A stretch of 64,000 nt of DNA from Echinarachnius parma (taxonomy: Eukaryota > Echinodermata > Echinoidea > Clypeasteroida > Echinarachniidae). The stretch covers positions 62,001 through 126,000 of the forward strand of contig JBAMJV010001832.1 of the NCBI GenBank assembly GCA_037951105.1. The letters are read 5' to 3'. The notes below the pieces were generated by a model that had not been told where the DNA came from, searched no databases, and saw nothing but the letters and a program-made list of their open reading frames with translations. Of this stretch, positions 1 to 64,000 are shown one piece after another. Within the stretch, counting starts at the first letter, position 1. Every line of letters starts with the position of its first letter. Both the position numbers and the translations under genes were made by a program.

Positions 1-145
1 TACAAAGTAACTATGCGCTCTAGGCGGTATCTTTTGTTGACTGTCTGTTACGCATTCATTCAATGCAGAGCGTGGGCTGTTTGATTCTGTTCCAGAGTGC
101 AAATAGACATAGCATTTTTAGAGGGATTTTTTTTTTTTTTTGGTG

Positions 146-166
146 GGGGGGGGGGGGGGGGGGGGG
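146..166. repeat. Poly(G) run
   Basis: A long uninterrupted G run follows a poly(T) run. It is one of many long G or C homopolymers in the window, and its length is likely to vary between haplotypes or to be affected by assembly. Confidence 0.8.
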
Positions 167-1754
167 TTGGGAATCGTGTAAACAGATTTTACCACATAGA
201 TCTGCAATAATGTATGATTTTGCTAGACAATTTTGCTATAAAATGACATGATGTAGCATTGTAGCTTTATAAAATGGGGTGATTTTTGTCCAAATTTCTG
301 CCGTTTCAAAACTTGTTGGATGGGGAAGGAGTGAGTTTTTCTCAAAAGATACACACCTACATGTAGTATGTATGTGCAATATTTTAAGGAAAAAAGTTGT
401 AGTATTGTTTACAAGTGGTGCATCCAGATCCTAATGGGTTAGCAATGGATATTGCGAATTGCAAATTGCAAAACTTGAAGATGAGGGTAACAGTTGATGG
501 ACAATGAAAACGGTGATCTAAGGGATACCCTTTAGGCCTTTAAGTCTGCCTGCATTACTACATTGCTCTGATATGTATTTTTCATTAAACCATGAGCATT
601 TTTCAGGGCTCTTTTATGCATGTGGCATGTTTTGGGTTGGAATGGTTTGAACGTCTTTGGGAAATTTGATTGACATCGGTCATGTTTTTCTTTTGTCTAG
701 TTGATATTGACCTGATTGCATTTCTAGAAAACTTCCATACAGCACCCTGTGATTTTCATAATGTGATCTAGCATGTGATCTAGCAAGTTGAGGTTACAAA
801 TACACATGAATTCAATTTGTTTGACACCATTGGCCATTTTCATATGGTCAAGATTACTTCAATCTAGGTTTTAATTTTGTCACCATGCATCATCACAAAT
901 ATATATTTTACAATAAATTGTTGATTTTATGTGTTTATTTTTAATAATTAACTCTGGTTTACTTTGGCGTTGAGGCTTGACTCTTCTGTATCTCTTTGGT
1001 TAGCATTGATATCACCGCAAACCTATATTTATTTTACAATACATTTTTGATTTTGTGTTTTTACTTTGGTTTTGGCGCTTATATTTGCTCTCTTTACAAC
1101 AGAATTGGGTTGGCATTGATAATGAGTACATTGAGCAGTACTACAAGGTGTGGCATTTCCCATGTTTTTTCAAGTTTTGTCTTTAAACTGGTTGATGGAT
1201 GAGACATTCATGACAGTTGCCAGGAAGATCATTTAAACTTTTGAGGCTACAAACTGAGAATTGTCCTTTAATTGAACTCACCTAACACAACATAAATTAC
1301 TGTGTGTGCTTCCTGAACTACATAATTTCCTTGAGTAGATTGAAATTTTCATCAAAGTTTTCATCTAGCTTGAATGAGTGAATGACTTATTACCAACGAG
1401 TTCAAAGATAAAAAGATAACAAAATAACAATCATATTAAAAAAAGTTAACAAACAAAAAAACAAATTGCAAAAGGACCCTACAGATAACAGCATTTCTGA
1501 AGTATAGTAAATTAAGTTATCCCTCTCCCATTCTGTTCACATCTCTCTGAAGAAGCATCTGATATCCATCAAGGTTCAATTCGCACGGCCAAATCAGTAA
1601 AAGGTGAGTATTCAGGATAAATCCCAGTATTAGTAATTGTATATCTTGCTTGATGACATCCATAGTCCATAGTCCTGCATTTCTTCGCTTCATAGTCACA
1701 GTTTTGTATGTAGAACTGAGAGGTTAAAAGGTACTCCCCACCAGGGGGAAAAAT

Positions 1755-1935
1755 AATTGTTGGGGCTACTTTTCATGTTGGCCTGCACAAAATAGCACTT
1801 TAAAATTCAGTTTGCATTTGAACTCTAGATGCAAATTTACAGGAGCTGTTTAAGATTTGTTGGTGTTCTTTTAGTCATTTGGGGGGGGGGGGGGGGGGGG
1901 GGGCTAAATCGCAGGAGCCCCTGTGTAATTGTTTC
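1755..1935 (+). repeat. Dispersed GGGGCTACTTTT repeat, copy 1
   Basis: It shares ordered segments (GGGGCTACTTTTCA, CCTGCA, AAATAGCACT, TTTGCATTGAACTCT, ATGCAAATTTAC, GGGGCTAAATC, then CCCCTGTGTA) with copies at 39693-39870, 52100-52285 and 58640-58790. This copy carries a poly(G) run at about 1879-1904. No terminal inverted repeat was seen. Class unknown. Confidence 0.6.
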
Positions 1936-2006
1936 ACTACTCCCCACTAGTTGCAATACATGTTGCATTGATAGTATGTATCGTACGGTTCTGCTAATGC
2001 TATATA

Positions 2007-2692
2007 ATATGTGACCCAGTCCCGTCAAACCCACAAAAACTTGACCAGAATGAGTTTGACTTTTTTACAGATTTTGAAAGAGTATACTCTAAGCTTTAAT
2101 ATGATATATAACTTAACAAATTTGGACCAGCATAACATATTCAAAAAAGCGATTAAAGGTAGGAGAGTGAGCAAGTCTAGTTTAACAGAATAAGGAGAAA
2201 CAGCCTCTAAAGATTACGATCACTCGTGCGCGCAGAGTGCGAAGGAACTTTCATTGTATCCCTTGTGAAGGTGAAGTACAAGGAGCTTAACAGGATCTAA
2301 TGAAAGCTAAACTTTGACCTGGAACGGTATGTGTCGCGATTAGCCAATCACAGGCCGCGTTCAGCGAATCGTGTGCGAATCTGGGCCATAGTACGACCGG
2401 TCATAGAGCTGTGAGCTGACCGAAGGCTATTGTCTCGCAGCGTTCTGCAAATAGATTTTTTATCAAAACATGAGTAACTCCGAAAAAACATGGTCTAGAA
2501 AACTGCTTATAACTCAGCTTTGGCTTTGTTTTGAGGACTCCATATTTTGATAGTTGACAGATGAAGGATTATACTTTCAGGAAAAGTAAAGTTCAAAATT
2601 TTCATTTTTTAGCATGATTCACACATTTTGGCTCATAGCACACAAACATATCTGGCGACTTTTTGTGGGTTTGAGGAAAGAGAGTCACATAT
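2007..2692. mobile_element. Non-autonomous DNA element with terminal inverted repeats
   Basis: The left end reads ATATGTGAC...TCAAACCCACAAAAA and the right end reads TTTTTGTGGGTTTGA...GTCACATAT, so the ends are imperfect inverted repeats of about 35 bp. The inside, about 690 bp in all, has no transposase frame. It is a MITE-like remnant. Confidence 0.65.
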
Positions 2693-3017
2693 GGTATATC
2701 ATCGCAAGTTCTGGGTGTGTGGGTAAAAAGTCTGCTTGCTGATCTGTCCATTCCTGGTGATCAAATCACTCTCTCCTCTTTCTTTTCCATTTCTGAGTAT
2801 TATAGCCCTCTAAGCTTTGTGTACTCTTCTTCCCTTTCAGTCTTGGTTCTTTCTCTGCCACTGACAATGTACATAAGTCTAATTGCCCCATTCTGAATTT
2901 GTTGCAGGATGATGTCTTTTGTGGATTGGTTGCTATAACTACAATGTACTTTGAGTGGTGATGTCTTAGCAACAATGCTCTACTAGTACTAACCCACTTG
3001 CCCGATTGAATAGGCGC

Positions 3018-3053
3018 TCCCCCCACCCCCACCCCCACCCCCCACCCCCACCC
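3018..3053. repeat. CCCCAC-rich low-complexity tract
   Basis: The tract is a run of C blocks separated by A, of the form (CCCCCA)n. On the minus strand it gives regularly spaced G blocks, which could form a G-quadruplex. No gene is associated with it. Confidence 0.8.
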
Positions 3054-3810
3054 TCCTTGTACGCTTGCATCTCCTCTCTCAACTCGGCCACACTTGCTTC
3101 TGAATGTGTTAGTTTTATTAGCAGTGCCGCCATCATTGTGATCATATATCCTTTGCTGTCTTATAACATGTTTTTCTTTATACAGGGACTGTAATATTAG
3201 TAACATTGTCCGAATCCTCAAAATCCAATTGGAATTCTAGCGGTTCCCTCATACCTTGTTGTATTTGTATTAACAATAGAGGCATGGGACAGGTTTCATT
3301 TTTTTCCTTTGAATTTCCCTTCGAATTTCCCCTTGGTTTAAAAGATGTTTACGATTGAAGTGTTCAGATGTTAAACCAATGTATCCACTGGATAGTCTTA
3401 ACCATGTACAAAGTCAGTGCAATGAGTTAGTAAACATCCCTTTCCTTTTTTGCTCATTACTCGGCAATATAACGTCCATTTAACTTGAAATGTTTACACA
3501 ATACCCAGTGGACATACATTTATCAGATAACAACAATACACATTGTATCAACCAGTTACTAGATCCCTTTAATAGTACCAGTGGACTCCATTTTGGCAGG
3601 AACAATGACACCAAAACTTATAGAGTTCACATTCCAAAGCTGCATCATCAGTCCACAATAAACCACAACTGAAATTGTCTTTTCTTTCATTAAAATGTCT
3701 CTATTATAAAAAAAAACTTCCTTCAATCGATGAAATGAGCTACTGTAAAAAACAAAAACGTCCAACAACTAGTAAACTGAGGATAAGTTAGATTTAAAAT
3801 TTTAAAAACG

Positions 3811-4155
3811 GATGTGGTATGGCAAGATTGGTAGAGCGCGCGCTGTCCAATGAGTGGGATCCCGTGTTCGAATCCAGTGTATCGTCCGTTGCGTTTGTCT
3901 TTCAGCAAGACAGTTAATCCACTGTTGCTGGTCTCTACCCAGGTGTATAAATGGGGACCCGGAAGGATGGGAATGTGGCTCCTGAGCACTATGTGCTCCT
4001 AACAAGCGACTGGCTGGAATACTCAATAGGGAGTGGAAAATGTGCACTTTGTTTGATTGAAGTGTGTATCCGTTGACCAGGGTAATAATAATAGTGCTAA
4101 ATATTAGAGGCTCATTGCAATTTGCGCTCGATAAATAAATATTATAATTATTATT
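3811..4155 (+). mobile_element. tRNA-related SINE-like repeat
   Basis: The head resembles a tRNA promoter: an A-box-like TGGTAGAGCGC near 3830, and a B-box-like GTTCGAATCC near 3871. A shared body follows (TCTCTACCCAGGTGTATAAA, then TGGGGACC), and the tail is rich in GCTC/ATAA and ends in AT repeats. Related bodies occur at 21793-22385 and 58918-59205, and a tail fragment at 32196-32315. This is the expected layout for a tRNA-derived SINE. No target duplication was resolved. Confidence 0.6.
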
Positions 4156-4596
4156 TTTTTAAATCACAGCATAAAGCCCAGGCTATTTCTGACCCTTACT
4201 AATTAAGGCTTCCTCCTTATTATCAAATGTTCCAATGTTGTTTGTTATTTCATCTCTTTGTCAACATGTAGACCTGTGACTTACAACAACTCTGAGACAG
4301 AGAACGTGACATGCATCTAGTATTCGTCGTTTGCCAAGGTATTGTAGACTGCAACTCAGCAGTGGTGAGAAGGAGTCCTAAACCAAGCTGCAAGTCTGCA
4401 CGGCATTATGATTATGATAGTCCAATTTTCCTGTCTCCTTCACATCTAAGATTATGAATGATGTCTATTAAAGATTAAAAGGGCGAAGGGCAATGTAGAA
4501 TCCAATGTGATTGTAACCCATTGTTGTAGAATGCCTTAGAGGATCTGTTCTCCAGAGCTGCTTTTTTTTTCTTGTCTCGTTGTCTTTAATGTACAG

Positions 4597-4680
4597 TTGA
4601 CCTACAATCGTTTCATTTTGGGACAGTAAGAGAGAAGGCACTCGAACAATATAATGTCCATCAAGGACTCAACTGCCAAA
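4597..4680 (+). pseudogene. Decayed copy of the GNE first-exon 5' end
   Basis: After an AG at 4595-4596, the sequence aligns with the start of the true exon at 4799 (TTGACCTACAATCGTTTC against GTGACTTACGATCGTTTC). Resemblance continues for about 75 bases with substitutions, and a TAA soon enters the frame. It is a local duplicate of the exon's acceptor side. Similarity was judged by eye. Confidence 0.5.
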
Positions 4681-4852
4681 ATAGACAGAGCTGCAACAAA
4701 TATGTAGAATCAAAGATGAAGCTGCATTAGCTTTATTAATTATTGTAGAACTTTGTCAACTAGTGTTTGTGTTTTTCATCTTCCTTTTGCTCCCATAGGT
4801 GACTTACGATCGTTTCGTATTGGGTCAGCAACAGAGATTGCACTCAGAGAAC

Positions 4853-5055
4853 ATGACGTCTATCCAGGGATCCACATCTGCGAAGGTAGACTGCAATGGC
4901 GAAATGGAGCCCAAGTCGAAACTGCGCGTGTGCATTGCAACGGCAAACAGAGCTGATTATTCTAAGCTGGGGCGGCTGATGAAGGCTGTAAAGGAAGAGG
5001 ACGGTCTTGAACTTTGCACTATTGTCCTGGGATGTCATCTCATTGATGATTACGG
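4853..5055 (+). CDS. GNE: GNE coding exon 1
   Basis: The exon itself opens at the acceptor (AG 4797-4798). It encodes a variable leader, then [16 protein letters not shown] and HLIDDYG, the start of the epimerase Rossmann domain. The donor is GTAGGT at 5056, and two bases of the Gly codon carry over. Confidence 0.9.
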
Positions 5056-8000
5056 GTAGGTCACACACAATGTGCAAATAACATGTTTGTAAAGTTGTTG
5101 TTCATGCTTATCTGCATTCAATCAAGTTACTGAAATCTCCTTTGCATTGATCTGTTATTATTTTCTGGGGCTATTTTGAACATTTGAAGGCTAAATCTTC
5201 CCTTGACTCCAATCGACCATTATGCAATGGGCCATTCTTGGTCACGTGTGTGACCCAAAATATGAATTTTTTAAAAATAGGCTGCTAATATTTCAGTAAG
5301 TATAGGAGGTATGATGATGTGAACATGACTTGCATATGTTGAAAGCTTTCAAGTGTAACACAAAAGATTTTATTAAGATTACGTTACCCAAGGACAAAGG
5401 TCAAATGGCATCGGTCACGTGTGTGACTTTGCGCGGGAGCATTTTTGAAGAAATTTTTAAAAACTCAAATTCACTTTGAAAATCCTGTGAGATATGAAAA
5501 GCTCAAATGTTCATATTAGTATCAGACAACAGATATATATCTGTAAGTAAGAAAATGGTACAAAAAATAAATAAACTCAAACAATTGTTTTTTAATGTAT
5601 GTTATTGTGTGGGGATGTCTGGGTCACGTGTGTGACATACTGTACAATGTGAATGGAAATGGGAATTTTACAAATATTAGGTTTAGATAGTAACATGAAG
5701 TTCAATTGTCACAAAGTTGGTATCAACATGTACAGGAGAGTAAGAGGAATGAGCTAGCTTAATTATTTTTGGAGTTATGCATTTTTAAAAAATATTGAAT
5801 TATGCAAATTTATGCAAATGAGTAATGCATTTTCAATATTTAAGTGTAAAACATATATTTGATAAAACCTTAGATATTGATCTTTCCAATAATGGAATAA
5901 AACAAGCTTTATTTTTTCCAAAAAAGTTTCACTTTTCAAAGAATGGCCCAATTTGAGACTTGGCAAAAAGAATCTGTCGGGCCAGTAAAAAACTCATATT
6001 TCCAATGTTTGGTGGCCCGATCGGGCTAGCAAATGTTGAAACTTTTGTGCAAAGAAATTATGGTGATTATTTGCAAATTTGATCCCTCACAGAAAACACT
6101 TGATTTGTGGATTAAAAAGAGAGGAAAGAGAGGTTGAAAATTAAAAGTTCTGATGAGAGCGCATTTTGTTTTCCGCCGACAAGAAAGTTGCAATGTCGAT
6201 GTCGCAAGCGCAAAGCTTAGCAGCACACTTTTCACATTCTGCCCCCCCCCCCCCCCATTATAATGTAACACACACTTTGGATAGGTAGAACGATGCTCGC
6301 AATTGTTTTGATTTTGCTGGTGGCCCGATCGGGCAAAAATGTAACAATTGCATACCTGCCAACCAGTCCGTTTTTGTCGTATTTAGTCCGATTTTTTACT
6401 CAAAAAAGGGTAAAAAGAGTAAAAAAATCGGACGAGTACGATTTTTAAGTCAGGGGAAAAAAAAAAAAAAAAAAAAAAAAAGTTTTTTTTTCTTTCTTTT
6501 TTGTCTTTCTTTTCAAAAAGTATATATACACACATACATATAGCTCATACATACATAAAGCTCATTAAGCCAAAATATTCATGATCTTTATCATTGAAGT
6601 ATTGCTCATTCAGTGTGGTCATATATGTTTAAAAATAAGGCTAAGAGAGCATCTAGAACCCTAGAGCTTGACCCCGGCCGCAAAGGACTTCGTGCTTCGC
6701 TCTCGCGATGCGCGCTTCGCTCACATAAGAGTAAGATTTTTCATTTTCAAATGTTGGCAGGTATGCAATTGTATAAATGATAGGAAATATCAAGAAAATA
6801 ATGGTTGTACTAGCGAATATATAAATTTAGGGAAATGGTGGTCGATTTGTAACAGTTTAATTTGTGTTGTTTTCCATTCTGTTTACCTCACACCCCTGTT
6901 ATGCAAATGGAGCATTCCAGTTATGAAATCTGAGACGGCAGTGTACATGTGAGCATAGAATGATGTCAAATTTGTATAATTAACAGTGAATTTTCGAACT
7001 TTCTACAGTTATGAATGTGCTATGAATTTTCTCCTTTTTTCTTTTGTTTTTCTTTGTTTTTTTCGGGCCAACAAAATTTGGTTTCGGGCCACCAATTGTG
7101 GAAAAATACTCATTTTACTTGCTTGATCAGGCCACCAGCAAAAAAAGTTCATTTTGAGCATTGCATTTTGTCATAAATGTGTACTTGTACAAGTCACTGG
7201 AAGAAAGTTTTATGTTGCCTATTAAAGAAATGTTTACACTCCATACATTGTACATGGCTCTTTGTTCATCATTCCTTGTAATAATACATAGCTCAACCTG
7301 GCGGCTGATTGAGAAGGATGGCATCACTATCGACAGCCGTCTGCATACCATCGTGAGAGGAGAGGATGAGGCCGCTATGGTGGAGTCAGTCGGCCTTGCT
7401 ATGGTCAAGCTGCCCGATGTCATGCTCCGCCTCCGCCCAGACGTTGTCGTTGTCCATGGCGACCGCTTCGACGTGCTGTCCCTGGCAGCTTGTGCGGCGC
7501 TCATGAACATCCGCATCGTTCACGTGGAGGGTGGGGAGGTGAGCGGGACCATTGACGACAGTATACGACACACCATCTCCAAGCTGGCGCACTACCACGT
7601 CTGCTGCACGGAGCGCGCACGCAAGCGCCTGCTCGCAATGTGTGAGGACAATGACCGCATCCTGCTCGCCGGCTGCCCGTCTTACGACATGCTGCTCAGT
7701 GCGCACACAGAGGACTGTGAGGTAAGTTCTGGGCAAAAATCATAGACCTGTGTTACTCCCTTTTTGCCAAAGCACATACCTATTCGACCAATTCAAGCTC
7801 AGATATGATTTAACAATGATATTTTCACATAATTGTTGAAATGCTACTATAACAGCACTCTTCTTACTGCTCTCTACTTTAAAAAAATTGTTTTTGCTTG
7901 TATGCTTAAAACAAAATGTATTCATTTAATTACTTCTCTCAAGCCATCGGCTTTCTGGGTAATTTGCTAGTCACATAATTATAAATGTTATTTGCTGTTT

Positions 8001-8427
8001 TATGAAAGTAATAAACAGAGTATTCCTCTAAAGAAGATTCTGCTAGGATAATCAATTTAGGTCCCATTTTGACTCTCAAAGCAATAAACTGAATTGAATG
8101 GAATACCTCAACAGGTGGATGAAGGGATAGTCTAGCACATGTAGTACTGTAAATGCAGTTATTTGAAAAAAAGTTAATTAAATTGTCTTAAACTATAATT
8201 TGTGTTTGTTGTTCCCTGCAGGCCATCCTGAACAAGTGGACGAAGGGACAGGGGAGCAAGCGGGAGTACATCATGGCCCTGCAACATCCGGTCACAACCA
8301 ACATCGCCGATTCACTCAAGATGTTTGGTCTCATGGTGGATGCCCTCCTCGAGTTCAACAAGAGAGTCATCATGCTCTTCCCAAACATTGATGCAGGTAG
8401 GAATTTATCAATATTTTTGAATTGTTC

Positions 8428-8466
<39 letters not shown>

Positions 8467-11400
8467 CATGTTCAGTTGTTGTTCAACTATAATTCCTTTG
8501 CACAAACTGAAAGGCTGGTTTATTTCTTGGTGACAATTCTCTCCTTGAGTTCTTGCAAAGAAAGAGAGTCATCATGCTCTTCCCAAACATTGATGTACAT
8601 GTAGGTAGGAATTAAAGTGATGCTTGAACTTTATACAATTTTCCAAAAGTTATATTTAAGACTTCAATCATATACCAATATTATTGTAAGATTCTTCTGA
8701 ATCTTGTGATACTTTCATAGAAAAAGAACAATGTTAAATAAGTGAAAAGGGGTGAACATTTATGTAAGATTTTATCCCCCAATCATTTGCGCGAATGATG
8801 CAAATTTCTGGATACTATGATGAATGATCGCATTTTCCAAATTTGTTCGTTCCGGAGCGCTTTTCAATTCAATCTTAAATATCTCTAATTAGTGAGACAT
8901 AAAAATAAAAAAAACCCATTTCATTCTTAATAAGTTAAGCCAATCAAGAGAAGTGTGAAAGCTCCAAGATTTTGGTTGAATTTGACAAAGACAATGAATC
9001 ATTTTGATAATAATTTATAATTTTTCAAAATCTCTCGCTTTCTTATTCATGCTCATTTGTTCTATGACTCCTTAAGCACAGGAAACCAACAGGCTGGATT
9101 ATTCTTGGTAACAATGCTTCCAAGGGAGTGGAAAAGGTGTACTATAAACGTTCATAATGTTTTCAATGAATAAGGTATGAACGTCGAAATGAAAAAATGC
9201 AGACGGATTGCTATCAATCATATTTGGCGCTATGTACATGAATGTACTATAATTTTCTCTTCCTTTTTGTTTTTTTACCTACAGGGAGCAAAGAGATTGT
9301 GCGCATCATGCGTCAGAAGGGGATTGAGAACAACCCGCTGTTCTTCCCCGTCAAACACATTCCCTTCGAGGAGTTCATCATCCTCGTGGCCAACGCTGGC
9401 TGCATGATCGGTAACAGCAGTGCGGGCATCAGAGAGGCGGGGGCCTTTGGCACCCCAGTGGTCAACCTCGGCTCCAGACAGACGGGCAGGGAAGCAGGTA
9501 TGGATCCCACTGCATATTTATGTTGCTCATTTCCACATTTTACTCACATAGTTTACAGCTTTGAGCTCTGGCAGGCTTGGATAGACTAGCCTGGCCACAC
9601 TCACATGAAATCTGTTCACCCTACCCCTCCCCTACAATATTTTATGCCAACGTGCCAGACCCTTTTCAGACTACTTTATGTAATTTTGTTATTACAATCT
9701 GAGATGAAATATCTAGTTCTTTTCAGGACTATCAATTTCTTACTCCTTTCTACATGTGATACTGTAATTCATTCAATTGAATTTAAATATTGCTCATTTG
9801 TCTTTCCAACATTCTACATACAAAGGTTAACAAATCATGGACAAAGAACATAATGCACCTGTATATAAATCACTTATTTCCGTCAACATATATTTAATAT
9901 ATTTTTTTGGGAGATTTAAATATACTGTTATTTATAACATGATCAATTTCTTCCCCTTCTACCCACAGGTGAGAATGTGGTCCACTGCCGAGATGCAGAC
10001 ACCACTCAGAAGATCCTGCATGCACTGGAAATACAGTACCAAACACAATACCCACCGTAAGTTCTCTCTAAAAAGATCAAAACGAATGTCCTCCTCCCAA
10101 ATCTACATTATTCTCCCCAAAGACAATGCCCTCTGGAAGTTGGCTCTATTCCCCACCCCCCTCCCCCTCCCCCTCCCCCCTCCCCCTCCCCGCAAGAATT
10201 CATCACATTTTGTTAGACAATATTTGACTTATTCTATCCTGGAATTCCACTTTAATTCATACACGTCATCCAAAATTATTGATTGACGATGGATTATTTG
10301 GTAACGGCTGCTCAAAAAGTGCAGCTGCTAAGATCGTCAATAATTTTTTGAGTGAGCAAACATACATGTTAATTTAATATGAAATGCAACATATGTGAGT
10401 TTTATATGAAAAGTTTATACATATACATGTACAATAATGGTCTATTTGAAATAACCTTTCTGATGTAGTGCTATTAAGAAAAGTTCTTGTTAGACATTAT
10501 TTCTTGAAATGATCAAACACTTTCCCAAATTATTGACATGTTTCTGGAGGTGCTAAATTATATAAATAAGATAACAAAATTTGCCTTTCGATATGTTTGA
10601 TGGTCTGTAATGTCGTTCAGAGTGTTCTGTATTACAGTACATGTACATTTCTAAAAAGGAACAAAAAACTGACCTCTTTAGGGATGAAAACTGCCATTAT
10701 TTTAACCTGAATCATTATTCAATAAAAGTTCTTATAAAATAATTGTACAATCCAAAACAAATTTTACCTACAAGTTTATTTTCCTCAATGCCAAACGGCT
10801 GAAGGGTCTAAAGAATGTTGTATGTGTCTATGTGTCTAAAAGTCAAGTTCCGTCTGCGAAATAATGTAGGTCAAACATAGATGGAGGTGGCCATGCTGTT
10901 CCCAGAATAATCAAGTTATTTAAGACTTTGAAGAGCGATGAGACAGTTCAAAAGCAATTTGTTTAAAGTCTAAAAATGTGTCTAAAATATGTCTTGAAGT
11001 GTCTAAATGTCTGTTTTATTTTCTGTCTGTCAACAAATAAAGGTCATTCATTTATGGGGATGGCCATGCGGTTCCCAGAATCATCAAGTTCTTCAAGACC
11101 TTGAGGAGCGATGAGACGATTCAGAAGCAGTTCATCTTTCCACCGATGCCCGACAGCATCAGCATGGACATCGACCACATCCTGGAGACACAAAGCGCCC
11201 TCGCTGTTGACATGGGGGGAACTCAGCTCAGAGTGGCTCTGGTTGCCGCCGATGTAAGCACTGTAGTCAGTTATTGAACCCATTGCTTACGGGAGCCTGG
11301 TGGGTCCTGAGTTAAATCTATGGGAAATGCAATATCTAGTATGGACACTCAGGTTAACCATGTATGAACTAAGGTTAGGTTTGAAAGTATGAAAATAATA

Positions 11401-14400
11401 ACTAGGGTTAGGGTTGACATGGGGGGAACTCAGCTCAGAGTGGCTCTGGTTGCCTCCGATGTAAGCTCTGTAGTAGTCGGTTAACCCATTGCCTACGGGA
11501 TCCTGGTGGGTCCTATATTGAATCTATGGCGATTGCAATATCTAGTATGGAACAGGTTAACCCTACGGGAACCTGGTGGGTCCTGTATTGAATCTATGGG
11601 AAATGCAAAATCTAGTTGGGAACAGGTTAATGTCCAGAACCTTACAATGAAGTATATGCTAGTTTTAAATATGTGAAATGTGAAAGTTCCAAGTGATTTT
11701 GGTTGAATTTGACAACGTCACTGGATCAAATAAATTATGATTTCACTATTTGTGTTAAAAATAACAATCTTTGTATTTTTTTTGGTTTTCCGTTTGAAAT
11801 CTATCAGGGCGAGATCAAGCTGCGCAAATCCAAACTGACGCCCCACGTTGGCAACGCTGAGAGGATGGAGGCCTTGCTGGAACTCATCATGGAGGCCATG
11901 CATGAGAGCTATGCACTCAACTGCAGGGTGTTGGGAGTCGGTACGTAACACTCATACATACAGTACCTTACCATTCCAGGCATGTGAGACTTCCTCGTTT
12001 CCGCGGAATTCCGCGTTTTTGAAATATAAAATCGCGGAATAATTGCGGAATTCCGCGTTTTTATTGTTAATTTTTTTATTTTTTATTTATTAATTTTTTA
12101 AAAGCTTTACTTTACTTTATTAAATGTATAGAGACAACATTTAAACGTAAATCTGACCAAATCTTACCTAGTAATTTTGGAAGAATTATGAAAAATGGGT
12201 CGAGAATGCATTTTAATACTCAAAAACGTCAAGGCCTGGACCCCTGCCGCAATGGACTTTGTGCTTGCAATGTGCACTTCCCGCACACTTGTGCAATTAT
12301 GCTGCGACTTTCCTCTTTTTTTTTCGTACCCCACTCACATGCCTGCATTCTGATGTGTGTCATAGGCAATGCATACACATTGCATGGCTAGTGATCAAAT
12401 TTTCTTGTGCCAACACATGCATTATATACTGGTACACTGTAGACAGGGCAATTGTTCATATTATAGCGTGTAAATGTTCAAACATTGTAAATGCTCCCAA
12501 GTGAGTAGAAAATGCACTTTAGATAATTTAATGATATGTGACATCCGATCACTTGGTTAGAAATAGTATCAAGTGCAGTCAGACCTTAGCAGCCACCAGA
12601 CTATAGTGACCACAGTACTAAATTTGATCCCCTGTTGAGAAAGGCAATGTTTATGAAACATGTCTATAAAGGTCACCTGTTTACAGGGGGTCACTTGTCT
12701 TGCTTTCTTTAGGTGGTCACTACAAAACAGGTTTTACTGTCAGTTTATTTTCAGTTTGATCTAAGAGTTGTACATTTATCTAAGCTATATTTTTGTTCCG
12801 TGCTATTTAAAGATTGCCAAGCGTTACGATGCTACACCGCTGTGCGCCATTTTGAACTTCGTGGCTAGTTTGTGCGCACTGCATTACCGTATTTGCCGGT
12901 GTATAAACCGCACCTGTGTATTAACCGCACCCCAACTTTGGGTTGTCATCTAATAGGAAAAAAATGTCCTGATAATGGAACTGTGCTGGGAATCATTGCA
13001 CCTTAATCAAATTCTATGATTTTCCCCTAACTTTTGTAAACTTTAAGAACACAAAGCAACAACAACAACAACACACATGTTTCTGATTGGAGTACAATTC
13101 ATACCAGAAAAGCCTATCAAGCTTTTCACATAAACTGATATTTTAGCCATTTGTGATATTTTCCTGAAATATATTTCTCTATCTCTGTGTATTAACCGCT
13201 TCCCCTTTTTGCACGTTGAACTGTATGGGAAAAGGTGCGGTTAATACACCAGTAAATACGGTACACTGAGTCGGTGTGTAGTATGCACCATGCGCAGGGG
13301 TGTTTGCAAGATGGCACACCACATCTGATTTACAAATTGGAACCACCCTCAAATCCAAACTTGTTTTTCTCTTTTCTCCCCCAACAGGCATCAGTACAGG
13401 TGGACGGGTGAATTCACATGATGGGGTCGTCATGCATTCTACTAAGGCCATTGATGGTAAGACTCAAATACAGAGTTAGGGACAATTTATATTTCGTGGG
13501 GAAAAAATAGCTTTAATTATTTTTTATTTGGAAACACTTTAATTTTTGTCTCCATTGGTTTATGTGATACTAAAACTTAGAATTAACAATAAATTTTATT
13601 GTCATTTCGCCTACTAATATAGTGTAATTTTTTTGTGACTTTACTTGCCCAACTAGACTACTGCAAAAAGAAGTGAATTTGGATCGACTGCCTGATAGAT
13701 TTGTTTGTTGGGTCAGGTCGGGAAAGGGATGAATGAATAGAATGAATAGCCCCCCAAAATCTACCTCAGTGATTTATTCTTTAAAAATTAATTCCGCACA
13801 ATCAAAAACAGATAATGAAATTTAGATTTGTGTAATGCATTCGTTTGCAAGTTTTTGTAAACTTTGTCAAATCGTTTCATATTTGAGATAAATTGAAATT
13901 AACAATTAAGGTTTCCCCGGGATTTGAACCGAGACAAATGATCATATCTGAGATGCTATACATACAAGAGTCTTACAATATTGATAAGCCTTAATATAGT
14001 AATAAAAGTGTTGTGACTAAAGGTTTACAATCGCGATGCATTTGTACACAGGTTGGGATGAGGTGGATCTACGCACACCAATCGAGACCAAGCTCCATCT
14101 GCCCGTCTGGGTGGATAACGACGGCAACTGCGCTGCCCTCGGAGAGAAGAAGTTTGGCCACGGAAAGGACATCAAGGACTTCATCACCATAGCAACTGGC
14201 ACAGGTGAGCAGGGTACTTTTTATGAAATTTGTCCAGTTGTCCAGTTGCAAGTGTCCAATTATGGCTACAGCTATTGGCTATTGGCTATTGGCACAGGAG
14301 ATACAATAATTGGACATTTACAGCAATTGTAAAAAATATTATGAAACAGGACCCAGAAGTCATTTGGGCAATTTGTGAAAGTGCCCCAACTTTAACCTGT

Positions 14401-17400
14401 TCCCTTCGAGATTCTGACATCCATATGTACATAGCCCACCAGGTTCCCGTAAGCAAGGGGTAAAGAATGTGCCCTGTGTGTTAAAGCCATACAGATGTTT
14501 CACTAGCGATGTAACAAAGCAGGCCTTGATTATGTAATCATTCAATTGTAGTTGTTTCATAGCCATTTTGTATCTACTAGAACAACTTTTTGTTGTGCAT
14601 TCTATTTTTTTATGATACAAGTAAAGCAACAATAATAGCTTAAATGACTTATGTTATAATGTAAAACAGTTATAAAAGATATCTACAAATTTGTGTTTGT
14701 TTTTGTATCCCAGGAATTGGAGGAGGCGTTGTCCTCGACAAGAACCTGGTCCACGGGACAAACTTCTGTGCTGCGGAGCTGGGGCACATCAAGGTGTCCA
14801 TGGATGGACCGGAGTGTGGATGTGGAAGTCACGGGTGTGTGGAGGCCTACTGCTCTGGCTTAGCCCTGCAGAGAGAAGCTCTTAGACTATATCAAGGTAC
14901 AGTGCCTTTTGAGTCCATTCAAAACCATTTGAATGATTTTGATACAACATACATACATTCTCTCTAGACCACAGCCCGAGTATTTTCGGGACCAGTCCTG
15001 AATGGGTTAATAGGTGCATCATGAATCCAAGACATTTTTCCATTATGTTGGACGAATAAATGAAATCTTGAAACCTACATAGATTGCTCCGGGCTTGCGC
15101 TGCAGCTCGAGAAGCTCTTAGACTAAATCAAGGTACAATTACTTTTAAACATGTGAATTGATACGCAGTGAACCAAGGATAATTTTCCGTTATGTTGGAC
15201 AAATTAATGAAATATTAAAACCTATCTCTCTGGCTTTGCTCTGCTCTGCTGAGAGAAGCACTGAGACATTGCATAACACAATAATGGAAGCAAATATTTC
15301 TGAACTGAACCCATTTTTAGGACTGGTAAGCAAAATGAAATGTAAATTGAAATAGTCCTGAACAAATAACTGATACCCTCAAAACGTCTTTATTTGTTCC
15401 TTCCAGCTGGGGAGCTGAAGTTGGATGGCGCGGCGGGTAAAGATGTAGACGTGACAGCCAAGCACCTGATTGAAGCTGCCGCTCAGGGGAATGAGAAGGC
15501 CAAGAAGGTCCTAGACACAGGTACGCTTTCTGTTTCCTAAAACAGTCAAACCTGTCTATAAAGACTGCCCAGGGGATACAAGTGGTCTATAATACTGGTC
15601 GAAATTCAAGTTTTTTTTGGGGGGGGGGGGGGGGGCAAGTTTAATCTCTCCTCTGGAATGGCCGGTGCTCATCATCTTCTTTGAAGGCCAGGTTAGCTAT
15701 TATGTAAGACATATTTTGCCCTGTGGCCCGAAACCTGAAACCTGGTGGGGTCCGGGTCTCCAGATTAGAAAATATTACAAATTCTGTTTAATTTGCTTGC
15801 CCAATTGGGCCAGTAGAATTTAAGATTGATAAAATTTGATGGCCCGGAACTAATATTTAGTGGCCCCGGGCCAGTTCTAATTTTGAGCACTGTCTATAAA
15901 CAAGTGGTCTTTATAGACAGGTTCTTTTACATTTTAATTTCTTGGAAAAATAGAATAGTGGTCTTTATTTAAGCAAGGGGGTGTTTCACAAAGATCCTAA
16001 ATTGAACTTAACTCTAAGTTGGACTTAACTATTATGAAACGCCATGTGTAGCCTTAGAATAGGATATATTCAAAAGCACAAAAACAAGAATATTAGACTT
16101 TTCATAAATGTTGCATCAAGAACATGAATTCTCTCTGATAAAAGAAAATATTAATGATTTGAATCATCATTTTATGTCTTTGGAAAAGGAATTTTAAAAC
16201 AATTTTCAAAGAAACTAATGGCTTTCCATACTTTTTAGGTCCAACTTAGAGTTAAGTTCAACTTAGTATCTTTGTGAAACACCCCCCTGTTGGTCTAAAT
16301 ATGACAGGTACATGTAGTTGCTAGAGCAGGTTTGGCTCTACCATTATTGATGCCTTCCTACTGCTGTGTGATTATGATTGATTTCATTCAGATGTGACCC
16401 TGAGAAACTCATGATTCACAAAAGTATGTTTTGGGCCACGCGTTCATTTACAAGTTTGCCTAAACGGGCATCAAGTGATATGTTTTATCCGTTTGATACA
16501 ATTCTGTTTGAGGCTGTCTGGTTTGTATTTCACTGTTCCTTATTGAACATTCTTAAAGGTATGGTGACAAGAAAACTGCCTCGAAATTGGGTTTTACTGT
16601 ATCTAAGGTAAATTTTCATGAAGATTACTAATACAAACATATTTTCCTCGTGGGAAAACCCGGTAAAATAAAAAAATCAACTTGTAAATTCACTTTCGGA
16701 ACCCCCATAAAAAAACTGAGTCCCGGGCGAACAAAAAATGACGTCATCTTTGTGACGTCACCTGCAGGCAATCGCAGTTTAGCTCGGTCATAGACGTACA
16801 CGCTGAGTGCAATACTCGCGTTGACACAGAGATATTATTTCCATTTGTTTCAATATTTGCAAACATTTGTTCAGGTTTATATCATGGACGATATACACTC
16901 AGATGTGTAGCTGCATCCTGCTACAATTCATTTCTTAGCAATTCTTAAGCATTTTCAGTAAAACCTCAATTTACAAGCAAAAACGAGTTTGTTTTACAAG
17001 CAAATCATAGGCTCTGCATGTAAACAATGCACATTCCTCCGCGTTGCGGTCTGCATGTGATGTCATGAATCGGGTGACACGTGCGCACATTCCCGCTCTG
17101 CTATAAATGACTTTTTTTAGGAGCATGGAACGCCGATGCGAAATAAAGCAAAAAAGTTGCATGAAATTTACCTTTTTTTTCCCAACTTAGGGATTTCTTT
17201 GAAAAAAAGAGTGTGGTATATCAATAAAGGCACATATTTAAAGCTATAAACCTGAATCAAAGCCGGGATTTCCCCCCTCCTTTAAACCTGAGTGATGTAT
17301 TCATGTGCATGGCCTCTGAAATTTACACTTTGACTTCCCCTACAGCTGGAAGAGTCTTGGGTACAGCCATAGTGTTTCTGCTCCACATCCTCAACCCCAA

Positions 17401-17767
17401 GATGTTGTGTCCGACATCTGTCTTGTTTACATTTCACTATTCCTTATTTAACATTCTTAAACCCGAGTGTGTAATGTAAGTATTGTGCATGACCTTTGAC
17501 ATTTACCCTTTGCCCTTTGACCTCTGTGCAGCTGGAAAAGCCCTGGGTACTGCCATTGTGTCCCTGCTCCACATCCTCAACCCTAAGATGGTCATCCTGT
17601 GCGGTGTTCTGTCCAACATCTACCTGGGCCCTGTCCAGCAGGTGGTGGCGTCCCACAGCCTGCCGTCTGCCGCCGACGTGCAGATCATGGCATCCGACCT
17701 CTCGGAGCCCGCCCTGCTCGGAGCAGCGAGTCTCGTCTTGGAGTACGCTACCCGGAGAACGTACTAA
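4853..17767 (+). CDS. GNE: GNE: bifunctional UDP-GlcNAc 2-epimerase / ManNAc kinase (whole gene, 12 coding exons)
   Basis: This cytosolic enzyme starts sialic acid synthesis. The N-terminal half hydrolyses and epimerises UDP-GlcNAc to ManNAc, and the C-terminal ROK-family kinase phosphorylates ManNAc at O6. Coding exons: 4853-5055, 7292-7721, 8222-8396, 9285-9497, 9969-10056, 11043-11253, 11808-11940, 13388-13456, 14052-14204, 14714-14896, 15407-15520, 17532-17767. They join in phase to 735 aa; human isoforms are 722 and 753 aa. Visible marks are [29 protein letters not shown] and [17 protein letters not shown] in the epimerase, and DMGGTQLR (ATP site, about 426), DNDGN (catalytic Asp about 531) and a zinc site His583/Cys593/Cys595/Cys600 in the kinase. 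Both arginines of RIMRQKG match the human positions where sialuria mutations remove CMP-sialic acid feedback. ATG 4853 is chosen as first in frame; ATG 4904 is closer to the human short start. The frame is open back to the acceptor, so a longer N-terminus is possible. Confidence 0.96.
5226..5952. mobile_element. MITE-like element with repeated GGTCACGTGTGTGAC boxes
   Basis: The ends are short inverted repeats (AATGGGCCATTCTT at 5226 and AAGAATGGCCCAATT-like near 5938). Inside, the box GGTCACGTGTGTGAC occurs three times (5240, 5413, 5622). It is AT-rich, has no coding capacity, and lies in GNE intron 1. Confidence 0.5.
6241..6256. repeat. Poly(C) run
   Basis: A run of about 16 C inside GNE intron 1, beside text that repeats a 'GGTGGCCCGATCGGGC' motif (about 6010 and 6318). 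Confidence 0.8.
6344..6772. mobile_element. MITE with perfect 20-bp terminal inverted repeats
   Basis: The left end, ACAATTGCATACCTGCCAAC, is the exact reverse complement of the right end, GTTGGCAGGTATGCAATTGT. The subterminal region carries AGTCCG words and a complementary CGGAC, then an A-run (about 6456-6481). A relative with similar ends lies at 34758-35331, and a body relative at about 11990-12350. No protein is encoded. Confidence 0.8.
7292..7721 (+). CDS. GNE: GNE coding exon 2 (core of the epimerase domain)
   Basis: The acceptor is AG at 7290-7291. The exon encodes 143 codons that follow the human protein closely: [62 protein letters not shown] and [12 protein letters not shown]. These include the conserved His and acidic residues of the UDP-GlcNAc 2-epimerase active site. 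The donor GTAAGT follows at 7722, in phase 0. Confidence 0.96.
8222..8396 (+). CDS. GNE: GNE coding exon 3
   Basis: It encodes [20 protein letters not shown] and [15 protein letters not shown]. The HPVTT segment matches the human enzyme and lies in the second Rossmann lobe of the epimerase. The donor GTAGGA begins at 8397 and one G carries over. Confidence 0.94.
8433..8462. repeat. (TC)n microsatellite
   Basis: About 15 TC units immediately downstream of GNE exon 3. A looser copy of the flanking intron text, with a shorter TC tract, recurs at about 9020-9115. Confidence 0.85.
8552..8611 (+). pseudogene. Copy of the GNE exon 3 3' end with its donor
   Basis: GAGAGTCATCATGCTCTTCC followed by CAAACATTGATG repeats the end of exon 3 (8364-8395) almost exactly, then runs into a GTAGGTAGGA resembling the true donor. 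It lies about 190 bp downstream of the original, and intron sequence around it is also duplicated. Confidence 0.75.
9285..9497 (+). CDS. GNE: GNE coding exon 4
   Basis: It encodes [17 protein letters not shown], the segment whose arginines control CMP-Neu5Ac feedback in the human enzyme. It also encodes [20 protein letters not shown] and [14 protein letters not shown], the UDP-binding loop that closes the epimerase active site. Phase 1 at both ends. Confidence 0.96.
9969..10056 (+). CDS. GNE: GNE coding exon 5
   Basis: A short exon encoding [20 protein letters not shown], the helix at the end of the epimerase fold. The acceptor is CACAG at 9964-9968 and the donor GTAAGT starts at 10057, carrying two bases. 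Confidence 0.92.
10140..10196. repeat. CCCCCTCCC low-complexity tract
   Basis: Runs of C separated by T in GNE intron 5. The complementary strand has closely spaced G runs and so has G-quadruplex potential. Confidence 0.75.
10870..10966 (+). pseudogene. Copy of the GNE exon 6 5' half, in phase, ending in TAA
   Basis: After an AG at 10868-10869 the sequence aligns base for base with the head of exon 6 and keeps its phase. It encodes [20 protein letters not shown], then VQKQFV and a TAA. Most differences from exon 6 are synonymous or conservative (Phe/Leu, Arg/Lys, Ile/Val twice). It could be a dead duplicate or a poison exon that truncates the protein between the two domains. Confidence 0.75.
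11043..11253 (+). CDS. GNE: GNE coding exon 6 (epimerase-kinase junction)
   Basis: It encodes [19 protein letters not shown] at the end of the epimerase, then a linker, then [19 protein letters not shown], the ATP-binding motif that opens the ROK kinase. The acceptor is AAAG before 11043 and the donor GTAAGC is at 11254. Confidence 0.95.
11279..11635 (+). repeat. Tandem intron repeat with embedded copy of the exon 6 3' end
   Basis: Three loose copies of an approximately 80-bp unit, each containing ACGGG, CCTGGTGGGTCCT and AATCTATGG, sit at about 11279-11360, 11485-11560 and 11562-11635. Between the first two lies a near-identical copy of the last 46 bases of exon 6 with its donor (11413-11463, extending to about 11483). 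Its exon part differs by one base (Ala to Ser). Confidence 0.8.
11413..11483 (+). pseudogene. Recent copy of the GNE exon 6 3' end and donor
   Basis: It encodes [16 protein letters not shown] in the same phase as exon 6, followed by GTAAGCTCTGTAGTAGTC, which matches the true donor and following intron. One substitution in the exon part suggests a young duplication. Confidence 0.85.
11808..11940 (+). CDS. GNE: GNE coding exon 7
   Basis: It encodes the start of the kinase N-lobe after the ATP motif, [20 protein letters not shown], and ends in [11 protein letters not shown]. Human has [20 protein letters not shown] and LNCRILGVG at these places. Phase 0 in, phase 1 out. Confidence 0.93.
11990..12350. 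mobile_element. Relative of the 'TTGCCAAC' MITE, with TTCCGCG words
   Basis: From about 12110 to 12345 it is nearly identical to 34920-35170, including TGTATAGAGACAACATTT and AATTTTGGAAGAATTATG. Its 5' part instead carries repeated TTCCGCG words with complementary CGCGGAAT. Terminal inverted repeats are not evident, so it is probably truncated. Confidence 0.65.
12885..13263. mobile_element. MITE with long imperfect terminal inverted repeats
   Basis: The left end, TACCGTATTTGCCGGTGTAT then AAACCGCACC, pairs with the right end, GGTGCGGTTAATACACCAGT then AAATACGGTA. The inside contains a further GTATTAACCGC motif. It lies in GNE intron 7 and has no coding capacity. Confidence 0.8.
13388..13456 (+). 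CDS. GNE: GNE coding exon 8
   Basis: A small exon encoding [20 protein letters not shown], which includes the GISTGGRV loop of the sugar kinase. Phase 1 at both ends, with CAACAG acceptor and GTAAGA donor. Confidence 0.93.
14052..14204 (+). CDS. GNE: GNE coding exon 9 (kinase catalytic aspartate)
   Basis: It encodes [20 protein letters not shown] then [12 protein letters not shown]. The Asp in NDGN, about residue 531 here and 517 in human, is the catalytic base that activates O6 of ManNAc. The exon ends in the glycine-rich TGTG. Confidence 0.95.
14212..14357. mobile_element. Palindromic MITE, copy 1
   Basis: The ends are inverted (TTTTTATGAAATTTGTCCA... and ...ATATTATGAAACAGGACCCAG). The middle reads CTATTGGCTATTGGCTATTG. 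The better-preserved copy is at 34522-34680. Confidence 0.6.
14714..14896 (+). CDS. GNE: GNE coding exon 10 (zinc-binding motif)
   Basis: It encodes [33 protein letters not shown] and [14 protein letters not shown]. His583, Cys593, Cys595 and Cys600 match the structural zinc site of ROK kinases, and Glu in AAELGH contacts the sugar. Phase 1 at both ends. Confidence 0.95.
15020..15275 (+). pseudogene. Two tandem decayed copies of the GNE exon 10 3' end
   Basis: CGAGAAGCTCTTAGACTAAA followed by TCAAGGTAC at about 15108-15136 repeats the exon 10 end and donor (14871-14900). A second, weaker copy (CTGGCTTTGCTCTGCTCTGC) sits at about 15230. Both are preceded by GTTGGAC..TAATGAAAT text, giving two units of about 130 bp. 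Confidence 0.65.
15407..15520 (+). CDS. GNE: GNE coding exon 11
   Basis: It encodes [20 protein letters not shown], matching the human helix LHLIQAAKLGNAKAQ. The acceptor is TTCCAG and the donor GTACGC starts at 15521, phase 1 at both ends. Confidence 0.9.
15544..15929. repeat. 'CTGTCTATAAAGAC' element with poly(G) run
   Basis: The left end, AGTCAAACCTGTCTATAAAG, is answered by CTTTATAGACAGGTTCTTTT on the right. Between them lie a poly(G) run (about 15619-15636) and a 'GGCCCGAAACCTGAAACCTG' segment similar to text at 37160-37310. A related palindromic element is at 20425-20615. Confidence 0.55.
15977..16287. mobile_element. MITE with GGGGGTGTTTCACAAAGAT ends, copy 1
   Basis: The left end, GGGGGTGTTTCACAAAGATC then CTAA, is the reverse complement of the right end, ATCTTTGTGAAACACCCCCC. 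Subterminal AACTTAACTCTAAGTTGGAC is also inverted on the other side. Copy 2, disrupted by a SINE tail, is at 32027-32427. Confidence 0.85.
17346..17479 (+). pseudogene. Copy of the GNE exon 12 5' end; possible alternative last exon
   Basis: After CCTACAG the sequence matches exon 12 in the same phase: [20 protein letters not shown], against [20 protein letters not shown]. It then diverges, with a second frame-keeping tail ending in TAA at 17477-17479. The preceding intron text is also duplicated. If spliced it would replace the last 79 residues of the kinase with about 43. Equally it may be a dead duplicate. Confidence 0.7.
17532..17767 (+). CDS. GNE: GNE coding exon 12 (last)
   Basis: It encodes [31 protein letters not shown] and the conserved C-terminus [19 protein letters not shown], followed by TAA. 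The human protein ends ASMVLDYTTRRIY, so the C-terminus is complete. Confidence 0.96.
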
Positions 17768-17929
17768 GAGTGTGGGGCTTGCGTTATCTACTATAGGCGT
17801 CGCTTTGTGAGGGGAATCTTTTATTGTTCCGGTGGAGGGGGGATGAGCTATTGTGTCGATTCCTGCATATCGACACACCCATGGAAAAAACAGTCATGAA
17901 CTTGATGCAGTGGTAATGCCACAGATCTC

Positions 17930-17935
17930 AATAAA
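17930..17935 (+). terminator. Candidate GNE poly(A) signal
   Basis: AATAAA lies 163 bases after the GNE stop codon. It is the first such hexamer downstream, but transcript ends cannot be proved from sequence. Confidence 0.45.
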
Positions 17936-20424
17936 CATTCTCGATAGATTATTGGCTGTCGAAAGTGAAGCTATGGACCCGCCGTGCTACTACACCAAGA
18001 ATATAAACTTGTTTTTACAGTGAGTACACTTGTGTCCTGCTCACCTCTGCGCATGGACAATCTGCATGAATCAAACGAACGGAAGGACAGTATCAGGGGT
18101 GAGTTAAAGATATGGAAGGATGTATCCACGTATCTTTTAGAGATCAGTGGGTAATTGAGATATTCATGACAAATCACTCTCATGTTAAGGTAGCATCCCA
18201 CCGATTAGACCCATAATAATACAAAATGGTTCAAACCAATAGAGGTATTACCAGTAGAATGTATCTGATGGATGTCGCAACACTAACATGATGCGCCTAC
18301 TGGCTGCAATTGGAAATGACAGATAAAGAGAATGGGAAAATAAATGTATTTATTTAAATGTTAAAACTGATATGATATTGTTAAATGTAAATTATATATG
18401 TACGGTAATCCTACTTATTGATAAGTACTATGAAGATATTGACGGTATAAATCAAATTTATGTCTAGATGTGTAATTTTAAACAATCTATATGGCTTTGT
18501 GTCGTCTTGGCTCCGAGCACAAAATACAACAATGGGATTAAGCTCCTCTTTGCCTGATTGTGTGGCATGTTTGGCATACTGGAGACTAATATAGTGTTTC
18601 AGATCTACACGTATGTGTATCCAATACATCAATTGCATTTCTGAAATGTTGTCTTAACTTGCGTATTTGTTGCTATTACTTGTGACTCGATAATTGATGG
18701 CATAACGATTGGATGACCAAAACCAAAGAATGTCCTTTTTAGTTGTAGCTTTTTTGGTCTCTGTTTTGTAAAAACTTAATTTCTTGTTAAACATCTGAAA
18801 TTGTCCGACCTTACCTACAGTAAGTTGCTTTTTAAAGTTCACATCATTATTTAACACTTAATTCTATGGATATTTTCACAATGTCACTATTAAATTAGAC
18901 CAAGTTTTTGAAGCATCTTCTTGCTGTACAGGCATGTACATCGGTTGTGCAATACAAAAGGAGTTTATGTCCTGTAGCAGGAAGTTGCCAACATTATTTT
19001 TTTGTTTGTTTCAGATGTCTATTTCAGAAAACTTGCCTATTTATATCAAGGTTTATGAATACAAAAAATCTGGACAAACTTACCGTGTAAGTTGCCTATT
19101 TATATCACTCTGATATTCTCTGTTATTTATCAGCATAGACACCACAGGCTTCTCTTTTTCAAAGTTTTGCAGCATTTCTGCATGTAGTATTATTATTTAA
19201 TTGTATCATAATTTCCCATCATTTACTTGTACGTGAAAGGCAAATTGGGAATATAGAATTCAGTTGCTGTGTGAATACCACAAGCTATCCCACTCTCAGT
19301 GCAGAGCAGTTATACCTCATGTACGATGTTCAGAATAAAGAATGTCGTATTGCCTAAATTGTTTGGAGGGGAATAATGATACATAGTATGAAGCGCTATA
19401 TAAATGCCTATTGTTATTATTGTTATTATTCAGTTCTTTATTATTTGTGTGATCACAAGATATGACAATCACTGTTCCAACAAAAAAAATAGCAATGTGA
19501 AAACAGAACAAAGTGTTAATGAATGATGATAGTATTAAAGCTAGATGTTTATTAAATTTGACCAGAAATTCTCTAAACATTCCAGTAATATCATTAAAGT
19601 AGTCTTATTGCATGTACTGTACATACAAAGCTAACGTTGAGTACTAATACAAATTTATTTAAGATAGTAAGGCCTCAAATTTAATATTAAAATTAAATAT
19701 CAATGCAAAAAAAAAAAAATTCCAAAAGGAGGTCCTTAGATTAATCAAACCTTTTTGATTTCCAATATATTTCCAACATCTTTCTCAACTGAAGATTTGC
19801 TCTTATATCAGTTCTGTATAATTATGCATAATTGTATACTGTCACATTATATGTGCATGAAGCGCTTAGAGATGATTATCAATCATATTAGGCGCTATAT
19901 CAATTGAAACATTATTATTATTATTATTATTATTATAATATTGCGTTGATTTATTTAATCTTATAATCTTTTACTCAGATCCATAGAATTATATTAATCA
20001 TTGTGAGTTGTTTTAGTTTTATTTATGATTTTGCTGTTTGCTGTATACTTATCTTTAATTAATAGTATGAAAACTTGAATGTACTTATAATCGGTAGATA
20101 CTCTCGATTTGCTCCTGTTAGCAGTAGAAGCAGAATGAATGGCCGACCGAGTTGTTGCTCTTCTGCTCTGGGTTGTTAGTTGAATGTAGGAGAACTGTCG
20201 GGCAACTAACACGCAGATAAGCATCACCTTAAGTTTGGACCATTTTAATGAAGCTTTTAATCTTCTTTAGGAAGCATTATACATGTTATATACCTGAAAG
20301 CATTCCGCTGACAACACCCTCAAAGAGTATGTTTCTTCTCCCTTTATAGTTTGATCTGCCTTTTGGTTCCTGCACTAGACCTACATTAGTTACAAATGTT
20401 ATTTTCAAATTTGTCTACTTTATA

Positions 20425-20615
20425 CAGTCAAACCTGCTCTAGCAACCCACCTGTCTATAAAGACCACCTGCTTATAAAGACCATTATTCTTGTTCCCTAA
20501 TATAGAACATAGTTAACATGTAAATGAGTCTAGCTGTCTATAATGATCACCTGCTCAGAGAAACCACATTTTGTGTTTATCTTTTGGGCAGTCTTTATAG
20601 ACAGGTTTGACTTTA
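20425..20615. repeat. TATAAAGAC inverted-repeat element
   Basis: The left end, CAGTCAAACCTGCTCTAGCA, pairs loosely with the right end, CTTTATAGACAGGTTTGACT. Inside are repeated 'CTATAAAGACCACCTG' phrases. Related text occurs at 12570-12745 and 15544-15929. Confidence 0.55.
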
Positions 20616-21792
20616 TCTACATCCAATCATACCTTGAAGACAGCTTGAAGGCTGCACCATACCATACCACCTACATTGCGAGAGTAGATAGCTTTCTGGG
20701 ATGGTGTTTAGGGGTTGTTTTTTTAGGCCATTTTCATCATATTCTGTTTCATTTAGTGATGGTTATTGAAATATGTTTATATTCAAATTGCACTGGATAT
20801 CATTAGTGCTAGTACCCAAAGCAAATAGTCCACGGCATTATTACAAAGTTCATAGTAAAAATGTTTGTTTAATTCACTTCAGTGTGTGATTATCCTGTAA
20901 ATACATGTATCAGATTCTCAAAACCCTTCATCATCTATCCATAAGTGGAAATCTAGATTTTTAAATGAACTTGTGTTTGACTTTTTTACTTTTGAGTATG
21001 GATTAAGCAGACCATAATGTTGTGAAGTTTAATACATGACTTTATTTGCCTTTTGCTATGATTTTGCAATGGATTAGCAAATTTGTCCTGAAAAGAATAC
21101 TCGGAAGTTATATATTGTACATTTTCTTGATTCTTTTCTGTTCAATTGGCTTTCCAGATTAATGTAAAAAAAACAGCATAAGAAATGTGATTTCACATAT
21201 GTCTGAAATGACTATGCCCCATCACATTAGTATTCACTTACATTTTAAGTTGAGTTTGCAATTTGGTATGTGATATTTGCCCACAGAATATGAAGTCTTT
21301 TGAAAGTTATTGTTAAAACCTAACAACGAGATTATACAAATATAATATATGGGGTAGCTAGAAAAAGCCTACATGACAGAAGTTTTTGTCATCAAGAACA
21401 ACATATTATTAACTACACCTTGTGAACTTGCATCGAATTAGAATTTATTATGAAATAGCTGTTCTGAATAATTTTAGGAGGGTTTAACATGTTCCCCTGG
21501 GATTCTGAAACCCCCAAAGACTGCATAGAATTGTACAGTACTAGAGTTGTCGTAATGTCATAAATAGTGCTGCAATTATTTCATCCGTTATACATTGAAT
21601 GTATAAGTAGACAAATATTATTACTAGATTATTTGATTATTCAATTACTTTTGAGAGGATAATGGATTTGTTATGAATGGCAGTAAGTATCATAAATGAA
21701 TGCATTGCATTACATATTGATTTGAAGTGAAGTCATTTTGAAACCAACTTTGTTTTCTCCTTTCATTTTTGAGTCAAACCTGTTCATATAGG

Positions 21793-22385
21793 TCATGGCT
21801 CGTGCTTTTTGCACGCTCTCCTATCAGTGGGATCCCGAGTTTGAAAGCAGTGTTGTCCGTTGCGTTTGTTCTTCAGAAAGACAAGTTTATCCATTATTGT
21901 TCTCTACCAAGGTGTATAAATGGGGACCCAGTAGGAGTGGAACGTGTATACAGTGTACTTGTATACCGTTGAGTGGGCCTTATGGCTGCCACAATGCATA
22001 ACCCCCCCCCCCCCCCCAGGGATGACACCATTATACTTAAATGGGGATGGTGTGACACGATTGGATGGATGCTTGACTTCAAATCTAGAGTTCAAACCCT
22101 GTCAATGTCCCGTCATTTATGCCCTTCTGCAAGACATTTAATCCATATTGCTGCTCTCTACCCAGGAGTATAAATGGGTACCTGGTCGGGTGTTATAATT
22201 AGCCTGGGCGCTATCATATGGCTGCTCTTAGCTAGTATGCTCCCTGGGGAGTTGAGATGGTGCGCAAGCTAATTGTGCGGGTTTGAACTGTACCAGAAAT
22301 GACCAGGGTAATAATACAAGCGCATAGGGATGTGCATTGGCAATGTGTTTGCGCTATACAAAAACTGTGTTATTATTATTATCAT
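21793..22385 (+). mobile_element. Nested SINE-like repeats around a poly(C) run
   Basis: There are two partial copies of the body seen at 3811-4155. The first (about 21793-21975) has GTGGGATCCCGAGTTTGAAA and GGTGTATAAATGGGGACCC. A poly(C) run sits at 22003-22018. A second copy with GAGTTCAAACCCTG (B-box-like) and TCTACCCAGGAGTATAAATG runs to a GCGCTATACAAAAACTGTG tail and an ATT microsatellite. Confidence 0.6.
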
Positions 22386-23562
22386 CATTACTGAATAAGT
22401 ACCTAAATAATGGTTAGTGACTGAGAGTGAAGGGTAGACTTACTATTTTTGAAGCTGACAGTATTGCATAGCTATTGCAAGTTTTAGTATTCACTTTCTT
22501 TTTAATATGCATTGTAGAATATAGTGCTCCAGAAAAAAAAAAAAATTCTGTTTTCAAAGTCACTCGATTTCAGACTTTTCTAGACAATTCTTTTTCTAGC
22601 ATTAAGCAAGTTCTCTGTATTATTCATTTGTATTAAGTATCATTGTGCCTTATTGAAAAAAGGTCAAGCCAAAAAGTGTGAGTTTATTATTAATTGCTGC
22701 TTATTTGAAAATTTGATGCCAATTTTAATTTTTGTTCAACAAAGCAAAATTCAACTGTGTATGTTATGTAAGTGTTTGGTGTCATTCTTGTCGTACCATG
22801 GGAGTGTTGCATAAACTTGTGAGTCGTGTTCAATCACAACTTTGCAATTAAATGCAACTGTCCATTGCATAAAGAGTATACAATACAAAGTTGTGTTTAA
22901 TTTCAAAATTTGCACTAGCTCATTTATGAAAGACAACTTCCACTTTAAATTGACACAACTTTTATACAATGGAGTTGCGTTGAAATGCAACACTCCCCCG
23001 ATTTTTACTATCCCACTGCCGTTGAATTCTGTTTTTCACTATATTTCATTAATTGGAACTGTTTTACAGTAAAAGGAATTTGATATTTAAAAAAATAGTT
23101 GTTTATTTGTAGAAATAGAAAATCTCCTTTTATGCTTTTATTTTATTGTGAATTTCATTTATTTCATCATTGAACTTTTGAGCCATAATGTACAAAATTA
23201 TTGTGTATAATTTGTTTCCCCTTGTGAACATTCTGTTTTGATGTTTTGATTTATTATTTCAAATAAAAATCTTTCATTTCATATCTTCCGTCTTTGTGAT
23301 GAATATATAAATAAACTGATGAGTAGTCACTGTCAAGCAAAATCCATGACACTTGTCAATTTGCAATTTTCCTTTAATTTCAAACGTTTCATTAAAATTC
23401 TGTTAATAATGATATGAATGTTCAAGTGCAGTATGCAATGCAGCTAGTATTCACAATACTTTCCTGCTGCATCCTTGTGTGTTTGGAAGGGTGCTTTATG
23501 TGTGTTTGTATTTGTGAGCATCAGCGCCGGAACAACTTCTGGGATACGGGAGAGGGGGAAAA

Positions 23563-23635
23563 TGGGGGGGGGGGGGGGGGGGGGGGCATAATTTATGGGG
23601 ATGTCAGGCTACCTCCCCCCCCCCCCCCCCCCCAA
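23563..23635. repeat. Paired poly(G) and poly(C) runs
   Basis: A G run of about 24 is followed after about 30 bp by a C run of about 17. Together they could form a G/C hairpin. Another C run lies at 23787-23808. Confidence 0.75.
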
Positions 23636-24369
23636 AAAAAAGGAACATTTTCTGAACCCTACTGAAGTAAACTTAAATGAGATTTTTGTCTTGCCTGATA
23701 ATAATGCTAGTATTTTGGACTTCTCTCCATGGCAGGCCTGGCCCCCTAATGTTCATTGATAAATTGTACGTTCAATTGCACATGCCCTCCCCCCCCCCCC
23801 CCCCCCCCTCCCCCTCACCAATAATTTGACAAAAACAATACTGGACAAATCTGTGGAAATATAAAGACATGGTATAGCAAGGGGTTGCAATACCGAACGG
23901 GTTGTATTACCGTACATGCAAATTCCAATAGGAAAAACGTTCGAATTTTGAAAGTTGAATTTGAAAGTCGGCATTAACGGAGGATAATAAATGGATGTTT
24001 AGCAAACATTTTCCACCATTTCCCGAAGAAAATAAGCGCCCTGAGGCGTTATACGCGCGTTTTGCCGCGCACCAGTGGCAGCGCGCATGTCAATGACATT
24101 CCCATGCAAAACATTCACGTTTGGTGCGTCCGGTTAATACAACCCGGTTTGTGCGCTACAAAAAATCTGCTTTCTTGAAAGGGTGCCGTAAAAGTTCAAT
24201 TTGCGTAAGTTTGTTGCTTTTTTCTACGAAATAAGTTATCAATTCTTTATCTTGAGAATATATAGATAACTTATTTGTGTTTTATTCATATCTCTGTTCT
24301 TCATGTTGATCGTTTTCATGGCGTAAAGAAATGGTATCCGGTAATAGGACCCAATACCATACATAAGGT

Positions 24370-24641
24370 GTGCCCCCCCCCCCCCCCCCTAAAAAAAAAA
24401 CACACAGATATACCTCTTCAACATGTAAGGAGCATTTCCACTTTGCCCCCCCTCGTTACCACTTCAACAAAACAAAACAAAAAACTGCAGCGCGTCCGAA
24501 CGTACCGATCAAGCCGGCGCCGAACTCTGCTGGTACCATATGGTCGCGTACGTCGCGCGCGTCGATCGGCTATCGATCCGACGTCCAGCAATCCGATCGA
24601 TCCGAACCGGTACGAGGTACTTACGTACAATACATGCAGTC
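24370..24641 (+). promoter_or_regulatory. CpG-rich probable promoter/5' UTR of the 24.6-kb gene
   Basis: After a poly(C) run (about 24374-24388), this stretch is unusually rich in CG dinucleotides for the window (GCGTCCGAACGTACCGATC, GTCGCGTACGTCGCGCGCG). It lies directly upstream of the best start codons at 24642/24645. No TATA box stands out. The promoter role is inference from composition and position. Confidence 0.4.
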
Positions 24642-24793
24642 ATGATGGCGGAAGAAACAAGGAATGGATTTCTCTCAATTGCGCAGGAAATACAACATGG
24701 CCAGAATAGCAGTGTCGGCCAGCTATTTGGGGATGCCACAACACACCAGTCGTCTGATTCGTGGTCGAATTCCGAAGTGCACGATCAGAACAA
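24642..24793 (+). CDS. 24.6-kb gene, exon 1
   Basis: It starts at tandem ATG codons in a CpG-rich context and encodes EETRNGFLSIAQEIQHGQNS then SVGQLFGDATTHQSSD. The donor is CAA|GTAAGA, leaving two bases (AA) of a Lys codon. Confidence 0.65.
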
Positions 24794-27700
24794 GTAAGAA
24801 ATGCATTTTAATTGTCCTATCTGAGTGTGAAACTTTGTCTTTGACTCTGTGAGTGTGACTGTGCTGGCTCAAGTCAAGAAGAGGCAAGTGTCGTCGACGT
24901 CTGCGCCAGAACCTCTGGCGAGGTGCTCTAGCCTCTAGCTAGCCGCGCCGCTCCCGGTCCATCCATGGGCATGGCCATGGCATGGGCTGGCACGCTCTGG
25001 CTAGGGCTAGGCCTAGGCCACCGATAAGCCTATATCTGGCCGGTAGGCTAAGCCAGGACAGGAGCTATCTAAACTTCTGTGTACATTTTGCTTGTTTACT
25101 TAACTTAACTTTAATTTGCAGTTTGATTTTGAATGTGTGTACTTTGTAAATAATGTTTGACTGAGTCTGGAGTGAGAGTGAGTTATCAGTTGATCAGTGA
25201 CAGTGTGCTCTTGAATTGAGACTGAGTCTTGTCTTGAGACGTGACAATTGTCATTGTAATTGTTGGATTATAATATTGTGTTGTATTGAGCAATAATTAT
25301 AGTGTACTTTACACTGACTGCGGCTAGGTCTAGGACTAAGACTAGAGTAAGACTAAGTCTGTCCTACTCCTAGACCTAGACCAGTCCTAGGCCTAGCCTT
25401 AGCTTAGGTCATACTCCTAGTCCTAGGTCTCGGACAGACTTAGTCTTACTCTTAGTCCTGCTTACCCCTATTCAGTGGTGTAACTTACTAGACATGGGTG
25501 GTGGGGAGCACAGGGGCATATGCCCCAAATAATTTGAAGAAAAAATAAATGTATAATATGTAACAACTAACAATAACATAATGTATGATTACTGGTAATA
25601 ATTTACTAAAATATGCTCAGAAAAAATCAAGAAATACATGAGTGTGCCCCCACCCTGCCCCCAAAATCAGTAGGACCATACTATGATGCCACTGCCTATT
25701 TTGGAAAAAAGAAAAAAAACAAAACAATTTCATTCTTTTCTTAATAGATTTGCGCTCGAAACAGATGAAACGGCACCAATTCAGGTAGGTCAAAGTTTTA
25801 TTTTACTGGTAGACTTCTCTTAATTATCTGTAATCCTGATTAAGTAAATTACATTGACTCTTGGTTTATAGTTTTCTAGACACAAGGGCTAAGCCAATCT
25901 TCATGTAGTCTTGGCCTTGTCCTTGAAGAAATGAAGATGAATTCAACCATTGAAACATGTATACTCAGTTCATATCTACTTTTGATGAGAAATTGAGACC
26001 TGGATACGAGTGATATTTGACTGGATATATAGCAAAGCCCTGCACTTGTAGGTACAAAATCAACGTTTAGATTTTCTAGCCATAAGGAAGACCTCATCAG
26101 AAGCTTTCATTTGATGCCTTCTTCTAAAAAATATGACATTAATTGGCAAAGATATGTTTGTTTCAATTTTAAAAACATTTACATACATTATGTTTCTAAG
26201 TTAAAATGCCAGTTTCTTCAAAACATGAATCATCAACAACTGCAGGGTTTTGCTATATATGAATATTTAAAAGAATTAGTTCACCTATTAAAGGGTGTGA
26301 TGGTTTAGGCTGGCATAGTACTTTCAGTATAGCTTTATGTGAAGATAAAATAGTCTGGAAAGCATTATTCACATGTTTATCGTTGCATGAGAGTGAGTAG
26401 GTTGTTACATTTTTTGGCTAAATTGAGTTTGATACCTGGCTATGAGCCTGTATGTGATGCCAAATTTGTCAGATAATTGTTAAATATTTCTTATTGAGGA
26501 GACATACAAAAATATAAAAACAGAGCTAAATTGTATATATTGGGTTACTTTTTTATCAGGGTAAAAACAAAGCAATATAAAGAGTTTGGACCAGCAAATT
26601 ACCTCGTTTTATGAGAGGTTTGGATTCATGATGATAAATTCTGTTGAGAACGGCCTGTATGGAGCAATCAAAAGATATAACAATGAAAAGAGTGGTAAGA
26701 TGGTGTTAAGGACCAGGGCCCATATTCATGAAAGCCTGTTAGCTTAGTTCCTTGCTAAGTCTATTTTGGATGGCGTGGCTATGAATTAAACACAAAATAT
26801 TTTTGTTGCTTACTAGGGTTAACTTAGTGGGTACGTAAAGCTTACCCAGCTGAACCTTTTTTGGGACTAGAAAAAACGTTTGTTGCTTGCTCAATAAACT
26901 GCGCATTTAAAATACACTTGGCAAGGAACTAAGCTATCAGGGTTTCATGAATATGGGGGCTGCTCTTGAGCAGATCGAATCCCTAGAAGATGTAAACTGG
27001 GTTCCAAAAGAAACTTATCAACTTTTCAGAGCGACACACATTAAAATCCAAATCATAACAATTACTCATAATTGGGAATAGACTAGCTACAATATCCCTT
27101 AGCAAGCTCATCTAAAAAAAAATTGTTTGCTTTAGTTAACAAAGAATAAAATAAGGTGAAATCGCAAGAGGTAATTTTTCAAAAATCACAGAAACTGCTT
27201 GCCTTTCGGGCACAGAGCTCGGTACGGACAATAGCCAGTCTAGTGGTTACATAACCCGCTTTGAAGTTGAATGAATAGCTATTGAAAGTTCTGAATAGAC
27301 CGCCTTTCGTGGAGGTTCGCAGCGAGCAGTTTCTGTGATTTTTTAAAAGTGACCTATAGTTATTCAATCACATTTTCTCCTTTTTGGCAAAAGGAAACTT
27401 TTAATTTTTAAGATATGCTTCATTATGAGAGTGATAGCTTATCTGTATCTAAATTTAATTCAATTTGATGCTATAATAGATTTTAGTAAGCGTCGCTCTG
27501 AAAACGTGATAAGTTTCTTTTGGAACCCAGTTTATAAGAGCTAGTGTTTTGCTATCAGAGCTCCCTATAATGAGGTTACTTACTATTTATTATACACGTT
27601 AGACGATTCCCGGAACAAGCTTCACCGTGCCCAGTTCCCAGGGAGATGGCAGCCTAGACTATGGCAAGGAGATGCAAGGCTTGGAGAAGCTTTCGTCAGA

Positions 27701-29574
27701 GCTAGATTCTGTGAAGCAACAACTTGTGGCCGATATCTGTGAGTATACTATCATTATTATAATTATTTCATCTTAACGAATTATAACACACTAGCTGTAC
27801 CCGCGGAAATCCGCGGGTTTTTTTGAGAGAAAGGCGATGATAACATAACGATACTTTAAATCTTGACTATTCCCAAAGTCATAATTTAAATAGTATAAAG
27901 ACAAAATAAACACGACGACTCATTCCCGCCCCACAACCCGTCGGGGCCCCTTCCAACGATATATCCGGCCAATGTCACAAAATCATAATGGCAGGGGCGT
28001 CGATCTGTTCGGAAAACACAATGCATTGGGGGGGGGGGAGCATTGTTTGTGAACAATAGCTCGCCCCACCAATGCATTGTGCTTTCCGGACAGATCGACG
28101 CCTCTGCATAATGGTTTAGTACCCATGCTAAGTTATTCAGTTATCCCCCATACTTTATATAGTCCCTAATTTGTTCCGCTTTTTTATTTAATTAGATGTT
28201 CGTGTACTTGCTAATAATATAGTTGCTTCGCCGCTGCCCGCCCCCCCCCCCCCCTCCCCGCGACTCCAATTGCCTGCATGACAGTTGACACATAACCCGT
28301 CGTGTCCCATAAACGTTTCATATCCCATCTAAGTTCTCCAGCGTATACATTCTGTCATATTCTTGTGAAACCCGATGATATAATCCTTTGAAGGGAATAG
28401 TAGCCTTGCACAATAAATGAGCAGATACCCCCCCCCCCCCTCCCCCACCCCAGGCATAATACAATCATCTTACCGAAAGATGGCGATATTGTATAATCGT
28501 GTACAGAGCGAGTGAGTAAAAGAGTGTCGATGGTCAGTGGGCTGTGCAAACAAACTCGCCTCTGGTAATACATGCACTTACTTGCATGCACTGCAATCCC
28601 TGCATGCATGGGCATCGCTCGCTCGCTCAGCTGTGTACATAACATGCACGCACGTGGGCTTTATCACAACGATGACGGAACTATTGAAATTCACGACTAT
28701 TTCACTACGATTGCGTTGTCAATTTTAGACTTACAGATCATATCGATCATTGGCGTAATAATAATATTTATATAGATCTAAATCTGGCTAATTTGGCAAT
28801 TTTGAAACTTAAACAATGTTTTTTAATATATATCTTCTTTTATAAACTCCGTTTTGTATCGTCAAACAAAGTTGCAGCGGTAAATCGGTAGTCAATGCTC
28901 GGCGCCTTAACTTTAGCAACCACATTGCTGACTTTCCCTTTTCTTCAATCTGGACGACGACCACGGGGTGGGGGCGACTCGGGAATGCCTCTACGTCCTC
29001 CGCAAAATGTATATCCTTCGATCCCAACGGTCGGGGAGTCGCCAAATACTCGGGGTGAGGATATCTCGAGTGGGACACGCTTCGAGGGGTTGAAGCTTAC
29101 CGTATTAATATAATAGATTCATAAATAAATTTGCAAATTAGCAAACATTCAATGTCAGTGTCAGCATGTACAAGATATTATCCGGAAGAAAGAAATAAGT
29201 TCAGTAAGATTGTCTGTGATTGCACTGAAAAGAACTTGTAAGTTTTCCTGTTTTCCTGTGTATTTGTCTGTGTATGTCTGTGTGTTTGTATGATATCTGT
29301 ACCAATTGAAACAGAATTAAGGCAAAACGGTTTATCAACATTGTGCACCTTTCTCAAGTAGATTTTCATGACAACTTGACAATTCTTATTAGATTGACTT
29401 AATACAGTATCTCAATTTCACTTCTTGATTCCAGTACGATGCCAACTCCTTCAGGTTGACCTGGCCACCCAGTTTGACCCAAGGCTTGTCCTAAAGTTGA
29501 GGTCAACAAAACTGTCGTGTGAGAAGTGCCAAGAGAATTTTGACGAATCTCTCAGTGAGGAGCAGCCAGTGTAA
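24642..29574 (+). CDS. Unrecognised small gene with coiled-coil and CxxC C-terminus (5 exons, one junction unresolved)
   Basis: I do not recognise this family. Exons read: 24642-24793 (two adjacent ATGs at 24642 and 24645, then AEETRNGFLSIAQEIQHG), 25748-25784 (FALETDETAPIQ), 26595-26694 (QITSFYERFGFMMINSVENG; an acceptor 12 bases earlier is also in phase), 27603-27738 (TIPGTSFTVPSS, then LEKLSSELDSVKQQLVADI) and 29435-29574 (CQLLQVDLATQFDPRL, STKLSCEKCQENFDESL, stop TAA). Junctions 1-2, 2-3 and 4-5 agree in phase with GT-AG sites. Junction 3-4 does not: exon 3 leaves one base and exon 4 starts in phase 0, so a short exon of 3n+2 bases is probably missing. The total would be about 190 aa. There is no signal peptide or membrane segment. 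Acidic, Ser/Gln-rich ends around a helical centre suggest an adaptor-type protein, which is inference only. Confidence 0.6.
25332..25459. repeat. Inverted repeat of CTAG/GACTTAG words
   Basis: The left arm (25332-25364, AGGACTAAGACTAGAGTAAG...) and right arm (25432-25459, ...CTTACTCTTAGTCCT) are complementary apart from a 5-base insertion. The loop is itself built of CCTAG/CTAGG words. It lies in intron 1 of the 24.6-kb gene. Confidence 0.7.
25748..25784 (+). CDS. 24.6-kb gene, exon 2
   Basis: A 37-base exon (FALETDETAPIQ) between TTAATAG and GTAGGT. One base completes the Lys codon and it ends in phase 0. Short but in phase with exon 1 and exon 3. Confidence 0.55.
26595..26694 (+). CDS. 24.6-kb gene, exon 3
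   Basis: Only this frame is open. It encodes QITSFYERFGFMMINSVENG then LYGAIKRYNNEKS, and ends at a strong GTAAGA donor (26695). The acceptor is CAG before 26595; an AAG twelve bases earlier would add SLDQ in the same phase. Confidence 0.6.
26716..26959. mobile_element. MITE with CCATATTCATGAAAGCC ends, copy 1
   Basis: The left end (GGGCCCATATTCATGAAAGC then CTGTTAGCTTAGTTCCTTGC) is inverted on the right (GCAAGGAACTAAGCTATCAG then GGTTTCATGAATATGGG). Copy 2 is at 35958-36175. Confidence 0.85.
26994..27534. mobile_element. Inverted-repeat element with nested palindrome
   Basis: Terminal inverted repeats of about 40 bp: AAACTGGGTTCCAAAAGAAA on the left and TTTCTTTTGGAACCCAGTTT on the right. 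A second inverted pair lies inside (AAAATCACAGAAACTGCT near 27181 and GAGCAGTTTCTGTGATTTTT near 27326). No protein is encoded. Confidence 0.8.
27603..27738 (+). CDS. 24.6-kb gene, exon 4
   Basis: It encodes TIPGTSFTVPSSQGDGSLDY, then the heptad-like GLEKLSSELDSVKQQLVADI. The acceptor is GTTAG before 27603 and the donor GTGAGT begins at 27739, leaving one base. Confidence 0.7.
27991..28107. repeat. Long hairpin with poly(G) loop
   Basis: Arms of about 39 bp (27991-28030 and 28069-28107, containing GGGGCGTCGATCTG and CAGATCGACGCCTC) are nearly complementary. The loop has a G run of about 12. It may be a miniature foldback element. Confidence 0.8.
28240..28258. repeat. Poly(C)-rich tract
   Basis: A C run with one T interruption; a second lies at 28429-28450. 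Both are in intron 4 of the 24.6-kb gene. Confidence 0.7.
29435..29574 (+). CDS. 24.6-kb gene, exon 5 (last)
   Basis: It encodes CQLLQVDLATQFDPRLVLKL, then RSTKLSCEKCQENFDESLSE and a TAA stop at 29572-29574. The CxxC pair is isolated, so metal binding is uncertain. The acceptor is TTCCAG. Confidence 0.65.
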
Positions 29575-30748
29575 GACCAAAGAGGCATGTCAAAAAAAAA
29601 TTAATTAGAAGACTTTTCTTGTATAAATTTTGTTGTAAATTTCTTAAGACTTGTACCCTCAGAAGTTGGAATACTATTTCTATTTTGAGAGATTTGAAAT
29701 GCATATTTTGTTCGCCAAATTACTCTATTCTCTTTACTTCCTGTATTCCTGATCTAACTTTCCACTTCTGAAAATGCAAAATAATAATTTGATTTATTAT
29801 TATAGTAAAGACTGGTGCATATAATTAAAAAAAAAACAAGTTTACAGTAAAATGATACAAAAAGTTGTCTTGTCACATTTGTTCAAAATTGTAAAGTACA
29901 TTTTACATGAAAACATCTGTAATCGGTGCTACTGAAATCTCAGAGGGTATTTTGCTTTTCTGTTCACTCAAATCTATATTGCCATCTAAATGCCTGTGAA
30001 ATATTAAAATATATATTTGAAACATTTGCTCAATCATATAACCTTCAATAGAAATTCTTGCCATAAGAAATCATTTCCTTAACACATTATTTCCTTAACA
30101 CTAATTCTGACAGAACTGATTTGTTCTAGATTAATTTCCTGTTCGCCTGTGGTAATTTAGCAAGTTCTCAGTGATGTGCAAGTTACGATGTAGATAATTT
30201 ATCAATGCAATAAAAGTATTTTGAGTTTTTAACATTTGAATACAAAATATACTTCATTACATTGTACTTAGTATATTACAAACAAGGGAATTACTAAGCA
30301 TAGTAAATTAGTACCATTAATCCATGTATTTGAATGATAGAAGTACTAGCATTGTTTGAATTGGTTTTAAATTGTAAATAATGTTTTTAGTTATATATTT
30401 ATTTTTCTGAAAAAGATGTTTTTTCCTTTAAATACAAAGTGTATGCACATAGGTAGTTGACTTTGCATCAATTGTTATTCATTTTTGTCAAGATAATTTG
30501 TTCCAGGCTCCAGGCATAGATAAATAAATAAATTACAACTGTATATAGTCTACTGAATAGGGAACTCAGTGGCTATCATTAATATAAGTACCACTCATTT
30601 ACTTTTGAGCATTTCTATAAGGTTGTTTATAATTTATTGATGTGTAATTGTGTAATTAATATTTATATTCATACTTGTTATATTTTAAATGAGTACATTA
30701 TAAAGTCTATCTGATAAAATAAGATTTATTTATTATACATAAATGATT

Positions 30749-31463
30749 AAGGGGGTAGTACTGGTAAAACTGGCAAAAATGGGACATTCTTTATAAATAT
30801 GATTCTGAAGGAAGTACAAAGACTATTGAAGCCATTTTTTTTTTTTTTTTTTTTTTAAACTTTCATTCCGTCCAATTTTTATCTGCCAAACGCTTTTCAT
30901 TTTTGAATAAATTAGCATAAATTAGTGAAAAAAAATAAATAAAGAAAAACAAAGAAAATTATTCAAACTCTATCTCCTCTCATGTTATCACTGGATTGAC
31001 GCCAAATTTGGCAGGTATGTTATTTAACTATATCTCCATCATATGATGAAAGGAACTTTGAAAATATGCATAATATTTGGTTAATTAATTAATTATGCGT
31101 ATTACCAGATTCGCATTTAAAAAAAATGGAATTTTAAAAATATTTTGGAATGTGATAGTGCTATAAAAAAAAGCCAACATCATATTGTGCAATGGTATGA
31201 TCCCAACATCCTGTCCAATTTTTAGCCAAATTGAATGATAAATAGTGAAGTTTTTAGAAAAAATGTGTGAAAAAATGACATTTTACAGAAAATGCATACA
31301 TGTAAAGATAACCATTATCCATTGACACGTGTACACTAACGATATGCAAATATGATCTCAGGGCTTGTCATGCTGGATTCATGTTGAGAAGACCATAAAG
31401 ATATGGTATAGCTAAAAAAAAAAAAATATCCAATTTGTTTGTGTTCACCAGTACTACCCCCTT
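30749..31463. mobile_element. Non-autonomous TIR element, AAGGGGGTAGTACTGGT ends
   Basis: The left terminus AAGGGGGTAGTACTGGT (30749-30765) is the exact reverse complement of the right terminus ACCAGTACTACCCCCTT (31447-31463). The AT-rich interior of about 715 bp is non-coding. Confidence 0.85.
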
Positions 31464-32026
31464 TACTCAAAGTAAAAGTGGTGTTATAGTATGAAGATTT
31501 ACTACTCAGAAGAGAGCTATCCAGCAATACCAATGTGTTTCCTGCAAACACCTTGATTGTTTTATATTATCTTTGTATTTTGGATTTTACATCTAATTGC
31601 TTGTGCTGACAAGTTGACAAAATAAACGAGACAAAACCACACAATTTTCTTTCAATGTGCTCTTGTATTTACATAGAAAATACCAGCTTTGTTTTCATAA
31701 ATCTTATATACATACTGACTCAAAATCGGTTAACACACTATGTAGTGGAAGAATTATTTGAACTGTTTACACGGCAGAAGATGCTTCATAATCTTTCTAA
31801 TGTCAACATGAACTTGGAAAAAAAGAGATTTTTCAAGAAAGAAATCATATTTTACAAATATAATGATATATTGTGCTGTCACTTAACATATTTGTGCATA
31901 ACAAATGTTATTATCATTCAGCTGAACAAGCATTTCAAGGAATGAATTCCTGCCAGGTCCCTGTTAGTGCAGCAATGTGATTTAATCCAATTGTCTTGCT
32001 GAATGACATGCATGTAGTACATGCCA

Positions 32027-32427
32027 GGGGGTGTTTCACAAAGATCCTAAGTTGAACTTAACTATAAGTTGGACTTAAAAAGTATGGAAAGCCATTAGTT
32101 TCTTTGAAAAATTGTTGTAAAAGTCCTTTTTCAAAGGCATGAAATGTTGATTCAAACCATAAATATTTTCCATTATCAAGGAGATTTCATGTGTGCTGGA
32201 TTGAGTGCAGTATGTATCCAATGACCGGGGTAATAATAGTGATGCGCTGGGAACGTCGAAAGACGGAACGTGCGCTATATAAGTAGCCACCATTATTATT
32301 CATTTATTATTATTTATGAACATTCTAAAATTCTTGCTTTTTTGCTTTTGAATATATTGTATTCCAAGGCTACAAATGGCTTTCCATAGTAGTAAAGTCC
32401 AACTTAGGATCTTTGTGAAACACCCCC
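32027..32427. mobile_element. MITE with GGGGGTGTTTCACAAAGAT ends, copy 2, interrupted by a SINE tail
   Basis: The same termini as 15977-16287. At about 32196-32315 it contains a foreign segment (TCCAATGACCGGGGTAATAA, then GCGCTATATAAGTAGCCACC) matching SINE tails elsewhere. The SINE therefore inserted after the MITE. Confidence 0.85.
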
Positions 32428-33419
32428 TGGGCTTTTATCGATTTTGAACTCTCCAATTCCATGATTGGAAGTCAAACACCCAACCATATCACCCCCATTT
32501 TATCAAAGATGAAATAATATTTTACTACATTATAGTGTTGCTGATTTGCACAAGGATAATTTAGTTTGACCCTATCAATAGAAAATGCAGTAATGTTTCG
32601 TTCAAAATATTGAATTTGTGTTAAAAATCAATATTAATTGATACTAGTACAGGAAGATTCTTTGAGGTTTTGAAAGAACAAGCTAATTCAACAAGACACC
32701 ATTGGGGGAAAATGAAATGGTGATCATTTAAAACAAATTACAACATGTTAGTTTTTTATTTCTTTTCAGGTGAAAGAAAAAAATTTAACTATGCAAAATT
32801 GGAATTTGGCAGGTGTACATAATTATAGAGTGTACGTTCAATAGTTATGAATACTTTAAAAAATGAAATAATTTCCTGACAAAATTAATGATTGCACCTA
32901 CATGACAAATAAAGCATGATAAAAAACTTTTGACTTTGATATCACAATAGAATGGCTCATGCATAATCATAATCATTGAAAAAATGTTACTGAATTTGTA
33001 TGACAATCAACTTTAAGGAAAACACAGGACTGGTATAAAAACATAGCTAAAAAGTAAAAACTACAAAAATATGGCAAATTTATAAAATTCAACTAAATAA
33101 AGGAAAACATTACACTCTTACTCTCGTCATTATGCATATAATGTAGGAGTGGACAAGTCCAAAGAATGGTGACAAATAAAATCATATTCGTAGTTCTGTA
33201 AAAATAACAACCACAAAATAAGTCGACAAAATCTGGGCAAGTTATATTTAAAGTAAATAATGTTCCACAACTATTTCAGAAGCTACATTTTTGCCTCTTA
33301 CAAATGCCACTTTTTAACATGATTAAATTATTAACATCAATAACGGAAGAATCAGAGATTTCTTCTTTTCATTGTGCGTGACGATGCCAAAATCAATCAT
33401 ATTTACTTAGTATTTATGT

Positions 33420-33975
33420 CTAGGACCGGTCTGTATCGTCACCATCCAAAAGACGCAGCCTAGTTTAGGTATCCGAGCATATTTGTGCTAAGAGCAGAGC
33501 AATAAACCCTAAATTAGAACACCTCTTCAGACAGATGGTTATTTGGTTTGTACAGACACCTTCCATCATCATGTATTACCTCTGGGACTGCCCTTTTTTT
33601 TATCAACATCCGAAAGATGCAGGCTAGGTTTTGAACCCCGGCAAAAAGAAAAGTCATGCAGTAGTCTTTTTTCAAGTCCTGATGCCGTGTTATTGAGAGA
33701 ACTGTTCAAAGATGTTCTATCATGATTTATTACTACCCTTTATCGTCAACAGCAGAGACGCAGCCTAGGTTCGGAACCTGTGCCAAAAGGAAAAGTCTTA
33801 CAGTAGTCTTTATTCAAGTCCTGATGTTGTTTTTATTGAAAGAACTGCTTGAAGACATCCTATCATGATTTATTTCACTTTGGCCAGCCCTTTATCATTA
33901 ACATCCGAGAGACACAGCCTTCATGTAGGTTTTTGAACTCGGGCAGATGGAAAAGTCTTGCAGTACTTAGTCTTT
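33420..33975 (-). pseudogene. Tandem partial copies of the PERK last exon end and 3' flank
   Basis: The 3' end of the PERK coding exon (around 33983-34030) and its flank recur at about 33670-33720 and 33810-33865, sharing TTCAAGTC.TGATG and TTATTGA.AGAACTG. Weaker flank copies extend to about 33420. The unit is about 140-157 bp. These copies lie inside the probable PERK 3' UTR. Confidence 0.7.
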
Positions 33976-33982
33976 ATTCAAG

Positions 33983-34156
33983 TCACGATGCTGTGTTATT
34001 GAGAGAACTGCTGGAAGTGCCCCTTCTCCTCATGTTGTGCGTGGAGGGAGGCACATAGTCTTCATACAAGTCTGCACACAGTGTGCTTTCATTCACCTCC
34101 TTGCTGTCCGGTCTCATGTCGGGGTTGTGAGACATCAACCATCTCGCAAACTTGGC
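33983..34156 (-). CDS. EIF2AK3: PERK exon 16 (last)
   Basis: It encodes the end of the kinase C-lobe, [20 protein letters not shown] (conserved Arg of subdomain XI in DMRP), and a short tail ending [10 protein letters not shown], then TGA. The acceptor reads TTTTACAG on the minus strand. Confidence 0.92.
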   Translation of the reverse strand, partial: AKFARWLMSHNPDMRPDSKEVNESTLCADLYEDYVPPSTHNMRRRGTSSSSLNNTAS

Positions 34157-35471
34157 CTGTAAAACAAAAACAAGCAATATCATTTAGTTCCAATATTTCC
34201 AATTCTAAAGTAACAAGTTGATGACAAACTATGTATAGTAAGAATACAATCAGTACCATTAAAATTTGCTTGTGCGGTGTAGATTGCATTGTACATTTTC
34301 AAGTAATCATACATTACAGCTTCCTTCAAAACACATTTTAAGAAAACTGATATTGCCCATACAAACTTACAGTTTTACATTTTAACAAAATCATTCCTTA
34401 CATGTATGTATTCAAGTCTGATGCTCGTTGTAATATAGGGAATTACTTGATCTTTCAAATGTGCGTAAAGCTGGTTAAGTTCTACTTTATGAAATACAGT
34501 CAAACTGGTCTGTAAAGACCAGGGCTCTGTTTCATAAAACTTTTCCAATTGTTGCAAGTGTCAAATTATTGTAACTACTATGGCAACAGCTAAAATGATT
34601 GATGCTGATTGGCTGTTGCCATGGTAGTAACACTAATTGGACACTTACAACAATTGGAAAAGTTTTATGAAATGGGGCCCAGAAAAAGAATACAGAAAAC
34701 TATATCTTTACGCAGTTGGTCTTTGTTGACAGGTTCATTTACAAACAACATTTATAAACGCATACTTGCCAACTGTCCCGTTTTTATCGGAATTGTCCCG
34801 TGTTTTGAATTTTTTAGAAGTGTAAAATCGGGACGTCCCGATTTTTAACCGAAACCGAAAAAAAAAAATTTGTTATTTTTTAATTTTTTAATTTTTTAAT
34901 TTTTTTAAATTTTAAACATTACTTTACTTTATTAAATGTATAGAGACAACATTTCAACGTAAATCTGACCAAATCTTACCTAGTAATTTTGGAAGAATTA
35001 TGAAAAATGGGTCGAGAATGCATTTAGGTAATACTCAAAAACGTCAAGGCCTGGACCCCTGTCGCAATGGACTTTGTGCTTGCAATGTGCACTTCCCGCA
35101 CACTTGTGCAATTATGCTGCGACTTTCCTCTTTTTTTATTCTTACCCCACTCACATGCCTGATGTCTGAAGAGTGTGTAATATTATGTGATTCTGATGTC
35201 ATTTTAAGCCTCTAATGGCCCTCCACAGTGCTATTTTCCTTTCAGCTTGAAACCCCCGTAAGGGGCGCTGCCCCTTAACCCCCGGCCAATTTTGTCCCTC
35301 TTTCCAAAATTCAAATGTTGGCAAGTATGTTAAAACGGCTTACTAAGGAATTTGGTCCGACTTCAGAAACAGGTGGTCTCTATATACAATGGGTTGTCTA
35401 AGCAAATTGAGTGTACAGTCAACCTTGTAGTCAATCTCGCATTTAAGTAGAATTTTTTGGCTATGCTCTAG

Positions 35472-35508
<37 letters not shown>

Positions 35509-38500
35509 GGATTCCACCATAACCGCCATAAACAATCTCAGATATCAACAACGTTGCAGAGGGGCAAATACGTTTTAATTGGTATAACTTTAAGCCCACA
35601 TGTAACAAGGTATGTTATAATTTGGTTTTTGAAATACAATTAAATTTATGACTAGGAATAAGAATTTTTCAACTAGCTTTGATACCTCTAAGGGCAGCTC
35701 CGTGGTGAATCTCTTGGGGACGTCTTGCCTCTTCACCTGGCACATAACCTGATACAAAACAAAAATAAAACAATCATGTATTTTAAATTTTTTCCAATAA
35801 ATTTATTTCACCATAATAATAAGACATGATTAACTACTAATAAAAAAACAAAACAATACTGTACTATCATTTCGGTTGGAGCTGTGAAAAGCAATACTAT
35901 CTTGTAATCGGACATTTGAAGCAGAACAATTTCCAGTTGTAACCTGGCAATTTTCCTGGGCCCATATTCATAAAGCCTGCTAGCTTAGTTTCATGCCAAG
36001 TCTATTTTAGATGACGTGGCTAGGTTGCAAAAAAGTGTTAATTTGGTGGATACATAAGGCTAAACCAGATAACCCTAATGGGGGACAAGGAAACTGTTTA
36101 TTGCTCACTAAACCACATCATTTGAAATAGACTTGGCTTGGAACTAAGCTAGCTGGGTTTTATGAATATGGGGCCTGGTCCCTAAGTTTAAATATCCAAT
36201 GTATTTTAATTATTGTGCAAATATGATATGAAAACGAACTCCTAATAACAAAGTACTTTTACTGGTCCTAACAATGTAAAGAATTTGCTTGCAGTTGCAA
36301 TATCTCCATGTTTGTCATTTTGAAATATTTGTAAGTAATTGAAACTGCTGAAATATAAAGAAAATAAATGGAAATGTCTGATCTGTCGACCATAACTTCA
36401 ACAATATACGTTGATATGATATAAGCGAAATATAAGTTGACATGCATTGTAACAGTATTAAACCATGACAGCTTTACTTACTAACATTGTCCAAATCCAC
36501 AAGATTGGTTCTCATATACCTTGCATTTTGCAACTTAGAGGGAACCACAAGGCAAAGAACAACACATTATTATATGTTTTGGTACCGTTTTGTGATATCA
36601 AATAGATACCCAACATTTTGCAAAGGGTTGTGTAATTCATAAACAAAGCAATTAATTTCCATCACTTACGGAACCACTAATATTTCCTGATTCCATACGG
36701 GCCAACCATTTGCGAGTGCACCAATGCTATTCACGCGTACGTTTGTAGACAATAGATTCCCGGGCGATTCGTTAGCTCTGCACACATTAGTCTTCGCAAT
36801 TCAGACCGCATGAACGCATGCTTTAGAATGGTGATACGTTTTCCAATTTTTTTTTTTCTTTTCGGAAACATATTTTTGTGAACTTGTTGATCGAATGGAA
36901 TACTAAAGATGTTATGTTTCCTTTAATAAGAATATTATTTTTGGGTGGTGGTACCCTTTAATTCTACATACGGGAATGACAATGATAATACTTACTGTGA
37001 TGCGCTCCATCTGTGTGGAGAACGGGTGGAAAAGCTCGAAGAAGATGAGTCCCAGGGAGAAGATGTCCACTTTGTGGTCATAGTTCTGACCGGTTAGCTG
37101 CATGGAGGACAGGTGCAAACAAGGGAACAAAATTAAATGTTATATCAAAGCTCAGAAGTATAACTTGTGGGCCAGATGGGCAAGTCAACTTAAGATTTTT
37201 CTATTTCTAGTAGCCCGAAATCTGAACCTGGTGGTCCCAGCAAGCAGAGGAATATGAAACGTTTGGTTATATTTGGTTGCCCATTTGGGCCACATGGCAT
37301 TAAACATTCCGTGCACTCCAAAAATCGGGTAGCATGCAAAACTGGGGCTCTGCAGATATTCAGGGGCTAAATCCTCCTAAAACCCTTATATTTGTTCATT
37401 ATGTGCAATGCATAAAATAAGTACATGCAAGTTTATCTATATCAGTGGTTAGAATTTGTATTTTGTTATTGATATTGAGTCATATGTCGCAATGTGTTTT
37501 CAATGTGTACAGCCAAAAACTTTCAGAAAATAATTTGTGGGTCATTTGGTCATGTGATTTCCACTTTTCACTAGTCTACAAGCAGAACTTCAATAGTTTA
37601 AAACCATGGTTTACATAAACCACCTTTAGTGAATTCAAGCCTGAGGGTAGAAACATCCTGTTCATACCTGCTCCGGACTCATGTAGAGTTGGGTCCCCAC
37701 TTTCCCTGTGTGGAGCTGAAGTCCCCCAGATGTGTCGTCTTCATCCTCTGCATCTTCTATACCGGTGTCCATGGCCGTCACAAGACCAAAGTCTCCCACC
37801 TTCACCTTCCCGTCCAATGAGAAGAAAATGTTGGAAGGCTGGGGGGAGAATGAAAACGGGACCATCCGTTAGTTTTAGTGCAAATTTTGTTTGCAACCTA
37901 TTTATTAATCAACTTCTTCTTTATTATTATTATCATCATCATCATCATCATCGTCATTTCTTTCTATGTCATCATTATCATCACCATCATTGTCATTACC
38001 ACCACCACCACCACCACCATCATCATCATCAGCATCATAATTCACATACCTTGAGATCTCTGTGGATCATGCCACAGGCATGGATGTAGCTGCATGCCTC
38101 CAGGATCTGGTGGAAGATGTGCAGCACCTTGTTCCTGTCCCTGGACAGCGTGTTGGTGCTCAGCCAGTCCTTCAGCGTCTCCTTCTGGCACAGCTGCATC
38201 TGGATGTACAGGTAGATCCTGGGCACCTTGGCAACAGGAGGCCCTCTGCTCCTCCTTGACGTTGACGGCTGTAGGAGGTCATTATCAAGCGTAGAGTGAC
38301 TGTTCTTTGAGGACTCATTACAGAGCTTGGAGGAACTTTTCCTTGAGTTGGCACCGTCTCCCGTGTCATCCCCGTCATTGTTATTCTGCGTCCCACTATC
38401 TGTAGCTGCTTCCGAGGCATCCGAGTGTGTTGATGCTTCAGAGGTGTTGTCCGAATACCCCCGGCGATTGCTGCATCCCGAGTCGTCAAAGATAATCTGG

Positions 38501-41500
38501 AATGAATCGCTGTGATCTAGCTCTCTAATTTCTTTGGAATCAACATTGCCTTGGTAGTGCTGGAAGGGCAATTCAACGGGTGTGTTTCCAGTACTTGTGT
38601 CTGTGCTTCGAGAGGAAGCACTCTGTTTGACAAAGCTCCCATTCATTGGAGTCCTTTCACCGGAGTCGGATACTTTGCTCACGGAGCATATACTGTCATT
38701 TGCGCTCTCATCCGCACCCTGGAAATCGATGCTGAAAGAACTACTTTCATCAAGGTCACTGCCAAGTTCAAAGCCCCCGCTCAGGCTGTTCACAGCCCCT
38801 GGGAAGAGGATGTCTGATTCAACCCCCAAGCTCCTTCCATCACCCTTCTGGTTCACACCTCTCTTACCACTGCCCCCCTTGCCGCTTTCTTCAGTTTCCT
38901 CATCGCAATCCGTGAGGTCGAATCTGAGCACAGGGCTTCCTCGCTGCGGTCTATCCTTCATTTCAAGACCAAAGTCTGTGCTGGTACTAGTCTTGCCACC
39001 AGTCTGCTGGAGTAACTGTTCCCTGTTCCTTACTAGCTCACTGTTCTTGTTAAAGAAGGCTGGTGTGCCCACGGATGATAACAGGTCATTACTAGTGAGA
39101 CAGCAAAAGAAGAATAGAATACAACAAATTAATAAATGAGGATAGTGTAATTCTGCAGTCACAACACATTTAACATACACTTCTGAAAATCTTTTGTACA
39201 CTCCAAAGACAAACATGTTCAGGAATAGCCCGGAAACAATTGGGCTGTGGTCTAAAAAGAATGTTATTTAATGATATACTTAGTGAGTACTTTTTTCTTC
39301 AGAGTTGTCTTCTGTTTGGTTAGTATCCATATGAAAGTAAACTTATTATGGACTTCTAAATGAGAATAATTACCCTCAAAGTGTCGTAAAGGGCCCTACA
39401 AGAATTTTTCTCTGGGCCTTCTCTATTAAACAACACATAGTACGTCCACGACCTGTTCACACAAGTTTACATAACGCAACACAATATTCAACCATGAAAC
39501 TCACGATTCTCCGACGAGGTGCTTGTCCCTGGTGTCCTGCCAGCCCACAGGGGGCTCTTCCAGCCAGGAGTTGAAGTAGCGCACAATCCCAGAATGATCC
39601 AAGATGGCTAGAGTCCTAGCTTCTCTAAGTACCTTCTCTCTTGCCTCCTCCCTGTTTACAACAATGGTATATAATTTCATTTTAAATATGGTTTTGGGCA
39701 GGGGCTACTTTTCAAGCTTGCTTGCATGAAAATAACACTTGAAGATATTTGTTTTGCATTGAACTCTATGCAAATTTTCGAGGGCTGTTTTATGACTTTC
39801 GGGGGCTCTTTTGGGCATTTCCGGGGCGAATTCACCCCGAGCCACCGTGTATTTTTTTCACTGGTTTTGGGGTTGCTGTAGACTTTAAAAATAAGCCTCA
39901 AAGGCAAACTAATTGATTCTTTTTTAGTTGCAAATCCAATACCTGCTGCTACTATATCACACATTGGATGTTGGGATTTGTTAATACACACATGAGTGAA
40001 TACATGAAATACATTGTACAATCCAAATCAAATTCAATGTCAATTGCAGGTGTTGGCATAGATCTCTTTCTCTAGAGCTATGATTTCTCCCTTGCCGCTT
40101 TTATGAAGAAATGATAATGTTCACGAGTTGCACAGAATACTCATTTATTTGTTAGAATAGTTTATTGGCACTGAGGGCTTCATTCAAGCTAAGCGTTGAT
40201 GTACATGTAGAGCATCTCAAAACAATCAACGCTGCCCGGCAAGTGTCCTTGCCTATCTAAGTACTTTCTCTCTCGCCTGTTTCCTGTTTGGAATGGAAAA
40301 ATACATTCTAACAAATTATACAGACATCATTTTACTTTTAGTAACTTTATTCCCTAATTATAGAATACGTGCACTTGGACAAAAACATGGGAGAAAGGCA
40401 AATTCTGACATTTATATATATATATCTTTCAGTAACTTTATTCCCTAATCATAATATCAATATGTGCACTCGGACAAAAAAAATGGGATTATTTAAAAAT
40501 AAGGTAATACAAACAAAAAATTGCATAAAGATATACTGACCTATTTGGTAGCGTTATCCTCTTGACCGCATAGCTGTTCTCATCAATCTTATTCTTGGCT
40601 TGGAACACAATCCCAAAACCTCCCTTTCCAAGGCACTCCATATGGTCAAAATCACTATGAAATCTGTCATCAAAAAAGGAAAATCATTTAAAAAATCTAT
40701 CTACTGACCAGAAATATAATGAAAAAAGAACAAAGAAAATGAGGCTTCCCCAGGATTCCAACTCTAGCTGGGATTCCTAGACCGTTGCTCTTACTCTCTG
40801 ACCTCAAACGATCCTGTGACGGTTTAAACCCCTTAAGTTTTTAATGCTCGTTTTGTTCAGAAGCTAATACAGACCTGCATGTGACAAAGTATAAACAATA
40901 CACCATCTCTGAAAATGAGGTCATAGTGCAATCTTGTTTTTACATAGCATACTTGCTTCAAACAAGGTGAATGTGAGGAAAATAAAAGTTTTAAAATATC
41001 AGATCTGAAGTAGTCTGGTATAGGAAGTTTAATCTGGATCTAGGTACTGCTGATTAATGTCTAGGTCACAAATGCTCCGATTTGGGATACGGCGCCTGTA
41101 CGATGCCACTTTTTGGTGAAATCTTGCGGGAATCTTGCGGTGGCTATCTTACGATGTTTAACTTGCCGGAAGCCTGTAGACACGGCGTAAAGAGCATCGC
41201 ACGGGCACCGCACGGGCACCGTAGCCTTTTTTCCGAATATTGTACAATTTGTTTTGACTGAATTTGGGGCCACTCAAATCGTACGATATCGTAAGAGTAT
41301 CTTACGATGACCGTATGAGTCCCGTAAGGCGTCCGTATGAGGGCTTAGATCGTAAGTACAGGAGCCGTGCGATTTAAATTTGTTTGCACTACCAAAGTCA
41401 TCGTACGGGCCCCGGCAAATATACACAAAGATATCACAGACATTGTACGATATCCCAACTCCACGAAATCGTAGAAAATCCGCTGTAAGTAAAAAAAATT

Positions 41501-44500
41501 GTGCTGCGCGCGGAGCATTTGTGACCTAGGCATCCCACTTTAATACGTATTATTGGACTGGTCGTGAAAATAAGAGGTAATGAATGTTTACCTTGATTTA
41601 TACTCTGCAGAAGAGGAGGTCTTCTGAGGAGTGTTATCTGCATCTACATTATTTATCTCCTCAGTCGCACTCTCATCTCCTACATTCTGCTTCTTCTCCC
41701 TTTCCATGAGACGCCGTTGTCTCTTGGGTTTCAGGACGCAGTAGAAGAACATCTGCATTCCTATCGCTATCAAGATACTAGTGCTCATAATCTCTCTCCT
41801 GTAGATCAAAATATGAAATTAAATTAAATATTGATAAACTATACACCAGGAAAATGAAGATATTATTGAGGAGCTACTTTTAATTTGATTCTCCCTTTCC
41901 AAGAGAAGCTTCTGTCTCTTGGGTTTCAAGACACAGTAGAAGAAGAACTGCATTCCTATGGCTATCAAGATACTAGTGCTCAGAATCTCTCTCCTGTAGA
42001 CCAAAATCTGAAACAAAATTAGACTAGATGGATCTTCGACTGCGTGCAGTCGAAAATTATGCCTCCGCTATCACGCGATTTTAATATCAAGCCCAAATTA
42101 ACATGCGATTTATTAAAAAATATATTTTTCATATATTTTGAATCCTGTGACCTTGACCATATGACCCCAAGCTTTGATGGCTACATTGGCTTCCTAAGAA
42201 ACATTCAGGTACCAAGTTTGATTGAAATCTAACATTTAGTTCTCAAGTGAGATTTTGCCATTACAAGCTTTTTTGCATGTATAATGAGTCATGTGACCTT
42301 GACCTCAACCTCATGACCCCAAATGTTATGGCTATGTTGACTCTTTATGATACATTCAGGTACCAAGTTTGATTGAAATCTGACATTCAGTTCTTGAAAT
42401 GTTGCCATTACAAGCCATTTTCGCATATATATATTGAGTCCTGTGACCTTGACCTTTGACCTCATGTTCCCCAAAAACTAATCAGATCATTGCCACCCTG
42501 ATATGTACACTCACACCATGTTTGAAAGTGATCCGTCAACTGGTTCATGAGATATCGCGAGAACAAAGCATTTTTGCACATATATTGAGTCCTGTGACCT
42601 TGACCTTTGACCTCATAAACCCCAAAATCTAATCAGATCATTGCCACCCCAATATGTACGCTCATACCAAGTTTTAAATTGATCCGTCAACCGGTTCTTG
42701 AGATATCGCGGGAACGAGGCATTTTTGCATATATATTGAGTCCTGTGACCTTGACCTTTGAACTCATGACCCCTAAAATCTAATCAGATCATTGTCACCC
42801 CAATATGTACACTCGTACCAAGTTTGAAATTGATCCGTCAACCGGTTCTTGAGATATCGCGAGAACGAAAACGGGACGTACGTACGGACGGACGGACAAC
42901 CCGAAAACATAATGCCTCCGGCCACTTCGTTGGCGGAGGCATAAAAATATCATTGTAGATAAAGAATGATAAACTATAAAACGGGAAAAAAATATTATTG
43001 AGGAGCGACTGTTTTCCATGTGAAGCCTTCGTCACATTTTCCACTCCCTGTGTGACTATACTTCTATAATGACTACAAATAAATACTCACCACCAAGTCC
43101 AGACAGAAGTGCTAAATAGGATCTCCAGACCAGCATCCTCGCTCTCGTTGGTCTCTGTGACCCCCCTCCGTCCAGGCGTCTTCCATTCTCTCGGCGATAG
43201 GTCCTGGAGTAGGTAGTACCCATTATCTGAAATCGTTTTGAATTACAAGAATTGAATTGAACTGGGCCCTGAAGCAGTAACCATTTACCATTGATTTACG
43301 ATCAATTGATTGTGCAATTAATCATACATTTTTAGCTCACCTGAGCCAAAGGCTCAAGTGAGCTATTGTGATCGCTTTTCGTCCGTCGTCCGTCGTCCGT
43401 CGTGCGTCGTGCGTCGTCCGTCGTCCGTCGTCCGTAAACTTTTTACATTTTCATCTTCTTCTCCAGAACCAATGATCGGATTCCAACCAAACTTGGCAGG
43501 AATCATATTTAGGGGTAGAGGAACCAAAGTTGCTAAAATGGTGGGCGTGGCCCCCAGGGGGGCCCTGGGGGAGGGCACCAAATGTAAAAAATATGTAAAT
43601 TTTAAACATCTTCTTCTCAAGATCCAGAAGTATGACAGACCTGATATTTCATATTTAGATGCCTCTATTGATGAAGAATGAAAGTTGTTCACAAGATTTT
43701 TGTGGGTGGTCCCATAAGGGCCCTGTGGGCGTAACAGTTTTTTGGGGGGCCCTACGATAGGAAATATACATTTTCATCTTCTTCTCCAGAATCAATGATT
43801 AGATTCCAACCAAACATGGCAGGAATCATCTTTAGGGGTAGAGGAACCAAAGTTGCTAAAATGGTGGGCGTGGCCCCCAGGGGGGCCCTGGAGGAGGGCA
43901 CCAAGTGTAAAAAATATGTAAATTTTAAACATCTTCTTCTGAAGATCCAGAAGTATGACAGACCTGATATTTCATATGTAGATGCCTCTATTGATGAAGA
44001 ATGAAAGTTGTTCACAAGATTTTTGTGGGTGGCCCCACAAGGGCCCTGTGGGCGTAACAGTTTTTTTTGGGGCCCTACCATAGGAAATATACATTTTCAT
44101 CTTCTTCTCCAGAACCAATGATTAGATTCCAACCAAACATGGCAGGAATCATCCTTAGGAGTAGAGGAATCGAAGTTGCTAAAATGGTGGGCGTGGCCCT
44201 CAGGGGGGCCCTGGGGGAGGGCACCAAGTGTAAAAAATATGTTAATTTTAAATATCTTCTTCTCAAGATCCAGAAGTATGACAGGCCATCGCAGAATGGC
44301 CCCATAGGGTCCCTATGTGAGTGGGGTTAATATGCTGAAGTGGTCAGTGGCTGGTGAAATGTGTTAAGCTTTGTCTTATATGTGTGTCTGTCTTTTTTTA
44401 TGATTCACCCAAACATTATGGTAAATCATAATGTTAGGTACAGGGGATCAAAAGTTATTGATTAAATAGTACATCACATTATAGATTTTGGCATGATTTC

Positions 44501-47500
44501 AACTGATTTCATATCTTCTGAGGGTGCCAGAGAGAACATGCGCCAGATGTGAATTGATTGACCTCAGGTGAGCGTCGTGCCCCCCTGGGGCTCTTGTTAT
44601 ACTAAGGGCCCTAAATTTAAATTGATTTGCAGACATTCAAAATGATTGTACACTAAAATGTTCAACTATTCAATTTGTTACCCAGTGTTTTTAAAGTCAA
44701 GTAATTCAGGTTTATCAAAGTTTGTTATATTTCATGATTTAACTTTGATTTATACAGACTACAAATCAGACTTAGACAGGACTTTAAACAACTGTTTACT
44801 TAAACAGCATTTCAGCATACCGGCCATAATGTCTTCAAATATTATATTTAGATTTTGTTTTACTGAAGTAAAAGTCTTAAAAACGATTTTAATACAAGCT
44901 CTCGGCATAGAAAAATGCTAAAACTAGATGGATCTTCGACTGCGCGCAGTCGAAAATGATGCCTCCGCCATTACGCAATTGATTTATGTCAAGCCCAAAT
45001 CAACATGTACGCAGAATTAATTCTGTCAACTCAATTTTGATGGTACTCTGTCTTTTAGATCTTGACGTATCACAATTATGAGCTATAAGTGACCTTGACC
45101 TTGACCCCAAAATCTAATGACTACAATTGTTCCCTATTATACATTCAGGTATCAAGTTGGATTGAAATCTGATATTCAGTTCTTGAGATTTCCAATCTCA
45201 AGCTACTTTTACATATAATGAGCTCTGTGACCTTTGACCTTTGACCTCATGACCCCAAAATCTAATCAGATCATTGGCCCCCCCAAGATACATACATGTA
45301 CCAAGTTTGGTCAGAATCAGTCAATCCGTTCTTGAGATAACGCGATCACGAGCTATTTTTGCATATATAATGAGCTCTGTGACCTTTGACCTTTGACCTC
45401 ATGACCCCAAAATCTAATCAGATCATCGGCCCCCCAAGATACATACATGTACCAAGTTTGGTCAGAATCTGTCAATCCCTTCTTGAGATAACGCGATCAC
45501 GAGCTATTTTTGCATATATAATGAGCTCTGTGACCTTTGACCTTTGACCTCATGACCCCAAAATCTAATCAGATCATTGGCCCCCCAAGATACATTCATG
45601 TACCAAGTTTGGTCAGAATCTGTCAATCCGTTCTTGAGATAACGCGATCACGAGCTATTTTTGCATATATAATGAGCTCTGTGACCTTTGACCTTTGACC
45701 TCATGACCCCAAAATCTAATCAGATCATTGGCCCCCCAAGATACATACATGACCCAAGTTTGGTGAAAATCCGTTAATCGGTTCTTGAGATAACGCGATC
45801 ACGAGAACGGGACGTACGTACGTACGGACGTACGTACGTACGTACGGACGTACGTACGGACGGACGGACAACCCGAAAACATAATGCCTCCGGCTACTTC
45901 GTTGCGGAGGCATAAAAATGTCTTGCTTTATCTAAGTATTAAATTGAATACCAGCCCAAGGCCTCTATGAACAAATATTTGTTGCGGCAACTGTTGCGCA
46001 AGTGAATAGGATATTTCCTTGCTCCACAGCAAAATGCACTTGTCCAAAGTTTTCAGATATTGATGCTATGAAGCTTTTAATATTCATGCATACTAATAAA
46101 TCACAATTTCACACTTGAAATGGGTAAAGCATAAAATTTAAAATAAAACAAAATGTTCATTCAAAATCTGAAGTAAATGCATTATTCTTGACAAGGCAAC
46201 AAAAAATTGCATTCGAGCAAGTTCAATTAATTTTCAATATAAAATACAAATCTGTGATCTACATTGAAAAAAATCCCTACCAAATGGATACTGGTTCCAG
46301 ACGGACACCTGGCTAGTCTGTTGTCTACCCCTCTCCCTCTCGCTGGCCTCCAGATTCTCCTCATTCTGTCTTGTCACCAACGAGGGCGTCCTAGAGACCG
46401 AGGTGTAGGCGTATGGTCTCCATTGCACCCTAGGGGCCATCAAACTTCCGTCGTGGGCACCTGCTTGCCCCCTCTGGGCTGCCCATGCAGCCACGGCAAC
46501 TTCTGCCTGCGTGCTCTCAGACGGATGGACGTAGAGTTGGTCTTTGTGGCTACCTGTAAATGTTCCCAAAATGAAATAAAAGTATAGTAGAACCACGTTA
46601 TAATGAGTACCTCAGGACCATGACAATTACCTTGTTATCAGATATCACGTTATATCACAGTAAAAAACAAAAACAACAACATAAAGAGCTTGGACACCAA
46701 ATATTACCTTTATAACAATATATACAGGTTTTGTTACAGACCTCTTTAATACCGTGGTTCAACTGTACATGAAATCATTTTATGCCATATAGTCTCTATG
46801 CCACACTACATTCAGGGGCAAAGTCTGATAGCATGGGTTAACCCTAAAGTCAAAATTTCTTTTAAAAGCAAAACCTGAATTTGATGGGTGTGAAGAATAC
46901 AAACACACATACGCACAATAATGAACACATATTTAAAGAGACGCATTAAGCGTTATGTTGCTTACCTACATACAGCATGGGGTTGGCATGATCGGAGAAG
47001 AAGGGAGTCATCAGAGGCGTGTCATCTGAGGTCATGTCAAGGGTCACAGGGGCAAAGAGGTCAACCCTGCTCATGACCCCGTTCCGGATCGTCCATGCAT
47101 TCGCAATGCTACTCTCCAACTGTTATATAATGCATCATAAAACATTTGTTTGATGTATATTCCGTTCAAAGAAGACCAGTGTATAACTCATGACTCTTGA
47201 CAAACTTAAAAATTACAACTGTTCATGACCTGCTTTATCCAGCACCCTCCGATTGGGTGTATAGGTTCATCATGCACTAATGCACTCCAAGTACATGTGT
47301 ACATGACACCTTAAAAACAAATTTATGCTCTCTTGAAGCTAAATGTAAATCCTGCGAAATGTACAGTTCAAACAATGTCTCGATTGAATACATGAGTTAT
47401 TTATCACTAATAAATGATGGCAAAAATGTCAAAGAATAATCATAACAAGAACCAGAGCTTTATTCTCTGAGTGCCAAATTAAATGGCAAATATCCACTTG

Positions 47501-50500
47501 AAACAATTGTTTAGAAAAGTTTACCCCCCCCCCCCCCCCCCCCCATTCAACAGTTGAATATTGTGTGCATTTAGACTCAAATAAGTCCACCGTGGCACTC
47601 AGAGAACCAAAAACGTGTAAATTTATTAGTATTGTGACTGGAGTCAGCCGTGGCACTCGGATCTAACCTGATGTGTCCAAAGAAGCTGCCTCTCACTGCC
47701 CACAGCAAACACTGTCTTAGCACTCATGTCTACCATCACTGAAGGTGCGTATCCTTCATCGTAGTCCTCCTCATCCTCAGCCTCGCATACAACATCTTCT
47801 TCTTCATCTTCAAAGTCTTGGCCGTCGTCATCCCCAGATGGTTGCATACCTTTCAGGAATGTGACATCATGCTGACCAACACTGAAGTTCCATCTGTATA
47901 ACACGTACACAAACAATGGATTTAATGGGTATGCCTCTAGAGGCTAATGGGCGTGAAACCGACCCAGGCCAATCCCCACTTCGATAACTGGGATCACTTG
48001 CTCTTACTCATTGGCCCGAATTCTTATCAGTGGCTCAACTTGAGCCCGGCCTAAAAAGACAAAAGACTACCGGTAACCAGTTACACCATTTTGCACCCGC
48101 AGACCTTTTCTTTTGTTGCTATTGGCCACCGGAGATATTCTAATGGTTTCCTTTCATTATCCAGTCAATCCAGTCGGTTAAAAACAATTATCCTTTTCAC
48201 TACAGCACGCCTCTCCCTCTCTCTTTTTCTTTCAATTTAACTCTCAACTTTCCTTTCATAAAAAAGTTCCTTCCTCTCCCTCCCTCGTAATATAATAGAA
48301 ATCTGAAATATATGATGAGAATTTTTAAAGAACACTGATATTATTAATTAATCAAAATTAAGTTACAGTTAAGTAGCATAGTCTTATTGTGAAAATGTTA
48401 ATATTTGTAATAATTATATAATTGTGTTTTTTAATGTAATTTATTCACCCATTCTGTCCTGCGTGTACAGTAATATGGCATGACCTGGACCTGTATCTAC
48501 TCTTCTTCCTTTGTTCATGGTTTTTTGTTTAATGTGCAATAAAGTGATGAATACAAAATTCAAACAAAAAAAAAACACAAAAAAAAAACAAAAAAAAACA
48601 CAAAACAAAGCCCCATCAAAACATCCAAATAAACATGTTTTGATCTCACTCACTTTTCCGAGCCATTTCTCTGGTCCACAGCCCTCACTGTCTGCCGTGT
48701 ATGTTGGATGACTATGATGTCCTCTTCATTGCTAGCCTCATCACCGTAGACCTCACATCCGCCTGAGCGACACACATACTGCAACTAAAATCAAATATAG
48801 GAACATGAAAGGACATCATTGGATAAGATGAAAATGATGACATAAATGGTACCCTGGGGTACCAAATGAAAATCGGCCATTTTGTTTAATTATTTATTTA
48901 TTTTTCAGGGCTGTACACTGGGGTACCAAAGAGTGTTAAATTATTTTCGTTATGCTTTATTTACGTTCAAAATTCTCTCTTTGCGGCCGGGGTAGCGTGC
49001 ATACAAGCGCTGCATGCACAACGCAACACACCAGAGGCGTCCATGATTGCTCTGCGGTACGGTTGTACTTCGGGTGGACACAAGATGGCGCTACACAACG
49101 CAAGATACAGGGGTAAAACGGTACCCCGGGGTACTGCGCGTGTCATCAAATAGACAATATGTAAATTACCCTGAATACTTTCATTAGAAATATAGAGAAA
49201 TCATACAAAATAGGATTATCACCAAGGTGATAACTACCGTTTGCAACTAATCTAATGGTGCTCATAGTTTTGCTATATTACAAATTCAGCTAAGCACCTG
49301 TTTTTTAAAAAAACTAAAAGTCAATGCTTTAATCAATGTTAAGTGTAAGTGAAACACCCTACTGGACCATCGCAAAGGACAAGCCCTGCTATTTAATACC
49401 TCTCCTGTTCTTGCGTTGAGGCCAAAGGAGTTGATCTCCATTTCTCTGACTATCACCGTTTCATCACTTGTTTAACTCATTGCAGCTCATGGGCAGCCTG
49501 CCCTGAGATCCCCCCCCCCCCCCAGGCCACTACAAAGGACAAACCCTTCTATTAAAGTCATATATGCGTGGGTTATAATGGGTAGTCAGCAAATTCCAAC
49601 TCGACTCCACCGTAATCTCTCGAGGTAAACTCACGATATGTGTTGGATCGATCGAAGAGCGGTGCTTCGAAATATCTGAACACGGGTCTTCTTATGAAAT
49701 TGCATGCAGCAAGAATTTCTCACGCTATCACCTAAGACATCAAACAGCGGCACTTTGAAGTCGGTTGCGGTTAAGCGTGTTACGTGATATTTTCGCTCGT
49801 AAACATCTCTGATGGATCTCCATTGTACAAACATTCCGAACGCGACTATTTTTGATGCTTTTTTGACTCGGGTATTCGGAAGTGGGACAGTTTGCGATCG
49901 CTACTTATAACTGAGCCAATGGGGATTACGTACTGTGCGTAAAAGTGCGCAAGATGGATCCACGCGTCTAATATACCGGTCTGAATTCCCTTTAAATACC
50001 TCTCCTGTTCTTGCGTTGATGCCAAAGGAGTTGATCTCCTTGCCTCCGACCATCACCATCTCATCACTCAGCTTGAAGGAGGTGCTGAGGAGGGTCTCTG
50101 CGGTGAAGGGAACAGCCTCCAGGACCTCGCCATCCCACTTGAACAGGCCGCCATTCAGGGAAGGGATCACCTTGTACATACCCTCCGGACCAGACATCTG
50201 GGAAAACAATTTAAACAATTACTATCAAGTTCAACCAACTTAATTTTAGTTCAGGTTTTGAATTGATCCATGGTATAGATTTTCGAAGTAGTGATGTCAC
50301 ATACTTTTGTCAATGCAAATGCATAGTAATAGTATTAAGTTGCCCATTGATTTGGGCTTTTTCTATTGGTGTGGAGCAGGACGATTGCTTTCTGAGCAAC
50401 AACTAAATTTCAGTCTTGCCTGACATAATTTAGAACCATTACTCATGGCAATGAATAGCTTGGATATCACATTTGGGCACTCTATAAAATGGTATCAAGT

Positions 50501-53500
50501 ATACTCATTACTGTTCGTTTTATCTTAGATACTTGTATAAACGACAGTACCTCTATTATTCCACTTGAACAGACATCATTTAACAATTGAATGCAGATAC
50601 CCAGGACTAAGAATTCTAGTAGGCCAGCCCTACAAACTATGATCAAGTTATTACTTTTCAATGCAACCATTATTTTTACTAGAATAGAAATTCTGGTTAA
50701 GAATATCACTCTTTATATATTTCTTTATTGTATGCACTCATAATGTAATTTTGTTCAAATTAGAGTAATGTTGATGCATACATTACAAAAAAGACACACA
50801 GTGGCAGAGCTAAGAGAGCCCTGCCTCCAATAATTTGGAAAAAACAATAAAAATACATTTATAAGGGTAATATTTTTGAGAAAAAAACCCCAAAGAAAAG
50901 AAGAAAAAAAAGGTGTGACCCCCCCCCCCCCCCCCCAATCAGTCCGACCACTGGGGATATACAATGAAATTAAAATTGACAATCACCTCGAATTGGCTGA
51001 TGGACGAGGAGAGCAGGGGCCCGATGCCAGCATCCATGGTCCACTGCTGCTGTCCGGCATTCTGGATGTCCAAGGCTACAATCCGGCCGTCAATCGTACT
51101 CAGGAGCAGCAGGGGTCTAACAAGGTCAACAAAATACAAAATGTATATATATTCCCTAAATTGATTTCTTATCATTTGGGTTTGTGTCAGGTTTACTTTA
51201 TAATAACTTCTGACAATCACAAACACTGAAAGGGGTTTCAGGGACGAACAACTGTCAGATGGACTTTCTAACTCAGCCAGCAGCTAGAGCACTGGTCTAG
51301 CAATCCGGAGGTTGCGGTTCAAATCCAGAGAAACCCTATTTTCTTTGGTAAATATATTACTCATTGCGGATATAGTATCAAAAATAATATCGCTAGTGAT
51401 ATTCATTCGTCTCGCAATGTATGGACAACAAGGAATCTAAACAACACTTTGTCACTTTTATTTATAAATATTTCTGGTCAGTTTCCCTCTGTTTGAAATA
51501 AGTTCAACAAATTGTAACGTTTGTCCCACTGACTTTGTTCTGGCTGTTAACAGAAATAACTGCACATTGGCAATGCAAACATAGTTAAAGGGTACCACCA
51601 CCCAAAAATAATATTCTTATTAAAGAAAGGTAACATCTTTAGTATTCCATTCCATCAACAAGTTCAGAAAAATATATAATTGGAAACGCATCACCATTCT
51701 AAAGCATGCGTTCATGCGGTCTGAATTACGCAAACTGCTATGTGTGCGGTGAATTGCAATGTGTGCAGAGCGAACGAATCGCCCGGGAATCTATTGTTTA
51801 GAAACGTGCGTGTGAATAGCATTGGCGCACTCGCAAATGGTTGGCCAGTATGGAACCAGGAAACAGCAGTGGTTCCGTAAGTGGTGGAAATTAATTGCTT
51901 TGTTTATGAATTACACAACCCTTTGCAAAATGTTGGGTATCTATTTGATAGATCACAAAACGGTACAAAAACATATAATAATGTGTTGTTCTTTGCCTGG
52001 TGGTCCCCTTTAACCAATGGGCTAAAATAACAAATTAAATCTAATACCTTAGTCAGTGTTTGCACACTGAATTTGATCTAGCTGAGGGACAAAATTAAAA
52101 TCTATTTCTGGGGGGCTACTTTTCAAGCTCGCCTGCATGGAAATAGCACTCTAAAATTGGTTTTGCATTGAACCCTGGATGCAAATTTACAGACCTGCTC
52201 TTTTATGATTTTATGGAGTGCTCTTTGTGGAATTTTGGGGGCTAAATCAACCTGAGCCATTGGGTATTTATTTCACTGATTGTGATATTCAGGAAGCTTA
52301 CAACTTACCAATATGGGCTTTAAATCAACATATTTTCTATTCATCAAAATTCAAGATATTCATTTAAAGTGTTAAACATTTAATTCAACTAATTCAGAAC
52401 TAGTAGTAGTATGAAAGTGTATTACTTCACGCACAAAAATGTCAGATTTTTTTCAAAGTGGCTAATTAGGATCAACAAAATTACAGTAATTAAACTAGCA
52501 TTCTGAGGATTTGATGTATCTAAAACAATGTGATTTGTGATTTTGTTTTCGCCATGAAATACAACTCGCTATTACGGGACAATTACGATCGCAGTCTGCA
52601 GATAAGGTATGGCATCATTTTCATCTTCATAATTTGAAGTTTATTCTTTACAAATTTTGTGTTTTTTACTAAGATAGTTTTTCAGATATCGATTGTTAAA
52701 GTTAAGGGGGGGCCATATTTGGACACCGCATCATAGTGGATGGAGCACATGAAATTCAAATTGGCGAGTTGAATTAGCAATTTAAATGAATATCTCAAAT
52801 TAAATATAAAATATAAATAAAACATATCGAAATGGATGGAATTTAAATCAGCATTGTTTCATAAACCATACTTAATGCATTCAGCTAGTCCAGCAGGACT
52901 AAAGGTAGAGACATTTACATTAACATTTGGACTTTTTCTTTAACATGCCATACCTTTAGTCCTGCAACACAGTAGAAGTGAGCCGTATCCCGGCACTTAG
53001 CCACCCTAAAAACCCTCAAATTTGGTTGGAAATATTTCAGCTACTCACCTGAATGTTCACGACTAGGCAGATGTCAACTTGCTTTCTCCAATGGTGCTGT
53101 CCTAAATACGATTTCAATTTTATAATCTGGTAAAATGAGCACTTTTCCGAGGTAAAACCAGCCCGACGTACGATGTCCAGCAAATCCCGTTACGTGTTAT
53201 TCATCACAGTTGCACGTGTAGTATTGTATTCGCCTGTATAGACATTTGCATAAGACGCATAACACGCAATCACGTGACTCTATAGAATTTTCTATAGAGT
53301 CACGTGTCATATGACAGGAAGACTGGTAATCATATTATCTAAAACACCCGCAAGGACCGTTGTCCTTTCCAGATTATTAACTTTCGAGATGTATTTGATA
53401 ATATGATTACCAGTCTTCCTGTCATATGACACGTGACTCTATAGAAAATTCTATAGAGTCACGTGATTGCTTGTTATGCGTCTTATGCAAATGTCTATAC

Positions 53501-54600
53501 AGGCGAATACAATACTACACGTGCAACTGTGATGAATAACACGTAACTGGATTTGCTGGACATCGTACGTCGGGCTGGTTTTAGCTCGGAAAAGTGCTCA
53601 TTTTACCAGATTATAAAATTAAAATCGTATTTAGGACAGCACCATTGGAGAAAGCAAGTTGACATCTGCCTAGTCGTGAACATTCAGGTGAGTAGCTGAA
53701 ATATTTCCAACCAAATTTGAGGGTTTTTAGGGTGGCTAAGTGCCGGGATACGGCTCACTTCTACTGTGTTGCAGGACTTAAGGTATGGCATGTTAAAGAA
53801 AAAGTCCAAATGTTAATGTAAATGTCTCTACCTTTAGTCCTGCTGGACTAGCATTCAGCCATACGTGCTGTTTCACAACAATGTACTACATGCGCCAGTT
53901 CTTGTGACATTTGAAAGTGGGTCATTTTGTCTTTAATCTGTGCTCATTCAGCCATTAACATTAAGTGATGAATATCTCTGATTTTCACATTAAATGTTCT
54001 TAACTGTAAGTCTGTAGAAATAGTGATGAAATTGCAGCTTGACTTGAGACAAATATCAGTTATTAAGCATTTGTTTAGGGGGGTATAGTTCTTTTTGTGT
54101 TCGGTTTAGCTGATAATTTAATTAGTCATATGATTAATCAAAAAGCTAAAAAGCTTACCTAAAAAATATAATAATAATAACAGTCATGTCAATGACAAAT
54201 CAAATGTGAGTGAATTTTTGAAAATTGAATAAGGTTCATAAATGAGATTGAGAAGGTAAGAATAAGATAACTAGATCTCTAGTCATACGTTCTTATTTTT
54301 GAAAATGATAATCAATTATAATCTTGAGTCATACCTATCAACGCCATGTGAATGCGAGGCTGAACAACTTTCTGGAACGAGTGGCAGAAACTGTTTTGCA
54401 CTTTGACTTTCTCCGTCATTCAAATCAAAAACACTGCCTGGCTGAGGCCTAGTCGAGGCGCTATTGGCAGTCTCGCCCGAAGTTCCGGGGTTCCCCTCCG
54501 CTGACGCTTCGATGTTGCGAAACTGGCTGATCAAGACAATGCATGTCAGAATCGAGCAGATCCTTCTCAGAATTGCTCTATCTTGCAGGGCATCCATCAA
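33983..54600 (-). CDS. EIF2AK3: EIF2AK3/PERK: ER-stress eIF2alpha kinase (whole gene, 16 coding exons)
   Basis: A type I ER membrane protein. Its luminal domain senses unfolded protein, and its cytosolic kinase phosphorylates eIF2alpha to reduce translation. Exons, 5' to 3' on the minus strand: 54600-54335, 51116-50987, 50197-50000, 48778-48654, 47893-47668, 47119-46966, 46553-46281, 43226-43091, 41798-41592, 40663-40541, 39651-39505, 39091-38050, 37838-37668, 37097-36996, 35748-35686, 34156-33983. All phases agree and give 1178 aa (human 1116). The order is: signal peptide (residues about 10-28), luminal beta-propeller ([33 protein letters not shown]), TM about 505-522, Gly loop GKGGFG (584-589), Lys606, acidic Ser-rich kinase insert (about 662-947), HRDLK (1005-1009), DFG (1025-1027) and YMSPEQ. 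Catalytic residues are intact. The C-terminal tail is shorter than in human. Confidence 0.96.
34522..34680. mobile_element. Palindromic MITE, copy 2
   Basis: The ends (CATAAAACTTTTCCAATTGT and ACAATTGGAAAAGTTTTATG) are perfect inverted repeats. The middle also folds (GGCAACAGC and GCTGTTGCC). It is in PERK intron 15. The decayed relative is at 14212-14357. Confidence 0.85.
34758..35331. mobile_element. 'TTGCCAAC' MITE relative with GTCCCG words
   Basis: The ends GCATACTTGCCAAC and GTTGGCAAGTATGT are inverted repeats, like those at 6344-6772. The 5' part has GTCCCG words and a complementary CGGGAC. The middle (34920-35170) is nearly identical to 12110-12345. Confidence 0.8.
35475..35508. repeat. 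Poly(G) run
   Basis: The longest G homopolymer in the window, about 33 bases, in PERK intron 15. In the PERK transcript it would read as poly(C). Confidence 0.8.
35686..35748 (-). CDS. EIF2AK3: PERK exon 15
   Basis: A 63-base exon encoding [20 protein letters not shown] then E, corresponding to the RTLTDVRNLKFPPLF part of the human C-lobe. Phase 0 at both ends. Confidence 0.9.
35958..36175. mobile_element. MITE with CCATATTCATGAAAGCC ends, copy 2
   Basis: The left end, GGGCCCATATTCATAAAGCC, and the right end, GGGTTTTATGAATATGGGGC, are inverted. The inside shares AAGTCTATTTTAGATGACGT with copy 1 at 26716-26959. Confidence 0.85.
36537..36962. mobile_element. TTAA-ended MITE family, copy 1
   Basis: The right end reads GGTGGTGGTACCCTTTAA; the left end is worn (AGGGAACCACAAGGCAAAG). 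The body (ACAACACATTATTATATGTT, CCCAACATTTTGCAAAG, CGGGCGATTCGTTAGCTCTG) is shared with 62087-62490 and, inverted, with 51584-52013. The TTAA ends suggest a piggyBac-type origin, which is inference. Confidence 0.75.
36996..37097 (-). CDS. EIF2AK3: PERK exon 14
   Basis: It encodes [20 protein letters not shown] then TQMERIT, almost identical to human [25 protein letters not shown]. This is kinase subdomain IX, with the conserved Asp. Phase 0 at both ends. Confidence 0.96.
37668..37838 (-). CDS. EIF2AK3: PERK exon 13 (DFG and activation loop)
   Basis: It encodes [20 protein letters not shown] and an acidic activation segment, then [14 protein letters not shown]. The Mg-binding Asp of DFG is present, and the Thr of KVGTQLY matches the phosphorylated activation-loop Thr of human PERK (QVGTKLY). 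Confidence 0.96.
37921..38040. repeat. Imperfect ATT/CAT/CAC trinucleotide microsatellite
   Basis: Runs of ATT, then ATC, then ACC and ATC triplets end about 10 bases from the exon 12 donor. In the PERK transcript they read as GAT/GGT repeats right after the 5' splice site. Confidence 0.85.
38050..39091 (-). CDS. EIF2AK3: PERK exon 12 (kinase insert to catalytic loop)
   Basis: A long exon of 347 codons. The first about 285 residues are the low-complexity kinase insert: acidic and Ser-rich, with [13 protein letters not shown] and [12 protein letters not shown], the latter like human IVFEDSGCDN. Then [20 protein letters not shown] matches human [17 protein letters not shown], and the exon ends at HRDLK. 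Confidence 0.95.
39505..39651 (-). CDS. EIF2AK3: PERK exon 11 (alpha-C helix)
   Basis: It encodes [20 protein letters not shown] then [15 protein letters not shown], matching human [26 protein letters not shown]. The Glu in the alpha-C position is conserved (LREA). Confidence 0.94.
39693..39870 (+). repeat. Dispersed GGGGCTACTTTT repeat, copy 2
   Basis: Ordered matches with copies at 1755, 52100 and 58640: GGGGCTACTTTTCAAGC, TTTTGCATTGAACTCTATGC, GGGGCGAATTCACCCCGAGC, CCGTGTATTT and TTTTTCACTGG. Confidence 0.65.
40232..40290 (-). pseudogene. Copy of the PERK exon 11 5' end
   Basis: On the minus strand, after an AG, the sequence reads in the same phase as exon 11: [10 protein letters not shown], then a stop where Glu stood. 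Changes within the matching codons are mainly synonymous (GCA/GCG, AAG/AAA). It lies in the intron upstream of the real exon. Confidence 0.65.
40541..40663 (-). CDS. EIF2AK3: PERK exon 10 (Gly loop and catalytic Lys)
   Basis: It encodes [20 protein letters not shown] then [14 protein letters not shown], against human [31 protein letters not shown]. The ATP-binding Gly loop and Lys are intact. Confidence 0.96.
41592..41798 (-). CDS. EIF2AK3: PERK exon 9 (transmembrane segment)
   Basis: It completes WWREI from exon 8 and encodes [20 protein letters not shown], a single membrane span followed by a basic stop-transfer [12 protein letters not shown] and a Ser/Thr-rich juxtamembrane stretch. Human has HWWKEIVATILFCIIATTF here. 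The donor GTAAAC begins at 41591. Confidence 0.92.
41874..42010 (-). pseudogene. Duplicate PERK transmembrane exon
   Basis: On the minus strand, after CTACAG, it reads in the same phase as exon 9: [20 protein letters not shown] then [15 protein letters not shown], against [20 protein letters not shown]. The match stops after the basic stretch, no donor is evident, and the frame runs on to a stop. It could be a decaying tandem exon or a source of a membrane-anchored, kinase-less isoform. Confidence 0.8.
42026..42948. mobile_element. Tandem-unit transposon 'TTCGACTGC', copy 1
   Basis: It begins with a small palindrome, TTCGACTGCGTGCAGTCGAA, then ATGCCTCCGC. It ends with ACGTACGGACGGACGGACAA and a hairpin CCTCCGGCCACTTCGTTGGC plus GGAGGCAT. 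Inside are about three units of roughly 150 bp, each with TGACCTTGACCTTTGACCT and CTTGAGATATCGCG. A second copy is at 44924-45917. It has no transposase frame and lies inside the PERK intron between exons 8 and 9. Confidence 0.85.
43091..43226 (-). CDS. EIF2AK3: PERK exon 8 (juxtamembrane luminal)
   Basis: It encodes [20 protein letters not shown] and [12 protein letters not shown]. It corresponds to the human YDNGYYLPYY...LHWW region just before the membrane span. Confidence 0.88.
43334..44598. mobile_element. 'AGCTCACCTGAGC' element with 323-bp tandem units
   Basis: It starts with a near-perfect hairpin (AGCTCACCTGAGCC and GGCTCAAGTGAGCT around AAA), then a (CGTCCGT)n tract (43379-43436). 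It ends at CCTCAGGTGAGCGTCGTGCC then CCCCTGGGGCTCTTGTT. Inside are 2.6 units of about 323 bp beginning at 43445, 43768 and 44091, each with an open frame containing QPN.AGII and KVAKMVGVA. The repeated frame is a property of the repeat and I do not call it a gene. Confidence 0.8.
44924..45917. mobile_element. Tandem-unit transposon 'TTCGACTGC', copy 2
   Basis: The same ends as 42026-42948, with a perfect palindrome TTCGACTGCGCGCAGTCGAA at the left. It contains four near-identical units of about 151 bp from about 45190. Each has TGACCTTTGACCTTTGACCT (45228, 45380, 45531, 45682). A (ACGTACGG)n tract lies at about 45810-45870. It is in PERK intron 7. Confidence 0.88.
45228..45701. promoter_or_regulatory. 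Array of triple DR1 nuclear-receptor half-sites
   Basis: Four copies of TGACCTTTGACCTTTGACCT, the reverse complement of three AGGTCA half-sites each spaced by one base. DR1 is the established motif for RXR, HNF4 and COUP-TF receptors. The array comes with the transposon units. Function is untested. Confidence 0.6.
46281..46553 (-). CDS. EIF2AK3: PERK exon 7
   Basis: It encodes [20 protein letters not shown], a variable stretch, then [20 protein letters not shown], matching human IKWKPLIHSPSRTPVLVGS. It ends NQYPFG before DNGYY. Confidence 0.92.
46966..47119 (-). CDS. EIF2AK3: PERK exon 6
   Basis: It encodes [20 protein letters not shown] then LFAPVTL and ends NPMLYVG. Human has [21 protein letters not shown] and VYLGMY at these points of the luminal domain. 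Confidence 0.9.
47524..47545. repeat. Poly(C) run
   Basis: A C homopolymer of about 22 in PERK intron 5. Around it, a 'GAGTGCCAAATTAAATGGCA' palindromic phrase is seen. Confidence 0.8.
47668..47893 (-). CDS. EIF2AK3: PERK exon 5
   Basis: It encodes [20 protein letters not shown], a strongly acidic segment (about 25 residues, mostly Asp/Glu), then [20 protein letters not shown]. Human has KWNFSVGHFE, then an acidic stretch, then ADWKVMAFSKKGGHLEW. The donor is GTTAGA, slightly off consensus. Confidence 0.92.
48654..48778 (-). CDS. EIF2AK3: PERK exon 4
   Basis: It encodes [20 protein letters not shown] then [20 protein letters not shown], matching human YICSALGCRQW...[22 protein letters not shown] in the luminal beta-propeller. 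Confidence 0.93.
49393..49471 (-). pseudogene. Copy of the PERK exon 3 3' end and donor
   Basis: On the minus strand it reads [20 protein letters not shown] then TGE in the same phase as exon 3 ([20 protein letters not shown]), followed by GTATTAAAT like the true donor. It lies about 600 bases downstream of the original in transcript direction. Confidence 0.8.
49510..49523. repeat. Poly(C) run
   Basis: A C run of about 14 near the exon 3 copy in PERK intron 3. Confidence 0.7.
50000..50197 (-). CDS. EIF2AK3: PERK exon 3
   Basis: It encodes [40 protein letters not shown] and [12 protein letters not shown]. Human has IIPSLDGALFQWD, TVPFTVESLLESSYKFGDD and VLVGGKSLTTYG. These are blades of the luminal domain. 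Phase 0 at both ends. Confidence 0.95.
50919..50937. repeat. Poly(C) run
   Basis: A C run of about 19, some 50 bases from the exon 2 donor of PERK. In the transcript it reads as poly(G) in early intron 2. Confidence 0.8.
50987..51116 (-). CDS. EIF2AK3: PERK exon 2
   Basis: It encodes [20 protein letters not shown] then [20 protein letters not shown], matching human LVIISTLDGRIAALD and [21 protein letters not shown]. It completes an Arg codon from exon 1 and ends in phase 0. Confidence 0.96.
51265..51335 (+). repeat. tRNA-like sequence (probable SINE head or tRNA pseudogene)
   Basis: TAACTCAGCCAGCAGCTAGA followed by GCACTGG resembles a tRNA D-arm/A box, and GGTTGCGGTTCAAATCC resembles a T-arm/B box. 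The acceptor stem does not pair and no CCA-adjacent pairing is seen, so this is not called as a working tRNA. Confidence 0.5.
51584..52013. mobile_element. TTAA-ended MITE family, copy 2 (inverted)
   Basis: The termini TTAAAGGGTACCACC and GGTGGTCCCCTTTAA are inverted repeats with TTAA at both edges. The body matches 36537-36962 and 62087-62490 in reverse (CATGCGTTCATGCGGTCTGA, GATTCGCCCGGG in reverse). Confidence 0.85.
52100..52285 (+). repeat. Dispersed GGGGCTACTTTT repeat, copy 3
   Basis: A well-preserved copy: GGGGCTACTTTTCAAGCTCG, CCTGCATGGAAATAGCACT, TTTTGCATTGAACCC, GGGGGCTAAATCAACCTGAG, CCATTGGGTATTTATTTCAC. Confidence 0.7.
52877..53859. mobile_element. Foldback element: two 454-bp inverted arms, 57-bp spacer, 9-bp target duplication
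   Basis: The element is 52886-53850. The left arm, 52886-53339, begins TAGTCCAGCAGGACTAAAGG, and the right arm, 53397-53850, is its reverse complement. Both arms are 454 bases and I count about five differences (near 52971, 53112, 53150, 53191 and 53267 on the left arm). GCATTCAGC flanks both edges exactly (52877-52885 and 53851-53859), as expected of a target site duplication. Each arm holds its own palindrome, CACGTGACTCTATAGAA and its complement around two bases. There is no protein. It lies in PERK intron 1, between exons 1 and 2. A 9-bp duplication fits Mutator-like elements; sea-urchin TU foldbacks are another comparison. Class is inference. Confidence 0.93.
54335..54600 (-). CDS. EIF2AK3: PERK exon 1 (start codon and signal peptide)
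   Basis: It starts with two Met codons, then a basic N-region and hydrophobic core ([14 protein letters not shown]), a typical signal peptide for ER entry. A Ser/Thr/Gly-rich luminal leader with [20 protein letters not shown] follows. ATG at 54598-54600 is chosen as the first of the pair. The donor GTATGA follows at 54334. Confidence 0.85.
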
Positions 54601-54904
54601 ACATTCGGTTCATTTGGCTGGGCACCCGGCCCACGTACTTGACGGAAATAAAATATGATGAAATAACCTTAAAATTAAACGGGTCCCATCTTTCTACTCG
54701 CACTGCACTGCCACTAAATCATAATAATATCGTTATTTACAAAATACACGTCATTAATGCCCGCGCGCATGCAATATCATACGATAAATTCGTGTGTGCG
54801 TTTGTGCGCGCGCGCGTGTGCTGAAGGCGACGTGTTCTAATCATGGTTCTAATTCCATCGAACATTCCCACGAATATATATACGGCAGTGGCGTATCCAT
54901 CAAG

Positions 54905-54962
54905 GGTGGGGGCGGGGGCGGGGGCGGGGGCGGGGGCGGGGGCGGGGGCGGGGGCGGGGGCG
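54905..54962. repeat. (GGGGGC)n hexanucleotide repeat
   Basis: About nine GGGGGC units, 305-362 bases upstream of the PERK ATG. It is strongly G-quadruplex-prone on the + strand, and reads GCCCCC in the PERK sense direction. Confidence 0.9.
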
Positions 54963-55863
54963 CAGCGCGAAAAGCACCCACCTACCAAAAAAAAATCTCA
55001 GGTGAGCTAGCAGGAATTTCAGGAATTTGAATCCGGGATTTGATAAATTTGTCTATGATTTTCAAATTATGTTTTATAATTAACCCCCTTCTCAGGAGTC
55101 CAAAGAGAGAGAGAGAGAAAAAGAAAGAAAAAAACCCTTAAAGAAATTTCCGGGTGAAAAGTCAAATACACCCCCTTTTTTTTTTACAAATCTTGGGCCA
55201 GACTTTGTCACGCAAAAAGTAGGCCTACCCCTTTACCGGAAATTTAGGGAACACGCATATGCGGTCCCTCCGACCCCGGAGTGGGGGGGACCTTTTGTCT
55301 ATACAGAAATTTAAATAAATCATACATACGACCCACACCCACAGTCATTGAGAAAAGTGACACCATGCACTGGGGGCAGTGTGTTTGTGTGTGAGCAAAA
55401 TCATATCATTTTGGGGCAAAACCATGTCATATTTTATATTCTGACAAAAATCATGTCATATTTGGACAAATTAGTCATATTGATATTCAGGCTGGTACTA
55501 AGTGGTAAGTATGTTAAATTTGTTTTGATGGTGAAAAATCAAAAGGATGATATGTGGGTAATAAAAAGGCATCAGGATCCCTTGTAAAAATGGGGCATGT
55601 ACGACCATGATGCTGTGAAAGGCTGGGGTGGGGAGGGAGGGTCTCCAATGGGGGGTGGAGGTTGGGCTTGGGCAAGTTTTCTAACAACTTGATACATATC
55701 AATTTCTTATATTGTTGGTTGGTTCAGAAACAGAAGGGCGCTAAGTTAATCCGTTTACTTTTGAGATAATGTTTAAAATTTGTAGTAATTATTTGTAGAA
55801 ACCAAATTTAACTCTCTTTTATTTATTTTGTATATACAGGGTGGCCCAGAAAGCAGTGCTGTA

Positions 55864-55999
55864 GTCGAGTCCAACCTGTCCGAGTCCGAGTCCGAGTCCG
55901 AGTCCCTGGAGTCTGAGTCCGAGTCCGAGTCCGAGTCCGAGTCCGAGTCCCGGACCTCGAGTCCCGAGTCCCGGACATCCGAGTCCGAGTCCGAGTCCC
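55864..55999. repeat. GAGTCC hexamer array 1
   Basis: About 18 GAGTCC-like units, some written CCGAGTCCCGGA. Translated it gives Ser-Glu or Ser-Asp runs in both directions, but no start, splice or homology supports a protein. It is preceded by AAAGCAGTGCTGTAGTCGAG. Confidence 0.85.
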
Positions 56000-57384
56000 A
56001 AGGGGAAAATCTTAATTTGCAATTCTTTTTATAACACATTAGTTTCATTATGATAAATGCCTTACAGTGAACTCTTTATAACATAAATAGTTGTCTGGTT
56101 CATTGTAAACTTCCATTTGTCAGAGAATTTATATATTTTAACTCTTCTTACTACAACAGTTATCTTCATAATAGACACCATCAAAGAAATGACAAAGGGT
56201 TATCTGCAGAAATGATTTTGGGCAATGTCAAAGGTTATTATTACAGAGTATGAGACAAATTCAATTAAACAAAATTTAATGAAAAAAGTTCATAAAAAGT
56301 GTGACAGACGCCGGACAAGAATTTAGTTTATTTTTTTTCACCCTAAATTTCCCCAAAATACAGTGGATAAGGAACTGCTGCATATCTTTTCCTATTAAGG
56401 TTATTCACTGTCAAATGGATTAATGGGATATAACTTTATGTGCAAACAGTCAAGTTGCTGAAAAATAATCATTGTTAAAGTTAAGCATAAATTTCAGCAA
56501 TTTTCTTATCCTTTTAAGATCACAATTTTCAGCATAAAATATAAAATATCTGAAAATTCACGTTTTGTGCCATAAACTGTCAGTTATGAACTACTGGACC
56601 CATGAGGCTAAAAGCCTAAAATGATTTTAAAATTTGGCACATTGTAGACATTTTCATGGAATTACCACAAGTTATTACAATCAGAGTATGTCAGTACTGG
56701 AGTATGTATATATTATACTGATAAAGAGAAAGGGATGCTACTTCACATTTATTTTAACAAATTGAATAACAAATATTGTTGTGTATAATTGTAATGGTCG
56801 TGTGCGTTCTGCAAAATTTACATTTTGCTTGACGTTTTTTCTTTGTTGAACGATCAACAAACTCTCTATGGTCCATATACCCAAACAGTATGACACGAGA
56901 AACTGAAGACATGATTGTTGAATGACTGGTTGATTGAAGTATCAGTCAGTATGTCGATTGTTTTTCTTGTTTTTTTTTTCGTTATTCGTCATAGCTAGCG
57001 TGCGCGGTAGCCTAGCGCATAACCGAGGATACCGTACTACAGTACTGTACTTGCACACGTACACACGTACCGTGGTACACACATGCTTTACTGTATTGCT
57101 TAGTCGCTTCAGCTCAGGCTTTCATAAATTAATTCACGTTCTGGCCGTAATACTTGACCGTGTCTTGCGTGTTCCTAAACATAAAACGACTAATCTCAAC
57201 GTCTAGTTAGGCATATAATAGCTTGTTGAGGCGATGTTACGATCATTTTCCAGAATGCCACTCAAGTGAGCAAGGTGCGCTAGAACAACAGGTTTGTATT
57301 TGCTTGCGCTGGGTAATTTTATGAACTATAAATAAACGTGGGAAAACGGAAAAAATGCCGGTCTCGTTGCCGGTCTCGGCCCGA

Positions 57385-57505
57385 TTTTCGCCCGAGTCCG
57401 AGTCCGAGACCGAGTCTTTTAGGCTCGAGTCCGAGTCCGAGTCCCGAGAAATACGGACTCGAGACCGGTCTCGAGTCCGAGTCCGGGCTCGAGTCCTACA
57501 GCACT
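57385..57505. repeat. GAGTCC hexamer array 2
   Basis: A second array of the same hexamer, more degenerate, bounded on the right by CTACAGCACTGCCAGAAAG. That flank is an inverted match to the flank on the left of array 1, so the two arrays are related and in opposite orientation. Confidence 0.8.
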
Positions 57506-57643
57506 GCCAGAAAGAAAGCAACACCTACGATCAACATCAACATCATCGGCCAAGTGTCATTGTTTTTTGTTTGATTGGGTAGAACATTCTTTTTCCAACA
57601 ACATGATACCATGAGCATTGATTTTAGGTAAGGCATTTAGATC

Positions 57644-57884
57644 CTAGGGCCATTTTTCTGAGGCAATGTCGTTTCCTAAATTTGCTACTTTTTCGTCTCC
57701 AGCGATCCTCGGAACACGGAGGCATTCTCGCTCCACAGCCTCCCATAGACAGAAGAACTGCATGACAGCTCTCCCTTTGATAAGGAAGACAATGTGAGCC
57801 ATATCGTACGGGGTACTCAATTGTCTTAATGCCCTTCTCACTCTCACCCAATGATATAAAGGCAAATCTAGGAAGTGGTTCATG
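57644..57884 (-). CDS. Possible terminal exon of the 63-kb gene (frame uncertain)
   Basis: On the minus strand after TTCCTAG there is an open stretch ending in TAG at 57644: VRVRRALRQLSTPYDMAHIV, FLIKGRAVMQFFCLW, NDIASEKWP. A second overlapping frame, running to a stop at 57624, reads EKGIKTIEYPVRYGSHCLPY and a Cys-rich MGGCGARMPPC. Higher GC than the flanks and two open frames suggest coding, but I cannot choose the frame or link it to 62.6 kb. Confidence 0.3.
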
Positions 57885-58639
57885 TGAGCAAAAGAATGGA
57901 TAACATTCACATATTTGTTCATAAAATGTCCTCTTGTATAATATATACATGTACATGTGAAACCCAAAACAATGATTCATAAGGTCTTTCTTCATGCTTT
58001 TAAATAAATATATTTATTGCATAATAAATCATCAGCTCTTAAACATAATCTGGGAATGTCAAATTTATGTCAAATTTATACAAGATAAAAGTATGTATAG
58101 ATACCTCACTCTCACAAGAATATTACATGTCATGGCTTAGTATGGAAACGAGTGAGAAATGAGGTAAGTGCATGCTTGGTAGCCTCTAAGCATGCAAAGA
58201 ACATCATTTCTCAAGTAAAATTTATCTTGCAATTTAACCAACAAAATGACTCCTTATAGATCTTTTATCATTCTTTTTTTTAATGTATATTATTGCACGA
58301 TAAATCAATATATAAGCTCATAAATATATCTTTTTCATAATATACACATACATGATCTTGGAATGCAAAATAAAATACAAAATTGTAATTGATCAGTATA
58401 TAGTAGTCTCTGCTTTTAAATAATTACGTAAGTTTTTGCAATGTATATTTTACCCCTTTAACAGGTGTATCCGATTAAGTGGTGACAATTTTGATTAAGA
58501 AACATAAGACTGACATGTTTTAACAGGTGTACCCCTTTAATTTATGTTAATTACACCATCAAGCGGAGAGTATACTGTATATATGCAAACAAACCAATGG
58601 AATAAATCCAATGCAGGAATTAATTTTTAATTTTAGGGG

Positions 58640-58790
58640 GCGACTTTTTCCATCTGATGTATATCACAAAATATTTCACATAATACCGTGTGGTAATTTC
58701 AGGGGCTACCTACTGATTTAAGGGGGCTATTTGGAAAATGATGGGGCAAAATCGCCCTCAGCCCCCGTATATTTCCTACCCTGAATAAAT
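58640..58790 (+). repeat. Dispersed GGGGCTACTTTT repeat, copy 4 (diverged)
   Basis: It shares AGGGGGCGACTTTTTCCATC, AGGGGGCTATTTGG, GGGGCAAAATCGCCCTCAGC and CCCCGTATATTT with the family. It is the most diverged copy. Confidence 0.5.
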
Positions 58791-58917
58791 CTAAGGGAGG
58801 ATATATGCCATAAAGAGCAACAGGCAAAAGTCTGTTGGAAAATGTTAATATGAGTATAATACTAAGAATAAGAGTTGATCTGGCTCCATTCACATGACTA
58901 TCATAACACTTTACATT

Positions 58918-59205
58918 AGGATTGTTTGTCCTTCAGCAAGAAATTTATCAACAATTGCTGCTCTCTACCCAGGTGTATAAATGGGGACCGGTAGGAGGTG
59001 AAAGCCTTTATGTGAATGATCTTCTCAATGCCAATGAGCCGCTTGGAAGGAATGCTCCCTAGGGAGTAGAGATGGTGCACACAATGTGTGCTGGTTTACA
59101 TTGTATCCTATGACCGGGGTAATAATGGTGTAAAGCGCTATGAAACATAAATTATGTATTTAGTGCTATATAAGAAATTATATTTTTATTGTTATTATGT
59201 CAATG
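58918..59205 (+). mobile_element. SINE-like repeat, 5'-truncated
   Basis: The body (TTGTCCTTCAGCAAGAAATT, CTGCTCTCTACCCAGGTGTA then TAAATGGGGACC, CTAGGGAGTAGAGATGG) and a tail (TATGACCGGGGTAATAATGG) match 3811-4155 and 21793-22385. The tRNA-like head is missing. Confidence 0.65.
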
Positions 59206-60974
59206 GATACACATACATCATTCCTACAAAGGAAAATCACCTTTTCCACTCTACTTGGAATTATTCCAGCCAGCTCCGAGTGTAATAGTATGAATACCTT
59301 AATGGCTTTGAGTGGACTACATGCTGTTTACATGATCAGTGTATATAGTTCAGAAGTGTAATGTCAGAGCTATTCATTGCCATTTGTTATGGTTCTAATA
59401 TGTCAGGCAAGCCATAAATTTCTGATCAAGTGGTTGCTAAGAAGGCAATTGCCCAGCTCTAAATCATACGGTCTATCACAACGACCGCGTGGGAGGGGAG
59501 CGGATTAAGTCACGTCACGTCATGGTGGCGAGGCCAACAGCGTGGATGACGCGGGGGATGATATTCGTAAACGTCAGATGGAAGACAGGGACATCAAACC
59601 AGAGTCTTAACTGGATGAAATGGTAGGTCCTACCAACTACGAGCTTGTTTTATCTTGACCAGGACCGGTGACCAGAAGTCGGCTTGTTCGGCATCCTGAA
59701 AACATACCAGAGTAGCTGATTTTGGGGTTTCCCTCTGTCCTTTTAAATGGAGTTTTACTGGAGTTTTACTGGAGTTAGAGCTACAAAATGGTGTTCTGCT
59801 ACAATATACATGTTAACCCGTTCAGGAGCGATTTATTTTGCTATATTCTTCTATATACAACTTCATAGTTGAATTAAAAAATCATTAAAATGTTCTCTTT
59901 CTTTTGACTAAGTAGAATTATGTACTAAGTAGTATAATTATACATTGCATTCTTTTTTAACACTTCTCTCTTATGACTGTATATAACTATTAATTAAATA
60001 TTTGAAGTAATTCGTTATTGATATTGCACACATACATTTCAATAACAAATATAAATGAATTCTACATTGCATACATGCAGTTCCTATACTTCAAATTAAT
60101 AGCTCATCTACAATTTGAAATACGCAATATCAGCAAGAAAAAGCATACATGTACTGATTTCTTCAATGTTTCATAATCTGGAATAATATACTTAATGCCA
60201 CGTAGAGAGATACTATACCCTTGTTTGTACATGCACCACAATGTGCTGCTCTGATTAAAGTGGACTTCCACTCGAGTTCAAGCTTCTAATGATTGAAAGA
60301 CAGATATTCTAGGTCAACAAACACAATTTTGTATGAAAAAAGTATGATTGTGGGTTCTTATATTTGGCTTTGAAATTCTAATGACACAAATTCGCGAGCG
60401 AGCTTGTTCTATCCCACAATGCACCAATTTGTGACGTGCGACCCTCACTATGCGCCTATCTATGTGTTTACACTGCAGCGAATGTGTTCTTTTGATCGGA
60501 CCATACAATGCTCGATCATGAATAGTTTAGTCCACGATGCGCCATTCAACCGTGCCTTTGAGCATTACTACATTGTTGAACCGTTTGAAAATACTTGCCT
60601 GCCCGAAATTGTAAAACGTTTGGCTTTCATTGGAATTTGAATAGACACAAAGTCCTGTAAACGTGGTTATTGAATTTGCTGGCTCTGCATGACCGGCTAT
60701 TATGAATGACACATGCAGTGATCACAATGCAGTGGCACCGGATTCAAGCCTACTCAAGAAATTGAGCAAAGTGAGGGTGCTACATAATGGTCTCATGATT
60801 GTGTGCAATAAATTTAATTATTTCCTCAGAGTTAATGACATTAGAAAAATCTCTTAGAAATCAACCAAAGAGAGTCAAATCCTGAAAATATTCAAGCACA
60901 TCCCTAGATTTATTTCCAATATACTGTATTTTGTTTAAACTCGTCCGGAATTCTCCTTTAAATGTATGCATGAA

Positions 60975-61440
60975 ACTAGAATGACTGCGCAGTCTAAAGG
61001 AATGCCTCCCCCATACCGTGCAATTTGTATATCAAGCCCAAATTAACTTGCACTGAATTTTAATGGTAATCCATCAACTTGTTATCAAGATATTGCGATT
61101 ACAAGCTATTTTTTAAACATATATAATAAGCCCTGTGACCTTTGACATCATGACCTCAAAATCTAACCAGTACATTGGCCCCCAAGAAACAGACAGGCAT
61201 CAAGTGTGATGGTAATCTGTCAACTGGTTCTCAAAATGTTGCAATCACAAGCTATTTTTGCATATCTAATGAGCCTTGCGACCTTTGACCTCATGATCCC
61301 AAAATCTGATCAATCCATTAGCTCTGCAAGATACATAAATGTACCAATTACGTTGGATGGTAATCTGTCAATCGGTTCCATTGGCTCCTCAAGTTCAGGA
61401 CTATATGATTAATTGACACCCATTATGTGCACTAATATGT
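60975..61440. mobile_element. Decayed relative of the TTCGACTGC tandem-unit transposon
   Basis: It shares phrases with copies at 42026 and 44924: GACTGCGCAGTC, GAATGCCTCCCCCA, CCTGTGACCTTTGACATCAT, CGACCTTTGACCTCATGATC and AAAATCTGATCAATCCATTA. The ends are eroded. Confidence 0.6.
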
Positions 61441-62086
61441 ACTGACAAACAAACAAGCATTAAAACAATATAATGGGTGTAGTAAGATGGCCCCCTTTGT
61501 GGCATCAACCCTCAGCACAGATTTTAACCGAGGAATAATATATCCATATTGTTGGTTTAAAGAGACCAGTGCCTCGAGTCCTATAAGAGATTGACTGGCG
61601 TTATTGCATCCCCTGCTCCCAGTAGCGTCCGCAGACGACGCACATGTGCGGTAACCATGGCGATGGGAACGACTGTGAGGTGTATGCAGAACAGCTCGTA
61701 GCAAGTCACTGGTGGGTGTGCCATCCCAGGAAACGCATGATCAGTGACTTCTCTGTTGCAATGAAAAAAGCAATGAGAAAAGGGGGGGGGGGGAAGGTTA
61801 ATGGCTTTTCCTTTTACAGCTCACGTTTAAACATAATTACCCAATTTATTTTTAAGAACAGTATTTAACATATTTATTTATACAAAATTTAAGTCCTGTA
61901 CTTAAGAATAACATGTGTATGTAGGCTGAGTACATGAATAATAAGGCGCAATTGTATTGATACTACATAAAGAACTTTTCCAAAGAGCAACAGTTTACTT
62001 ATTTCTTGACCGATTATGCTCAATCTTTCAGAGACTATTCATCACACATCATTTAGAAGATTCTTGGTAATGATATTTGTATATGA

Positions 62087-62490
62087 TTAAAGGGGACCAC
62101 CAGGCAAAGAACAACACATTATTATATGTTTATAGATACCCAACATTTTGCAAAGGGTTGTGTAATTCATAAACAAAGCAATTAATTTCCACCACTTACG
62201 GAACCACTACTATTTACTGGTTCCGTACGGGCCAAACATTTGCGAGTGCGTCAATGCTATTCACGCATACGTTTGAAGACAATATAATCCCGGGCGATTC
62301 GTTTGCTCTGCACACATTAGTCTTCACAATTCAGACCGCATGAACGCATGCTTTAGAATTGTGATGCGTTTTCCAATTATATATTTTTTTTCTGGAAACA
62401 TATTTTTGTGATCTTGTTGATGGAATGGAATACTAAAGATGTTACCTTTCTTTAATAAGAATATTATTTTTGGATGGTGGTACCCTTTAA
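62087..62490. mobile_element. TTAA-ended MITE family, copy 3
   Basis: The termini TTAAAGGGGACCACC and GGTGGTACCCTTTAA are inverted repeats with TTAA edges. The body is close to 36537-36962, including CCCGGGCGATTCGTTTGCTC and GCATGAACGCATGCTTTAG in the matching order. Confidence 0.85.
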
Positions 62491-62562
62491 AGTCTCAAAT
62501 ATCACTTTTGGATAACATCTTATGAAGTTAATGGATCACTTTAAGATAATTTGCAGTGCTCA

Positions 62563-62644
62563 CCTGAAGAAACTTCCAGCCAATATTCCAGGGATCCGAG
62601 TCTTCACATTCTTTGGGATTCCTCGGTTCTGAACAAGCATTCCC
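62563..62644 (-). CDS. 63-kb gene, second visible exon
   Basis: On the minus strand, after AAACAG, it reads GMLVQNRGIPKNVKTRIPGI then LAGSFFR, and ends at AG|GTGAGC. Phase 0 in, two bases over. It follows the exon at 63432-63545 in phase. I do not recognise the protein. Confidence 0.6.
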
Positions 62645-63545
62645 TGTTTGATAATGTAATAATAAAACAATCATATAATTGACACATCAATGACAATTTC
62701 AAGAAGACTGGCTATTACTCTGGTCCTGAAAGGTATTTTAAAAAAGAAGAGAAAAAAAAAGAGTAATTTGACTGCGAGCAGTTGAACAATATGCCTCTAC
62801 CTTTAAGGTGACCTTTGACTCCATGAAAAAATCACAAAGCGGCGTTGTGTGATATTTTTGCATTTTCAGAGTAATAACAAAAATAGAGGAGGGGGCCTAA
62901 TTAGGGTTAACCTCATGACCCCAAAATCTAATCCGTTCATTGGCTCTTCAATCAGGTATCAAGTTTGATGGCAATGATACTCGAGATGACGTGATTATCA
63001 GGAACGTACAGACAACTTGACGAACAGCCTCAAAGCAAGCCTCCAGCATTTTTTTCTATTTCTATTTCGCTTGTCGGGGTAGGGAATAATACAATACTTT
63101 ATTTCAGTGCATTCCTTGGCTAAACTGCAAATTGTAAAGAATACTCATCAACAATTATGTATTCACTGCAAAATAATATGACATGCAAGAGGTGAATTAT
63201 GAGGTCAAAGATTTGTTGAAACCGGTCAAATCTGAAACCTAGCTGCCATTGTTTCACTAAATAATCTTGAACCCTTGCATAAAAATTACTTAACCAGTAT
63301 TGCTCATTTTGGTATAATTTTTCCCAGTGAAAGACTCCCAATCCTGTGTAACCAGTTATTTCATTCCCACGGTACTAGAAGTATGACGTTCCATCCCATG
63401 TAGCAAGTAGGATAGGTTACATGCTACTTACGTTGGTATCTTCGAAATAGAGGAGGTATGAGAAGATGAAGTCTCCCTGGCGTAGCGTCTCCAGGATGTA
63501 GCCCTGCTGGAGCCGAGCATGGCAACTCTCAACCATAGACCAAAC
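62563..63545 (-). CDS. Partial unrecognised gene (two internal exons; 5' end outside the window)
   Basis: Two exons on the minus strand, 63545-63432 and 62644-62563, join in phase to give about 65 residues: VWSMVESCHARLQQGYILET, LRQGDFIFSYLLYFEDTN, GMLVQNRGIPKNVKTRIPGI and LAGSFFR. The splice sites are TTTCAG/GTAAGT and AAACAG/GTGAGC. High third-position GC, like GNE and PERK, supports coding. The mix of aromatic and Gly-containing strands looks like part of a globular domain, with no signal or membrane helix visible. The start lies to the right of the window; the end may be near 57.6 kb. I cannot name the family. Confidence 0.6.
62765..63052. mobile_element. Fragment related to the TTCGACTGC transposon
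   Basis: TTTGACTGCGAGCAGTTGAA and ATGCCTCTACC at the left, CTCATGACCCCAAAATCTAA in the middle, and GGAACGTACAGACAACTTGA then AAGCCTCCAGC at the right correspond in order to the element at 42026. It is heavily shortened. Confidence 0.6.
63432..63545 (-). CDS. 63-kb gene, first visible exon
   Basis: 38 codons between TTTCAG and GTAAGT on the minus strand: VWSMVESCHARLQQGYILET then LRQGDFIFSYLLYFEDTN. A tandem partial copy lies just upstream in transcript direction (63617-63705). Confidence 0.65.
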
Positions 63546-63616
63546 CTGAAAGTAGAATGGGATGAACTATTTATTTAGACAATTATAACTCGGAAATTAG
63601 GGGTGAAGTTACTAAG

Positions 63617-63785
63617 GGGATGAAGTCTCCTTGGTGCAGTGTCTCCAGGATGTAGCCCTGCTGGAGCCGTGCATGGCAACTCTCAACCATGGACCAAACC
63701 TGAAGGTAGAATTGGATTAACAATTTATTTTGACAATTATAACTCGGCAATCTGGGGTGAAGTTACGAAGGGGAGGGCCTGGGGG
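63617..63785 (-). pseudogene. Tandem copy of the 63-kb gene exon 5' part
   Basis: A duplication of about 170 bp. On the minus strand, after CAG, it reads VWSMVESCHARLQQGYILET then LHQGDFI in the same phase, and the acceptor-side intron text is copied too. Five of six codon changes in the shared part are synonymous (one Arg to His). It then leaves the exon into intron-like text with no donor. Confidence 0.8.
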
Positions 63786-63917
63786 CATGTGCACCCAACA
63801 ACATGTGTGTGCCCCCTGATTATCCTCATCCAACATATCATGTTTATAGTAAAACAATAAAAAAAAGTACAAACGCCTCTCCTCTTGCACAACTGTACTA
63901 GTGATCCTGGTCATACT

Positions 63918-63937
63918 CCCCCCCCCCCCCCCCCCCT
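63918..63937. repeat. Poly(C) run
   Basis: A C homopolymer of about 19 near the right edge of the window. No exon is seen between 63786 and 64000. Confidence 0.8.
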
Positions 63938-64000
63938 CCTGCCCTGCATGCACAACTAATGACCTCGGACACCATCAAACTATGAAGCGCCATTTGTAAA

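Follow-up and report, generated by a model that had tools for sequence, protein, structure and literature searches.

We found that a 965-bp near-perfect inverted repeat in the 64,000-nt stretch of Echinarachnius parma DNA that we analysed (the window) is probably a non-autonomous foldback DNA transposon, that is, one with long terminal inverted repeats, which belongs to a recently amplified family and is moved by a Mutator-like (MULE) transposase. The element itself has no recognisable gene; we infer both the MULE transposase and movement in trans, in which the element would most likely be cut and pasted by an enzyme encoded elsewhere and each insertion would produce a 9-bp, sometimes an 8-bp, target duplication. 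The copy in the window lies in the predicted first intron of the gene for PERK.

Structure of the element in the window

By aligning the arms to each other, we found that the inverted repeat occupies positions 52886-53850, with two arms of 461 bp that differ at 7 mismatches and a 43-bp spacer between them (Table 1). The element opens with the imperfect palindrome TAGTCCAGCAGGACTA and closes with the reverse complement of the same sequence, and an exact GCATTCAGC abuts each end as a 9-bp target site duplication. The initial annotation of this DNA had described a foldback with a 9-bp duplication, which the aligned arms and the exact GCATTCAGC on both sides bear out. It had drawn the arms somewhat narrower, at 454 bp with about five mismatches and a 57-bp spacer, in agreement with the 5 mismatches that we count in the first 453 nt of each arm, and the 17-2-17 palindrome with CACGTG that it had placed in each arm was located in both.

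Table 1. Positions of the element and of the predicted gene parts around it, in window coordinates.
Feature	Positions	Strand	Basis
Predicted PERK intron 1, containing the element	51117-54334	-	donor and acceptor in matching phase
Left 9-bp target site duplication, GCATTCAGC	52877-52885	.	identical to 53851-53859
Left arm, 461 bp, starting at imperfect palindrome TAGTCCAGCAGGACTA	52886-53346	+	7 mismatches against reverse complement of 53390-53850
Subterminal 15-bp inverted repeat in left arm (GCAGGACTAAAGGTA / TACCTTTAGTCCTGC)	52893-52965	.	inverted-repeat search
Left-arm 17-2-17 palindrome, CACGTG at each end	53271-53306	.	inverted-repeat search
Unpaired spacer, 43 bp	53347-53389	.	arm alignment
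Right arm, 461 bp, bearing five arm substitutions private to the window copy	53390-53850	-	arm and family alignments
Right-arm 17-2-17 palindrome, CACGTG at each end	53430-53465	.	inverted-repeat search
Right 9-bp target site duplication, GCATTCAGC	53851-53859	.	identical to the left one
Predicted PERK exon 1, coding part, signal-peptide-like; donor GT at 54334-54333	54335-54597	-	prediction

When we folded the PERK-sense strand of the element as RNA, the energy was -861.3 kcal/mol, as compared to a mean of -234.7 kcal/mol for shuffled sequences (n = 20; z = -73). There are 15 other inverted repeats in the window with arms of at least 60 nt, and the longest of these with arms less than 1 kb apart has 101-nt arms that are 73% alike. 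Because the fold energy is so extreme and the other inverted repeats with arms less than 1 kb apart are far shorter, a chance origin of the foldback is excluded. Within 52886-53850, Tandem Repeats Finder reported no tandem array, and there is no open frame of at least 110 codons, the length at which we looked for a transposase of the element's own.

Copies in the host genome and their classification

To find other copies, we used one 454-bp arm as the query against the host genome (1.2 Gb in 14,790 contigs) and scored the best 40 of 397 first-look candidates, which gave 119 matching stretches. Counted by hand, 72 of these are arm-type matches of at least 81 nt in 40 contigs, and the remaining 47 are the 36-nt palindrome matched again. 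Because only the best candidates were scored, the family is probably larger than counted, and the likeness among the examined copies overstates that of the family as a whole. We fetched 39 loci for comparison and found that they form two subfamilies, A, which includes the window copy, and B, which has termini TAGTCCAAGAAGACTA. The arms of A and B are about 83% alike over 370 bp (61 substitutions, or about one site in six of the shared arm); the centres of the two have no similarity, and both lie within the shared arm ending GCATAACAC.

Among the 34 two-ended copies, the window copy counted, 29 are flanked by exact 9-bp duplications and four (L011, L012, L032 and L045) by exact 8-bp duplications, while one, L039, has no duplication flush with its ends. 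Copies with 9-bp duplications are what the initial annotation had proposed to search for with the 454-bp arm. Two pairs of loci, L019/L022 and L026/L027, each represent one insertion site present in two contigs, and when each pair is counted once there are 32 sites, 27 of them with 9 bp. Outside the count of 34 are L009, L013, L029, L033, L034, L035 and L041, in which two clear ends are missing, and the wrong pairings L036c and L044b. In the flank of L034 we found a paralogue of the L014 target that is 92% alike, uninterrupted and has a single CCGTCCCTC, which makes it a paralogous empty site. Taken together, the exact duplications and this empty site establish insertion with target duplication.

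These data also bear on whether the assembler simply duplicated one arm in inverted orientation. The assembly is fragmented (14,790 contigs), and the structure was judged from the assembly alone; however, many copies lie in different contigs, each with both arms, different flanks and its own exact duplication, and one of them (L014) has the paralogous empty site, so that we regard an artefact as extremely improbable.

Several of the fetched loci have features of their own. L026 and L027 share the duplication GCATGCTAT and have flanks that are 98-99.8% alike, but one of the two is 617 bp long and the other 1,712 bp; they are set apart by an arm deletion and an insertion and may be two haplotypes. 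In L011 (1388-2283) and L017 (1626-2520), about 70 bp of one outer end is missing, and the duplications are 8 and 9 bp, respectively. Because these copies have duplications despite the lost end, one side may be able to do without its outermost sequence, or that sequence may have been lost after insertion. In the flanks of L019/L022, we found that the element is nested in a larger inverted-repeat structure, pieces of which recur around L043. We also considered flipping of the spacer inside the element and dropped it, since insertion in either orientation combined with near-identical arms mimics a flip.

The window element consists almost entirely of two near-identical arms, duplications of 8 or 9 bp flank 33 of the 34 two-ended copies, and matches are spread over 40 contigs, as expected of a foldback transposon. 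MULE terminal inverted repeats are often longer than 100 bp, and some groups lack them. The present family combines long terminal inverted repeats with duplications of 9 bp (29/34) or 8 bp (4/34). MULE duplications are described as 8-11 bp and typically 9 bp (PMC6446971), and the active MULE Muta1 is described as having 8/9-bp duplications and a palindromic terminal motif (PMC5225508). We favour a MULE-type element because the 8-9-bp duplications, the long arms and the palindromic terminal motif occur together here as in Muta1. The Mutator-like kinship that had been proposed from the first 9-bp duplication thus gains from the 29 copies that have one and falls short of proof: a Mutator-like superfamily is likely given the duplication length and the end structure, but a superfamily cannot be proved from duplication length alone, and the foldback form arises in other superfamilies.

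It is unlikely that the same foldback transposon instead depends on an enzyme from outside the MULE superfamily, such as a P/Galileo-like, hAT or Merlin transposase or one of a kind yet undescribed. In favour of this, the element ends have no linked transposase, the foldback form is convergent, Galileo being described as a member of the P superfamily (PMC3573991), and four of the 34 copies have 8-bp duplications. Against this, 29 of the 34 have 9-bp duplications, mixtures of 8 and 9 bp are described for the MULE Muta1 (PMC5225508), the duplications of Tm1 are described as 8-10 bp and most commonly 9 (PMC3169594), and those of Galileo are given as 7-bp (PMC3573991).

TU elements of sea urchins have short tandem repeats in the outer arm and 8-bp duplications. 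The initial annotation had suggested a TU-type element, and the overall foldback shape is shared; however, Tandem Repeats Finder reported no tandem array in the window element, and the duplications of the present family are mostly 9-bp (29/34, as compared to 4/34 of 8 bp), so that neither of these TU traits fits and TU kinship is highly improbable.

Among described systems, a MULE-type foldback family of this kind compares best with Tm1 or with the derivatives of Muta1. Tm1 (Mutator/Foldback, from Meloidogyne) resembles the present family, by its description in PMC3169594, in its long foldback inverted repeats and mostly 9-bp duplications, in having both MITE-like and longer copies, and in the likeness of the two arms of one element (93.15% on average in Tm1). 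Tm1 differs in that its repeats are composite and vary in length and that some of its members have a Phantom-like transposase (PMC3169594); the arms of the present family resemble each other more closely than those of Tm1 and have no linked transposase. Muta1 and its non-autonomous derivatives (Aedes aegypti) resemble the present family, as PMC5225508 describes them, in their 8/9-bp duplications, palindromic terminal motif and virtually identical copies, and the derivatives in having common ends and various interiors; the authors class Muta1 as a type 2 Foldback element, but with arms of 145 bp that contain 12-bp tandem repeats (PMC5225508), whereas the arms here are about 461 bp and lack tandem repeats. 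Tetris (Drosophila virilis) is likewise described as a non-autonomous foldback with 8-10-bp duplications for which no transposase was found and whose Mutator assignment comes from duplication length; it differs in its arms, which reach 1,735 bp and contain tandem repeats (PMC4079207). Galileo, by its description in PMC3573991, resembles the present family in long arms proposed to exchange sequence, in chimeric copies and in recruitment of interior sequence into the arms, and differs in its superfamily (P) and its 7-bp duplications. The traits given for Rehavkus are a PHD-finger transposase and a minisatellite that precedes the 3' end (PMC6446971). The window copy has no minisatellite, which a deletion derivative could have lost, and the longer relative L039 has a tandem array in its interior; we recognised no transposase in the longer copies examined. 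In the literature covered (titles, abstract openings and partial texts, without Repbase), we found no description of this family, and we do not claim that it is unpublished.

Five copies (L030, L031, L036, L038 and L047) are longer, with common ends and 9-bp duplications around varied interiors. The initial annotation had proposed looking for an autonomous relative with a transposase. MULE domains do occur in the host genome, with 24 PF10551 matches over the cut-off, in keeping with a MULE-type family; among the listed open frames of these five longer copies and L039, we recognised no transposase. A Pfam scan of ten frames from L031, L036, L038, L039 and L047 also returned no transposase; its only matches were to a DEAD helicase in L036 (E = 0.013, below the cut-off) and to KaiA in L039 (weak, E = 0.1), the latter being taken as chance. 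L030, with 4,811 bp between its 9-bp duplications, was among the longer copies in which we looked for an autonomous partner; by eye, its 2.6-kb insert is a nested unrelated element, which starts with GGGCAATTCCA, ends with TGGAATTGCCC and has ATAA repeated on both sides. The interiors of L036 and L047 share about 25 nt immediately inward of the arm (88%) and, in opposite orientation, a stretch of 93-123 nt at 73-76%. Both loci (L036 at 5194-6940 and L047 at 3891-4740) are subfamily B copies with some interior sequence in common.

Age of the copies and likeness of the arms

To estimate how much the copies have diverged, we aligned 19 A copies and counted private substitutions in 18 of them, leaving aside six diagnostic positions and indels. 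L009 was dropped because its middle is misaligned and its orientation could not be set from the spacer; the 18 counted include both L019 and L022, which are one site, and three shortened copies (L011, L013 and L017). We found 18 private substitutions over the 18 copies, which is about 0.1%, or about one per kilobase. There are none in 8 of the 18 copies, and the window copy has the most, with 6. The examined copies are thus very young, in a search that favoured close copies. The recent activity that the initial annotation had read from the alikeness of the arms is therefore supported for the examined members of the family, while the window copy itself is the oldest-looking of the 18 counted because it has the most private substitutions. 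With so few private mutations (about one per kilobase), living individuals are expected to differ in the insertions that they carry.

The window arms are set apart by five substitutions found in no other counted copy, all of them in the right arm, an excess with a two-sided coin-toss probability of about 0.06. This is the largest number of arm substitutions among the 15 full A copies, although three others instead have 12-16 gap positions; other copies retain one to three arm mismatches.

We then asked whether changes in one arm are mirrored in the other. At the A diagnostic sites 297, 301 and 309, which read ACG or CAA, the arms are concordant with the mirror sites 669, 665 and 657 in 13 of the 15 full copies (L019 and L022, which are one site, are both counted, and the window right arm was typed from the family alignment). 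Of the two discordant copies, L015 combines the two arm types, one in each arm, and L012 departs from concordance at a single site. In L016, we found the private change G254T together with its mirror image C712A (window-element coordinates), and this copy has zero arm mismatches. Over 410 nt, the two arms of the subfamily B consensus (8 copies) show 2 mismatches and a single internal gap of 1 nt, despite the mere 83% or so of likeness between A and B arms; the arms of single B copies differ by 0 to 9 substitutions (11 pairs).

An independent mirror-image hit such as that in L016 is very unlikely, so parts of one arm have been copied into the other. We infer that such copying, by gene conversion or hairpin-templated repair, causes the mirrored changes, and the data suggest that it acted in L016 or in the source of L016. 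The ongoing gene conversion between arms that had been proposed as the other reading of their alikeness is supported to this extent, as arm-to-arm copying within the family, by L016, the diagnostic sites and the B consensus. A strong, constant copying process is disfavoured, since five arm mismatches persist unrepaired in the window copy and one to three in others. Candidate mechanisms are gene conversion, repair after excision and recombination between copies. For Galileo, the authors propose that long arms attract recombination and conversion (PMC3573991).

A more speculative idea, which we hold only tentatively, is that the arms are rewritten from each other during excision repair or transposition, by hairpin-templated synthesis, and that this keeps the elements perfect snap-back DNA. 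If so, mutations would spread to both arms of a copy or vanish from it, subfamilies would evolve as single-arm sequences, and L016, L012, L015 and the near-perfect consensus arms of A and B would be snapshots of the process. Copies that are nearly identical, pair almost along their full length and have mirrored changes allow arm homogenisation to be tested directly.

The host gene and possible consequences

On the minus strand, the frame of exon 2, at 50942-51283, resembles luminal-domain chains of eIF2AK3 (E = 4e-10), and a further frame of the gene, at 38038-39267, resembles the kinase domain of EIF2AK3 (E = 7.7e-16), which identifies the host gene as PERK. We predicted exon 1 and the splice sites from the sequence. 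By eye, the last two bases of the predicted exon 1, AG, combine with the A at 51116 to encode arginine, an in-frame join to the AG acceptor before 51116. Together with the two matches, this join supports the initial placement of the element inside PERK intron 1.

The simplest reading is that the element is a passenger in the intron; most likely it is near-neutral and would be spliced out. While present, it would add a long hairpin to the PERK pre-mRNA, since the transcript can fold back on itself. An intronic hairpin that is processed to siRNA or edited, and so alters the PERK transcript, would be a regulatory role. The 965-nt hairpin (-861 kcal/mol) would be transcribed if intron 1 is. According to PMC9989829, 86% of the editing sites of S. 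purpuratus lie in repeats, and across animals editing mainly targets young ones, which makes editing of such hairpins in the host animal plausible. However, there is no sign of selection for arm pairing in the window copy, which has the most arm substitutions of the 15 full copies, and we consider a regulatory role very unlikely. The insertion in PERK provides a natural allele with a long intronic hairpin, in which any effects on editing, siRNA and splicing could be measured.

Other repeats occur around the same gene. Within the PERK gene span, window positions 42201-45805 contain tandem arrays with 151-bp and 323-bp units. Positions 51585-52013, 36535-36859 and 62132-62490 have mutual dispersed inverted matches of 61-196 nt that are 84-97% alike, and these represent another repeat family around PERK.
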